Of a stretch of DNA of 64,000 nt, positions 1 through 64,000 are shown in pieces (position 1 is the first letter of the stretch; every line of letters starts with the position of its first letter). The notes below the pieces were generated by a model, which was not told the origin of the DNA, searched no databases, and saw nothing but the letters and a program-made list of their open reading frames with translations. The DNA is taken from positions 1-64,000 of the forward strand of contig JAUIIK010000007.1 of assembly GCA_030431755.1 (NCBI GenBank), read 5' to 3'. Position numbers and translations under genes: made by a program. Source of the DNA: Chloroflexia bacterium (lineage in GTDB: Bacteria; Chloroflexota; Chloroflexia; Thermomicrobiales; CFX8).

Positions 1-2586
1 GGCAACACTACCGACGGCGATGGCGGCGTGCTCGACAACGACGGCGGCACCTTTGCCATCTCCCGCAGCACCTTCACGGGCAACACGGCCTCCGGCAATG
101 GCGGCGCGCTCTACACCGACACGACGATCGATCACTCGGTCACCGCCAGCACCTTCACCGGCAACTCGGCGACCAATGGCGGCGCGCTCTGGGGCAATTT
201 CGACCAGGTCGCTGTCACTGCCAGCACGCTCAGCGGCAACAGCGCGACGAGCGGCGGCGGTGCACTCTTCTCCGCCCAGGGCGGCTTCGCCAGCCAAACC
301 TCGATTGTCGCTGGGAATACGGCCATTTCCGGCGCGAACTGCAACACCGGCATCACGACCGGTGGCTACAACGTCAGCAACGACGCCTCCTGCGGCTTCA
401 GCGGGACAGGCGACATCCAAAACAGCGCGGCGGCCGGCGTCGCGGCGCTGGCCGACAACGGCGGCCCGACCGAGACAATGCTGCCAACCGGCGCGGACAC
501 GCTCGACAATGCCGACTGCGCGCTCTCATCAAGCGCAGACCAGCGCGGCGTCAGCCGCCCGGCCACGAACTGCGACCGCGGCGCAGTCGAGCTGCCCGGC
601 GTCGTGCCGGTCCAGATCCTCGCCCTCTACAACGCGGACGGCACCGCCGACGAGGACAGTCCAGTCACACTCACGGCGGTGGCCGACGGCCCGGCCGGCG
701 CAAGCCTCGATTACGACTTCGACTGTGACGACGACGGCTCCTACGAAACGCCCGGCGTCGAAAATGGCAATTCAGGATCGGCCGACTGCACCTTCCCGGA
801 CGATGGCTCATTCGACGTCGACGTCCGTGTCTGCGACGGCGCGAACTGCGCGATCGACACGCTCACGGTCGCCGTCAACAACGTCGCGCCAACGATCACT
901 GCCGTGTCGAGCAACGCGCCGGTCGACGAGGGCAGCCCGGTCACGATAACCGTCGCGGCGACGGACCCCGCCGGCGTCAACGACCCACTAACCGTCAGCG
1001 CCGACTGCGACAATTCCGGCGACTACGAGACGACCGGCACAAGCACGTCTGTCCAATGCACATTCGATGAAGATGGCAGCTACACCGTGCCGGTCCAGGT
1101 CGACGACGGCGATGGTGGCAGCGCGACGGCCAGCATTGATGTCACGGTCGACAATGCGGATCCGGTCATCTCCAGCGTGACGAACGACGGCCCGATCGAC
1201 GAACCCGGATCGGTGACTGTCACGGTGACGGCATCCGACCCTGGCGGCGCGAACGATCCCCTGATGTACGAGTTCGACTGCGACAACGATGCGACCTATG
1301 AGATCGGCCCGCAGGCGTCGGATAGCGCGGTCTGTGCCTTTGGTGACAGCGGCAGCTTCACCGTCCCAGTCCGCGTCACCGACGACGACGGTGGCGCGGC
1401 GACAAGCAGCACGAGCGTGACCGTCAACAACCTCGACCCGATCATCAGCACTGTCACCAACAGCGGCCCGGTCGACGAAGGAACGCCGGTGACGATCAGC
1501 GTCACGGCCACCGACCCGGCCGGTGCAGCGGACCCGCTCATGTACGAGTTCGATTGCGACAATGACGCAACCTTCGAGATCGGCCCGCAGGCGTCGAACA
1601 GCGCCGCCTGCACATTCGGCGACGACGGTGCGCTGACCGTCCCGGTCCGCGTGACCGACGATGACGGCGGCGCGGCCACAAGTGACACAGTGGTGACGGT
1701 CGACAACGTCGCGCCGACTGTGGAGCCACCGGTGGTCGATATCGAGCCGTCGGACGAAGGCCAAAGCGTCATCGCCAGCGCCGGCTTCAGCGACCCCGGC
1801 ACGCTCGACACGCACACCTGCACGGTCGACTACGGTGACGGCACGGGCGCACAGGAGGGAGTCATCGACGGGCTCACCTGCGCCGGGCCGGCCCATACCT
1901 ATGTCGATGACAATCCGACCGGCACACCGAGCGACGACTACAGCGTGACGATCACTGTCATCGACGATGACGACGGCAGCGCCAGCAACAGCTCGGACCA
2001 CACCGTCAACAACGTTGACCCGGTGATCCAGGACATCGTCAGCAATCATCCAGTGCCACAGGGCCAGCCGGTGGCCATCACCGTCACGGCCAACGACGTC
2101 GGCGCGAACGACACGCTGACCTATAGCTTCGATTGCGACAACGACAGCGCTTATGAGACGCCCGGAGCCGCCAACGTCGGGACATGCAATCTGAATCCAG
2201 GCAGCGCGGTATCAACTATCGGCGTCCAGGTTGCCGACGACGACCTCGGCCTGGCCACGGGCTCGATCAACGTCCAGCAACAGGCAACAGTCTGCGCCAG
2301 CACCTACACCGGCGCGCTCAGCGGCGCGACACCAGCCGGAGCCTGCCTCGGCGCGGCCATCGCGTTGACGCTTCCAGCCCCCTATCCGGTGACGCTCTGC
2401 GCCAGCTACTACACCGGCGCGCTGCGCTGGCTGTCAACCGGCTTGTGTACAAGCGGCGAGCTGACCCATGTCGTGCCGAGCGACGGCCCGCTCGACTACT
2501 GCGAGAGCCGCTGGACCGGCAAGCTGCGCCATAGCCGCGACGGGCAGTGTTTGGCGCACGAGGTCGCCGGTGTGATCCCCGGTTGA
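1..2586 (+). CDS. Secreted beta-helix (polymorphic outer membrane/Chlam_PMP-like repeats) + PKD-repeat protein; 5' end cut by window edge
   Basis: Frame is open from base 1 (GNTTDGDGG...). N-terminal repeats of STFTGNxAxxGGAL type, then ~92-aa PKD-like repeats (FDCDNDxxYE...VPVRVTDDDGG), then a Cys-rich C-terminus ending GVIPG. Confidence 0.85.
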   Translation, partial: GNTTDGDGGVLDNDGGTFAISRSTFTGNTASGNGGALYTDTTIDHSVTASTFTGNSATNGGALWGNFDQVAVTASTLSGNSATSGGGALFSAQGGFASQTSIVAGNTAISGANCNTGITTGGYNVSNDASCGFSGTGDIQNSAAAGVAALADNGGPTETMLPTGADTLDNADCALSSSADQRGVSRPATNCDRGAVELPGVVPVQILALYNADGTADEDSPVTLTAVADGPAGASLDYDFDCDDDGSYETPGVENGNSGSADCTFPDDGSFDVDVRVCDGANCAIDTLTVAVNNVAPTITAVSSNAPVDEGSPVTITVAATDPAGVNDPLTVSADCDNSGDYETTGTSTSVQCTFDEDGSYTVPVQVDDGDGGSATASIDVTVDNADPVISSVTNDGPIDEPGSVTVTVTASDPGGANDPLMYEFDCDNDATYEIGPQASDSAVCAFGDSGSFTVPVRVTDDDGGAATSSTSVTVNNLDPIISTVTNSGPVDEGTPVTISVTATDPAGAADPLMYEFDCDNDATFEIGPQASNSAACTFGDDGALTVPVRVTDDDGGAATSDTVVTVDNVAPTVEPPVVDIEPSDEGQSVIASAGFSDPGTLDTHTCTVDYGDGTGAQEGVIDGLTCAGPAHTYVDDNPTGTPSDDYSVTITVIDDDDGSASNSSDHTVNNVDPVIQDIVSNHPVPQGQPVAITVTANDVGANDTLTYSFDCDNDSAYETPGAANVGTCNLNPGSAVSTIGVQVADDDLGLATGSINVQQQATVCASTYTGALSGATPAGACLGAAIALTLPAPYPVTLCASYYTGALRWLSTGLCTSGELTHVVPSDGPLDYCESRWTGKLRHSRDGQCLAHEVAGVIPG

Positions 2587-2599
2587 ACGCAGCCGGCGG

Positions 2600-3937
2600 T
2601 CAGGCGCGGCCGCGCGGCCGGAGTGGATTCTCCGGGAGCGCGGCTTGCGCCGGCTGGCTGTCGGATTCAGCGGTCTGCTCGACCGGCGCGATGTGGGCGA
2701 AGTAGCCGTAGAAGAGCCCCATCGCCAGCAGCATGAAGAATGCGTAGATCGCGAAGGTCGGATCATACCCCCAGCGCACGATCAGCGCGCCGCCGACCAG
2801 ACTGGAGATCGAGTAGCCGATGTTCCAGGTGCCGCTGCGGTAGCCGAAGATCGAACGCCGCGCCCGTCCTCGCAACGCGGTCGACATCATCGTGCTCTCC
2901 ATCGACCAGCCCAAGCCCTGTGACGCCGTCCGCACCATATGGGCCAGCGCAGCCACGCCGAGCGACGGCGCGACGATCAGGAGCAGCATCAGCGGCACCG
3001 GCGAAAGGCGTCCGACTGTAATCGCCCGCTCCTGGCCCAGCGCCGCCACGAAGCGCGGCCCGAACAGCGTCGTCCCGGCGGCAAAGATCGACGCGCCGGC
3101 AAAGATCAAGCCAATCTGACTGGGCGACGCCCCGACCGAATCGAGGTAGACATTGAAGAAGGGGAAGGTCATCCCCGCGCCGAGGCTCATCAACCCGCCG
3201 ACTGCCGTGAAAACCACCAGCCGCCGGCGTTGTGTTGGCCCCGGAGGCCGCGGCAATCCACGCCGCTCGCCCGGTTGTCGCGGCGCGACCGGTTCGTCGT
3301 CCTCATCCGGGTCGACCATTGGGGCGCGGCGCTCACGCGACATCAGCAGCAGCGGGATCAGCCCGAAGGCTGCCAGGACAATGCCGGCAAAGAGCGCGCC
3401 GCGAAATGCCGTGACGCTATCCCGCTCGACACCGAGCAGCACCCCGGTCAAACGTGGGACCCAACCGCCGATCAGGCTGCCGATCGTCGTCGCGACCATC
3501 GAGGTCGAGACCGTGAGCGACGCGACCCGCGAGCGGCGGCTCTCATCACTCAACTCGACGACAAATGGCATGACCGTCGAAAAGAGAAACGAGGTGTTCG
3601 CGCCCCAGAGTATCGCGACCGGCAGGATCATCCAGGCCTGGTGCGCCAGCGAAATGACGGCTGAGAGCAGGACAAACGCTATGAGGCTCAGCACGACGAC
3701 ACGCCAGACGCCGAAGCGCCCGAGCATCCCGCCCAGCATGAACGCCGTAACGGCCATCGCGAAGGTCTGGAGCGCGCTCGCGAGGCCGATGAAATCCTCG
3801 CGGAAGTCGAGCGCCAGCAGATAGAGGTTGAAGTCAAGGGTAAAGGTCCCGAGGGCGATGTTCGCGCACAGGGTATAGATCAGGAAGAGCCGGGTATCGC
3901 GAGGCACGCCATGCAGGCGCGCGAGCAACGATGCCAT
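2600..3937 (-). CDS. MFS transporter
   Basis: 445 aa, multiple hydrophobic helices, MFS-like layout with central hydrophilic loop (ORF track). Confidence 0.85.
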   Translation of the reverse strand: MASLLARLHGVPRDTRLFLIYTLCANIALGTFTLDFNLYLLALDFREDFIGLASALQTFAMAVTAFMLGGMLGRFGVWRVVVLSLIAFVLLSAVISLAHQAWMILPVAILWGANTSFLFSTVMPFVVELSDESRRSRVASLTVSTSMVATTIGSLIGGWVPRLTGVLLGVERDSVTAFRGALFAGIVLAAFGLIPLLLMSRERRAPMVDPDEDDEPVAPRQPGERRGLPRPPGPTQRRRLVVFTAVGGLMSLGAGMTFPFFNVYLDSVGASPSQIGLIFAGASIFAAGTTLFGPRFVAALGQERAITVGRLSPVPLMLLLIVAPSLGVAALAHMVRTASQGLGWSMESTMMSTALRGRARRSIFGYRSGTWNIGYSISSLVGGALIVRWGYDPTFAIYAFFMLLAMGLFYGYFAHIAPVEQTAESDSQPAQAALPENPLRPRGRA

Positions 3938-4061
3938 CCTGGGCTGTCAGCGTCCGATCCGTGCCCAAGCCTCGCCCTGCGCCCGCAGGTGCGGCGGACG
4001 GAGTGTAGCACGGAGGACCACCGTCCGGTTCATCTCGCGCCCTGCATGTCTATCACCCGCG

Positions 4062-4078
4062 GCAGGCTAACTGCCTGC
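4062..4078. promoter_or_regulatory. Inverted repeat GCAGGC-TAACT-GCCTGC upstream of the LuxR gene
   Basis: Perfect 6-bp arms, 5-nt spacer, ~60 bp before the predicted start. Confidence 0.35.
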
Positions 4079-4139
4079 TGCTATGCTGGTCGTATGTCAT
4101 AGGCGCATCGCCCTACTCCATCCGTGCCAGGGGTTCTCT

Positions 4140-7112
4140 ATGTCAGCTCCTCCACCATTCGCCGGTCGGGACCGTGAGATCGGACTTATGAACGCCGCGC
4201 TCGACGCGGCGCTCGGCGGCGAAGGCAGTCTCGCGCTCATCAGCGGGACGGCAGGTATCGGCAAGACGACGCTGGCCGAGCGCATCTGTAGCGCGGCCAG
4301 GGAACACGGCGCGCTGGTGCTTGCCGGCAGATGCTACGACCTGACCGAGACCGCCCCGTTTGGCCCCTGGATCGAGCTCTTCAGCGACTATCCGTCGGAC
4401 AGCGGCCTACCGGACATGCCGAACCACATCGCCGCTTGCGAGATCGACGGCGACATCACCAGCCAGGCCGAGCTCTTCACCAGCATTCATAGCTTGCTGG
4501 CAGAGATCGGGGCCGCGCGCCCGCTCGTGCTCCTGCTCGATGATCAACATTGGGCGGACGACGCAAGTCTGGACCTCTTGCGCTTTCTGGCACGCCAGGC
4601 GCCTGCGTTGCCGCTGCTCATCATCGCCACCTATCGCGCTGACGAGGTCGCGCCGGGGAGTCACCTGGGCCAGCTCCTGCCGCTCCTCGCGCGGGAGGCG
4701 CATCCGTTGCGACTGAACCTTCAGCCGCTCACCTTCGACGAGCTGTGGGCAATTGTCCGGCCGCGCTACCAGCTCGAGCCGGCGGACGAGCGCCGCCTGG
4801 TCGCCTATCTCCAAGCCCGCACCGAAGGCAACCCCTTCTACGCCGTCGAGCTGCTCCAGATGCTCGAAGAAGAAGCGGTTCTCCGCGCTTATGAAACCGG
4901 CTGGACACTCGGCGATCTCGCGAATACGGGCATCCCGCTGCTCCTCGAACAGATCATCAGCGGACGCCTGGCGCAACTGCGTCCGGCTGACCGCCAGCTG
5001 GTCGACATCGCCGCGGTGCTCGGGCAAGCGCCGTCCCGGCCACTCTGGGCAGCGGTCGCAGATGTCACTGAGGGCGAGCTGCTCGAATTGCTCGGCCGCC
5101 CGGAAACCACACGCTTGATCACGGAGACAGACGACGGCACAAGCGCGCGTTTTGTCCACGCCCTGGTCCGCCAGGTCGTCTACGGGCAGCTATCGCCGGC
5201 GCGCCGCAGGCAATGGCACCAGCGTGCGGGAGAGCTCCTCGCCGCAGCTCCGCAGCCTGACCCGGACGCCGTTGCCAACCACTTCCGCCGCGCCGGGGAT
5301 CAGCGCGCGAGCGCCTGGCTGCTGCGGGCCGGGCTGCGGGCCGAACGCGCCTACAGCTGGCGCGCGGCGGCCGAGCGCTTCGAACACAGCATCGCAATGA
5401 CCGACGAGTCAGCAGCGACGCTCGCGCAGCGCGGCTGGCTGCTCATCCGCATCGCCAGAACGTTGCGCTACTCGACGCCGGAGATCGGAATTGAGCGGCT
5501 TGAGGAGGCTCGCGCCATAGCGCGCACAACCGCGAACCGACCGCTGGCCGCAATGGCGCTGGTTCAATTCGGATTGCTCAACTGCCTGCACGGGAACTAC
5601 CGGCGCGGAATCGCAGCGCTGGCAGGTGGCGTCAGCGCGTTCGACGCGCTCCAACCTGGCGACCTGGAACGTGCGCGCGCCGCCGAACCCGTCCTGAGCT
5701 ACGCGCCCGGCCCCGATCACGGCCGGGGCATACTGGCAATGTGGCTCACGTTCGCCGGAAGCTTCCAGCAAGCCCTGGCACATGCCCGGTCGCATACCGT
5801 CGAGGCGACTGGCGCAGAGCGCATACGAGGAGAAGGCGGCGACGCATCCGGCGCGGTTGCCTACGCCCAGGCGTTTCTCGGCAATATCGAGGCCGCACGC
5901 GGGGCATTTGCCGGCGCCTACGTCGCGTACCGGGAACAACAGCACCATACGCAGCTGGCGCGCACGCTCATGCACGAGCTGCACCTGGTTGTCCTGACAT
6001 ACGAAACCGATGACCTCGCCGGCCGCCGGCACATTGAGAACGAAGCCGAGGCCGCCTGGCAACGTGGCAGCGGCGCATACGCCGAAAGCTTCGCGGGCGC
6101 GATGCGCATGCCACGCCAGTTCATCGAAGGCAACTGGGCGCAGCTCGAGGCCACGGCAATCTCCTTGCGCGCGAACAGCATTGACTCGATGCGCGCCGAT
6201 GCAGTCTGCTGGTTGTGCCCGCTCGCCCGCGCCCAGGGCAATAGTCAGCTCGCCTGGGAACTCGTTGCCGAGTGCCTCCCAGGCGGACCGGCGACAGCGC
6301 CGGGCGACACCAACTTCCGCGCCGCGCGGAGCGCACAACGGACAGCTGCCGAGCTAGCGCTTGACGCGGGCGATCTTCCGACGGCGCGCCGCTGGCTGGA
6401 GGCGGGCGACCGGTGGCTTGCCTGGAGCGGCGCGCTCATCGGGCAGGCTGAGAACGCGCTCCTCTGGGCCGCATACCAACGGGCCAGCGGAGATCCAGCC
6501 GCGGCGACGCTTCACGTCGAAGCAGCGCTGCGCCTGGCCGGCAAGCCACGCCAGCCACTCGCGCTCATCGCGGCCCAACGCCTGGCTGGCGAGCTCGCCA
6601 CTGCCGGCGGGCGCTATGACGATGCGGCAGCTCACATCGAGTCCGCGCTCGCGCTGGCGGAAGCCTGCGCCGCCGCATTCGAACGTGGACTGACACTCCT
6701 TGCCTTGACCGAGCTCGAGCTGGCGCGCGACAACCAGGGCGCAGCCGCCGTCGCCCTGGCCACAGCCAGGGACATCTTCGCGAAGCTTGGCGCGCAGCCT
6801 GCGCTGACCCGCACGGCCGCGCTTGCCGCACGCCTCGACATCGACGGGTCGCCAGCCAGTTCAACAACGCATGACACACAGTTTAAGGCCCCCATCGCAG
6901 CCGTGGACCGCCGCTTGATCGAGGTGCTCTCGCCACGCGAGCTCGACGTGGCGCGGCTGCTTCCGGCAGGTCGCACCAACCAGGAGATCGCGAACCTGCT
7001 CTTCCTGAGCCCCAAGACAGTCGAAGTGCATGTCAGCCGCATCCTTTCCAAGACCGGCTTGCCGAATCGCACGGCCGCGGCCGCCCTCGCCGAGCGCACC
7101 GGGCTGGCCTGA
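4140..7112 (+). CDS. AAA ATPase-containing LuxR-family (MalT/LAL-like) transcriptional regulator
   Basis: N-terminal FAGRDREI...GTAGIGKTT (Walker A), LLLDDQHWAD (Walker B), C-terminal LSPRELDVARLLPAGRTNQEIANLLFLSPKTVEVHVSRILSKTG (LuxR HTH). Start chosen at MSAPPPFAGR rather than the upstream ORF start. Confidence 0.9.
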   Translation: MSAPPPFAGRDREIGLMNAALDAALGGEGSLALISGTAGIGKTTLAERICSAAREHGALVLAGRCYDLTETAPFGPWIELFSDYPSDSGLPDMPNHIAACEIDGDITSQAELFTSIHSLLAEIGAARPLVLLLDDQHWADDASLDLLRFLARQAPALPLLIIATYRADEVAPGSHLGQLLPLLAREAHPLRLNLQPLTFDELWAIVRPRYQLEPADERRLVAYLQARTEGNPFYAVELLQMLEEEAVLRAYETGWTLGDLANTGIPLLLEQIISGRLAQLRPADRQLVDIAAVLGQAPSRPLWAAVADVTEGELLELLGRPETTRLITETDDGTSARFVHALVRQVVYGQLSPARRRQWHQRAGELLAAAPQPDPDAVANHFRRAGDQRASAWLLRAGLRAERAYSWRAAAERFEHSIAMTDESAATLAQRGWLLIRIARTLRYSTPEIGIERLEEARAIARTTANRPLAAMALVQFGLLNCLHGNYRRGIAALAGGVSAFDALQPGDLERARAAEPVLSYAPGPDHGRGILAMWLTFAGSFQQALAHARSHTVEATGAERIRGEGGDASGAVAYAQAFLGNIEAARGAFAGAYVAYREQQHHTQLARTLMHELHLVVLTYETDDLAGRRHIENEAEAAWQRGSGAYAESFAGAMRMPRQFIEGNWAQLEATAISLRANSIDSMRADAVCWLCPLARAQGNSQLAWELVAECLPGGPATAPGDTNFRAARSAQRTAAELALDAGDLPTARRWLEAGDRWLAWSGALIGQAENALLWAAYQRASGDPAAATLHVEAALRLAGKPRQPLALIAAQRLAGELATAGGRYDDAAAHIESALALAEACAAAFERGLTLLALTELELARDNQGAAAVALATARDIFAKLGAQPALTRTAALAARLDIDGSPASSTTHDTQFKAPIAAVDRRLIEVLSPRELDVARLLPAGRTNQEIANLLFLSPKTVEVHVSRILSKTGLPNRTAAAALAERTGLA

Positions 7113-7143
7113 ATCCAGGCGACACCGCCACAACACGCAGGCC

Positions 7144-7163
7144 ATTAAGGGGAATCCCTTAAT
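7144..7163. promoter_or_regulatory. Palindrome ATTAAGGG-GAAT-CCCTTAAT between LuxR regulator and PKD protein
   Basis: Perfect 8-bp AT-rich arms, no following T-tract; in the gap upstream of the 7425 CDS. Confidence 0.5.
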
Positions 7164-7424
7164 CGCGGACGCCCACGCGCATCCCGTGGGTTTCCCCGAT
7201 GCGCCTACGGCCCCGACTGCCTACGCTGACGGTATGACGAAATCTACCCGGCCATGTCGACGCCGGGCGGGGTGGCGCGAGGGCCCAAGCGACCCGTGCC
7301 GTGTCGTTTTATGCACGCCACCATCATCCGGCATTCATCCAGGTAGATCCGTCTCGATGACTGCGCGGCAGGGCAGCTCCGATCGCTGGCCAATTGCCGC
7401 GAATGAGCTTGAGAGGGAGCACCC

Positions 7425-10400
7425 ATGCGACGCATATCTCACTACGCCCTGGCCTGTTTGCTGGCGCTGGCAGGCGCTACGCTGACGTTGGGAGCCACAA
7501 TCAGCCCCGCCGTCGCCGCGAACGCGACCGTGACGGCCTGCGACGAAGCCGGCTTCGATGCCGCGTTGCAAACAGTGCAGGCGAGCGGCGGCGGCACGCT
7601 CAGCTTCACCTGTAGCGGCACGCTCACCTTCACCGCGGAGAAGACGATCACCTCGCATGTGATCATCGAGGGCGCGGGCCAGGTCACCATCGACGGCAAT
7701 GGCACAACCCGCCTGTTCTACGTGAACTCCGGAGCAACGCTGGATCTGCGCGAGCTGTCGCTCCAGAACGGCAGCGCCGACGAGGGCGGGGCGATCTTGA
7801 ACGCCAATGGCACGCTCCGCGTCACCGGCAGTGTCCTGGACAACAACAGCGCGAGCGTAGGCGGGGCCATCGGCAGCGTTGGCAAGGCCACCATCGTCGG
7901 CAGCACACTTCGGGGCAATCAAGCGAACATAGGCGGGGCCGTTATAGCCATCGGAACCCCCACCTTCATAGGCAGCACATTCCAGGGTAATCATGCGAGC
8001 GAGCGCGGCGGGGCGCTCACGCTTGCAGGCATCGTCACCATCGCAACTTCTACCTTCATCGACAACAGCGCGGACACCTTCGGCGGGGCGCTCGAACTTA
8101 ACGGCGCCGGCGTCGAAAACGTCGCCACCATTGCAGCGTCGACCTTCGCCGGCAACCGCGCAAACACAGCCGGCGGCGCGATCTCCAATGCGGCATATAC
8201 GTCGATCAACGCAAGCACATTTAGCGGCAACAACGCCGAACACGGCGGCGCGATTGAGAATCGCGCGGGGCTCAACATTGCAAACAGCACATTGAGCGCC
8301 AATAACGGCACGACTGGTGGCGGAATTCTTACGTCCAGCGACCTCGCTATCACCCGCAGCACGCTCAGTGGCAATAGCGCTCAGTTTGGCGCGGCGGTCA
8401 TGCAAGTATCCGGCAGCATTGCCTTCAACCGGACGATCATCGCCAACAGCGCCATGAGCGCAAGCTGCTTTAGTGTGGATGGGTCGATTCTCGGTACCGA
8501 TGTGAATCTCAGCGACGACGCCAGCTGCCCGTTCTCGCTAGTCGGCAGCACAAGCGTCAACCTGGGCCCGCTGCAGGACAACGGCGGCCCGACGCAGACA
8601 ATGCTGCCGCTGGCCGGCTCAGACGCCATCGACAGCGCCAGCTGCACAACGTCCTATCCACTGGACCAGCGCGGAGCCCCACGCCCCCTGCCGCCCGCGT
8701 CAACCTGTGACATCGGCGCAGTCGAAGTCGGCGCGGTCGTGCCCGGCATCCAGATCCTCTTGACCGAGCACGACGGTCCAGTCTCCGAGGGCAGCTCGCC
8801 TGCGATCACGGTCTACACCTACAGCGCAACCGGCGGGAACCTGAGCTATCGCTTCGACTGTGACAACGATGGAAGTTACGAAACACCCGGCAGCGGTGTC
8901 GGCAATACCGGTATCGGGCACTGCACGTTGCTCGACGACGCCAGGTACCCGCTTGGCATCCAGGTCTGCGACGCCAACAATGGCAATGACTGCGTCACCG
9001 CGCTCCACACGATCGTGACTCACAACGTCCGGCCAACAGTCGATAGTCCGATCATCAGCCCGGAGACCTCGAACGAGGGCCAGAGCGTCGCCGTCAGCGC
9101 CACCTTCACCGACCCCGGAACGGACGATACCCACACCTGCACCATCGACTATGGCGATGGCACCGGCGCGCAAGCAGGCACGGTTGAGGCGAACACCTGC
9201 ATCGGCCCGAGCTTCACCTACGTTGACGACAACCCGAGCGGCACGCCAGCCGATAGCTACGTCGTCACGGTAACGGTCATCGACGACGATGGCGGCATCG
9301 GTAGAGCCACCGCCGATCACACGGTGAACAACCTCGCGCCCAGTATCAGCGGCGTCTCCAATGATGGCCCGGCCAACGAAGGTTTCCCTGTCACCATCAC
9401 CGTCGCCGCCACCGATCCCGGCAACGCAGACACGCTCTCCTATACATTCGACTGCGATAACGATGGCAGCTACGAGACACAGGGCGCGGGGCATCAAAGA
9501 CAGTGCGTCTTCGGCAATGATGGAAGCTATCTCGTTCCATTCCAGGTCACTGACGACGACACGGGTAGCGTAGGCGGCAACACGACGGTCCAGGTGCTGA
9601 ACGCGCCACCAGCTGTTGATCCAGCGCTTGTCGCGCCGGAGGAATCGAACGAAGGCGACAGCGTCACCGCCACGGCCAGCTTCACCGACCCTGGCACCGA
9701 CGATACCCACACCTGCACCATCGACTATGGAGACGGCTCAGGCGCGCAACCGGGAACGGTCGACGGCTATACTTGCACCGGCCCAGCGCACACGTATCTC
9801 GACGATGACCCCACCGGCACCCCGAGCGACGAATACACGGTGACAGTGATGGTCACGGACAGCGACGGCGCAAGCGGCGAGAGCAACCTCCAGCACACCG
9901 TCAACAACGTCGCTCCGGAAATCGAAGGCGTGTCGAGCGCGGGCCCGGTCTCACAGGGGCAGCCGGCAACGGTCAGCGTCGAAGCCAGCGACGTTGGGAT
10001 CAATGACCAGCTCAGCTACAGCTTCGATTGCGACGGCGACAGCAGCTACGAGACCGGCCCGCAGGCCGCGCCTGTGGCCGACTGCCCGCTCGACCCCGCC
10101 ACGGCCACGACAACGATCGGCGTCATGGTGGTCGATGACGACGGCGGCACGGCAACGAGCGCCATCGACGTCCACCAGACCCTGACGCTCTGCGGCAGCT
10201 ATTACACCGGCGGGCTCACGGGACCGACCGCAGGCGGCTGCGCCAACGGGGCAGTTGCGCTCACGCTCCCGGCCGCGACCGCCACGACGGTCTGCGTCAA
10301 CACGTACACCGGCGCACTTACATGGTCGTCGCAGCCGACCTGCCCCGGCGGCCGGCCCCATGTCGTGCCGGACAACGGACCCTTGCGCTACTGTGAAAGC

Positions 10401-10478
10401 CTCTGGACCGGCGCGCTACGGTACAGCCACAACGGCCAGTGCGCGGCCCATGAATTCGCCGGCGTCATTCCCGGATAG
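7425..10478 (+). CDS. Secreted beta-helix + PKD-repeat protein, paralogue of the 1-2586 CDS
   Basis: Signal peptide (MRRISHYALACLLALAGATLTLGATISPAVAA), STFxGNxAxxxGGAI repeats, PKD-like repeats, Cys-rich C-terminus ending GVIPG. Confidence 0.9.
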   Translation: MRRISHYALACLLALAGATLTLGATISPAVAANATVTACDEAGFDAALQTVQASGGGTLSFTCSGTLTFTAEKTITSHVIIEGAGQVTIDGNGTTRLFYVNSGATLDLRELSLQNGSADEGGAILNANGTLRVTGSVLDNNSASVGGAIGSVGKATIVGSTLRGNQANIGGAVIAIGTPTFIGSTFQGNHASERGGALTLAGIVTIATSTFIDNSADTFGGALELNGAGVENVATIAASTFAGNRANTAGGAISNAAYTSINASTFSGNNAEHGGAIENRAGLNIANSTLSANNGTTGGGILTSSDLAITRSTLSGNSAQFGAAVMQVSGSIAFNRTIIANSAMSASCFSVDGSILGTDVNLSDDASCPFSLVGSTSVNLGPLQDNGGPTQTMLPLAGSDAIDSASCTTSYPLDQRGAPRPLPPASTCDIGAVEVGAVVPGIQILLTEHDGPVSEGSSPAITVYTYSATGGNLSYRFDCDNDGSYETPGSGVGNTGIGHCTLLDDARYPLGIQVCDANNGNDCVTALHTIVTHNVRPTVDSPIISPETSNEGQSVAVSATFTDPGTDDTHTCTIDYGDGTGAQAGTVEANTCIGPSFTYVDDNPSGTPADSYVVTVTVIDDDGGIGRATADHTVNNLAPSISGVSNDGPANEGFPVTITVAATDPGNADTLSYTFDCDNDGSYETQGAGHQRQCVFGNDGSYLVPFQVTDDDTGSVGGNTTVQVLNAPPAVDPALVAPEESNEGDSVTATASFTDPGTDDTHTCTIDYGDGSGAQPGTVDGYTCTGPAHTYLDDDPTGTPSDEYTVTVMVTDSDGASGESNLQHTVNNVAPEIEGVSSAGPVSQGQPATVSVEASDVGINDQLSYSFDCDGDSSYETGPQAAPVADCPLDPATATTTIGVMVVDDDGGTATSAIDVHQTLTLCGSYYTGGLTGPTAGGCANGAVALTLPAATATTVCVNTYTGALTWSSQPTCPGGRPHVVPDNGPLRYCESLWTGALRYSHNGQCAAHEFAGVIPG

Positions 10479-10497
10479 ACGCCGACGATCCGACCCC

Positions 10498-10530
10498 GCC
10501 CCGCCCCCGGCAGACGTCCGGGGGCGGGGC
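10498..10530 (+). terminator. GC-rich hairpin GCCCCGCCCCCGG-N7-CCGGGGGCGGGGC downstream of PKD protein
   Basis: Perfect 13-bp inverted repeat with 7-nt loop, 20 bp after the stop codon; no U-tract. Confidence 0.55.
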
Positions 10531-10609
10531 TCGTGCGTCGCGCAGCGCTACGCTGATCCAGAGACAGGATCACGCAGCGGAGCGGAAATGTTCGTCGTAC
10601 TCTCTGTCT

Positions 10610-10869
10610 ATGGATAGCGATGGACGCCCCGCCGCGCAACCACTGCTGGTTGGCCGACAAGCCGAGCTTGACCGGCTGGCCTACCTGTGGGATCTGGCAC
10701 AACAGGGCACGTGCCGTCTCGTGCTCGTCAGTGGTGCGGCGGGCGTAGGCAAGACGGCGCTGGTTGGCGCATTCGCGCACCAGGTCGCAGCGCAGGCGCG
10801 CAAGTCCACACCGGCGCACACGGCCGGGCAGCCATCACCGCCTACATCCTCAGCAACAATCTGATCTGA
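10610..10869 (+). pseudogene. Internally deleted AAA-LuxR regulator relic
   Basis: Frame 1 encodes an N-terminal ATPase start (LLVGRQAELDRL...LVSGAAGVGKTALV); the shifted frame directly downstream ends with a LuxR-HTH-like terminus (HTGAHGRAAITAYILSNNLI*). Confidence 0.65.
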
Positions 10870-10894
10870 CATCCAACCCGCCAAATAGCGCCGG

Positions 10895-12865
10895 CTAGCT
10901 GCCCAGCGCGGGCGACCAATAGAGCCGCGCGTCTCGAAACTCAACAGTGCCGACACCGGCATTGCGGAGATCGAGACGCGCATGCGTCGTTCCGGCTGGG
11001 CAGATCGTAGCGATCCGGAGGGTGCGCCACTCGCCGTCGTTCGGAACCGTCGCCCCAGCGCCGTCCGGAGCGATCTGGGTCCATGTGCCGTACTCGTCTT
11101 GACAGATCAGGAAGGCGCGCAGCTCTCCGCTCGACAGCGTGCTTCTGGCATCGACCTCGAAGTAGCCCAGCCCTTCGCCAACCTCGACGACAGTCCGCAG
11201 CGTGCTCTCACCTTCGGCATCGCGACTGATGGCGATGCCGTCAGCTAGCGGCTCGACGCGGCCGCCGGCTAGGTCCGAGCGCCAAGTGGCGCTATCTCCA
11301 TCAACGACCGCGAAATCGCCATCGAGCTGCTTCTGATCTCCTGGCGGCTCTCCGGGCCGCACCAGCAGCTCCAGCAGCAGCCGGTCCCGATGACGGCTGA
11401 CGATTACCGGCGCGAAGCCTTCAGCCATGAGCTGGTCGCGCGCGAACGCGCTTTCAGGCGACTCGACATGCACGAACCAGAGCGCTTCCGCTCCGTCGAT
11501 CAGATCCGCTGCGCCGGGCGGCAACTCACCGAAGCCGCCCATCGTGACCTGCTCGGCCTCCTCCAGCTCCGGCGCGTAGAGCTCGATCAGCGTCTCGGTC
11601 ACCGCCGGGGCCATCACGACCGGCCAGCCGTAGTCGCCCGTGCGCCCGGCATCCTCGGCCAGGGCGTCCCAGTGTTGCTTGTCGCCTTCGCGGACAGCCT
11701 GCAACGTCACCAGCGACAGTCCGAACCAGGTCACCACGGCGATCGTCGCGACGGCCCTGCCAAGCCGGGTGGTGGTGACGAATGGCGCGCAAGCCACAAG
11801 GGCGCACCAGCCCAGCGTCGCCGGCAGAATCGTTCGCTCAGCGTAGGCCGGACTCAGCAGGCTGAGCGCCGCCGCGATGACGACCGTCCCGCCCGCCAGT
11901 CCGACAGCGACACCAGCGCCCAACAGCGACCTTCTCGCGAGCGCGAGCAACCCCAGGACTGCCACCAGTAGTAGCAGTCCAGTCAGCGCCAGATGCAGTC
12001 CGGTCCAGCGCTCCCACGGCGCAGGCTCACCCCAGTAATAGAGCCCGCGGCCATGCAGCCCGGCGACCGAGAGCAGGGAGCTCTGGATCCGGTCGAGCGA
12101 CACGCCCAGATACCAGGCCCGGTCAGTGCCTTCGCGTTCGGCGCTCGCCAACGCCTGCGGGAGCCAAGGCAGGAACCCGACTACCGCCAGGACGCCCGCG
12201 ACAATCAGCGGGACGGCTTCTCGCCGGCGCGTGATGACGATCCAGAGCGCGACGCCAGCTGTCGGTAACAGCGCAAAGATCGCGCTGTAATCGATGTAAA
12301 CGGCGGCCAGAAGCGCGCCGCCGTAGAGTCCCGCCCAGCGCCAGCGCCGGTCGCGCTCGTACTCAATCAACGCCAGGTAGGCCAGCGCAATCGCCAGCGT
12401 CATTGGCGCATATTGCCGCGCCTCCTGGCTGTACCAGAGGTGCAGCGGCGACAATGCCAACAGAAACGCCGCGAGGAGCCCGGCTGCCGGCCGCAGCAAC
12501 CGCGCCACGATGAGATAGAGAACGGCGATCGTCGCCGTCCCGGTCAGGACGCTCAGCAGGCGGCCGGCTTGCAGGTCCGGGACGAACAGTGCCGTCAGTT
12601 TCACCAGCACGTAGTAGAGCGGCGGGTGCGGGTCATACTCGCCGCGCAAGCCCAGCACCTCAACCCACGGCAGCCGAGAAAAGCGCACAGTGAAACCCTC
12701 ATCAAGCCAGAGGCTGAGATGATCGAAGCGATAGAGCCGCAGCAGACCGCCGAGCAGCACGCTGCAGACGACGGCTACGCGCATCGCTCCCCGGCTTGTC
12801 CGTAGCTGCGCCAGCCGGCCGCGCCTCAACCCGGCCTTCGACGTTGGAACCTGGCTCAGATCCAA
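10895..12865 (-). CDS. Glycosyltransferase family 39-like (PMT/ArnT-like) membrane protein
   Basis: 656 aa; LWLDEGFTVRFSRLPW, DPHPPLYYVLVKL, LSPLHLWYSQEARQYAPM motifs; multiple TM helices; C-terminal soluble domain. Confidence 0.8.
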   Translation of the reverse strand: MDLSQVPTSKAGLRRGRLAQLRTSRGAMRVAVVCSVLLGGLLRLYRFDHLSLWLDEGFTVRFSRLPWVEVLGLRGEYDPHPPLYYVLVKLTALFVPDLQAGRLLSVLTGTATIAVLYLIVARLLRPAAGLLAAFLLALSPLHLWYSQEARQYAPMTLAIALAYLALIEYERDRRWRWAGLYGGALLAAVYIDYSAIFALLPTAGVALWIVITRRREAVPLIVAGVLAVVGFLPWLPQALASAEREGTDRAWYLGVSLDRIQSSLLSVAGLHGRGLYYWGEPAPWERWTGLHLALTGLLLLVAVLGLLALARRSLLGAGVAVGLAGGTVVIAAALSLLSPAYAERTILPATLGWCALVACAPFVTTTRLGRAVATIAVVTWFGLSLVTLQAVREGDKQHWDALAEDAGRTGDYGWPVVMAPAVTETLIELYAPELEEAEQVTMGGFGELPPGAADLIDGAEALWFVHVESPESAFARDQLMAEGFAPVIVSRHRDRLLLELLVRPGEPPGDQKQLDGDFAVVDGDSATWRSDLAGGRVEPLADGIAISRDAEGESTLRTVVEVGEGLGYFEVDARSTLSSGELRAFLICQDEYGTWTQIAPDGAGATVPNDGEWRTLRIATICPAGTTHARLDLRNAGVGTVEFRDARLYWSPALGS

Positions 12866-12974
12866 TTGACGCCCCCGCTTCCCCGCAGATCATAATAGGA
12901 AGGGCTCAGCCTCGCGCAGGGTCGCGCGGTTGAGCCGGGCGCTGGTCGGAACATGCACGCAATAGGAGGCACGC

Positions 12975-13262
12975 ATGACACTGCAAGCACAGTCAACGGT
13001 CCAGGCGGACAATGAGCGGGTGCGCGTTACCCGCTGGAGCTTCGGGATCGAGGCTGAGACCGGTTACCACCGGCACGAGTACGACTACGTCGTCGTCCCG
13101 CTCGCAACCGGCCGGCTGAAGCTCATCGGCCCCGAGGGCGAGGAGACGTTCAGCGAGCTCGAAGCGGGCGTCTCTTACTACCGCGAGGCCGGCGTCGAGC
13201 ACAACGTCATCAACGCCACCGCCGGCCCATTTGCCTTCGTTGAGATCGAGCTGAAGGCGTAG
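12975..13262 (+). CDS. Small cupin-domain protein
   Basis: 95 aa; HRHEYDYVVVPL...GVSYYREAGVEHNVIN cupin motifs. Confidence 0.75.
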   Translation: MTLQAQSTVQADNERVRVTRWSFGIEAETGYHRHEYDYVVVPLATGRLKLIGPEGEETFSELEAGVSYYREAGVEHNVINATAGPFAFVEIELKA

Positions 13263-13269
13263 CGGTCAA

Positions 13270-13432
13270 ACGACCTTATGTCATTCTGACCGGGGCGATC
13301 AACATCCACCGTTCCTCACTGATCGACGAGGATTTCACGGCAAACACGCGACACGTCGGCTAGATCCTTCAGCTCCGCGGAGCCGGAGCCTGCCCTGAGC
13401 GCAGTCGAAGGGGTCAGGATGACTCCAATGGT
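13270..13432. repeat. Dispersed palindromic intergenic repeat (TAGATCCTTC...CTGCCCTGAGCGCAGTCGAAGG...CAGGATGAC type)
   Basis: Shares GAGCCTGCCCTGAGCG(C/T)AGTCG with the 50431-50538 repeat and GATCCTTC/CAGGATGAC elements with 37969-38203. Confidence 0.6.
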
Positions 13433-13592
13433 TGTTTGGCCCCTCAGAAATAGAGTCGAATGCCGATCCAAATTCAATCCGTGCCGTCGGATTGTGCAGC
13501 GGCACATCCGAGGTCGGCCCCACTCTCGATATACTGGATTCAAAGGGAAAGCACAGCCCGGGAGCGGTAGGGAGCCGGGCGGACGGAGGGAC

Positions 13593-15584
<1,992 letters not shown>

Positions 15585-15595
15585 GGGATTGGGGA

Positions 15596-15680
15596 AGGGA
15601 AGAGGTAACAGGAAACAGGTAACAGGGAAACAGCCGTTTCTGGATCTTCCCTCTTCCCTCTTGCCTGTTACCTCTTCCCT
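15596..15680. repeat. Intergenic hairpin AGGGAAGAGGTAACAGG ... CCTGTTACCTCTTCCCT
   Basis: Perfect 17-bp inverted repeat (15596-15612 / 15664-15680) in the glgE-treS gap. Confidence 0.85.
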
Positions 15681-15706
15681 ACACAGGGGAGGAATGAACG
15701 CAGCAC

Positions 15707-19059
<3,353 letters not shown>

Positions 19060-19063
<4 letters not shown>

Positions 19064-21135
19064 GCATTCGTCGTGATTCGGTTGACGCGCTACGACAACT
19101 GGCCGAGCGCTACGGCATCGCGTCTGTCTACCAGGGCATGGACCGCGCGACGGTCCGAGCCCCGCAGGAGTCAGTCTTCGCGGCGCTCCAGGCGCTTGGC
19201 GCGGACGTCGCGACACTGGACGACGTAGCCGACGCCTACGAACGCCGGCGCGCCGAAGCGTGGGCAACGATATGTGACCCCACCGCGACGATCTGGGACG
19301 GCCAGGGGCACGTCCGCGTGCGGCTACCCTCGCGCCACTCCACAACCGAGCTCCACCTGAGACTATTGCAGGAAGATGGCGAGGCGCTGGAGGAAAACGT
19401 TTCAGTCCGCGACTACAAAGTTGTTGGCAGCGCCCGTCTCGTTCCGACATCGAGCATCCTCGAACGAGCGGTCGAACTGCCCTGGGAGATCCCAGCCGGC
19501 TACCACCAGCTGGAGATGCAGTCCGGAGAGCTCAGTGCTTCGGTGATCCTGATTTCAGCACCGAGCAGGGCCTTCCGGCACGACCGCTCCCGCAGCTGGG
19601 GGACGTTCCTGCCGCTCTATAGTCTCACCACGGGCCAGAGCTGGGGGGCCGGAAACATCGGCGATCTCGGTCGCTTGCTCGACTGGACTGCCGAACGGGG
19701 CGGGAGCTACACCGGCACGCTGCCGCTGCTCCCGGCATTTCTCGACGAACCCTTCGAAGCCGGCCCCTATTCGCCGGTATCACGCCTCTTCTGGAACGAG
19801 TTCTATCTCGATATCCCGGCCATTCCGGAGTTCGAGCACTCGTCCGACGCCCGGTCACTCGTCGAGTCCGCCGATTTCAAGCGCGATCTCGCTAACCTAC
19901 GCGCCAACGAGCTAGTCGACTACCGCGAGGGCATACGGCTACGACGCACCGTGCTCGAGAAGCTGTCCGCGACCTTGATCGACCGAGGCGGAGACCGCTA
20001 CGACAAGTTCCAGGCCTGGCTCGGCGACCACCTGCACGCGCGGCTCTATGCAGCATTCCGAGCGCTTGTCGAGCAGCATGGCTCAGGTCCATCCGGTTGG
20101 CCGGTAGAGATCAGACCCGAAGACGTCACCGAGGCCGAGTACGACCAGGATGCCTTCAACTACCACGCCTACGTCCAGTGGATCGCCGAGCAACAGCTTG
20201 ACGCGCTACCGCGCCGTCCGAAGTCCAACTCCGGGCTCTACCTCGATCTGCCAATCGGCGTGAACGGCGAGGGCTACGACGTTTGGCGGGAGCGAGAATC
20301 ATTTGCAGCGGGCTTCACCGTCGGCGCGCCACCCGATCTGCTCGGCCCCGAAGGCCAGAATTGGGGCTTCCCGCCGCTCAACCCACTGGTGCTGCGCGAG
20401 CACGGCTATCGCCATTTCATCGAGGTTATCCAGCATCACATGCGGCACGCCTCGCTGCTGCGCATCGATCACATCATGGGGCTGCACCGGCAATTCTGGA
20501 TTCCGGAAGGGGCCGAGGCGAAGGATGGGCTCTACGTCCATTATCCGGCCGACGACCTCTACGCCATCCTGTCACTGGAGTCGCACCGCAACCAGACCGA
20601 ATTGATCGGCGAAGATCTAGGCACCGTGCCGCCGGCAGTGCGCCCGGCGATGGAAAAGCATGACATCAGCCGCATGATCATCGTGCCGTTCGAGGTGTGG
20701 GAAGATTCAACCTCGCTGAACGAGATCCCAGAGGGCAGCCTGACGGCGCTCAACACCCATGACATGCCACCGGTCGCCGGGCTCTGGCAGGACTGGTTCA
20801 ACAGCGACCGACAGGCGACCCTGGTAGCGTTGCTACAGGGGCATGACTTGCTCGCCGCTGATGTCGAACCCGACGATCTGGAAGCCGTCATCCCTGCGAC
20901 GCTCGAGTTTCTCGGGCGAAGCGATGCACGCGCGGTCCTGGTAAATCTCGAAGATCTCTGGTTCGAAACACGATCCCAGAACATCCCCGGAACAACCGAT
21001 GACGAACACGACAACTGGCGGCGCATAGCCACCCGGACGTTCGAGGAGTTTTCGAACTCTGAAGCCGTCCTGAGACAGCTAACGCGTCTGGATAGCGCTC
21101 GTCGCCAAACTGAACATGATGACGAGGAGCTATGA
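19060..21135 (+). CDS. malQ: 4-alpha-glucanotransferase
   Basis: [48 protein letters not shown] overlap with treS stop. Confidence 0.9.
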
Positions 21136-23033
21136 CAGCGACAGCCACAATCTCCGATCAGGACATCTACCTATTCAACGAAGGCAGCCACCTCGAGCTG
21201 GCATCCCGGCTGGGGGCGCACATGGAGGAGCGTGACGGCTGGCCCGGAACGGCCTTCGCCGTCTGGGCGCCCAACGCCGAGTACGTCTCGGTCGTCGGTG
21301 ATTTCAACGGCTGGGACCAGCAAGCCGCGCCGCTGGAGCCGCAAGGCAACTCAGGCATCTGGGGCGGTTTCCTGCGTGATGTCGGCCAGGGAGCGCGCTA
21401 TAAATATCACATTCGCTCCCGCCACGACGGCTACCGAGTCAACAAGGCCGATCCGATGGCCTTCCACGCCGAGACGCCGCCGGCGACCGCTTCGATCGTC
21501 TGGCCGCTCGACTACGAGTGGGGTGACGACGATTGGATGGCGAACCGCGCCGACCGCAATGGCGCCGAGGCGCCGCAAGCGATCTACGAGGTGCATCTCG
21601 GCTCATGGATGCGGGTGCCAGAAGAGGACAACCGCTCGCTGAGCTACCGCGAGATCGCGCCGAAGCTGGCAGACTACGCCGTCGAGATGGGCTTCACGCA
21701 CGTCGAGCTGCTGCCGATCATGGAACACCCCTTCTACGGCTCCTGGGGCTACCAGACGACCGGCTACTTCGCGCCAACGAGCCGCTACGGTACGCCGCAG
21801 GACTTCATGTATCTCGTCGATCACCTGCATCAGCGCGGCATAGGCGTCATCCTTGACTGGGTTCCGTCGCACTTCCCGTCCGACGAGCACGGCCTGGCCT
21901 ACTTCGACGGCACTCATCTCTACGAGCACTCCGACCCGCGCCAGGGCTACCACCCAGACTGGAACAGCTACATCTTCAACTATGGGCGCAACGAGGTCCG
22001 CAGCTTCCTGCTGAGTAGCGCCCTCTTTTGGCTCGACACGTACCACGTCGATGGCCTGCGGGTGGACGCCGTCGCCTCGATGCTCTACCTCGACTACTCC
22101 CGCAAGGAGGGCGAGTGGATCCCGAATGAGCACGGCGGCCGCGAGAACCTCGAAGCGATTGACTTCCTGCGTCGCCTCAACACCGAGGTCTACGACCGCT
22201 TCCCGGACACTCAGACGACGGCTGAGGAATCGACGGCCTGGCCGATGGTCTCGCGTCCGACCTACCTCGGCGGGCTCGGCTTCGGCCAGAAATGGGACAT
22301 GGGCTGGATGCACGACACGCTCGAATACTTCGGGCATGAGCCGGTCCACCGCAAGTACCACCACAACGAGCTGACCTTCCGGATGGTCTACGCCTTCAAC
22401 GAGAGCTTCGTGCTGCCGCTCTCGCACGACGAGGTCGTCCACGGCAAGGGCTCGCTGCTGGACAGGATGCCCGGCGACGACTGGCAGAAGTTCGCCAACT
22501 TGCGGCTGCTCTTCAGCTATATGACGGCCCAGCCCGGCAAGAAGCTGCTCTTCATGGGCGGCGAGTTCGGCCAGGGCCGCGAGTGGAACCACGACCGCAG
22601 TCTCGATTGGGATCTGCTCGAGAACGGCTGGCACCGGGGCGTCCAGAAACTCGTCAGCCAGCTCAACCGCCTCTACGGCGAACGGGCCGCGCTGCACCAG
22701 ACCGACTTCAACCCCGCCGGCTTCGAGTGGATCGACGGCGGCGACGCCGAACAGAGCGTGCTGACCTTCATGCGACGGGATGCCAATGGCGAAAACCCGA
22801 TCATCGCCGCCTTCAACCTGACGCCGGTCCCGCGGCACAACTACCGCATCGGCGTCCCGCAGGACGGCACCTGGCACGAGATCCTCAATAGCGACGCAAA
22901 AGAGTTCGGTGGCAGCGGCCAGGGCAACATGGGCGCGGTCGAGTCGACGCCGGTCCCCTGGCACGGCCGGCCGACCTCGATCATCGTGACCCTGCCCCCG
23001 CTCGGCGCGATCTTCTTCGAGAACGGCAGCTAG
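21132..23033 (+). CDS. glgB: 1,4-alpha-glucan branching enzyme
   Basis: [68 protein letters not shown] overlap with malQ. Confidence 0.95.
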
Positions 23034-23112
23034 TGCTGGATTCCGTTCGTAGCCAGATGATCCACGACAAGGAACCGTCTTTGAACATCTCTACGTGTGG
23101 GAATCGGCAGCT

Positions 23113-24969
23113 ATGATCCACCAACCATCGCGTCTGGGCGCGACACCGCTCCCCGACAGCCGCTGCTGCTTCATCGTCTGGGCGCCATTCGTCGACAAGA
23201 TCGATGTCCACCTGCTCGGCAGGAACGAGCGCTACGAGCCGCTCGAACGCGACGCGCGCGGCTATCACTCGGCGACGCTGGAGGGAGTCCCGGCCGGGAC
23301 GAACTATCTCTACCGGCTTGACGGCGGCCAGGAGCGGCCAGACCCGACGTCACGCTATCAGCCCGAGGGCGTCCACGGTCCATCGCAGGTCGTCGATCCC
23401 GAAGCGTTCGACTGGACCGACGACGGCTGGCCGGGGTTGGCGCGGAAGAACCTCGTCTTCTATGAACTGCACGCCGGTGCCTTCACCGACGAAGGCGCCT
23501 TCGACGCCGTCATACCGCATCTCGACGGGCTCAAGGATCTCGGGATCACCTGCATCGAGCTGATGCCGGTCAACCAGTTCCCGGGAGCGCGCAACTGGGG
23601 CTATGACGGCGTCCAGATCTTCGCCGTCCAGAACTCATACGGCGGTCCGGAGGGCCTGCGGCGGCTGGTCGACGCCTGTCACGCGCGCGGCATGGCGGTC
23701 ATCCTCGACGTCGTCTACAACCACCTCGGGCCGGAGGGCAACTACCTGGGCGAGTACGGCCCCTACTTCACCGACAAGTACTCGACGCCCTGGGGCTCGG
23801 CCCTAAACTTCGACGACGTCGACAGCGACGAAGTCCAGCGCTTCTACATCGAGAACGCGCTGCAGTGGATTCGCGACTACCACCTCGACGGCTTCCGGCT
23901 CGACGCGATCCATGCCATCTATGACCAGCGGCCGCGACCATTTCTGCGTGAGATGGCCAGCGCCATCCACGATCTGGCAGCAGACCTCGGACGCCGGGTA
24001 CACGTCATCGCCGAGAGCAATATGAACGACCCACGCGTCGTCAACCCCGGCAAGTTCGGCGGTCTCGGGCTCGACGCCGAGTGGAACGACGACTTCCACC
24101 ATGCAGTCCACGCCCTGCTGACCGGCGAGGACACCGGCTACTACCACGACTACGGCAGCTTTGAAGATCTCGTCAAAGCTATGCGGGCAGGCTTCGTCTA
24201 CACCGGCCAGCACATGAGCTTCCGTGGGCGCGGCCACGGCGATGTACCGTGGCTCTACGACGGCAATAACTTCGTCGTCTTCGCCCAGAACCACGACCAG
24301 ATCGGTAACCGCGCACGCGGCGACCGGCTGAGCACGCTAATTCCGTTTGAGCTGCAGAAGACCGTCGCGGCGCTAGTGACGCTCTCGCCCTATCTGCCGC
24401 TCTTCTTCATGGGCGAGGAGTATGGCGAGACGAACCCGTTCCCCTACTTCGTCGATCACGGCGATCCGGATCTGATCGAAGCCGTCCGCAAAGGCCGCGC
24501 GGCGGAGTTCGAGAGCTTCGCCTGGCAGGGCGAGATCCTCGATCCCGCAGCGTCCGAAACCTTCGAGATGGCGAAGCTGGACCGCGAGAAACTGGACAAT
24601 CCAAAGCATCGCGCGCTCTACGAACTGCACCGCGAGCTATTGCGCTTGCGGCGGGAGACACCGGCACTGGCGAACCTCAAGCTGCGCGACATGACCGTCA
24701 ACGGCATTGACGCGCAACGTATCCTCCAGATGTGCCGGTTACACGCAACCGGCGATGTCAATTGCGCGTTCAATCTCGGCCAGGACGAAGCCTCCATCCG
24801 GTTGCCCTGCGCTTCCGGCCGCTGGCGTCTCGTCCTCAACACGGCAGACACTGACTGGGTCGGTCCCGGTTCGGATCTGCCCACGATTTTGGAATCGGAC
24901 GGCAGTATCGAGATGGCCCTCCCGGCCATGAGCTGCGCCGTCTACGTGCTTGACAATGGCTCCGCTTGA
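23113..24969 (+). CDS. treZ: Malto-oligosyltrehalose trehalohydrolase
   Basis: LVFYELHAGAFTDEGAFDAVIPHLDGLKDLGITCIELMPVNQFPGARNWGYDGV, HLDGFRLDAIHAI, FFMGEEYGETNPFPYFVDHGD. Confidence 0.93.
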   Translation: MIHQPSRLGATPLPDSRCCFIVWAPFVDKIDVHLLGRNERYEPLERDARGYHSATLEGVPAGTNYLYRLDGGQERPDPTSRYQPEGVHGPSQVVDPEAFDWTDDGWPGLARKNLVFYELHAGAFTDEGAFDAVIPHLDGLKDLGITCIELMPVNQFPGARNWGYDGVQIFAVQNSYGGPEGLRRLVDACHARGMAVILDVVYNHLGPEGNYLGEYGPYFTDKYSTPWGSALNFDDVDSDEVQRFYIENALQWIRDYHLDGFRLDAIHAIYDQRPRPFLREMASAIHDLAADLGRRVHVIAESNMNDPRVVNPGKFGGLGLDAEWNDDFHHAVHALLTGEDTGYYHDYGSFEDLVKAMRAGFVYTGQHMSFRGRGHGDVPWLYDGNNFVVFAQNHDQIGNRARGDRLSTLIPFELQKTVAALVTLSPYLPLFFMGEEYGETNPFPYFVDHGDPDLIEAVRKGRAAEFESFAWQGEILDPAASETFEMAKLDREKLDNPKHRALYELHRELLRLRRETPALANLKLRDMTVNGIDAQRILQMCRLHATGDVNCAFNLGQDEASIRLPCASGRWRLVLNTADTDWVGPGSDLPTILESDGSIEMALPAMSCAVYVLDNGSA

Positions 24970-24995
24970 CACGGCAGGCGCAAACGCTGAAACAC

Positions 24996-25154
24996 GTAGG
25001 GATGAGGCTCGTCCCCATCCGGTCGTCGGTCACGACGACACATTCGCGCCGCCATTGTGTACGCCGGGACGCCAACACGTCCCATGTCACCTCTCGACAA
25101 ACCAAGACGTGTTGCCGTGACCGGCAACCGGGCGGGGACGAGCCCCGCCCCTAC
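24996..25154. repeat. ~160-bp long imperfect palindromic repeat (GTAGGG..GGCTCGTCCCC family)
   Basis: Left 24996-25022 GTAGGGATGAGGCTCGTCCCCATCCGG; right 25128-25154 CCGGGCGGGGACGAGCCCCGCCCCTAC (22/27 complementary); inner arms also complementary. Confidence 0.8.
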
Positions 25155-25224
25155 GACCGCGAAGCATTGACTGTTCCAGACAGCTCATTTTCTTGATTGC
25201 CGAAGATACTGGAGAGAATCAACC

Positions 25225-27648
25225 TTGAATCGCTACGTCTGTGTCCACGGGCACTTCTACCAACCGCCGCGCGAGAATCCCTGGCTCGAATCGATCGAGG
25301 TCCAGGACTCGGCCTACCCGTACCACGACTGGAACGCGCGCATTGCACATGAGAGCTACGGACCAAACGCCACGGCGCGGATCCTCGACGGCGAAGGCCG
25401 CATTCTTGAGATCGTCAACAACTATGCCCGAATCAGCTTCAACTTCGGGCCGACCCTGCTGGCCTGGATGGAGACCTTCGACCCCGAAACCTACGAGGCG
25501 ATCCTGGCCGCCGACAAAGAGAGCATCGAGCGCTACGCCGGCCACGGCTCGGCCATCGCCCAGGTCTACAACCACCTGATCATGCCGCTCGCCAACCGAC
25601 GGGATAAGGAAACCCAGATCATCTGGGGCATTGTCGACTTCGAGCACCGCTTCGGCCGCAAGCCCGAGGGCATGTGGCTGGCCGAGACCGCCGTCGATCT
25701 CGAGACACTTGATCTCCTGGCACAGCACGGCATCGTTTACACGATCCTCGCGCCGCACCAGGCCGGCCAGGTGCGCGAAATCGGCGAGGAAGAGTGGACC
25801 GATGTCGGCGGAGGCCGGGTCGACCCGACCAGGCCCTACCGGGTCAACGTGCCATCCGGCGGATCGATCGATGTCTTTTTCTACGATGGGCCCGTCTCCC
25901 AGGCCGTCGCCTTCGAAGGCCTGCTCCAACAGGGTGAGCGGCTGGCCAACCGCATGGTCGGAACCTTCTCCGACGACCGCGATTGGCCGCAGATCGTCCA
26001 TATCGCGACTGATGGCGAGACCTACGGCCACCACCACGAGCATGGCGAGATGGCGCTAGCCTACGCGCTCCACTTCATCGAACAACAAGAGCTGGCGGAG
26101 CTTACGAACTACGGCGAGTATCTCGAACACTACCCGCCCACGCACGAAGCCGAGATCATTGACGACACCTCGTGGAGCTGCATTCACGGCATTGAGCGCT
26201 GGCGCTCCGATTGCGGCTGCAACACCGGTGGCCGGCCCGGCTGGAACCAGGCCTGGCGCGCGCCACTGCGGGACGCCCTCGACTGGCTGCGCGACGAGAT
26301 GAGCGCGATCTACGAGGCACAGGCCGGCCCGCTCTTCAGCGATCCCTGGGCCGCCCGCGATAGCTACATCAACGTCGTGCTCGACCGCTCTAACGCCGCG
26401 CTCGACCGCTTCTTCATGAACCAGACGCAGCGGCCGCTCTCGGACGACGAGCGGCAACTGGCCCTGAAACTCCTCGAGATGCAGCGCCATGAGCTGCTGA
26501 TGTACACGAGCTGCGGCTGGTTCTTTGACGAGCTCTCCGGCATCGAGACGGTCCAGGTGATTCAGTACGCCTCCCGCGCCGTCCAGCTTGCCGATGAGCT
26601 GGCCGGCGGCGACCTGGAAACCGGGTTCGTCGAGCGGCTGGCGCTGGCCCCGAGCAACCTGCCGCGCTTCAACAACGGCGCGGTCATCTACGACCTGCTC
26701 GTGCGGCCGGCTGCCGTCGATCTGCCCAAGGTCGCGGCGCACTACGCGATGAGCACGCTCTTCGAGGAGGAGCCGCCCGCCTCCGTCTACGCTTTCGACG
26801 CCGAGCCTGTCTCCTTCAGCCGCCAGGAGACCGGACGGGCGCGGCTGGCGCTCGGCCGGGTCACACTGCGGTCGCGGATTACCCACGACGAGGACACCTT
26901 CACCTTCGGCGTCCTCCACCTGGGCGACCACAATCTCGATGGCGGCGTCAGGCCCTTCATGGGCAACGGCGACTTCGACGCGATGAAAGCTGAGGTTACC
27001 GCCGCATTCGACCGCGCCGACTACCCGCAGACGATCCGGCTGATCGACCATCACTTCGGCGACCACGCCTACTCGCTTGGCTCGCTCTTCCGGGACGAGC
27101 AGCGCAACATCACCGACGTCATCCTCGACGGCACGCTAGCCGAGGCCGAGTCGGTCTACCGCCATCTCTACGAGGACAACGCCCCGCTGATGCGTTACCT
27201 CGATAGCGTCTCGATTCCGCTGCCGAACGGGTTGCGGACAGCCGCGGAGTTCACAATGAATGTCGATATCCGCCGAGCGCTCGGCGAGCCCGAGATCGAC
27301 TTCGAGTACATCGACAGCTACTTCGAGGAGACCAGCACCTGGGATCTGCACCTGGACGTGCCGGGAATTAGCTTCGCGATGGAAGCGGCGCTCGAGTACC
27401 GGGCGGACCACCTGGAGGACGACGCTTCCGGACCGGAGGAGTTCGATGAGCTCACCCGGCTGATCGAGCTGATTCGCCGCCTGCCCTTCGGCTGCGACTA
27501 CGGAACCGCCCAGAACCACTACTATGCCCTGCTGCAAGCGCGCTATCCAACGATGAAGGAGCTAGCGGAGAGCGGCAACGCCGATGCAAGCGCCTGGGTC
27601 GCTTCGTTCGAGCGCCTCGGGCAGGCGCTGGCGGTCTACGTCGCGTGA
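25225..27648 (+). CDS. Glycoside hydrolase family 57 protein with DUF3536
   Basis: CVHGHFYQPPRENPW, GMWLAETAVDLETLDLLA (nucleophile motif), IATDGETYGHHHEHGEMAL. Confidence 0.9.
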   Translation: MNRYVCVHGHFYQPPRENPWLESIEVQDSAYPYHDWNARIAHESYGPNATARILDGEGRILEIVNNYARISFNFGPTLLAWMETFDPETYEAILAADKESIERYAGHGSAIAQVYNHLIMPLANRRDKETQIIWGIVDFEHRFGRKPEGMWLAETAVDLETLDLLAQHGIVYTILAPHQAGQVREIGEEEWTDVGGGRVDPTRPYRVNVPSGGSIDVFFYDGPVSQAVAFEGLLQQGERLANRMVGTFSDDRDWPQIVHIATDGETYGHHHEHGEMALAYALHFIEQQELAELTNYGEYLEHYPPTHEAEIIDDTSWSCIHGIERWRSDCGCNTGGRPGWNQAWRAPLRDALDWLRDEMSAIYEAQAGPLFSDPWAARDSYINVVLDRSNAALDRFFMNQTQRPLSDDERQLALKLLEMQRHELLMYTSCGWFFDELSGIETVQVIQYASRAVQLADELAGGDLETGFVERLALAPSNLPRFNNGAVIYDLLVRPAAVDLPKVAAHYAMSTLFEEEPPASVYAFDAEPVSFSRQETGRARLALGRVTLRSRITHDEDTFTFGVLHLGDHNLDGGVRPFMGNGDFDAMKAEVTAAFDRADYPQTIRLIDHHFGDHAYSLGSLFRDEQRNITDVILDGTLAEAESVYRHLYEDNAPLMRYLDSVSIPLPNGLRTAAEFTMNVDIRRALGEPEIDFEYIDSYFEETSTWDLHLDVPGISFAMEAALEYRADHLEDDASGPEEFDELTRLIELIRRLPFGCDYGTAQNHYYALLQARYPTMKELAESGNADASAWVASFERLGQALAVYVA

Positions 27649-30239
27649 CCAGCTACCGGCGCGTACCGCTTGCGACCTACCGCTTGCAGCTGAACGCGGA
27701 TTTCACCTTCGATGATGCCCGCGCACAGCTCGACTATCTTGCCGCGCTCGGCGTCAGCGAGATCTACCTGTCGCCGATCATGGAGGCCGTGGCCGGCAGC
27801 AGCCATGGCTACGACGTGATCGACCCGACCCGTATCAGCGCGGCGCTCGGCGGAGCTGATGGTTTTGAGCAGCTGGCGACGGAGGCTCGCGACCGGGACA
27901 TCGGCATTTTGCTCGACATCGTCCCCAACCACCTCGCAGCGTCGCCCGACAACCCATCCTGGCGGGCGCTCCTCGCGGAAGGACCGGAGTCCGACGCTGC
28001 CGCGATCTTCGATGTCACCTGGGACGAGGACGGCAAGCTGACCCTGCCAATCCTCGGCGAGCACTACCCGCAGGTGCTCCAACGCGACGAGCTCGGCGTT
28101 GCGGCAGGCAGTGATGGACACGAGGTCACCTACTACGATCACCGTTTCCCGCTCAACGCCAGCGACGCATCGCGCGCGGCGCTCGCAGCCTGGGAGAGTG
28201 CCGTCTCCGGCGACGAGCGCCGGGCCGCGCTCGACCGTCTGCTGGCGGCGCAGCACTACCGCCTGATGTACTGGCGCACCGGCAGCCGGGAGATCAACTA
28301 CCGTCGGTTCTTCGACATCAACGACCTGGCGGCTGTCACCGGCGACGGCGCGGCCTTCGAGCTGATTCACGCGCGCGTGCGGCGGCTGGTGGAAGCGGGC
28401 CAGGTCACCGGCCTCCGTATCGACCACATCGACGGACTACGCGATCCCGCCGGCTACCTCCATCGCTTGCAGGAGTATCTGCGCCAATCGCCAGCGGACG
28501 ATGCGGTCTACACCGTTGTGGAGAAGATTCTCTCGGGTGACGAGGAGCTGCGCGCGAGCTGGGAGACGGCCGGCACAACCGGCTACGACTTTCTGAACAT
28601 GTCCAGCGGCGTGCTGACCAGCAGCGCAGGTTTGCAGCAGCTAGTCGCGATGACGCGCCACTACGCCGCCGAGGTCGCGGACTTCAGCGGCCTGCTCTAC
28701 CGGGCCAAGCACGAGGTCATCGAACAGCTCTTCGCCGCCGACAGCGCCCGGTTGACCCGGAGTCTCCGGCAGATTGCCCGGCATGACCGGTACGGCCGCG
28801 ATCTGATCGACGCCGAGTTGGACGCCGCAATCCGCGAGCTGACCGTTTGCCTGCCGGTCTACCGGACCTATATCGCCGGCAGTCCACTCACCCACACCGA
28901 CCGCAACCTCGTTGAAAACGCCATTGCTGAAGCGGTCGCCCACCGGCCCGACCTGGAGGTCGCGTTGGATTTTCTGCGGCGCGTGATCCTGCTGGATGGC
29001 GGCGAGGGTCTCGAAGAGCCAGCGTTGCACCGGCGGCTTGACTTCACCGCTGCCTGGCAGCAGTTCAGCGGCCCGGTCATGGCCAAGGGACTGGAAGACA
29101 CGACCCTCTACCGCGATCCGACGCTGCTCTCGGCCAATGCCGTCGGCGGCGAACGCGAGATCGCCGAGACTACCGTTGCCGATTTCCACGCCTGGGCAGC
29201 CCGGCGCGCCGAACATTGGCCGCTGGCGATGAACGCCACCTCCACCCACGACTCCAAGCGCAGCGAGGATGTCCGTACCCGGATCGCCGTCCTGTCGGAG
29301 ATCCCCGACGAGTGGGATACGGAATTCGAGCGGCTGCGCGAAGCGAGCGCCGCCGATGTACGCTCCGTCGACGGTCAGCCGGCCCCGGATGGCCGCGCCG
29401 CGCTGATGCTCTTCCAGACATTGATCGGCTCCTGGCCGCTCGACCCGGGCGAACTGAGCGAGTACCCCGGCCGGGTCCAGGCCTACGCCGTCAAAGCGGA
29501 GCGCGAAGCGAAGCTGCGGACAAGCTGGATCGATCAGCATGCGGTCTACGAGGAGGCGCTGCAAGCGTTCGTCGCCGGCCTCTTCCGCAATGAGCGCTTC
29601 CTGGAACAGTTGCAGCCATTCCGCGAACAGATTGCGGTCCACGGCATGTTGAACTCGCTCAGCGCAACGCTCCTGAAGATCACCGCGCCGGGCATTCCGG
29701 ACACCTACCAAGGCGCGGAGTGCTGGGACTTCAGCCTGGTTGACCCAGACAATCGCCGCCCGGTTGACTACGCTGCCCGACACGCCCTCTTACGCCAGAT
29801 CGACGCAGACGCCACGCCAGGCCGGTTGCTCCAGGATTGGCAATCTGGGGCAGTGAAGCTCTTCCTGCTACGTCAAGCGCTCAAGATGCGTTCAGCACGC
29901 CGCGACCTGTTCGAGCACGGCAGCTACATCCCATTGGAAGTTGCGGGGGAACGGTCCGACCACATCCTCGCCTTCGCCCGTCAGCGAGAGAGCGCCTGGG
30001 CGCTCGTCATCGTCCCGCGGCTAACGGCGCGGCTGACCCAAGCCAACGGGCGGGAGCTAGGCCGGATCCCGCTGGGCGATGAATCCTGGCACGACACGGC
30101 CATCCGTCTCCCGGCCAATGCGCCTTCAATATGGCAGGACGCGCTTGCCAACAACCGCATCGAGTCGGCGGCGAACCGGCTCCGGATTGCCGACGCGCTC
30201 GCTGATTTCCCGGTGGCGCTACTGACTGGCGAAGCGTAG
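27645..30239 (+). CDS. treY: Malto-oligosyltrehalose synthase
   Basis: ATYRLQLNADFTFDDARAQLDYLAALGVSEIYLSPIMEAVAGSSHGYDVIDPTRI; LRIDHIDGLRDPAGYL; GLEDTTLYRDPTLLSANAVGG; GTG start overlapping the GH57 stop. Confidence 0.93.
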   Translation: MTSYRRVPLATYRLQLNADFTFDDARAQLDYLAALGVSEIYLSPIMEAVAGSSHGYDVIDPTRISAALGGADGFEQLATEARDRDIGILLDIVPNHLAASPDNPSWRALLAEGPESDAAAIFDVTWDEDGKLTLPILGEHYPQVLQRDELGVAAGSDGHEVTYYDHRFPLNASDASRAALAAWESAVSGDERRAALDRLLAAQHYRLMYWRTGSREINYRRFFDINDLAAVTGDGAAFELIHARVRRLVEAGQVTGLRIDHIDGLRDPAGYLHRLQEYLRQSPADDAVYTVVEKILSGDEELRASWETAGTTGYDFLNMSSGVLTSSAGLQQLVAMTRHYAAEVADFSGLLYRAKHEVIEQLFAADSARLTRSLRQIARHDRYGRDLIDAELDAAIRELTVCLPVYRTYIAGSPLTHTDRNLVENAIAEAVAHRPDLEVALDFLRRVILLDGGEGLEEPALHRRLDFTAAWQQFSGPVMAKGLEDTTLYRDPTLLSANAVGGEREIAETTVADFHAWAARRAEHWPLAMNATSTHDSKRSEDVRTRIAVLSEIPDEWDTEFERLREASAADVRSVDGQPAPDGRAALMLFQTLIGSWPLDPGELSEYPGRVQAYAVKAEREAKLRTSWIDQHAVYEEALQAFVAGLFRNERFLEQLQPFREQIAVHGMLNSLSATLLKITAPGIPDTYQGAECWDFSLVDPDNRRPVDYAARHALLRQIDADATPGRLLQDWQSGAVKLFLLRQALKMRSARRDLFEHGSYIPLEVAGERSDHILAFARQRESAWALVIVPRLTARLTQANGRELGRIPLGDESWHDTAIRLPANAPSIWQDALANNRIESAANRLRIADALADFPVALLTGEA

Positions 30240-30408
30240 GCCCCCACTGCACAACGATGGGCGACCGATCGCGAAGAGATCGCGTACGACATCGTAGAAG
30301 CGGAGTTCATCTCCACCCCTCATGTATCAAGTCAAGGCGTTCGTCAGGGATGGGCCCGAAATCGGTTGGTACGCAGCGCCATGCCGCAGACGCCAGAGCA
30401 ACAACATG

Positions 30409-30690
30409 GTCATCCCGAGGAGGGCTTTGCGCCCGAGGGATCTTGTTGCGTGCGTGCCAACCGCCGGTGCAGGGGCGGGTGATCGGCCGCGCTGTAGCGA
30501 CTGTGGCAGTCTTCGTCGGAGCGCGGCGTTGTTGGTCGGAGATCTATCAGGCGCAAAGCCTTCCTCAGGATGCCAGGTTCGGAGCGGGAAGTGTGTCATG
30601 GAAGTTGCTTGGCGGCGCGCGGCTGCGCGAACGAGCACGAGCTTCCTGTCCCACACCGAACTTGCCACATGAAGGGTGGAAATCATCTCC
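30409..30690. repeat. Dispersed composite repeat, copy A
   Basis: 33-nt imperfect inverted repeat (30411-30443 / 30540-30572, 28/33) plus a ~115-bp tail visibly similar to 38088-38203. Confidence 0.65.
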
Positions 30691-30900
30691 ACCCACGCCA
30701 AGGTCGGCATCCTGGGGCAACGAAGGATCTGCGACCGACGGCGTTGCGTGCCGGGCAAGCTCATCATGCCCCAACGTCGTCGCCGATGACTTTCCGCGTC
30801 GTCGACATGCGGCACGCCTGTGACAAGGTCCCGCATTCTTCGGGATGACCGTGTTCTTATACTGTTTCATTTTGTAGATGGCATGAACTGACAGACGTCG

Positions 30901-31000
30901 GTAGGGGCGTGGACCCAAGGGGTGCCCCTCACGCCCGGCAGTCGCATCCCTCGAACGTACGCATGGATCGCAGCGCTGGCGTGATGAATCACGCCCCTAC
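30901..31000. repeat. Intergenic inverted repeat GTAGGGGCGTG...CACGCCCCTAC
   Basis: Perfect 11-bp terminal arms 30901-30911 / 30990-31000. Confidence 0.75.
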
Positions 31001-31152
31001 ATCGATCGCGACAACCTCACCGTGAATCGGTATTAGTGTGAAGTGTCCTGCGAGAGGCGGTAGACGAGCGAGCTACAGACATCTGCCTGCACGACAGAGC
31101 CCCGGCAACAATGTTGGATTGCTGGTTAAGCGTGGACGGGAGGCGTTGCGCC

Positions 31153-31410
31153 TTACTCCTGGCCGCCGTCCGCGGCGCGGTCGAACTGGTCGAGAATCCA
31201 GTGCCGCGCGCCGGCGGGATCGGAAGCGCCGAGGAAGAGATAGATATCGGAGATCATCGCCCGCACGCTCATCGGCGTCAGGCCGGTATCGTCACAGATC
31301 GATTGGATCGAGGAGCCGCGGGCGAGGCCCATCATGATGCGTTGCTGGCGCAAGGTGAAATCGTTGAGCCCCGGCCTGTAGCCATGTACCGCTGCGTTGT
31401 AGCCAATCAT
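31153..31410 (-). CDS. Orphan LuxR/sigma-70-region-4-type HTH protein
   Basis: 85 aa, FTLRQQRIMMGLARGSSIQSICDDTGLTPMSVRAMISDIYLFLGA HTH-like. Confidence 0.6.
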   Translation of the reverse strand: MIGYNAAVHGYRPGLNDFTLRQQRIMMGLARGSSIQSICDDTGLTPMSVRAMISDIYLFLGASDPAGARHWILDQFDRAADGGQE

Positions 31411-31453
31411 CGTCGTCCTCTTATCGTTGTAACTTCTCGTAGCACTATCATCG

Positions 31454-31502
31454 ACCGGGATATCCCGGTGTTTAGCGTCGGAAGTACCGGGTCCAGCCCG
31501 GA
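31454..31502. promoter_or_regulatory. Perfect palindrome ACCGGGATATCCCGGT plus a second ACCGGG-N5-CCCGG site upstream of the orphan HTH gene
   Basis: 31454-31469 is a perfect 16-bp palindrome; 31486-31501 repeats the half-sites. Confidence 0.65.
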
Positions 31503-31600
31503 TGCTGATTCACCGCACACTGCCGTGCGGCGCTTACGTAGCTTGTACTGGATATACGTGCGAACGCCCGGTTTGGTTCCGCTCCGGGGCCGCCGAGCGC

Positions 31601-32047
31601 CTATACCGCCTCATCGCGCGCATAGCGCATGACCGTCACCCCGGGCGCGATCTCCGTTTCGCCCAACGGCTGGAAACCGAGCTTCTCGTAGAGCCGCCTG
31701 GCCGGGACGTTCGCCGTCCCGGTCGAGACCGTGATCCTGGGGAAATCGAGCAGCGCCGCAACCAGCGCGGAACCATGTCCCTGTCCAAAGTGCGCTGGAT
31801 CGACGACCAGCCGGTCGATGTCGCAGACAGTGTCGTCAACGGTGTAGCCAAGCGCCGCGACGATATCGCCGCCAGCGCGCACTCCCAGCCAGCGCAGTTG
31901 TCGAGCTTTGAGCTCTGCCAGCGACTCGTGCAGCGGCGGGATACCGTCGAACCCAATGAGATCTGCCTCAACCTGATAGGCCAGGCGCTGAATCTCCAGC
32001 ACACGCTCGGCGACACCGGGCTGCCTGAGATCCAGCGCCTCGACCAT
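31601..32047 (-). CDS. GNAT family N-acetyltransferase
   Basis: VDPAHFGQGHGSALVAALLDF... STGTANVPARRLYEKLGFQPLGETEI. Confidence 0.85.
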   Translation of the reverse strand: MVEALDLRQPGVAERVLEIQRLAYQVEADLIGFDGIPPLHESLAELKARQLRWLGVRAGGDIVAALGYTVDDTVCDIDRLVVDPAHFGQGHGSALVAALLDFPRITVSTGTANVPARRLYEKLGFQPLGETEIAPGVTVMRYARDEAV

Positions 32048-32072
32048 TTCGCCGCTATCCGGCAGCCGGCTG

Positions 32073-32432
32073 CTAGTCCTCAGGCGCTTCGTACCAGGTC
32101 GGCGGGCCGGCGGTGGTGATGCTCAGGTGGGTCATCGACTGCCCGGCGACCGCGCCATGCCAGTGACGTTGTCCCGCCGGCAGATGGACGACATCGCCGG
32201 GACTGGCGCGCAGTTCCTCGTCGGCAGTCCCAATGCGCGCTTCGCCTGCCACGATGTAGAGCACCTGCTCGCCGGGATGATCGTGCCAGTTGGTGCGCGC
32301 GCCGTCCTCGAAGTGGACCGAAGAGACGCCAATATCACCCTCCGCGCCGGCCAGCAGCCGGGTGAGTGTCACGTCTCCGGTGAAGGTCGTGCCCTTGCTG
32401 GCGGGCGCGTCGGAAGCCTTATAGAGTTGCAT
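32073..32432 (-). CDS. Cupin-domain protein
   Basis: WHDHPGEQVLYIVAGEARIG...PGDVVHLPAGQRHWHGA; start set at MQLYKASDAPASKG. Confidence 0.85.
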   Translation of the reverse strand: MQLYKASDAPASKGTTFTGDVTLTRLLAGAEGDIGVSSVHFEDGARTNWHDHPGEQVLYIVAGEARIGTADEELRASPGDVVHLPAGQRHWHGAVAGQSMTHLSITTAGPPTWYEAPED

Positions 32433-32576
32433 CGCAGTTCCTCTCTCAGTGCGTGTGGCTTGCGTCGTCACGCGAACTACTATAGCGCCGTTGACGGATC
32501 ATCCCGCAACGATGCGACATCGTGTGTAATGCTCTACGCCGGCATTGAGCAACGCCCAGACAGGGGGACCGGGGAG

Positions 32577-33455
32577 ATGTCGAGATTCAGAAACAGAGCC
32601 AAGCTGGACACCTCCCAGGTCGAGGACCGGCGCGGCAAAGGCGCGGTGGCCATCGGCGGTGTTGGCGGCGGGCTCGGGATCATCATCTTGATTGCCGTGG
32701 TGTTGCTGGGCGGCGACCCCGGCGATCTCTCGGGCATCACCGGCGACTCCGGGCAAAGCGCACCGAGCGGCACCGCCGCCGGCAGCATCGACGAGGAGTG
32801 CCAGACCGGGGAGGACGCCAACGAGCAGCAAGATTGTCGCATCGTCGGCTATGTCAACAGCATTCAGGCTTACTGGACCGACGCCTATGCCGACCGCGGC
32901 GCGAACTACCAGGACGCGCGGACGGTGCTCTTCACCAGCTCAGTTCAGACCGCCTGCGGCCAGGCCAGCTCGCAGGTCGGCCCCTTCTACTGCCCCGGCG
33001 ACCAGCAGATCTACCTTGACCTCGGCTTCTTCGATGACCTCCGCTCGCGCTTCGGCGCGGAGGGCGGGCCCTTCGCCGAGGCCTACGTCCTGGCTCACGA
33101 GTACGGCCACCACATCCAGAATCTCCAGGGCACGCTGAACATGGCCAACAGCAACGACCAGGGCGCTGGCGGGAATGCCGTCCGCATCGAGCTCCAGGCG
33201 GATTGCTTCGCCGGTGTCTGGGCCAATAACGCCGCCGAGACGGGCTTCCTGAACCCACTCAGCGATGCTGACATCCGCGTGGGCCTGGACGCCGCGGCAG
33301 CCGTCGGCGACGACCGCATCCAGGAGCGCTTGCAGGGCCAGGTCAACCCGGAGAGCTGGACCCACGGCTCATCGGACCAACGCCAGGAGTGGTTCCTCAT
33401 TGGCTACCAATCCGGCCAGATGGAGTCTTGCGACACCTTCAACGCCGACCTGTAG
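32577..33455 (+). CDS. Neutral zinc metallopeptidase (YpfJ-like)
   Basis: MSRFRNRAKLDTSQVEDRRG...; VLAHEYGHHIQNLQG (HExxH) ; ELQADCFAGVWANNAAETG. Confidence 0.9.
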   Translation: MSRFRNRAKLDTSQVEDRRGKGAVAIGGVGGGLGIIILIAVVLLGGDPGDLSGITGDSGQSAPSGTAAGSIDEECQTGEDANEQQDCRIVGYVNSIQAYWTDAYADRGANYQDARTVLFTSSVQTACGQASSQVGPFYCPGDQQIYLDLGFFDDLRSRFGAEGGPFAEAYVLAHEYGHHIQNLQGTLNMANSNDQGAGGNAVRIELQADCFAGVWANNAAETGFLNPLSDADIRVGLDAAAAVGDDRIQERLQGQVNPESWTHGSSDQRQEWFLIGYQSGQMESCDTFNADL

Positions 33456-33474
33456 AGAGCGTCAGGTACGACAG

Positions 33475-33572
33475 GTAGAGACGTGCCGTGGCGCGTCTCG
33501 GCAGCCTGCTCGATGCCTTCCGGGGCAGAGTGATGGGTTTCTTACAAAGGCACACCAGCGGCACGTCTCTAC
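33475..33572. repeat. Intergenic inverted repeat GTAGAGACGTGCCG...CGGCACGTCTCTAC
   Basis: Perfect 14-bp arms 33475-33488 / 33559-33572. Confidence 0.8.
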
Positions 33573-33698
33573 GCTGTGCGGCTGGTTGATGTCCCGTCAC
33601 GATTGCGCGCTCCTCAGTACGCTGCCAACCACCATCCACGATGTCGGCACGGCCCCTGCCTCATTGCATGCCACACAAAGAGGAACAACGCTCCTGCG

Positions 33699-35219
33699 TC
33701 AGGCGAACTGGGCAGCGAGGTGCTCGGCGATGGTGATGGCCGGGAGGTTGGTGTTGGCCCGCATCAGCGTCGGCGAGATCGAGACGTCGCAGACATAGAG
33801 CCCGTCAAGACCGTGGATCTTGCCGCTGGCATCGACGACGGCGTCGGGGTCGTGCGACGGCCCCATCCGACAGCTACAGGCAGGGTGGTAGTTGATCCGC
33901 ACCGTCTCCTCGGCGAAGGCCTCGAGCTGGCCACGGGTCCGCGCCTCCGGGCCCGGACGCAGCTCTCCACGCACGAGCCCGGCGCGCTCCAGATTGCCGG
34001 CGATCTCGCGCGCCAGCTCCAGACCATCGACAAGCACGGCGCGGTCGTTGTCCTCCGCGTCGGTGAAGTAGCCATGGTCGATAGCGAGCGGGGCGTCGGG
34101 GTCGGCGGATGTTACCCGCACGTGTCCAGCGGACTGGACCGCGACGGTTGACGATGGGATCGAGTAGCGCCAGCCGCTCTCCGCAGCCAGATCGCGTCGG
34201 AGGATGCCATAGAGGTGCAAGTCAAACGCCTCGGTGCAACGTGGACTCTGTGTCTTGAGGATCGTCTGCTCGTCGGGCGTCCAGCGGTCGCGGCTGAAGA
34301 GCTCCATCTGCCTGGCCAGCTTGTCGGTTGCCCGCAGCTCAATTGACGTCAACGGGTGATCGGTCAACGCTCTGCCAACACCGGGTAGCTCGTGCCGGGG
34401 CTCGACGCCGGCCGCGCGTAGCTCATCCGGAGCGCCGATCCCGGAACGCTGGAGAATCGCCGGCGAACCATAAGCGCCGGCCGCGAGGACGATCCGGCCG
34501 GCAGCGATACGTCGCCACCCGCCATCGATGCGAGCATTGACGGCGACCGCCCGCCCCTGGTCGAGCTCAACTCGGTCGACGAGAGCATTGGCAATGATCG
34601 TCAGGTTTCCAGACTCGCGCACTGGATCGAGGTACGCAAACGCCGTGTTCCAGCGCACGCCGTCGATGATGTTAACCGGCGAGATGCCGGTTGCAGAGAC
34701 ATCGTCCGGGTCGTCGAGGTCATGCACGCGGGGTATGCCGGCGGCGACCGCGCCCTCCATGAATGCGCCGTGGAAAGGCGTCAGCTCATCATCGTCCGGA
34801 ATACGCACCCGCAGCGCCCGTTTGGCGCGCTCCCAGGCCGGCTCCAGATCATCCCAGCCCCAGCCGGCGTTACCCAGCTCGGCCCAACCGTCGTAGTCGC
34901 GGCGGTGGCCGATGACCTCAACACAGCCGTTGTGGGATGAACAGCCGCCGATGACTCTGGCACGGTCATAGGGTGAATGGAAGCGATGGCCAGGACGGTT
35001 GAGGCCGCTATAGCCCCAGTCATGCGTCTCCGGAAAGCGCAGCGCGTCGAGCAGATCCGCCGGCCAGCCGCCGCCACTAGACGGCCCGTAGTCCGGCCCC
35101 GCCTCCAGCAGCACGACGTTGAGATCCGTATCGCGGGCGACGATCCCGGCCAGGGCCGCCCCGGCCGAGCCTGCGCCGACGATCAACAGGTCGATTGAGG
35201 CCGGCAGCGTCGTGCTCAT
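33699..35219 (-). CDS. GMC-family oxidoreductase (choline dehydrogenase-like)
   Basis: LLIVGAGSAGAALAGIVARDTDLNVVLLEAG; GGCSSHNGCVEVIGHRRDYDGW; YHPACSCRMG. Confidence 0.9.
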   Translation of the reverse strand: MSTTLPASIDLLIVGAGSAGAALAGIVARDTDLNVVLLEAGPDYGPSSGGGWPADLLDALRFPETHDWGYSGLNRPGHRFHSPYDRARVIGGCSSHNGCVEVIGHRRDYDGWAELGNAGWGWDDLEPAWERAKRALRVRIPDDDELTPFHGAFMEGAVAAGIPRVHDLDDPDDVSATGISPVNIIDGVRWNTAFAYLDPVRESGNLTIIANALVDRVELDQGRAVAVNARIDGGWRRIAAGRIVLAAGAYGSPAILQRSGIGAPDELRAAGVEPRHELPGVGRALTDHPLTSIELRATDKLARQMELFSRDRWTPDEQTILKTQSPRCTEAFDLHLYGILRRDLAAESGWRYSIPSSTVAVQSAGHVRVTSADPDAPLAIDHGYFTDAEDNDRAVLVDGLELAREIAGNLERAGLVRGELRPGPEARTRGQLEAFAEETVRINYHPACSCRMGPSHDPDAVVDASGKIHGLDGLYVCDVSISPTLMRANTNLPAITIAEHLAAQFA

Positions 35220-35435
35220 GCGAGTTCCTTCCAATGGCGCGCGATGGCGCAGGCAAGTGCAACGCATCATAGCCTCCAGCACGGACACAGCAGTATCAAC
35301 CGACGCCGACCGGCCAAGCCCCTGTCGGTAGGTGTACGGACAAAAAGGGTGACTTAACTCGGATGGTCTGTATTATGTGGGAGAAGTCGTGGGGGCTTCA
35401 ACAAGTGAATCTTTCGACCCGAACCACCCGGAAAG

Positions 35436-36554
35436 GTGGGCGTTTTGGGGAACGCAGGGCGAAGAGTCGCGGGACGACTGCGTCCAGCCGGACTTGTGTC
35501 ATCCGGCTGGCATCAGCGTTTGACGGTGACGCCGGTTCGGCGTGCCGAGATCGTTGACAGTCTCGACGACTCCGCGAAACTCGATTCCGACTACATATTG
35601 CTCGCAGTGCTTGCCTGTCTGATCGCCAGCTTCGGGCTGGTCGTCAACAGCACGGCGGTCACCATCGGCGCAATGCTCATCGCGCCGCTGATGGGCCCGA
35701 TTCTCGGGATGTCGCTGGCGCTTGTGCGTGGCGACCTGCACCGGCTGTCGCAGGCGGTCACGACACTGCTCATCGGCGTCGCCATCGCTATCGTAATGAG
35801 CGCGGTCATCGGCAACATCGTCTCGCGCAGCAAGGCCAGCGGCTTTCTGGCCGAGCTGCCGCGCGAGATGATGAACCGCACCGAACCGACGCTCTTCGAT
35901 CTGGTCGTCGCGATGGCCGGCGGCTTCCTGGCGGCCTACGCGCTGACCCAGCCGCGGCTCTCGCCTGCGTTGCCGGGCGTCGCTATCGCGACATCGCTGA
36001 TGCCGCCACTCTGCGTCGTCGGGCTCGGCATCTCCCAGGGCGAGACGGGGGTATCCAATGGCGCGCTGCTGCTCTTCCTGGCCAACTTCGTCGCGATCGT
36101 CTTCAGCAGCGCGGTCGTCTTCGTGCTGGCCGGCTTTGGCCCGCTGGCCTTTCACGAACGGCGGCAAGTCATCTCGCGGACGTTCTTCGTCTCCAGCATC
36201 TCGCTAGTGCTGATCACGATCCCGCTGGCGAACTTCATGGTCCGGATCGCCGACGACGCCCGCACAAGTCAGATCATCGACCAGACGCTGACCGACCAGA
36301 TCGAACAGGTGAGCGCCGACGCGCGGCTGGTCGAGTTCACCCGCGAGAGCCGCGACGGCCACATCCACGTCAACGCCACGGTGCGGACGCCGCGCGAGCT
36401 CTCGTCGAATGAGACGACGCGCATCCAGCGCACGCTCGCGTCGCGCCTGGACAAGCCGGTTTCCCTGGAGCTTCTGATCGTGCCGATCACTCTGCTCGAC
36501 GTGATGCCACCGGAGCCCGATACCAACACAGCACCGAGAATGCCGGAGTCGTGA
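35436..36554 (+). CDS. DUF389-family membrane protein
   Basis: DYILLAVLACLIASFGLVVNSTAVTIGAMLIAPLMGPILGMSLALVRGD; start uncertain. Confidence 0.85.
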   Translation: MGVLGNAGRRVAGRLRPAGLVSSGWHQRLTVTPVRRAEIVDSLDDSAKLDSDYILLAVLACLIASFGLVVNSTAVTIGAMLIAPLMGPILGMSLALVRGDLHRLSQAVTTLLIGVAIAIVMSAVIGNIVSRSKASGFLAELPREMMNRTEPTLFDLVVAMAGGFLAAYALTQPRLSPALPGVAIATSLMPPLCVVGLGISQGETGVSNGALLLFLANFVAIVFSSAVVFVLAGFGPLAFHERRQVISRTFFVSSISLVLITIPLANFMVRIADDARTSQIIDQTLTDQIEQVSADARLVEFTRESRDGHIHVNATVRTPRELSSNETTRIQRTLASRLDKPVSLELLIVPITLLDVMPPEPDTNTAPRMPES

Positions 36555-36635
36555 CCGCGGCGCGCAAGCACTCCCTTGCGGCGGCAGCTCATGCTATAGA
36601 TGGGCGAACAGCTCGCACGCATTCGAGGAGGGGCA

Positions 36636-37838
36636 ATGAGCGCGCCGGAACGAGTTGATCTGCTGATTCGTGGGGGCCGGGTGATCGATCCGGCGTCGGA
36701 TTTCGATGGTAGCGCTGATGTTGCCGTCAGTGGCACACACATCGTCGAGGTTGGCCCGGACCTGAGCCACCTGAGTCCGGCGCGCACACTGGACGCTACC
36801 GGCCTGCTCGTTGTGCCGGGGTTGATCGACATCCACGCCCATACCTACACGCACATCAGCCACAGCATCGATCCGGATCTGATCGGCGTGCAGTCCGGCG
36901 TCACGACGGTCATTGATGCCGGTTCAGCCGGGCCGTGCACCTGGGGGCCGTTCTATCACCACGTCATCAAACAGGCGAAGACCCGCAATCTCGCGTTTCT
37001 CCACCTTGCCCGCAACGGCCAGGCCTTCATCCCGGCGATCCGCATCGACGACGACATCGACCTGGAAGCGACGGTCGAGACGGCGCGGGCCTACCCGGAC
37101 GCGATCATCGGCATCAAGCTCCGCGCAGTCGGCCCAGCGGTGATAACGATGGGCGCGCGGATGGTCGAGCTCACCCGGCAGGCGGCGCGTGAGTCGGGCG
37201 GCATGCAGATGATCCACATCGGCGACCCCGACGCTGAAGCCGACGGTCCAACGTTGACCGAAGCGGTGTTGACGAATCTCGAACAGGGCGACATCCTGGC
37301 TCATATCTACACCCATCAGCCGGGGAGCCTGCTGAACGCGGACGGCACCGCGATGCCGGAGGTCTTCGAAGCGCGTGACCGGGGCGTCGTCATGGAGAGC
37401 TCGCCGGGCGGCAGCAATTTCAGCTTCGAGGTCGCCAAGCGCCTGATGGACCAGGGCTTGCTACCGGACGTCATCGGCACCGACCTGACCGGCCGGGGGC
37501 GCGGCGTGCTCGTCCACAGCCTGACCGAGATCATGGCCAAGTACATGGCGCTCGGGCTGAGCCTGCACGACGTCGTCCGCATGACGACCTCGGCCTCTGC
37601 CGGCGTGCTGGGCCTGGATGACCAGATCGGCCGGCTCGCGCCTGGCTACGAGGCTGACATCACGCTACTGAAGCTCGAAACCGGCAAGTGGATCTTCCGC
37701 GACCTGCCCGGCGAGACGCTGACGGGCGACACCGCCCTCGTGCCGGTCCAGACGGTCCGTGCCGGCGAGCTCTTCTCCCCGGAGTGGGGCCCGCGTCCCT
37801 GGGGCTGGCTACCGGAGTCCGAGGACCTGCCGGGCTAG
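36636..37838 (+). CDS. Amidohydrolase / dihydroorotase-like deacetylase
   Basis: DLLIRGGRVIDPASDFDG; VVPGLIDIHAHTYTH; GIKLRAVGPAV; HIYTHQPG. Confidence 0.85.
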   Translation: MSAPERVDLLIRGGRVIDPASDFDGSADVAVSGTHIVEVGPDLSHLSPARTLDATGLLVVPGLIDIHAHTYTHISHSIDPDLIGVQSGVTTVIDAGSAGPCTWGPFYHHVIKQAKTRNLAFLHLARNGQAFIPAIRIDDDIDLEATVETARAYPDAIIGIKLRAVGPAVITMGARMVELTRQAARESGGMQMIHIGDPDAEADGPTLTEAVLTNLEQGDILAHIYTHQPGSLLNADGTAMPEVFEARDRGVVMESSPGGSNFSFEVAKRLMDQGLLPDVIGTDLTGRGRGVLVHSLTEIMAKYMALGLSLHDVVRMTTSASAGVLGLDDQIGRLAPGYEADITLLKLETGKWIFRDLPGETLTGDTALVPVQTVRAGELFSPEWGPRPWGWLPESEDLPG

Positions 37839-37968
37839 GCGACGGCGCGCGCCGCTCTGCGCCGAGATTGATCACCCGGCAGGCATCGCATGGGTCGGGT
37901 TGATCTCAGTTGTTCCTCTTAAATCATTGAGAGATCGTGTTCCATCGCGAGCCGATGTCCGAAAGGAC

Positions 37969-38203
37969 GTCATCCTGAGCGAAACGGAGTGCAGCCGAAG
38001 GATCTTTTCGCCAGTCCGAAGCTTCGATGGAATGACTAGATCCTTCGGCTCCCACCCGTTCCACGGGTACCCGGCCTGCGCTCGGGATGCCAATCTTGAA
38101 GCGGGACGCGCCTCATGGCTGATAGTTGGTGGCGCACGACGTTGCGAACAAGCGTCATCACCCTATCCGACGCCGATCTTGAAGTACGGGCGTTGGAAAT
38201 GAC
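37969..38203. repeat. Dispersed composite repeat, copy B
   Basis: GTCATCCTGAGCGAAACGGAGTGCAGCCGAAGGATCT...AGATCCTTCGGCTC...GGGATGCCA followed by a tail similar to 30565-30690. Confidence 0.65.
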
Positions 38204-38229
38204 CTCGATACCAGCGTGGTAGCACGGGC

Positions 38230-41200
38230 CTAATCGGCGTCTGGGACGAAGAAGCCGAGCAGGAGGTCGATGTGTTCGGGCTGGATCAGTCCGGCCGCGA
38301 GCGCTGGCGAGACCGAGCCGACGACGCGCGCCCGGATCTCGCCGGTGTCCAGCGGCTCCTCTGGATCGAGGTAGCCCGCGTCGCTCAAGTAGGACCGGAA
38401 ACTCTCCACGTAGTCGGTACGCATACGAGGAACCGCGCCGGAATCCAGCCGGCGCAGCAGCGCCTCGGCATCGCCACGGGCACGGTCCGCCTGCTCGATG
38501 ACGCGCTCGACAAAGGTCTCAGTAAAGGCCCCAGAGTCAAGCACCGCCGCGCGGTCGACCGGGCGGCCGTGACCGACGCGGCGAGCGCTGATCCCGGCCG
38601 CGACGACGTCGGCCCGCGCTTGCGCCACCTCAAAGACTTCGTACTCGATGAATTCAGCGCCGCCGTAGGCCATCAAGGTCTTCAGCTGACCCCAGGTCGA
38701 GATACCGTGCGTGAGCAGGCGGTGGAGCTGATCGACGTCTCGGACGAGATACCAGAGGTGGACGCTCTCGACATCGTTGCGCGGGTCGATCAGCGGCACA
38801 CCAAGCAGCTCGCGGTAGGCGCGATGGCTTGAGCCATTCGGAGCGGCGACGCTTGGCGCGGGCAGCGGCAGCTCTTCGAGCGCCGAGCGCTGCTCGGATT
38901 CCGCCAGCTGCCGGACCTCGGCGAGGCTAATGACTCCGTAGTCGAGGTCGTCCTGTTCGGCCAGCATCCGCCGCCACTTGCCGACTTCATCGTGCTGAGC
39001 AGTGAAGTAGAAGACCTGGCGGCCGCTGCGGCTGATCTCGCAGACGGCCCGGATGATCGCCTCCGCCCGGTGCTCGTCGGCATTGCCCAGCGTCTCGTCC
39101 AGGATCAGCGGCAGCTTGGGGCCGTGCTCCATCTCCTCGACGAAGGCAATCCGCACCGCCATAAGCAGCTGGACGCGCGTTGCGCTCGACAGCTCGGAGA
39201 GGCTGTGGTTGATGTTCGTCGTGGTGTCGAGAGCGCGGAAGGCGGGCTCTGGGTCGTCGTCGAACTCGAGCAAGTAGCGGCCCTGGGTCATCCGGACAAA
39301 GAGATCCCGGGCACGGTGGAAGACCTGTGGCCGGTCGTTGTCGCGGGTCTGCTGCCGGACGTGCTCCGCCAGTGACCAGCCGGCCGCGAGCCGGTAGCCT
39401 TCGTCGCGGTTCGAGCGCAGGGTATCACGGGCAAGCTCCTCGTCAACGAGCGCCTGTTCGAGGTTGCGTTCGCGCTTGGCGTCGGCGACGTGCGTTTCGA
39501 TCTCGACGATCCGCCGGTGGAGCTCTTCGGCCTGTGCCGCATCCAGCCGGCGCGTCTCAAGCTCCGCCTCTAGCGCGGCGGCCGGACGCTCGGCCAGCTG
39601 CCGCTCGTCACCGAGCTCAATGAGCGCCTGACGGGCGGTGACGTCAGCTTCCTCGACCGTCTTCCGGGCATGCAGGTAGGCGTCGCGCTGTTCGAGCCAG
39701 TCAGCCAGCCTGCGCTCGTCGCCCTCGTCAAGATCAAGGTCCTTGAAGATCGCAGCACGCTCTGCGGCGATACGCGCCAGCTCCGGCGCAGTCTGGTCAC
39801 GGGCGCTCTCCGCGTTACGGCGCTTGATCCGGGCTGACTCTAGCTGCTGGAGACGTTCGTCGAGATTATCGACGTAGCCCATGATTGGCGCGTGCGCCTC
39901 CGACGGCGCGTAGCCGACGGCCGCAAGGCTGTTGTTCAGGGCGTCGAGGAGCACGGCGTGCCGCTGGTCTAGCTCCATGACCCGTTGTTCCGCCGCCGCG
40001 AACCGGGTGTCGGCCTCCTGCCAGCGGTCGAGCTGCTGGGCCAGGGTATGGAGCTCGGTGGAAGCGATCTCGTTCAACCCCTGCGCGGTCAGCGCCTCGC
40101 CCCAGACACGCTCGCTCTCAGCGTGCGCCGCCGCTGCTTGCTGCCAGCGCTCTTCGAGGTCAGACCACCGTTCGGCGCGCACCCGCGCCAGCTGCTGCTG
40201 GTGGAGCTGCCGGCCAAGCTCCTCACCCAGCCGTTCGACGTGCTCAACGGTCCAGCCCGGCGGCTGTGACAGCCCGAGGCGCAGGTACTCATCCTGGAAG
40301 TGTGAAGCCCGGCTCGTCGTGGTTGCCGGCTTGGGCCGGAAGATCCAGCCGAGGACAAGCGGGGCGGGCGCGAGGAGGATCAACCCCAGCAACACCGGGT
40401 GTCCGGCGATCCCGGCCACCAGCGCCAACAGCGCGATCAGACCGGCCGCGACAATGAGCGGAACCCAGGCGACCGGCGCGCTGGTTGCGGTGGCCGGCGC
40501 GCCGCTGGAGCGCAGCCAGCCATTGAGCTGCGAGATACCACGCTGCAAGCGTTCGATGTCGCCATAGTCAGCCGGTGCGCCAAGCCAGCCGCGCAGTGCC
40601 TCGGCCGCGTCGAGCTGCGCCTGCGTTTGCTCGAATTGCCGGGCAAGCGTCACAAGCTCGCGCAAGCCTCCGGCTTCGAGCCGCCGTAGCTGCGCCTCGT
40701 CAATCTGCTGGCCGAGCTGCCGGGCGGCACGGTCCCGGAGCAGGCCCTGCTCGTTGCGCTCGTCTTCGGCACGGGCCAGACTACCGCCGAGCTCTTGCAG
40801 CTGCCGGGACTGCTCTTTGAGCGCCGCCAGGGAGCCCGCCGGTAACTCAGCGCCTTCCAGGCCGCTCCGCGCGATCTCGGCGGTAGCAGCCTCGATCTCG
40901 GTGTCGTGCTGGCGCGCACGCTGTTCATATTCGAGACGGCGCGCATCCAGCTCCGCGAGCCTCTCCAGCTCGTCGCCGAAGAGCAGCGCGATACTCTCCG
41001 GCAGTGCCGCCAGAGTATCCTTCGCAACTTCAAGCTCCTGCTGGCGCTGCCGGGCGACAAGCGCCCGCTCCAGCAACGCGACGCGCGCGCCTGACTCCCG
41101 TGCCTGCTCGTACTGGCCTCTCAGATCGTCCAGATCACGCTGCTCGCGCAGTAGCGCGTCTTGCGTCTGTCGAGCGTTCTGCGTCTTCGCGCGGGCCTCA

Positions 41201-41688
41201 TTTAGCCGGCCGATGTTGCCCCTGGGCTGCGTTGGGCGCTGACGGTAGCCAAGCTCATCGCGGGCAGCAGTAACGTCGTACCCGCCGGCGGATTCACGCA
41301 GGATCACGCCGGCGAAGTCGGCGTTGTCAGCCTGCAGGAGGTCGTGCAACGTCAGCACGTAGCGGTCGCGGAAGTCGCTGGCGTCGAGCGGCAGGCTGGC
41401 CGCCTCGCTGCCGTCCTGTCGGGCACGGCTGACGCCGGCGTCGACCTCGACATCCCAGGCCGAGCCATCGAGGTCGATCTGGGCGGCCAGCGAAGCGCGG
41501 GACCAATCGGGCAGGTCGTTCCAGAGCAACATCTGCAAAACCAGCGCCGTCGTCGACTTGCCGGAGGCGTTCGGCCCGTAGGTGATGTTGATCCCGGCGG
41601 TCAGATTCTCGATTACGAATGGCGTCTCGATACCGGGCGTTCGCCGGACGTCGAGCCGGCGGAAGACCAGCGCGGATCTGCCGCTCAT
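38230..41688 (-). CDS. SbcC/YhaN-like AAA (ABC-type) ATPase with coiled coil and C-terminal extension
   Basis: ITYGPNASGKSTTALVL (Walker A), LPLILDETLGNADEHR (Walker B/D-loop), FYFTAQHDEV (H-loop); predicted TM hairpin mid-protein; no CxxC hook seen. Confidence 0.88.
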   Translation of the reverse strand: MSGRSALVFRRLDVRRTPGIETPFVIENLTAGINITYGPNASGKSTTALVLQMLLWNDLPDWSRASLAAQIDLDGSAWDVEVDAGVSRARQDGSEAASLPLDASDFRDRYVLTLHDLLQADNADFAGVILRESAGGYDVTAARDELGYRQRPTQPRGNIGRLNEARAKTQNARQTQDALLREQRDLDDLRGQYEQARESGARVALLERALVARQRQQELEVAKDTLAALPESIALLFGDELERLAELDARRLEYEQRARQHDTEIEAATAEIARSGLEGAELPAGSLAALKEQSRQLQELGGSLARAEDERNEQGLLRDRAARQLGQQIDEAQLRRLEAGGLRELVTLARQFEQTQAQLDAAEALRGWLGAPADYGDIERLQRGISQLNGWLRSSGAPATATSAPVAWVPLIVAAGLIALLALVAGIAGHPVLLGLILLAPAPLVLGWIFRPKPATTTSRASHFQDEYLRLGLSQPPGWTVEHVERLGEELGRQLHQQQLARVRAERWSDLEERWQQAAAAHAESERVWGEALTAQGLNEIASTELHTLAQQLDRWQEADTRFAAAEQRVMELDQRHAVLLDALNNSLAAVGYAPSEAHAPIMGYVDNLDERLQQLESARIKRRNAESARDQTAPELARIAAERAAIFKDLDLDEGDERRLADWLEQRDAYLHARKTVEEADVTARQALIELGDERQLAERPAAALEAELETRRLDAAQAEELHRRIVEIETHVADAKRERNLEQALVDEELARDTLRSNRDEGYRLAAGWSLAEHVRQQTRDNDRPQVFHRARDLFVRMTQGRYLLEFDDDPEPAFRALDTTTNINHSLSELSSATRVQLLMAVRIAFVEEMEHGPKLPLILDETLGNADEHRAEAIIRAVCEISRSGRQVFYFTAQHDEVGKWRRMLAEQDDLDYGVISLAEVRQLAESEQRSALEELPLPAPSVAAPNGSSHRAYRELLGVPLIDPRNDVESVHLWYLVRDVDQLHRLLTHGISTWGQLKTLMAYGGAEFIEYEVFEVAQARADVVAAGISARRVGHGRPVDRAAVLDSGAFTETFVERVIEQADRARGDAEALLRRLDSGAVPRMRTDYVESFRSYLSDAGYLDPEEPLDTGEIRARVVGSVSPALAAGLIQPEHIDLLLGFFVPDAD

Positions 41689-43007
41689 CGCGCCGCCTCC
41701 TTCTGGGCCACAAGCGTGTCGAGCAATGTCCGCGCTTCGGCCAGCAGCAGCCGCTCGGCATCGGCCCGCCCGGGCTCAGCGTCCGGCGAGATCCTGGCGA
41801 ACGAGGTCGAGCCATGGATCGTGCGGAGCTCGCGCGCCGTCACCGTAATCAGACCGGCGTACTCGGCGTCCGGATCGCCGGCTTCGAGCGCCTGAATGAT
41901 TCGGGCCACCTCGCCTGGCGGGTCGTTGCGCCGGGCCAGCGCGTCGAGATCGAGCGCCGGCTGGGTGGCGATCTCGATACGCTCGATGACCGCCTCAGCG
42001 CCGCCCGCGCCGGGCACCCGCAGGTCTTCCTCAGCCAGCCGGGCGATAGCCTGTAACTCGCGGTGAAGTGGCGTCCGACCGATCAATCGCAAGCGGCATG
42101 ACAGGCAAGCCAGGCGGTCATAGCGGTGCGCTTCCTCGGCCAGCGCCTCCCGCAACGCCCCAACAATCTTCGAGCGCACAGCGTCGGCATCGGCGCAATC
42201 CGAAACGTCGATGTCGTGGGCGAGGTAGCAGGCGGTCGAGAGCGGCACGCGGCGCGTCGCGACCCGTCCAGAGCCGTCGATCGTCGCGATGACCGCGCCG
42301 TGGACGCCCGGCTCGCCGGGATCCATGGCCTGGGGCGTGCCAGGGTACATCACGACCAGCGCGCCGTCGTCGACGAGTATCGACTGACCGTGGATATGCC
42401 CAAGCAACCAAAGGGCAACCGGTTGCCGGCGCAATTCAGCGAGTGTGACCGGACCGTACTGGCTGCCGGGTTGGTCCAGATCAGCGTGGAGCAAGCCGAG
42501 CACCGGAGCCGTACCGGCCGGCAGATCGTAGCTATCAAGGGCGCAGTCGGGCACATGCTCGCGCGGGAAGGACCAGCCGTCGATGTGGAGCACGGGCTGT
42601 CCCTCGCGCTCCAGCGTATGGCGCTCCCACCGGCCACCCCCGCCGAGAAGATGGAAGCCGTCGAGGTCGAGCGCCGCGGACAGTTGCGGCAAGACATCGT
42701 AATCGTGGTTGCCGGCGACGGCGAAGGTCGCGATGCCGGCGGCGGAGAGCTGCCGCAACCCGCGTTCAAGCGGCCCGACCGCCTCGAAGTAGCGGTTGGA
42801 GCGGTCCACCAGATCGCCGCTCAGGGCGACGATGTCGACGCGCTCGCCGATGGCCGTCTCGACGATGGCATCCCACGCGCCCGCGCCCGAGTGCTCCGGG
42901 CCGCTGTAGGCGTCCGTCAGGCGGCTGGAGCGCCGGCCGATATGGAGATCGCCGGCACAGAGTATTCGGATCGCATTACCTGACATTATCCCCACATTCC
43001 CGGTCAT
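41685..43007 (-). CDS. SbcD/YhaO-like metallophosphoesterase (DNA repair exonuclease)
   Basis: CAGDLHIG, ALSGDLVDRSN, VAGNHDYD, LLGHIHGQS; 4-bp overlap with the ATPase gene; start may be 42986. Confidence 0.88.
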   Translation of the reverse strand: MTGNVGIMSGNAIRILCAGDLHIGRRSSRLTDAYSGPEHSGAGAWDAIVETAIGERVDIVALSGDLVDRSNRYFEAVGPLERGLRQLSAAGIATFAVAGNHDYDVLPQLSAALDLDGFHLLGGGGRWERHTLEREGQPVLHIDGWSFPREHVPDCALDSYDLPAGTAPVLGLLHADLDQPGSQYGPVTLAELRRQPVALWLLGHIHGQSILVDDGALVVMYPGTPQAMDPGEPGVHGAVIATIDGSGRVATRRVPLSTACYLAHDIDVSDCADADAVRSKIVGALREALAEEAHRYDRLACLSCRLRLIGRTPLHRELQAIARLAEEDLRVPGAGGAEAVIERIEIATQPALDLDALARRNDPPGEVARIIQALEAGDPDAEYAGLITVTARELRTIHGSTSFARISPDAEPGRADAERLLLAEARTLLDTLVAQKEAAR

Positions 43008-43221
43008 GCCTTAGCGCATAACTGGCCGTTCTTGCTGAATTGCTTTACTATAACCGACAACGCCGTGCGGGGCTGCTCCGGTTGCGATCAATCCGCACGG
43101 CGATCCAAGCTTCCAGTGTCGCGTGCCGATTGGAACCATCCCGGAGCAACCCGCTTGCCGGGCCGTATATGGGAACATCTCGACTAGACTCGTCAGCAGA
43201 TCGACAGGATCCCCGGATACC

Positions 43222-46176
43222 ATGAGCGTACTCGTTCGCGACCAACTCAACGCCGAACAGCTCCGGGCGGTTCGGCATCGTGGCGCGCCGCTGCGGATCA
43301 TCGCCGGAGCCGGCACGGGCAAGACGGCGACCCTGACGGCGCGTTTCGTTGACCTCGTCGAACGCGGCGACGCCGGCATCGACGAGATCCTCGCCCTCAC
43401 CTTCACGCGCAAAGCCGCCGACGAAATGCGGCAGCGCATCGAGAACGAGCTGGACCGCAGCTTCGGAACGATCTGGGTGCGTACCTTCCATTCCTTCTGC
43501 CAGGTCGCGTTGCGACTGGAGCTGACACGTCTCGGCCAGTCCGCGCCCCAGGTCATTGAGGACGACGAGCGCCTACTGCTCCTGAGCGCCGCTCTCGACG
43601 GCATCGAGTTCCCAGGTTACGTCAACCGGCGCGATGAGCTCTTCCGCCAGGCGCTGCTCTTCATCGACCGCGTGAAGGACGAGTGCCTGACGCCCTCGGA
43701 GGCGCTGGCGCTCGCGCAGCGGCGCGGCCACCGGCAGATGGCGGAGCTAGCCGAGGTCTACAACCGCTACCAGCGGCAGCTGCGGGCTGAACAAGCATTC
43801 GATTTCGGGGAGCTACAGATGCGCTTCATCGACATCCTCGAACGTGATGAGCGGGCGCTGGCACGCTGGCAGGGGCGCTTCGAGCACATCCTGATCGACG
43901 AGTACCAGGATGTGAACCGCGCCCAGGCTCGGGTCATCAAGCTGCTCGCAGGGGACGGCGAGCGCCTCACCGTCGTCGGCGACCGGGACCAGGCCATCTA
44001 CGCCTTTCGCGGCGCGAGCCACGAATTTATCGAGGATATGCCGCAAGACTATCCCGGCACGAAGACGATCCGGCTCGAACGCAACTACCGCTCGCACCAG
44101 GCGATCCTCGACGCCGCCAACGCCCTGATCGCCCACAACCGGCACGACGACGACGCCCGGGCGGTCCTGACGGCGGAGACGCAGGGCGCCGGACCGAAGC
44201 CGGTCGTCTACCGCGCTGAATCCGAGATGGACGAAGCCGCGATGATCGCGCGCCAGATCGCCCGCTTGCACTGGCTCGACGGCGTCCGCTTCCAGGATGT
44301 GGCCGTACTGCTGCGTAGCGTCGCGGTGGCCGGCGGGGCGGTCGCCCAGGCCATCCGCGAGTACGACATCCCGGTCGTCTTCGCCGGCCGCGACTACGAG
44401 ACCACCCGCGCTCAGACCGACGTTGCCGCCACCTTGCGCCTGCTCGACGCCGAGGAGATCGACGACCTCTGCCACATCCTCGCCTCGCACGACGTCGACC
44501 GCCTACAGCTGCTGCGGGCCCAGGCCGAGGGCGAGCAGGCAAGCGCTTTCATCGAGGAGTGGATGCGTAGTGACGAAGACGCCCGGCGAGCGATTAGCCA
44601 TATCCGCGGCGAGGTCGCGCAACTCCGCGACAACACGCTCCCGGAGCAAGTCTATGGCGCGCTACGCATCTGCAAGCGGCTGCCGCCGCCGGACCAACCG
44701 ACGCACCAGGACATCGCCTACATGCGCGCCTTCCGCCAGATCCTCAGCCGCGCGACCCGGCTGGCCGAGCGCGGCGAGGGACGCCAAACGCTGCTGCGGG
44801 TCATCGACGACGCGTTGGGCGCTGACGTTCAGGAGACTGAGTCGAGCGGCGACGCCGTCCAGCTGATGACCGTCCACGCCGCCAAGGGGCTGGAGTTCGA
44901 CCACGTCTTCGTGGCCGGGCTGGCCGATGGCCGCTTCCCGCTCACCCGCCGCCTCGACCGCGGTCTCGATCTCCAGGACCCGGCCAGCTGGCGCATCGAC
45001 GATACAGGAACGAGCGACGGCGCGAAGCGAGAGGCGTTTCTCGAGGAGGAGCGCCGCCTGGGCTATGTCGCGCTCACCAGATCCCGCAAGTCGCTCTTCC
45101 TGAGCTATGCCCAGAGCTACGGCCAGGAATTCGAGTCCGAACCGACCTTCCTCACCAACATCCGCGCCACCAACGAACAGGCCCTCGCGCCGCTGGACCG
45201 CTCGACCGAGCGCCGCTCCTGGAGCGCGACCGAGTACGCGCGGGCGCAGCGCGAGCTGCTCAACGGCGCGCTGGCCGCTCCCGAGGTCAGCGGCGACGCA
45301 ATTGGCGATCTGCTCTTGAGCCAGTGGACGCTGGCGCAGCTCCCGGATAGCAGCGTCTGGACGCCGCCGGTCGCGCCCCGCGCCTTTAACGGCGACGAGG
45401 AGCTGCGGCTCTCCTACACGACATTCTCAGCCTGGGAGAAGTGCCGGCGCCAGTACTACTACAACTATGTCCTGCGGCTGGACGGCGACCAGCACTCGCC
45501 CCAGATGACGCTCGGCACGGCGGTCCATGACACGATCGAGTGGATGAATAAGGAGCGGCAAGGAGGTCATCTACCCAGCGAGGGGCGCTTGATCGAGACC
45601 TTTCGCGACGCCTGGGACGGCGACGGCTTCGAAGCGCCGGCCCAGGAACGCCAGAACCGCGAGCGCGGCGAACAGCTGCTGCGGCGCTTCTACCGCTGGG
45701 AGATCCACCAGCAGCGCGAGATCCTCGAAACCGAGCTCTCCTTCGAGATCCCCTTCGGCCGGCACACCTTGCTCGGCAGGATCGACTGCGTGAGCCGCGA
45801 CCGCGACGGCCGGCTCGAGATCATCGACTACAAGAGCGGCCGAAAGGGCGGTACGTCCAAGAACGACGCCATCCCGCAGCTCGCGCTCTACCGCATGGCC
45901 TGGGAGCTATCGCACCCGGAGGACAGCCCGCGCACATCGCTCTACTTCCTCCGCAGTAACGGCGACAAGGGCCTGAACTACGTCCCGGAGTTCAAATTCA
46001 ACACCCACTCCTGGGCGCTCGACCTGGAGCCGGAGCAGATCGACGAGGTGCGCGGCAGGCTGGCAGCCTTTGCCAACGGCGTCCTCAACAACGACTTCAC
46101 GCCGATCAGCGATCCACAAGTCTGTCGCAATTGCCCGTTCACCTCGATCTGCGAAGGAGCCGCCTCCAATGATTGA
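43222..46176 (+). CDS. UvrD/PcrA-like helicase with C-terminal PD-(D/E)XK nuclease (AdnAB-like subunit)
   Basis: IAGAGTGKTATLTARF, VGDRDQAIYAFRGA, LMTVHAAKGLEFDHVF; C-term LGTAVHDTIE, GRIDCVSRDRDGRLEIIDYKSG, Cys set CRRQYYYNY...CRNCPFTSIC. Confidence 0.92.
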   Translation: MSVLVRDQLNAEQLRAVRHRGAPLRIIAGAGTGKTATLTARFVDLVERGDAGIDEILALTFTRKAADEMRQRIENELDRSFGTIWVRTFHSFCQVALRLELTRLGQSAPQVIEDDERLLLLSAALDGIEFPGYVNRRDELFRQALLFIDRVKDECLTPSEALALAQRRGHRQMAELAEVYNRYQRQLRAEQAFDFGELQMRFIDILERDERALARWQGRFEHILIDEYQDVNRAQARVIKLLAGDGERLTVVGDRDQAIYAFRGASHEFIEDMPQDYPGTKTIRLERNYRSHQAILDAANALIAHNRHDDDARAVLTAETQGAGPKPVVYRAESEMDEAAMIARQIARLHWLDGVRFQDVAVLLRSVAVAGGAVAQAIREYDIPVVFAGRDYETTRAQTDVAATLRLLDAEEIDDLCHILASHDVDRLQLLRAQAEGEQASAFIEEWMRSDEDARRAISHIRGEVAQLRDNTLPEQVYGALRICKRLPPPDQPTHQDIAYMRAFRQILSRATRLAERGEGRQTLLRVIDDALGADVQETESSGDAVQLMTVHAAKGLEFDHVFVAGLADGRFPLTRRLDRGLDLQDPASWRIDDTGTSDGAKREAFLEEERRLGYVALTRSRKSLFLSYAQSYGQEFESEPTFLTNIRATNEQALAPLDRSTERRSWSATEYARAQRELLNGALAAPEVSGDAIGDLLLSQWTLAQLPDSSVWTPPVAPRAFNGDEELRLSYTTFSAWEKCRRQYYYNYVLRLDGDQHSPQMTLGTAVHDTIEWMNKERQGGHLPSEGRLIETFRDAWDGDGFEAPAQERQNRERGEQLLRRFYRWEIHQQREILETELSFEIPFGRHTLLGRIDCVSRDRDGRLEIIDYKSGRKGGTSKNDAIPQLALYRMAWELSHPEDSPRTSLYFLRSNGDKGLNYVPEFKFNTHSWALDLEPEQIDEVRGRLAAFANGVLNNDFTPISDPQVCRNCPFTSICEGAASND

Positions 46177-49100
46177 GATCCGCTGGACCGAGGAGCAACA
46201 ACAGGCCATCGACCACCGCCAGGGACCGCTCCGGATCATCGCCGGCGCCGGCTCGGGCAAGACGGCGACGATGACCGAGCACATCGTCTCGATGATCCGG
46301 GCAGACTACGCCAGCGCCGACCAGATCGTCGCCCTGACCTTCACCAACGCGGCGGCCGACGAGCTGACCCAACGCATCCGGGCCGCGCTCGACGACCAGA
46401 GCGTCTCAGTCTGGAGCGGCACCTACCACTCCTTCGGGATGCAAATCGTCCGCGACGGCGCGGCGGCGCTCGGCCTGCCGGCGGACCCGCGCCTCTTCTC
46501 GCCGGCCGAGTCCTGGTTGATCATCCGTGACATCTTGCGCGCGGGCGCGGAGTTGGAGTTTCTCGATGTCTCCTACGGCTTGAGCACGGCCATCAACGCC
46601 GTGCGCGACTTCATCAGCCGCTGCAAGGACGAGCTCGCCACGCCGGAGGACGTCGCCAGCTACGTCGCGACGATCCCGGCCGACGACACCGACCATGCCG
46701 CCCAGATGCGCGACTACCAGCGCCTGTACGCGGCCTACGAGCAACGCTGCCGGGAGCTTGGCGGCGTCGACTTCGGCGACCAGATCGCGCTCGCCGTCGA
46801 CGCATTGCAGCAGGACGAAGAGCTGCGCGCCGAGTACGGCAAGCGCTACCGCGTCTTCGTCGTCGACGAGTATCAGGACACCAACTACGCCCAGTCGGTG
46901 CTGGTCGAGCTCCTGGCCGCGCCCGCCTACGAGCTGCGCATCGTCGGCGACCCGAACCAGTCGATCTACCGCTTTCGCGGCGCGGCCGTCGACAACATCC
47001 AGCGCTTCTCGGAAGAGATCGAGGGCGTCGCCGATGTCGGCCTGACGACCAACTTCCGGTCGCACCAGCAGATCCTGGATACTGCCAATCACCTGGTCCA
47101 GGCCTATGAGTCGCTCTCCGGTGAGCTGCGGGCATTCAACGGCCGCACCGGACGCGAGCCGCTGCTGGCGAGCGGCCTGAGCTACGGCGACGAGGCCACC
47201 TGGATCGCCGAAACGCTGGCGGCGCACTACGTACCAGACGAAGACAGTGGAAGCAGTCCGAGCCTCGGCGTGCTCGTCCGCAAGCGAAAACTGCTGCCGG
47301 ATATCGCGCAGGCGCTCGCCGATCTCGGCGTGCCCTATCAGGTCTACGGCGACCGGACGATCTTCGACTCGGAAGCCTGCCAGGATGTCATCGCGACGCT
47401 CGAGATCGTCGCCGCGCCCAAGCGTCAGCTGAGCATCGTACGTGTGCTCGGCAGCCCGCGCTACGGCCTGAGCCAGCGCGACATCTTCAGGGTCAAGCGG
47501 CTGTTGCGGGAGCGCGATCTGCTGGATGCCGTCGCGGCGCTCATCGGGGCCCCGCCGGAGGAGCTTGATGACGAAGTCGTCGGCGCGTTGCAGCGCTTCT
47601 GCGACGATCTGCGCCGGCTGATCCACCGGACGACCGGGCTGCCGCTCGAAGCACGGGTGCGCGAGATCCGCAGCCAAAGGGCCGGGGAGCTGACCGGCTT
47701 CGATATCGAGGCTCTGCGCCAGCTCGAACAGATGGCCAGCAGCTTCTCCGACAATGTCATCGACCGCTCCGTCGCCGCCTTCGTCGACTACCTGCGGGCT
47801 ATCGAAGAGCTGGACGGCGACGAAGCCTCGGTCAACACCCCGGTCGAGGAAGGCGCGGTCGCCTTGCTGACCGTCCACGGCGCGAAGGGTCTCGAGTTCG
47901 ACGTCGTCGTCATAGCCGGCGCGAATGAGAACGACTTCGCGACACTGCGTGTCAGCATCAACGACATCCGCGTGCCACCGCCGCTGCTCCACAATGCCGC
48001 TGAGTATCCCGACCGCGCAGACTTCGCCGATCGCACGGCTTATGAGAACGCCCTCAAGGAGACCGAGAAACGCTTTGTCTCCGACGAGGAGCGCAGGTTG
48101 TTCTATGTCGCGATCACCCGCGCCCGCGACCGGCTCTATTTCAGCTGGTCGAAGCACCACCCGACGCGCAAGAGAGAGACATCGATCTACGAATTGCTCG
48201 CAGAGATCGAACACCTCACCGAGCCGCTCGACATTCCGGTGCGGGAGATTGCATCGGAAGCCGCGCCGCTGCTCGACTTCTTCACGGCAACCGGCACGCC
48301 ATTGCGGCCGGCAGACGACTTCTCCGCCTTCGCCAACGCCTGGCGCGAACACTGGCGTGGCGACGACCAGGAGGCCATGGCGCTGGCGGCGCTGGAGAGC
48401 GGCTTCGAGCGCTTCTTGAGTGAGCGCGAGGACCGCGCCGAGGTCGCCGCCCGCTTGCGCGCGGTGCGTCGCAGCCGCCAGTACCGGCCGCTGCCGCCGG
48501 ACCTTTATTCCTATAGCCTGCTCGACACCTACGAACGCTGCCCGCGGCTCTACCTGCACCGCTATGTCATCGGCGTCCCAGCCCCGCCGGTTGAGGCGAG
48601 CTACACCGACCTCGGGCGGCGCTTCCACGAGGCGCTGCACCAGGCGCATATCGCGCGCAGTGACGATGCCCGCTCCGACTTCCTGCGCTTCTTCGACGAC
48701 AACGAGACGGAGCCTGCCCCGGAGCACAACGGCCAGCCGACAGTGACGGCCATGGTGCGCGAGGGCTTCCTCGACAGCGGCGATGCCGACGCCGAGGCGC
48801 TGGCCGTCGAGCCGGAGTTCTTTCTGAAGCTCGGGAGCGGACCGAGCGCCCCGGTGATCTACGGGTTGATCGACCGCATCCAGCGCCGCCCGGATGGCGC
48901 AATCGAGATCGTCGATTACAAGACCCACCGCGATCTGAAGTCGCGCGAAGAGGTGCTGAGCGACCTGCAGCTCCCGATCTACACGCTGGCCGCCCGCGAG
49001 GCGCTGGGCTATGACCCGACCTACACGACGATGGCCTTCGTCCGGCACGGCGCATGGCTGCGCTTCCGGTCCAACGAGCTCGACCTCGACGGCGCGCGGG

Positions 49101-49180
49101 AGCGCATCGAGCGCGCCGTCGCCGGCATCCTGGCCCACGACTACGCTTGCCGCTGCGGTGGCGCGCACTGCGGCTCCTGA
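46169..49180 (+). CDS. Second UvrD-like helicase with C-terminal PD-(D/E)XK nuclease (AdnAB-like subunit)
   Basis: IAGAGSGKTATMTEH, VGDPNQSIYRFRGA, LLTVHGAKGLEFDVVV; C-term LGRRFHEALH, YGLIDRIQRRPDGAIEIVDYKTH; 8-bp overlap with previous gene. Confidence 0.92.
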   Translation: MIEIRWTEEQQQAIDHRQGPLRIIAGAGSGKTATMTEHIVSMIRADYASADQIVALTFTNAAADELTQRIRAALDDQSVSVWSGTYHSFGMQIVRDGAAALGLPADPRLFSPAESWLIIRDILRAGAELEFLDVSYGLSTAINAVRDFISRCKDELATPEDVASYVATIPADDTDHAAQMRDYQRLYAAYEQRCRELGGVDFGDQIALAVDALQQDEELRAEYGKRYRVFVVDEYQDTNYAQSVLVELLAAPAYELRIVGDPNQSIYRFRGAAVDNIQRFSEEIEGVADVGLTTNFRSHQQILDTANHLVQAYESLSGELRAFNGRTGREPLLASGLSYGDEATWIAETLAAHYVPDEDSGSSPSLGVLVRKRKLLPDIAQALADLGVPYQVYGDRTIFDSEACQDVIATLEIVAAPKRQLSIVRVLGSPRYGLSQRDIFRVKRLLRERDLLDAVAALIGAPPEELDDEVVGALQRFCDDLRRLIHRTTGLPLEARVREIRSQRAGELTGFDIEALRQLEQMASSFSDNVIDRSVAAFVDYLRAIEELDGDEASVNTPVEEGAVALLTVHGAKGLEFDVVVIAGANENDFATLRVSINDIRVPPPLLHNAAEYPDRADFADRTAYENALKETEKRFVSDEERRLFYVAITRARDRLYFSWSKHHPTRKRETSIYELLAEIEHLTEPLDIPVREIASEAAPLLDFFTATGTPLRPADDFSAFANAWREHWRGDDQEAMALAALESGFERFLSEREDRAEVAARLRAVRRSRQYRPLPPDLYSYSLLDTYERCPRLYLHRYVIGVPAPPVEASYTDLGRRFHEALHQAHIARSDDARSDFLRFFDDNETEPAPEHNGQPTVTAMVREGFLDSGDADAEALAVEPEFFLKLGSGPSAPVIYGLIDRIQRRPDGAIEIVDYKTHRDLKSREEVLSDLQLPIYTLAAREALGYDPTYTTMAFVRHGAWLRFRSNELDLDGARERIERAVAGILAHDYACRCGGAHCGS

Positions 49181-49236
49181 GCGCCGGAGCGGACTATGAT
49201 CGTGGCTGCGAATCGGGCCAACGAAAGTAGCGACAG

Positions 49237-50358
49237 ATGCGGGACGGCGATGAACTCTACCGGCTAGTGGAAGAATACGCGGCGCTCGGCGAACACCGCG
49301 CCGGCACCCCGCCCGACGCCGACACCATCGAGTGGCTGGCCCGGCTGCTGGCGCAATCCGCGACCAGCGTCGAACGCCAACCATTCCAGTTCGACCGCTA
49401 TGACGCCAGCTGGGCGGTGCGCTTCGACGGCGAACCGGTCCAAGCGATCCCGCTCTTCTACGAGGGCGTCGGCAAGGTGACGACAACGCAGCCCGCGACG
49501 ATGGTCTGGGAACCGGGCCTCTCCAACACCGGCTTCGACGCCACGCTGGCGGACTTCACCAGCAGCGCCCTGGCCGCCGGCGCGACCGCCGCCGTCATTG
49601 CAACCGGCGGACCGACCGGCCTGCTCCACGCCGTCAACCGCCAGCCGGAGCTCGGCAGTGGGCTGCCGTCGCTGCTGGTGCCAGGTAGGCTGTCGGGGCG
49701 ACTGGAGTCCGCTGAGATCGCCGTCGAGCTCGACGCTCAGCTCGTGCCCGGCGCATCAGCCAACGTCGTTGCTCATTACGGCGACGATCCAATCGAGGAG
49801 ACGCTCGTTATCACGACGCCGATTTCGGGCTGGTTCCAATGCGCCGGCGAGCGCGGCACCGGCATTGCCGTCGCCGTCGAAGCCGCTGAGCGATTGGCGG
49901 CGGACTATCCGGTGCTCTTCATCGGTGCGAGCGGCCACGAGCTCTATCACCAGGGCGCGCAGCTGGCGGTCCGGGAGCTGTCGGGAACGCCACGCGCCAT
50001 CGTCCACATCGGCGCGAGCGTGGCCGCCGCGGCAGAGCCGCCGGTCGCGGGCAAGGCCACGCTGACGCCAAACATCAACGCGCGGGTCGCTGCTGGCGAG
50101 CAACAGCTAGCGCGGGTAGCGGAAGCGTTCGCGACGGTTGGGATAGAGACCATCGCGCCGGAGCGGCCAACCGAACCCGATGAGTGGGTCGGCGAGTCCA
50201 TGAACTGGGCGCGTTTCGGGCGGCCGATGATCTCGCTCGTCGGCGGCTTCCCGCTCTTCCACGCGCCGGAGGACACGCCGGAACGAGCCACGACGCCGAC
50301 GCTGCTGGCGTCAGTCGCTGATGCCGTCGACGAGGCCATCCGGCAGCTGGTCAGCTGA
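49237..50358 (+). CDS. M28-peptidase-like protein with apparently altered active site
   Basis: GEHRAGTPPD; ETLVITTPISGWFQCAGERGTGIAVAVEAAERLA...FIGASGHELYHQGAQ. Confidence 0.6.
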   Translation: MRDGDELYRLVEEYAALGEHRAGTPPDADTIEWLARLLAQSATSVERQPFQFDRYDASWAVRFDGEPVQAIPLFYEGVGKVTTTQPATMVWEPGLSNTGFDATLADFTSSALAAGATAAVIATGGPTGLLHAVNRQPELGSGLPSLLVPGRLSGRLESAEIAVELDAQLVPGASANVVAHYGDDPIEETLVITTPISGWFQCAGERGTGIAVAVEAAERLAADYPVLFIGASGHELYHQGAQLAVRELSGTPRAIVHIGASVAAAAEPPVAGKATLTPNINARVAAGEQQLARVAEAFATVGIETIAPERPTEPDEWVGESMNWARFGRPMISLVGGFPLFHAPEDTPERATTPTLLASVADAVDEAIRQLVS

Positions 50359-50430
50359 CGCGCTAGTGCTCTGTTACTTATGAAGTGAAGAGATTATCCT
50401 ACCTCGCCGGGTAACTCAATCGTAACGACC

Positions 50431-50538
50431 TTGTCATTTCGACCAGCGGGAGAAATCTCGGTGCAGCACGTCACTGGTGTTCGACTGAGATTTCTCACGA
50501 GCCTGCCCTGAGCGTAGTCGTAGGGCTCGAAATGACAA
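50431..50538. repeat. Nested intergenic hairpin TTGTCATTTCGA...TCGAAATGACAA
   Basis: Perfect 12-bp outer arms (50431-50442 / 50527-50538) and 9-bp inner arms AGAAATCTC/GAGATTTCT (50451-50459 / 50487-50495). Confidence 0.85.
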
Positions 50539-50603
50539 GCTTGGTGCTTGTTGAGTCATCCGAGAAGCACCAGATTGTCAAACAAATCATGTGTCACAGA
50601 ACA

Positions 50604-50996
50604 CTAGCCCTCTTCGTCCGATGTCACCAGGATGTTGAGGAAGAACGAGATCACGCTGACGATGATCGCGCCGAAGATCGCCGGGAAGATGCCGTCGATG
50701 GTAAAGCCGGCACTCAGCCAGTTCTCCGAGATCCAGGCTGATAACCAGAGCGTAACGCCGTTGATGACAAAGAGAAAGAGCCCCATCGTCAGGATCACGA
50801 CGCCGCATGATAACAGCGTCAGGATCGGCCGGATGATCGCGTTGACCAGACCCAGCACCGCCGCCATGATCAGCACAGCGAGCGTCCCGTCCGAGTCCGT
50901 TATGTCGATCCCCGGCATGATCCAGGCGGTCAACGCCAGCGCCGCCGCAGCGATCAACCAGCGCACGATGAAGGCCGGAATCGGAACTTGAATCAT
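50604..50996 (-). CDS. Phage holin family 4 (superfamily IV)-like small membrane protein
   Basis: 130 aa, 4 TM-like segments; LIMAAVLGLVNAIIRPILTLLS...GLFLFVINGVTLWLSAWI. Confidence 0.85.
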   Translation of the reverse strand: MIQVPIPAFIVRWLIAAAALALTAWIMPGIDITDSDGTLAVLIMAAVLGLVNAIIRPILTLLSCGVVILTMGLFLFVINGVTLWLSAWISENWLSAGFTIDGIFPAIFGAIIVSVISFFLNILVTSDEEG

Positions 50997-51060
50997 CGCC
51001 TCCTCCTTTCGGTATCAAGCGCGCCAGCGGCCCGCGAGCGCTGACGACAATTCAGCGCGT

Positions 51061-51357
51061 TCAACCCCGGTAGCGGGTTGCGTAGCGCATGCCCCGCTCA
51101 CGGTTGTACGCATTGCTGCTGTAGGAGCTCAGGTCCATCAGGACGGCGATACCCATCCAGATCCAGTCGAAGCCGGAGAGGCCGCCGATGCCGACAACCA
51201 CATACATGAGCGTCGTCCACGGCAGGAAGATGAACCCGAGCAGCGGCCAGGCAAACGAGTCGAACGCGCGCTCCCAGCGCTGCTGATCGAGCAGCCACCA
51301 GACGAGAATGCCCATGCGTGGCCCGAGAAAAACGATGACAGAGAGCAGACAGCACAT
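51061..51357 (-). CDS. Small conserved-type membrane protein, function unknown
   Basis: 98 aa, three hydrophobic segments (LVWWLLDQQRWERAFDSFAWPLLGFIFLPWTTLMYV); tightly spaced with next gene. Confidence 0.6.
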   Translation of the reverse strand: MCCLLSVIVFLGPRMGILVWWLLDQQRWERAFDSFAWPLLGFIFLPWTTLMYVVVGIGGLSGFDWIWMGIAVLMDLSSYSSNAYNRERGMRYATRYRG

Positions 51358-51369
51358 ACCGGCGCTTTC

Positions 51370-53310
51370 CTAGCTAGGCGACGCAGCGTCGCTACCGGAA
51401 TCGAACCATTGATCGTTCCGCGATCTGAGATCATGGTAGAGCAAGGTCATCCCGATTGCGCCAATTGGATAGAGCAGCGCGAAGATCAGGCTACTCACGA
51501 AATTCACCAGGCCGAGCGGGCGGCTGGGAATCGCCAGCAGTAGGAAGATCGCAAACAGCGGCCCGGTCAGGAGCACGATCACGTAGAGCACGACGCTCGT
51601 GACGGCCGACCGCACTGGTTCCATCTCGGCGACGTCGGCGCTCTCGCGGATTGCCCGTTCAGACTCCGCATCTTCGACAATGACAGTCTGGCCGATATAG
51701 AGCACACCCACAAGACGCCGCGCGGCCCGGGGAATCCCGACGATCGTCAGGGCCTGGGCAAGCGCGCGCACGACGGCCTTCAGCCGGGTATAGAGAATCC
51801 GCCAGACGACCTCGGTTCCGTGCCGGTACGACTCAACCACTCCAGGGCGCGCGCCATCGCGGATGCGAGTCATCGCGTAGATCACCGCCGGCGACACGAA
51901 GATCACGGCTATTGCCACCTGAAAACTGCCGAGCAGCAGCAGCAAGAACACCCGCACGCCTGGAAAGCGCTCCATCATCCCGAGCAGGGGCTCGACCGGC
52001 GGGATCGTGAAGAGCAGCGTCTGAATGAGCGCAACCACGAAGCCGACCGGCAGGAGCATCAACCCGATCAAGCCGAAGGTCCGGGCGTTGGCGCGGTAGT
52101 AGCCGAAGGTCCGCCGGATCGTGCCGAGCGCGTAGCTAACGAACCAGGAGGTCGCGACGAAGATGACGCCGAAGATCCCAATTACCAGCGCCGGCGTCGA
52201 GTTGAAGGCAACCAGCACCCCCGACCCGGCAGCAACGACGCCGCAGAAGAGATCGATCGGCCCCTGGCCAAAGCCCTCGTACTCCGGCACGACCAGACTC
52301 GAATCGCGCACGTTCTCGGACCAGGTCACCGGCTCGTTCCAGGACGCCTTCGTGTTCGGCCCGGTTGGCCCGTTCCACTCCGACCTCTTCAGCTCGCCCC
52401 AGCGTCCGGTGTAGCCGAGCCAGGCGTAGGGGTCATCGGGCCCGGAAGGCTCGTGCGGCACAACCAGCGCTTCGAGCGCAATCCGCCGGTGCGGGCCTTT
52501 CGAGTTCTCGCAGCCGAAGCCTGTGCCGTTCTCGGCCAGACCAAGATAGATCGCCGGCTTGTACTCGCTGGCGTGGGCCCCGCGCGCCGTGTAGATCACC
52601 GGATGTCCGTCTTCGAGCGCCAGCTTGTCGTCGCCCCAATCCGCGCTCTCGCCGCCGCCATGCTGGGCGTAGACCACCCGCTCAGGGTCGCTCAACAGAG
52701 CCTCTTCGGCGCTCGTCGCGTCGAAGAAGAGCATGATCATCTCCCAGTCGCCCTCGTGGGTGTTGTTCCAGTCGTTCAGATAGAAGTAGAGCCAGTACTG
52801 AAGCACGAGCGTATCTGTGCCCGGCTCCAGATAGATGTGGGCATAGGCGACATTGCGGGCCTCGCCGCGATGCTCGGCGAAATACTGCCGATAGGTGCAA
52901 CCAGGCGCGACCGGCGAGCCGGGGTAGTTGAGGAAGTCCGGCGGCTCGCGGCCATAGAGGTCCGCCGCCAGCGGAGCGTCGGCAACCGTCGACCATTCCC
53001 CGGAAGGTTCGCCATTGTCCGAGGTCAGCAGCGGGATCTCCTCGCGCCCGAGCACGAAGTCGACTGCAACGGGGTCAAAGCCCTCGTTCTCCTCGTCACA
53101 GATGTTGCTGTTGACCTCGCGCAGGTAGACCACCGGCGCATAGCGGTCAGCCAGCTCTTGATCGGCGCTGCTTGCGGCCTCTTGCGCTGCCCGCGCGATG
53201 GCGGGGGAGAAGCCATGCACGCCAACCGGCAAGCTCGCTAACCATGGCGCTGTGATGAGAACAAGTCCGACGATCGCTCCGCGTCGCATATAGCTCCCGT
53301 GCCTATGCAT
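51370..53310 (-). CDS. Secreted/membrane Vps62-related-like protein
   Basis: Signal peptide; LADRYAPVVYLREVNSNICDEENEGFDPVAVDFVLG; LQYWLYFYLNDWNNTHEGDWEMIMLFFD; C-terminal TM segments. Confidence 0.7.
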   Translation of the reverse strand: MHRHGSYMRRGAIVGLVLITAPWLASLPVGVHGFSPAIARAAQEAASSADQELADRYAPVVYLREVNSNICDEENEGFDPVAVDFVLGREEIPLLTSDNGEPSGEWSTVADAPLAADLYGREPPDFLNYPGSPVAPGCTYRQYFAEHRGEARNVAYAHIYLEPGTDTLVLQYWLYFYLNDWNNTHEGDWEMIMLFFDATSAEEALLSDPERVVYAQHGGGESADWGDDKLALEDGHPVIYTARGAHASEYKPAIYLGLAENGTGFGCENSKGPHRRIALEALVVPHEPSGPDDPYAWLGYTGRWGELKRSEWNGPTGPNTKASWNEPVTWSENVRDSSLVVPEYEGFGQGPIDLFCGVVAAGSGVLVAFNSTPALVIGIFGVIFVATSWFVSYALGTIRRTFGYYRANARTFGLIGLMLLPVGFVVALIQTLLFTIPPVEPLLGMMERFPGVRVFLLLLLGSFQVAIAVIFVSPAVIYAMTRIRDGARPGVVESYRHGTEVVWRILYTRLKAVVRALAQALTIVGIPRAARRLVGVLYIGQTVIVEDAESERAIRESADVAEMEPVRSAVTSVVLYVIVLLTGPLFAIFLLLAIPSRPLGLVNFVSSLIFALLYPIGAIGMTLLYHDLRSRNDQWFDSGSDAASPS

Positions 53311-53336
53311 TCAGCGCAACACGTCCGAAGAGCTCC

Positions 53337-54770
53337 TCATTGCTGGACGATGTCGCCGGCGTCGTCGAGGGCGAGACTCTCCGCCGCGACGGCGGCGGCG
53401 AACTCCTGATAGTCGCGCTCATTCTGGTCCGCATAGGCTACCGCAAAGTCCGCGAGCGCGTCGATGAGCGTGTCGCCCGCGCCGAAGTACCCGGCAATGG
53501 CCGCCGGGCTGGCGCTGCGCCCGTGCGCGTAGGCGAGCGTCAGCCCACAGAGCCGGGCGTAGCCTTCCATCTGCCGGGGCGCGTATGTCTCGATTGGCGC
53601 GGATGATTTCATATCCCGGAGCTGACGCCAGTAGAAGTCGCGGTGCGTGCCCTCCAGCGTTGGCACACGCGTCCAGCCCAGGAAGCTGTCGCTGGCAGCC
53701 TGCATCAGGCGCTGCCCTTCCACGACCCGCTGCCCCTGGTTGTCGTAGGCGCTCGGAGCCAGGAACTCCGCAAGCACAGATGGACCTGCTTCCTTTGCCT
53801 GGAGGATCAACGGATCTCCCGCGTCGCGGCCCACGAAGAGCCCGATGAAGCAGCGCGTGCCGACGCTGCCGACGCCGACGACCTTGAGGGCCATATGTTG
53901 TAGCTCGTAGCGCTCAAGCAGGTGGCGGCGCGCATCGGGCAGCGACATGCGGTAGCCGTCAAAGGCAACCTGGACAGCTTCACGCAAGTGCTCGGGGTGC
54001 AGATCGGCACGCAGCTCTGATAGCGGCACGACGAAGGGTGGGTCGGAGATGAACGTGTATCTGCCGTCCACGATGATCGCCAGTTTGGCAAGCGCCTGGT
54101 GGCTATCCCGCGTGCGCGCCTTCGCAAAGAACTTCTCCTGGCGCCGCGTCATGCGTTTCGACTCGGCCTTTGACAGGCTCAGGTTCTCCGACAGGAACGC
54201 CGGAATGTCCTCGGCGCGTACATGGGCGTACCAATTATCGAGCGCTGAACGCCCGGCCAGCTGCACCATCGTATCGCGGTAGAAGCGCACTGCGGTCCTG
54301 GCAATCGCCCAGGCCTGCTTGCGTTTGAAACCGTTATGCCTGGAGGCGATCACGAAGCTCGCCGCAAGGCGCTTGACATCCCATTCCCACGGGCCGGCCA
54401 GTGTTTCATCGAAGTCATTCAGGTCAAAGATCAGATTGCGCTCCGGCGAACCGAAGAGCCCAAAGTTCGCCAGGTGCGCGTCGCCGCAGATCTGCGCCTG
54501 CAAGCCGGTCGCCGGAGTCGTGACGAGGTCCGCCGCCATGATCCGCGCGCTACCCCGAAAGAAGGCAAAGGGCGACTCGCTCATGCGCTGATGCCGATAC
54601 GGCACCAACCAGTCCAGCCGCGTGGCATTCTGACTGAGAATCATCTCAACCGGGCTACGGCGGTTCGGCGCGGGCTGCCATTCAGCATGGCTCGAACGGG
54701 GCGTCAGCTTCCGCAGCAATTTCCCCTCGGCCCGGCCCTGGCCTGGAGAGGTAGCAACGATCACGCTCAC
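53337..54770 (-). CDS. DUF2252 family protein
   Basis: PYRHQRMSESPFAFFRGSARIMAADL; ICGDAHLANFGLFGSPERNLIFDLNDFDET; LCGLTLAYAHGRS. Confidence 0.92.
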   Translation of the reverse strand: MSVIVATSPGQGRAEGKLLRKLTPRSSHAEWQPAPNRRSPVEMILSQNATRLDWLVPYRHQRMSESPFAFFRGSARIMAADLVTTPATGLQAQICGDAHLANFGLFGSPERNLIFDLNDFDETLAGPWEWDVKRLAASFVIASRHNGFKRKQAWAIARTAVRFYRDTMVQLAGRSALDNWYAHVRAEDIPAFLSENLSLSKAESKRMTRRQEKFFAKARTRDSHQALAKLAIIVDGRYTFISDPPFVVPLSELRADLHPEHLREAVQVAFDGYRMSLPDARRHLLERYELQHMALKVVGVGSVGTRCFIGLFVGRDAGDPLILQAKEAGPSVLAEFLAPSAYDNQGQRVVEGQRLMQAASDSFLGWTRVPTLEGTHRDFYWRQLRDMKSSAPIETYAPRQMEGYARLCGLTLAYAHGRSASPAAIAGYFGAGDTLIDALADFAVAYADQNERDYQEFAAAVAAESLALDDAGDIVQQ

Positions 54771-54791
54771 GGCAAGCGCCTTTCTCGGCCG

Positions 54792-55943
54792 CTAGTCGCG
54801 GTCCGTGGTTGACCGCGCGCGACCTGCCCGGGCCGCGCTAAAGCGCTGCTCGTTGAAGGGCCGGTAACGGTCATAGAGGGTGACGATAAGGGTCAGCAGC
54901 AACACGAAGAAGATGACGACACGAATTGAATCCTCGGCATCCGGATTGTCGGACACAAGCGCCAGCCAGACCATGGCCAACCCGAAGTTGATGACGGCCA
55001 TCACGCCAAACTGCCGGGGCATCGAGGCCCAGCTGTGGCCGCGCCGCGCCAGCCAGACGCCGACGAAGGCGTTGGCCGCGACGATGACGGCGATGTTGAT
55101 GAAGAACCAGACGCTGCTGGCTTGAATATTCGGAAGGATCTGGGAGAAGATGATGCCGATCAAACCGACGAGCACGACCTTCTCAACGAGTGCTGGCAGG
55201 CTGATTCGCTCGGCGGGCGGGGGTGTCACCGTGACATCGACATCGTTGTGCACGTTGGCGTCCCACGTCAGCGCCCAATTCTCCCTGGGCAATCGCTTTC
55301 GGATTGCCCGGTAGAGCGCGACAGCAACACCGGCAATGACAACGACAACCGGAATCGCCCAGAGATTGTCGCTGATTGCAGATATCCAGCCCGTGTCGGT
55401 CGGCACGCCGAGAATGTCTTTCTTAATGACGTCGGTGGTATCGAGCTCGGCGACGTGCAGCCAGTACTCCTGCGGCAGCTTGATGAAGATCCAGATGAAG
55501 GCCGCGGCGCCGATGACTGCCCGTGTCGTCAGCCGCAACGGATTCCAGCGCGTGCAGGCCGCCTCATAGAAGTCAAAGAAGTACTCGAAGGTGTTGGGGA
55601 AGACCAGCAGCAGCGGCCGCCATTGGGAGATTTCGAAGGCGGCAACGCCAACCAGGCGGTAGTACCAGAGAAAGCGCGCCGTCTGGAAGGCGCTGAGGTT
55701 GGCCCAGTTGCGGAAGGTCGAGACATAGGCGATGGCCAGGTAATAGATATCGAGCGCCTTGTCGTAGGACTCGTAGCCATCGAGGTTCAGCGTTGTAAAA
55801 GTCTGGTAGATCGTCTGGTCGACGGCATCGAGCACCAGCGAGGCAATCATCGCCGGCAGCGGATAGCGCGGGATCCAGAGTGGCACGCCGATACGCAGGC
55901 CAACAACCAGCAGGAAGACAAGTATGTTGGTGAAATCGGTCAT
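54792..55943 (-). CDS. Polytopic membrane protein of unknown function
   Basis: 383 aa, multiple TM segments; LDGYESYDKALDIYYLAIAYVSTFRNW; FPNTFEYFFDFYEA. Confidence 0.7.
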   Translation of the reverse strand: MTDFTNILVFLLVVGLRIGVPLWIPRYPLPAMIASLVLDAVDQTIYQTFTTLNLDGYESYDKALDIYYLAIAYVSTFRNWANLSAFQTARFLWYYRLVGVAAFEISQWRPLLLVFPNTFEYFFDFYEAACTRWNPLRLTTRAVIGAAAFIWIFIKLPQEYWLHVAELDTTDVIKKDILGVPTDTGWISAISDNLWAIPVVVVIAGVAVALYRAIRKRLPRENWALTWDANVHNDVDVTVTPPPAERISLPALVEKVVLVGLIGIIFSQILPNIQASSVWFFINIAVIVAANAFVGVWLARRGHSWASMPRQFGVMAVINFGLAMVWLALVSDNPDAEDSIRVVIFFVLLLTLIVTLYDRYRPFNEQRFSAARAGRARSTTDRD

Positions 55944-56150
55944 AGCTGGCTTCCCGTCCCGCCGCGACGGGCCAAGGCTCCGGGAGCCGGGGCACCCCGT
56001 TCGTGACGCGTTCTCGAATCAGGACCAATGGCACGGCCTGCAGCATAGCCAACAAGCAGCCCGCTGCATTTAGATAGTGATGCGCGAGCAAACGCCTCGC
56101 GCGCTCTCCGGCCGGCAGGATGCCAGTCTAGTTCAGATAAAGGACGTGTA

Positions 56151-56786
56151 GTGTCCAGTTTCGTCGAATGGTTGCTGGTGGCCACGCTGGCCGTCGTCTT
56201 CAATATCACTCCACTCTTCGCTCCGCCAACCGCCGGCTTGCTCGCCTATTTCCACATCAACAACGACATGGGCGTTATTCCACTGGCGCTCGTCGGCGGG
56301 TTGAGCGCCGCGGCGGGCCGTTTGGCCCTGGGGCTGGCGGGCCGCAGGTTCGGTCACCGTCTGATCCCCGCAAAGCGCCGTGCAGCCATCGAGCAGACTG
56401 TGGCGACGCTGGCCCGGAAACGCGCGTCCGGGGTCACTTACCTGGCGCTCTTCGCGGTTGGCCCAATCCCCAAAGGCACGCTCTTCGTCGCCGCCGGCAT
56501 GGCCAACCTGCCGCTGCTCCCCGGCGCGCTCGTTTTCGCCATCTCGCGCTCGGCGATCTACCTCGGCACACTGCTCGTCGCCACGACGGCGGTTGGCTCG
56601 CTGGAGAGTCTCTTCGGCCTGTCCGCGGTCGGCCCGCTCGGCATCGGCGTACAACTCCTGAGCCTCGTCGCGATGATCGTGCTCTTCCGCGCCGACTGGG
56701 GCCGCCTGCCGCAGCGCATCGAGGGGCTGCGTGAGCTCTACGGGACCCTGCGCGCCCGCGGCCGGCCTGCGGAGCTTGCCGAATAG
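56151..56786 (+). CDS. Small-molecule exporter/DedA (VTT)-like membrane protein
   Basis: 211 aa hydrophobic, GVTYLALFAVGPIPKGTLFVAAGMANLPLLPGALVFAISR. Confidence 0.5.
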   Translation: MSSFVEWLLVATLAVVFNITPLFAPPTAGLLAYFHINNDMGVIPLALVGGLSAAAGRLALGLAGRRFGHRLIPAKRRAAIEQTVATLARKRASGVTYLALFAVGPIPKGTLFVAAGMANLPLLPGALVFAISRSAIYLGTLLVATTAVGSLESLFGLSAVGPLGIGVQLLSLVAMIVLFRADWGRLPQRIEGLRELYGTLRARGRPAELAE

Positions 56787-56790
56787 ACAG

Positions 56791-57156
56791 CTAGAACAAG
56801 CTCACGAGCAGCAGCCCGGCGAAGACGACGGCGCTCGCGATGCCGGTCAACCAGAACTTCAGCCGTGTCGTCTTGTGACGCAGGAGGACCATCGCGGCGA
56901 GCGCCCCGGCAAAGCCCCCGGCGGCCGACACCAACAGCAGGCTGATCTCCGGCACTCGCAGCCCGTTGCGTTTGGCCTGGGCTTTGTCGTAGCCATACAG
57001 CAGAAAGCTCGGCACGGCCCAGGCAAGCACCCAGGCCAGGACCAGATTCAAGCCCGTCGCGATCACCAGCAGCACAAACAGCGCCAGTGAGGCGCCGCCC
57101 CCGATCACGCTATAGCGCCGCTGGAGTGACGGACGCGCTCTGCCCCGCGCTGCCAC
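56791..57156 (-). CDS. DUF1294-family membrane protein
   Basis: PSFLLYGYDKAQAKRNGLRVPEISLLLVSAAGGFAGALAAMVLLRHKT. Confidence 0.8.
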   Translation of the reverse strand: MAARGRARPSLQRRYSVIGGGASLALFVLLVIATGLNLVLAWVLAWAVPSFLLYGYDKAQAKRNGLRVPEISLLLVSAAGGFAGALAAMVLLRHKTTRLKFWLTGIASAVVFAGLLLVSLF

Positions 57157-57192
57157 TACGAGCTCCCTCCGGCATCCACGTCCAGGCCCACG

Positions 57193-57699
57193 CTACCCGG
57201 CGTCTTCCTGCGCCAGGGCGTCGACGTCGGCTGAAGTCTCCGGGCCGAGCTCGTGGGACTCGAGCTGTCCTTCAAGGCGTTCCAATGTGTCCTCGACCAG
57301 CTCCCGCGAGCCCGCCTTGGAGAGCACGACGACGGCAGCCTTGCCCGGTTCCAGCTCATCGGCGATGCGCTGAATCTGCTCTTTCTTTATTCCGGTGTCA
57401 CGAATACGCCCGGCAAGCGCGCCGATGCCGCCGCCGGCGATGACAGAAGCAATCAGGCTCGGCGGGTAAATCAGGCCGACAACGCCGAGCACGAGCGCGC
57501 CGCGCCGCGCGCCTTTGCCGGCGGTCAGCTCGCGCGTCTCCTCGACTTTGAGCTTGCCGTCGTCCGACTTCGTCAGCATCGCCATATCGACGATGTCGAT
57601 AGTCGTTGCCTTGTGCATCGACTGCAACGTGTCGAGGATCACCTTGCTCGACTCCGTGTCATCGTAGAACCCCACGGTGAAATTGATCGTCTCGGCCAT
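57193..57699 (-). CDS. DUF1269-like protein
   Basis: KLKVEETRELTAGKGARRGALVLGVVGLIYPPSLIASVIAGGGIGALAGRIRDTGIKKEQIQRIADELEPGKAAVVVL. Confidence 0.75.
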   Translation of the reverse strand: MAETINFTVGFYDDTESSKVILDTLQSMHKATTIDIVDMAMLTKSDDGKLKVEETRELTAGKGARRGALVLGVVGLIYPPSLIASVIAGGGIGALAGRIRDTGIKKEQIQRIADELEPGKAAVVVLSKAGSRELVEDTLERLEGQLESHELGPETSADVDALAQEDAG

Positions 57700-57944
57700 T
57701 GTGCTCCTTCATCCCTCGTCAACACGTAGCGGAGCGGCCAGCCCGTTCCGTTTCCCAGATTCGTGGTTACCGTCCCGGCGCGCGTCAACCGGATGGTCGT
57801 AGTTTGCGGTAGCAGTACCTGGCCAGCGCGCGCTAGCCGCCGGACGGCATTGGGACGTTTATTCACAGACTACACGCGCAGGAACTGCTACGATGCCAAC
57901 ATCGCTCCTGCTCTAGGCAACGCCGCATCACAAATGGGAGAACT

Positions 57945-60900
57945 ATGTCTGAAGCGCCACCCGAACCAACCACGCTGGAGCCGCCCGCCGCGCCCTCCTC
58001 GCTTGCCGGCGCGCGCCAGGAACTGCTGGACCTCGGGCTACGCAACACGCTCATCAACTACCGGACGCTCACATCCCGCGGCGTCGACGTTGTCGATGAG
58101 CGCCCGCCAGAGATCTTCAAGATCCTCGTCAGCGACGGCAAGAATATGTCCTTCGAGGCCGCGCCGGATGAGGTTGAGCGTGCCGAGGCAGGGCCGGAAC
58201 AGCCCGAGGACCGGCCGACCGGCAAGCTGGCGGCCCGTCACACCGACCGGCTGCTCCAGACCGGCGTCAACTCCGCCGAGCTGCAGAAGCGGCTGCTCAA
58301 CTCCTATCACTGGGCGCGGACGTCGCTCGAAGAGCAGGGCGTCAGTGTCCTCTACATCGCGCTCGGGATGCTCGAATGGTACGAGGATAAGAACGCCGAC
58401 AGGCTCCGGCGCGCGCCGCTGCTGCTCGTGCCGGTTGAGCTGGAGCGCTCGAACGCCCGCGACCGCTTCCACGTCCAGTACACCGGCGAGGATATTGGCG
58501 AGAACCTCTCGCTCGCGGAGAAGCTGGCCAGCGAGTACGGCGTCACCGCGCCAGCCTTCCCGGAGATCGACGACCTTGATGTCGACGCCTACCTGGCGGC
58601 CTGGGCGCAAGCGATCGCCGAACAGCCGCGTTGGCGCGTCAACAGCGACGCGGTAGCGCTCGGCTTCTTCTCCTTCGGCAAGTTTCTGATGTACCGCGAT
58701 CTCGATGAAGAGGTCTGGCCGGAAGAGCTCAAACCCGCCGACCACGAGGTCGTTGGCGCGCTGCTCGGCGATGGCTTCGAGAACACCGCGCCGGCCTACC
58801 CGGACGACACCTTTGTCGACCGCGTCGTCCAACCGGATGAGATCCACCAGGTCGTTGACGCCGACAGCTCCCAGACGATGGCGATCCTTGAGGCCAACTC
58901 AGGCCGCAACCTCGTCATCCAGGGGCCGCCCGGCACCGGCAAGTCGCAGACGATCACCAACATCATTGCCGAGTCCCTGGCTGCGGGGAAGACGGTGCTC
59001 TTCGTCTCCGAGAAGATGGCGGCGCTCGATGTCGTCAAGCGGCGGCTCGACGCCGTCGGCATCGGCGACGCCTGCCTCGAGCTCCACAGCCACCGCACCA
59101 ACAAGCGCAGCCTGCTCAACGAGCTGCAACGCACGCTCGAGCTCGGCTCCCCAGTCACCCAGAACCTGCAGACCGAGATGCAGCTACTGGAAGATGCCCA
59201 GCAACGGCTCAATGCCTACTGCACGGCGGTCAATCTGGCGGTCGGCGAGACCGGGATCACCCCGAGTCAGGCCTATGGCCGGCTGCTCCAGCGGACAGCC
59301 GCCGTCTCAGACATCGTTTGGCCGAAGATCGAGATCGAGAGTCTGCGCGAGTGGCAGGAGATCGAGTTCGAGCGCCGCGCTGGCATCGTGGTCGAGCTGC
59401 AAGCCCGCGTCGCCGCGATGGGCCCGCCGCAGGCGCACCCATACTACGGGCTGACGAAGACGGTGCTGTTGCCCTCCGATAAGGACCGCATCTTCGCCGC
59501 GCTCGACGCCAGTCGCGAGCAGCTCGCCGGGCTCGACCGTCAGCTGCGTGAACTCGCCGAGGCTCTAGGGCTGCCGGAAGCGCAAGCGCTCGACGAGGGC
59601 CGGCGGCTGGTCGAAGCAGCCCGCGCCTATGTGGACGCCCCACAGGCACGGCCCGACAACCTCGCCGACGAGCGCTGGCGCACTGCCGGCGATGAGCTCC
59701 GCACAGCCTTGACCGAAGGCCGCGCCCTCACCGAGATCCGGGAGCGTTGGGACGAGCCGCTCATCCCGGAAATCTGGGATCGCGATCTGCTGGAGATACG
59801 CCAGACGCTGGTCAACTACGAGTCGAAATGGTGGCGCTTCCTCTCCGGCGACTATCGCTCGGCGAAGAAGCAGCTCGCCGGCTTCGGACGCGGAGAGCTT
59901 CCAACGGAGATTGGCGAACAGGTCGGCATGATCGACCAGATCATGGAGTGGCAGCGGCTCAACCGGGACGCCGGCAACCGCGACGCGCTCGGTACGGCGC
60001 TGTTCGGCAGCGACTGGCGCGGCGCGCGGTCGAACTGGGACGACCTCGACCAACAGGCGAAGTGGGCTCAGTCGTTGCACGCGGGCATCGACCAGCAGGC
60101 GCTGCCCGCGGCGACGGTCACTGTCTTCGACCGCGCGCCCGAGCCGGCGTCGCTCACGGCCGCGGCGGAAGCGGCCGCAACGGGGATCGCAGCCTATACA
60201 GCCCAGCTCCAGGAGCTTCTCCGGATGCTTGAGATCGACCCGCAGGTCGCCGGTTGGGATACACCCGCGATCGAAACCTGGGCGCTCCCCGCCCAGCGCG
60301 ACCTCCTAGACGGCTGGTCTACCGGCCGGGGCGAGATCGACCAGGTCGTCGCGCTCAACGTCGCCCTCAACCGCTGCCGGGAGGAAGGCATCGCCGCCGT
60401 CGCCGAGCTGGCGGTCGCCTGGCCACACGCTTCGGAACGCCTCGCCGATGCCTTCCATGTCGCCCGCAACGAAGCCGTGATAGAACGTGCGCTGACCGAG
60501 CGGTCGGCCCTGCGCGATTTCGATGGCGCGGCGCACACGAGCGTTGCCGAACGCTTCCAGCAGCTTGACGAGACGCTGCTGCGCCACAATCGCCACCGGC
60601 TGGCGGAGACGCACTGGAAGCGGCTGCCCCGCCATCAGGGCGGCGGCCAGCTCGCCACATTGCGGCGCGAGTTCGAGAAGAAATCGCGACACCTGCCGAT
60701 TCGCAGGCTCATCGAGAACTGCGGCAACGCGGTCCAGGCGATCAAGCCCGTCTTCATGATGAGCCCGATGTCGATCGCCACCTACCTGCCGCCGGGCAGC
60801 GTGACCTTCGACGTTGTGATCTTCGACGAAGCCAGCCAGGTCCGGCCGGCCGAGGCGCTGGGCGCGTTGCTGCGGGGTCAGCAAGCCATCGTCGTTGGCG

Positions 60901-62669
60901 ATAGCAAGCAACTGCCACCGACGAGCTTCTTCGACACGCTCACCCACGGCGACGACATTAGCGACGAGGACCCGGTGACACGCGACATCGAGAGCATTCT
61001 CGGTCTCTTTGCGGCCCAGAACACGCTCCAGAAGATGCTCCGCTGGCACTACCGCAGCCGCCACGAGTCGCTCATCACCGTTTCGAACTACGAGTTCTAC
61101 GACAGCCGGCTGGTGGTCTTCCCCAGTCCGGACGCTGGTCGCGCCCAGCTTGGCCTGGTTTACCACCACCTGTCCGAGACCGCCTACGAACGCGGCAGAT
61201 CCCGCTCGAACCCCGGCGAGGCCCGCGCCGTCGCTGAGGCGGTCATTGCCCACGCCAAGCGAACGCCGGATCTAACGCTGGGAGTGGCCGCGTTCAGCAC
61301 AGCCCAGGCCCAGGCGATCATCGACGAGCTCGAACTTCTGCGGCGCAACCACCCGGAAACCGAGCACTTCTTCAGTCGCCACGAGTACGAGCCCTTCTTC
61401 GTCAAGAACCTGGAGAACGTTCAGGGCGACGAGCGCGATGTCATCTTCATCAGCGTCGGCTACGGGCGGGATGAGCAGGGCAAGCTCACGATGAACTTCG
61501 GGCCGCTAAACAACGACGGCGGCGAGCGGCGGCTCAACGTCCTCATCACCCGCGCCCGCCAGCGCTGCGAGATCTTCACCAATCTGCACGCCGACGACAT
61601 CGACCTGAGCCGCACGCAAGCGCGCGGCGTCGCCGCCTTCAAACGCTACCTGAAGTACGCCGCAACGGGGGATTTGGAGCTGCCGGAGATCACCGGTCGC
61701 GATATGGACTCCCCTTTCGAGGTCGCCGTCTACAACGCGCTCGTCAAATCAGGCTATGAGGTGCAGCCGCAGGTCGGAAGCGCCGGCTTCTACATCGACC
61801 TCGCCGTCGTCGACCCCGAACGCCCGGGCCGCTTCCTGCTTGGCATCGAGTGCGATGGCGCGACGTATCACAGCGCGCGGTCGGCGCGGGACCGTGACCG
61901 GCTGCGCCAGCAGGTGCTGGAAGGACTGGGCTGGACGATCCACCGCATCTGGTCGACCGACTGGTTCCGCAATCCGGAGGGCGAGCTACGCAAGGTCATC
62001 GCAGCCATCGAGCGCGCCCGTGCGGCGGGCGTCGAATCTGCCCCGCCGGTGCGCTCGGTCGCCCAGGACACCTCGGAGATCAGACGGCAGGGTAACGGCG
62101 CGGCAGACATCCACGAGCAAACGACTGAGGAGTACCAGCTGGCGGACATCCGCGTTCGCTCGGGTGGTCGCGACATTCACGAGATCCCGGCACCGGACCT
62201 GGCCCGGGCCCTTGTCGCCATCGTGCAGGTCGAGGGTCCGATCCACATCGAGGACGCGGGCCGGAGGATTCTGGAGGCTGAAGGCGTCGGACGCATGGGG
62301 AGCCGCATTCGCGACGCGATCGACGCGGCGGCCCGGCTCGCCGTGCGGCAGGGCGAGATCGAGCAGCGCAACGGCTTCCTCTGGCCGCCGGGCATGGAAA
62401 CGCCGCCGGTGCGTGATCGCTCGGGCCAGGATGGGACGACGCGCCGGATCGACCTGATCGCGCCGGAGGAGATCGCGGCGGCGATTCTCCAGATCGTCCG
62501 CGAGAGCTACGGCATCAACCACGATGACATTGCCCAGCACGTTGGCCGCCTGCTCGGCTTCCAGCGCGTCACTGCCAACATCCGCGACCACATCGAACCG
62601 GTCATCGAAAGGCTAATTGCCGACGAAAGCCTCGCCGAGAACGCAGGCTTCCTCACCGTGACCGATTGA
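57945..62669 (+). CDS. DUF4011 - superfamily I helicase - Vsr/DUF559-like endonuclease - DUF3320 protein
   Basis: RQELLDLGLRNTLINYRTL (DUF4011); LVIQGPPGTGKSQTITNIIAESL; DVVIFDEASQVRPAEALGALLRG; SPFEVAVYNALVKSGYEVQPQVGSAGFYIDLAVV...ECDGATYHSARSARDRDRLRQQVLEGLGWTIHRIWSTDW; C-terminal tandem DUF3320-like units. Confidence 0.92.
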   Translation: MSEAPPEPTTLEPPAAPSSLAGARQELLDLGLRNTLINYRTLTSRGVDVVDERPPEIFKILVSDGKNMSFEAAPDEVERAEAGPEQPEDRPTGKLAARHTDRLLQTGVNSAELQKRLLNSYHWARTSLEEQGVSVLYIALGMLEWYEDKNADRLRRAPLLLVPVELERSNARDRFHVQYTGEDIGENLSLAEKLASEYGVTAPAFPEIDDLDVDAYLAAWAQAIAEQPRWRVNSDAVALGFFSFGKFLMYRDLDEEVWPEELKPADHEVVGALLGDGFENTAPAYPDDTFVDRVVQPDEIHQVVDADSSQTMAILEANSGRNLVIQGPPGTGKSQTITNIIAESLAAGKTVLFVSEKMAALDVVKRRLDAVGIGDACLELHSHRTNKRSLLNELQRTLELGSPVTQNLQTEMQLLEDAQQRLNAYCTAVNLAVGETGITPSQAYGRLLQRTAAVSDIVWPKIEIESLREWQEIEFERRAGIVVELQARVAAMGPPQAHPYYGLTKTVLLPSDKDRIFAALDASREQLAGLDRQLRELAEALGLPEAQALDEGRRLVEAARAYVDAPQARPDNLADERWRTAGDELRTALTEGRALTEIRERWDEPLIPEIWDRDLLEIRQTLVNYESKWWRFLSGDYRSAKKQLAGFGRGELPTEIGEQVGMIDQIMEWQRLNRDAGNRDALGTALFGSDWRGARSNWDDLDQQAKWAQSLHAGIDQQALPAATVTVFDRAPEPASLTAAAEAAATGIAAYTAQLQELLRMLEIDPQVAGWDTPAIETWALPAQRDLLDGWSTGRGEIDQVVALNVALNRCREEGIAAVAELAVAWPHASERLADAFHVARNEAVIERALTERSALRDFDGAAHTSVAERFQQLDETLLRHNRHRLAETHWKRLPRHQGGGQLATLRREFEKKSRHLPIRRLIENCGNAVQAIKPVFMMSPMSIATYLPPGSVTFDVVIFDEASQVRPAEALGALLRGQQAIVVGDSKQLPPTSFFDTLTHGDDISDEDPVTRDIESILGLFAAQNTLQKMLRWHYRSRHESLITVSNYEFYDSRLVVFPSPDAGRAQLGLVYHHLSETAYERGRSRSNPGEARAVAEAVIAHAKRTPDLTLGVAAFSTAQAQAIIDELELLRRNHPETEHFFSRHEYEPFFVKNLENVQGDERDVIFISVGYGRDEQGKLTMNFGPLNNDGGERRLNVLITRARQRCEIFTNLHADDIDLSRTQARGVAAFKRYLKYAATGDLELPEITGRDMDSPFEVAVYNALVKSGYEVQPQVGSAGFYIDLAVVDPERPGRFLLGIECDGATYHSARSARDRDRLRQQVLEGLGWTIHRIWSTDWFRNPEGELRKVIAAIERARAAGVESAPPVRSVAQDTSEIRRQGNGAADIHEQTTEEYQLADIRVRSGGRDIHEIPAPDLARALVAIVQVEGPIHIEDAGRRILEAEGVGRMGSRIRDAIDAAARLAVRQGEIEQRNGFLWPPGMETPPVRDRSGQDGTTRRIDLIAPEEIAAAILQIVRESYGINHDDIAQHVGRLLGFQRVTANIRDHIEPVIERLIADESLAENAGFLTVTD

Positions 62670-62714
62670 CAGGGCAAACGGAAGCGCATAATCCGGCGCG
62701 TTCCGGTACCGCGA

Positions 62715-64000
62715 CTACGCCAGCCCATTCCGGAAGGCCCAGGCGGCGGCTTGGGTGCGTGATTCGGCATCAATCTTGTTAAAGATGTTGGTCAAGTGGC
62801 GGGCGACGGTCTTTTCGGAGATGTAGAGCTCGTCGGAGATCTCGCGGTTGGTGCGGCCGGCGGCGACGAGGGTCAGGACCTCCAGCTCACGCGGCGTCAG
62901 GCCCGCCAGCCGGTCGGCGGTCTCCGCAGGGGGCAATGCGCCGCGCCCAAGCCCGTAACGTGCGGCCGCTTCGCGAATCTCCGCGACACAGAATCCGTGT
63001 TCGATGTACGCATCACGCAAGCCGTCCGCAGTGAGATGCTCGGCCGTGTTCTCGACATGCTCGTAGGCGCGTTCGAACCAGCTGCGGGCGTCGTCGCGGT
63101 TGCCGGTCGCTTCCAGCGCGCGCGCCTGCACCCAGGCGGCATAGGTGACCAACCAGACCAGCGGCGTCTCACGCGCCTCGATCCGACTGACGGCAGTGGA
63201 GACATGGTCGAGCGCCTGCTCGCCGTCACCAGCCTGCAACGCCAGCTCCGCGAGCACCAGCGACGCCCGAATATCCCAGACGATTGTGCCCGGCAAGCCC
63301 GCGCTGAGACGCAAGGTCTCGCGCGCGTGCCGGCCGGCCTCCTCCGGCCCGCAATCGCTGTGGAAAAGGGCCTCGGCCAGGCTGACCGTGGCCTCTATCT
63401 GCGCCGTGCCACCGGAACGCGCGGCCGCCGCCTCTAGCCGCTCACAGGCGAACTCCACGGCGCGCTCCGGCTGTTTGAGCGCCAGATAGGCGCTGGCCAG
63501 CGCGCCAAGCACCTCCTCGCGCTGGCTCTCCCGCAACCCGCCGGCCTGGGAGCGTTGTGCTTGGGCGGTCTCGAACACGGCAACGGCGCGGTTGGCATGA
63601 TCGAGCGCCCGGCCGGGCCGCCCGAGCAGGCGCTCAGTCTCCGAAAGCCCCAGATGCGCCAGCAGCGCGATGCGCGTGTTGCGGGCCGAGTTCGCCCACT
63701 CCAATGCTTCATGAGCCCGCTCCAGCGCCGTCTCATACCAGCCGTGGGTGCGGGCATAGAGGTGAATCGACATACGCGACAGCGCTTCGAGCCGGGGCCG
63801 GTCGCCTTCGCGCGCCAGCAAGTGCTCGGTCTGGCGCAAGCGCCGGATCTCCTCCAGGAAGGCGACGTAGCTGCCCTGGAGCGGCTTTCCAGCCGCCGAC
63901 GCCGAGACCGGACGGCGGTAGGCCAAGGCGATCAGCGCGGTGATCTCGCCCTTGCGATCGTTGGTCTCGCGAAACTTCTCAAGCGCGTCGATCAGAAAAC
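62715..64000 (-). CDS. LuxR-family regulator with TPR-like region; N-terminus beyond window
   Basis: [56 protein letters not shown]; frame stays open past the annotated start at 63926 to the window edge (...[28 protein letters not shown]). Confidence 0.85.

Follow-up and report, generated by a model that had tools for sequence, protein, structure and literature searches.

Two pairs of overlapping genes lie head to head in the window, the 64,000-nucleotide stretch of DNA analyzed here, and the products of both can be connected to the processing of DNA ends. Their arrangement raises the question of whether the four genes encode one machine or two. An earlier note on this DNA favored a single co-regulated machine with a shared divergent promoter. 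The reading preferred here, to which we give a probability of about 0.8, is that two independent two-gene modules stand back to back: an AdnAB-type helicase-nuclease and a YhaO/YhaN-type relative of SbcCD.

The minus strand carries a phosphoesterase gene (41685–43007, 440 aa) followed by an ATPase gene (38230–41688, 1152 aa), the two overlapping by 4 bp. The plus strand carries helicase 1 (H1; 43222–46176, 984 aa) and helicase 2 (H2; 46169–49180, 1003 aa), which overlap by 8 bp. All four open reading frames and both overlaps agree with the layout first described for the locus, and the divergent gap, estimated earlier at about 215 bp, measures 214 bp (43008–43221). The genes can be regarded as real because full-length homologues with the same boundaries are found in other genomes, and the antisense frame at 46406–49486 is interpreted as a shadow ORF that owes its length to high GC. 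The phosphoesterase may have its true start 7 codons downstream of the called one. GC and GC3 of the quartet are like those of the neighboring genes (GC 67% vs. 65%), and the locus therefore bears no trace of a recent island.

The helicase pair and its relation to AdnAB

Each helicase contains UvrD-helicase, UvrD_C and PDDEXK_1 domains (Pfam), the nuclease domain being matched at E-values of 4e-34 in H1 and 1e-23 in H2. The Walker A motif is GAGTGKTAT in H1 (residues 29–37) and GAGSGKTAT in H2 (from residue 26); SF1 motifs I–VI are complete in both proteins, and both possess the nuclease residues H, D, D-x-K and Q-x3-Y. The domains and intact motifs thus bear out the earlier description of a full UvrD motor and a C-terminal RecB-like nuclease in each subunit. 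In H1 the UvrD-type motor spans approximately residues 8–640, and the C-terminal RecB-type nuclease includes four Fe-S cysteines (C741, C968, C971, and C977), as in AdnA. The corresponding nuclease residues of H2 are H820, D902, D916, K918, and Q934, and its C-terminal Fe-S motif is reduced to CRCGGAHC. This shortened CxCxGAHC form is shared with the H2 of genome G002, and the Fe-S cysteines are kept in the H2 proteins of G006 and G056. AlphaFold models H2 poorly (pLDDT 53.5); a Foldseek search with this model lists UvrD, AdnB, and AddA at low TM-scores and contributes little that the sequence does not already show.

AddAB, another RecBCD-class enzyme that resects ends with two subunits, has a working motor in AddA only. 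An AddAB identity was rejected for the present pair because UvrD-helicase and UvrD_C domains with full, intact motif sets are found in both subunits rather than in one.

In comparisons with the PDB, H2 matches AdnB at 8.8e-59 and H1 matches AdnB and AdnA at 3e-38 and 1e-28, respectively. UvrD and PcrA outscore AdnA and AdnB on the motor in these comparisons, and trees were therefore needed, with a sample made up of actinobacterial AdnA and AdnB (Streptomyces, Aeromicrobium, and Cellulomonas), PcrA, AddA, and tandem pairs from the phylum to which the window belongs. The motor-only tree places the H2 family with AdnB (92/84) and the H1 family with AdnA (76–90%), and the full-length tree, which covers motor and nuclease, does the same (96/90 and 88/90). 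H1 also joins actinobacterial AdnA in the nuclease-only tree (82/86), in which the grouping of H2 with AdnB is not recovered; the nucleases of actinobacterial AdnB are strongly diverged and lack the Fe-S cysteines. Neither helicase groups with PcrA/UvrD, and it was such a grouping that the earlier note had named as contrary to its proposal: AU tests reject the union of PcrA with H1 (p 0.032) or with H2 (p 0.018), and both proteins carry a nuclease domain. A single clade of H1 and H2 is rejected as well (p 0.024). Given these trees and tests, the pair can be assigned to the AdnAB type in adnA-adnB order, with H1 as the putative AdnA-like and H2 as the putative AdnB-like subunit; the support for H1 is moderate (76–90%) and its branches are long. 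Together with the domain count, the phylogeny upholds the AdnAB-like assignment already made in the earlier note. PcrA sets the genomes of the window's phylum apart from Actinomycetota, a position that is consistent with Chloroflexota and falls short of proof. When named genomes were scanned with the H2 alignment, no orthologues were found among the matches listed, nearly all of which are ordinary PcrA/UvrD; the full-length matches L128 and L146 were assigned to other lineages.

A survey of bacterial break-repair systems reports AdnAB only in Actinobacteria (PMC6452273). H1 and H2 share with the AdnAB of Mycobacterium and Streptomyces the combination of a UvrD motor and a RecB-type nuclease in each subunit, as well as the gene order, but come from a phylum outside Actinomycetota. 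They also differ in motif IV, which is canonical in H1 (NYRSH) and reads N-(Y/F)-R-S throughout H1 and its orthologues, whereas the sampled actinobacterial AdnA proteins have SRRS, TSRY, or AWRH; in the AdnA of Cellulomonas, the Walker B and motif III residues are lost too. A further difference is that some H2-family nucleases possess the Fe-S cysteines that are absent from actinobacterial AdnB. Judged by its domains, motifs and phylogeny, the helicase pair is an AdnAB relative outside the actinobacteria, with a predicted double motor.

Mycobacterial AdnA has Walker motifs, yet its ATP hydrolysis went undetected (PMC13309787). Motif conservation predicts two working motors in the H1-H2 pair. 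The clade extends the AdnAB type, with its two subunits, to another phylum. Its motors both appear to be intact, and in certain members each subunit has an Fe-S-type nuclease. The clade also allows a direct test of whether ancestral AdnAB had two working motors before the motor of AdnA turned enigmatic in function, as it is described for mycobacteria (PMC13309787). H1 and H2 would bind a double-strand end as a heterodimer, their UvrD-type motors would unwind the duplex, and the RecB-type nucleases would cut the strands to leave what is presumably a 3' tail, onto which RecA could be loaded.

A probable diverged relative of SbcCD with a predicted membrane anchor

The phosphoesterase matches Pfam Metallophos (E 3.5e-12) and retains all five active-site motifs of the SbcD/Mre11 type (GDLH, GDLVD, GNHD, LLHA, and GHIH). 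Its match to NCBIfam sbcd does not reach the cut-off, and the scores of both the sbcd and the Mre11 profiles fall well short of it. The ATPase has a GPNASGKST Walker A motif and no Pfam match above the cut-off. AAA_23 matches weakly in 6/6 family members scanned and AAA_27 in 5/6 (best 5.4e-5), although no AAA_27 match is listed for the window ATPase itself. A low-confidence model predicts long coiled coils resembling those of SMC/Rad50. As in SbcCD/Mre11-Rad50, a metallophosphoesterase nuclease would be combined with an ABC/SMC-type coiled-coil ATPase. The two systems differ in that a predicted transmembrane hairpin, at approximately residues 400–452 of the window ATPase, replaces the CxxC zinc hook. 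Hydropathy profiles show a strong hydrophobic hairpin at about residues 400–480 in 14/14 sequences of the ATPase family, and the CxxC hook is absent from the same 14.

The hairpin is shared with two canonical YhaN-like ATPases, one encoded on contig C188 of the window's genome and the other in G002. Other features in common with YhaN/YhaO are the order of the genes, in which the phosphoesterase is followed by the overlapping ATPase, and, for most members of the family, a weakly matched ATPase domain of the AAA_27 type. The pair is nevertheless strongly diverged from these canonical YhaNO-like pairs: the ATPase is larger, with a C-terminal extension of about 200 residues that is conserved in the family, and the family also occurs on haloarchaeal plasmids. 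Domains, motifs, and hydropathy indicate that the two minus-strand genes probably encode a diverged SbcCD relative of the YhaO/YhaN type, and they support the SbcC/YhaN-like and SbcD-like labels that the genes had been given. Such a module would be anchored in the membrane and, under the control of ATP, clip blocked, hairpin, or foreign ends, in which case its substrates would be of the kind that the helicase pair processes.

Six further genomes of the order encode full-length homologues of the ATPase (31–41% identity), and the genes adjoin a phosphoesterase gene, with an overlap of 1–4 bp wherever the join is readable. The ATPase is present in 7/158 genomes of the class, all seven belonging to this order, and in two of the 400 genomes sampled across the phylum. 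It reappears on haloarchaeal plasmids at 30–34% identity over nearly its full length, again behind a phosphoesterase. The ATPase tree places the window copy with those of G018 and G028, and the phosphoesterase tree places it weakly with haloarchaea. A scan of viral contigs confirmed no copy of the ATPase, and a search of phage records gave a single weak match covering 16% of the query. The pair represents a diverged SbcCD-like family shared by one bacterial order and haloarchaeal plasmids.

Linkage between the two modules

Of the order's 61 genomes, seven have the ATPase and three have H2, and this genome alone has both; with these frequencies, at least one overlap arises by chance with a p of about 0.31. 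The four-gene arrangement, whose conservation in relatives had been proposed as a check, is not conserved across these genomes, an outcome that the earlier note had named as contrary to its proposal. In G002, the closest genome that has H1 and H2, a methyltransferase gene occupies the position of the ATPase pair. The neighbors of the helicase pair are this methyltransferase and luciferase-like genes in G002, an acetamidase-like gene in G075, and a restriction-type helicase in G056. The genomes nearest in their ATPase pair (G018, G028, and G034) lack the helicase pair, and no neighbor of the ATPase pair in other genomes is conserved with the window locus. In the order and on haloarchaeal plasmids, the ATPase/phosphoesterase pair mostly has no helicase pair nearby. 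Because no second genome was seen to carry both pairs, a single machine is improbable, contrary to the earlier proposal. The shared divergent promoter fares no better: a promoter scan, itself weak evidence, found no sigma-70-type promoter in the gap, and no terminator match lies within 43008–43221.

The strongest alternative is that the four genes nonetheless form one co-regulated system for end resection or against foreign DNA, in which the SbcCD-like pair opens or clips an end and passes it to the AdnAB-like pair, both under divergent control from the gap. The head-to-head placement across 214 bp speaks for such a system, and it has a counterpart on the Halapricum desulfuricans plasmid pHSR-Est01, in which an AddAB-type pair lies head to head with the same kind of phosphoesterase/ATPase pair, 568 bp apart. 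On Natronosalvus and Halorussus plasmids, helicase-nuclease genes are located about 4–12 kb from the ATPase pair. Altogether, 5/8 haloarchaeal plasmids with the ATPase pair carry an AddAB-like gene, which gives a hypergeometric p of 0.0016 if the plasmids are independent (background of 42 AddAB-carrying records and 306 Orc1-carrying plasmids). However, four of these five plasmids are not independent, because their phosphoesterases are closely related (~84% identical); with relatives collapsed, the co-occurrence becomes 2/5 and p rises to 0.14. The modules also lie tens of kb apart on most co-carrying plasmids, and the helicase pair has the different neighbors described above. With an overlap in 1/61 genomes, expected by chance in 31% of cases, and the change of p from 0.0016 to 0.14, a single machine, whether as one complex or through co-regulation of the two modules, is judged unlikely. 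Some functional link may exist, since pHSR-Est01 shows the same layout with an AddAB-type pair.

A related and slightly less probable idea is that a membrane-anchored SbcCD-like module has been paired head to head, repeatedly and independently, with whichever two-subunit helicase-nuclease the host possesses, AdnAB-like here and AddAB-like on the haloarchaeal plasmid. If true, such pairing would amount to a combined system of end capture and resection, directed at broken or foreign DNA and present in archaea as well as bacteria.

Probable partnership and role of the helicase pair

The preferred reading of two modules assumes that H1 and H2 are partners. They co-occur in 5/5 genomes that contain either (G000, the genome of the window; G002; G056; G075; and G006), and neither is found alone at comparable strength. 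Four of these genomes have the two genes side by side, and in G006 about 330 kb separates them; G006 is the best single case for pairing because in the other four the genes are linked. The H1-then-H2 order recurs in G002, G075, and G056, and adnA-adnB is arranged likewise in Streptomyces; in G002 and G056 a contig ends within H1, whose remaining C-terminal part directly adjoins H2. The families have identical topologies, ((window,G002),(G006,(G075,G056))), and this congruent branching, together with the co-occurrence, supports an obligate pair.

PcrA, H1, and H2 are the only UvrD-domain proteins found in this 97%-complete genome. Its PcrA, which has the tudor domain, is divided between contigs C49 and C26. 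No AddA or RecB motor, nor any other motor of the RecBCD/AddAB/AdnAB class besides H1 and H2, was found, so the pair is likely to be the main resection enzyme, and it is very probably the enzyme that resects breaks in this genome.

That the helicases serve chiefly in anti-phage defense, as a Gabija-like helicase and nuclease, rather than in recombination, is quite improbable. Their top PADLOC matches are GajB models, and RecBCD-class enzymes do contribute to the control of phage infection (PMC5030088). The GajB models, however, cover the UvrD motor only and score below pcrA profiles, the composition is not island-like, and the genome offers no alternative AddAB/RecBCD motor. A Gabija identity was rejected: PADLOC finds no GajA within the quartet and gives no match for the ATPase or the phosphoesterase, and both helicases carry nuclease domains. 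A search of plasmids gave no match to H1 or H2 at E 1e-60. Least probable of all is that H1 and H2 have no partnership and are distinct helicase-nucleases, as the products of a tandem duplication could be. The distance in G006 and the frequency of solitary helicase-nucleases across this phylum would speak for this reading, but the deep divergence of H1 and H2 into separate AdnA and AdnB groups and their shared occurrence and branching make it hardly tenable. Within the same order, G018 carries an AddAB-type pair instead (L077).

Helicase-nuclease genes and the H2 terminus

Further tandem helicase-nuclease pairs occur in different lineages of the same phylum (L115:5394-11740, L282:7963-14087 and L283:9815-16684; positions are counted within each extracted locus), and the pair at L282, from genome G315, groups with AdnA and AdnB. 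Solitary genes joining a UvrD motor to a RecB nuclease form their own clades (L109:8581-11544, L111:7513-10464, L113:7236-10034 and L237:6961-9936). The AdnB-like H2 ends in CRCGGAHCGS (window 49142-49180), a shortened form of the terminal motif that is common to the window and G002; at this end the relatives in G006 and G056 carry the full CxxC...C Fe-S motif.

Other phosphoesterase/ATPase pairs

The window's genome encodes a second, canonical YhaN/YhaO-like pair on contig 188 (L078:3103-5906), in which the phosphoesterase frame is short or interrupted. In G447, the phosphoesterase homologue (L124:4435-5616) has lost almost all catalytic motifs (NHLR, GEIIS, no GNHD) and, judged from these residues, is likely a pseudo-enzyme; its ATPase partner is still intact.

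Plasmid-borne relatives

Plasmid pHSR-Est01 of the archaeon Halapricum desulfuricans (NZ_CP064792.1, L241:5126-17471) carries a phosphoesterase/ATPase pair of the window's type head to head with an AddAB-type helicase-nuclease pair. AddAB-like genes of this kind were found in 42 plasmid records, and those listed are haloarchaeal. On a Natronosalvus amylolyticus plasmid (NZ_CP101159.1, L239:15638-21649), an AddB-like gene, apparently broken into two overlapping frames, adjoins an AddA-like gene, and genes for a tyrosyl-DNA phosphodiesterase and a DEAD-box helicase lie nearby.
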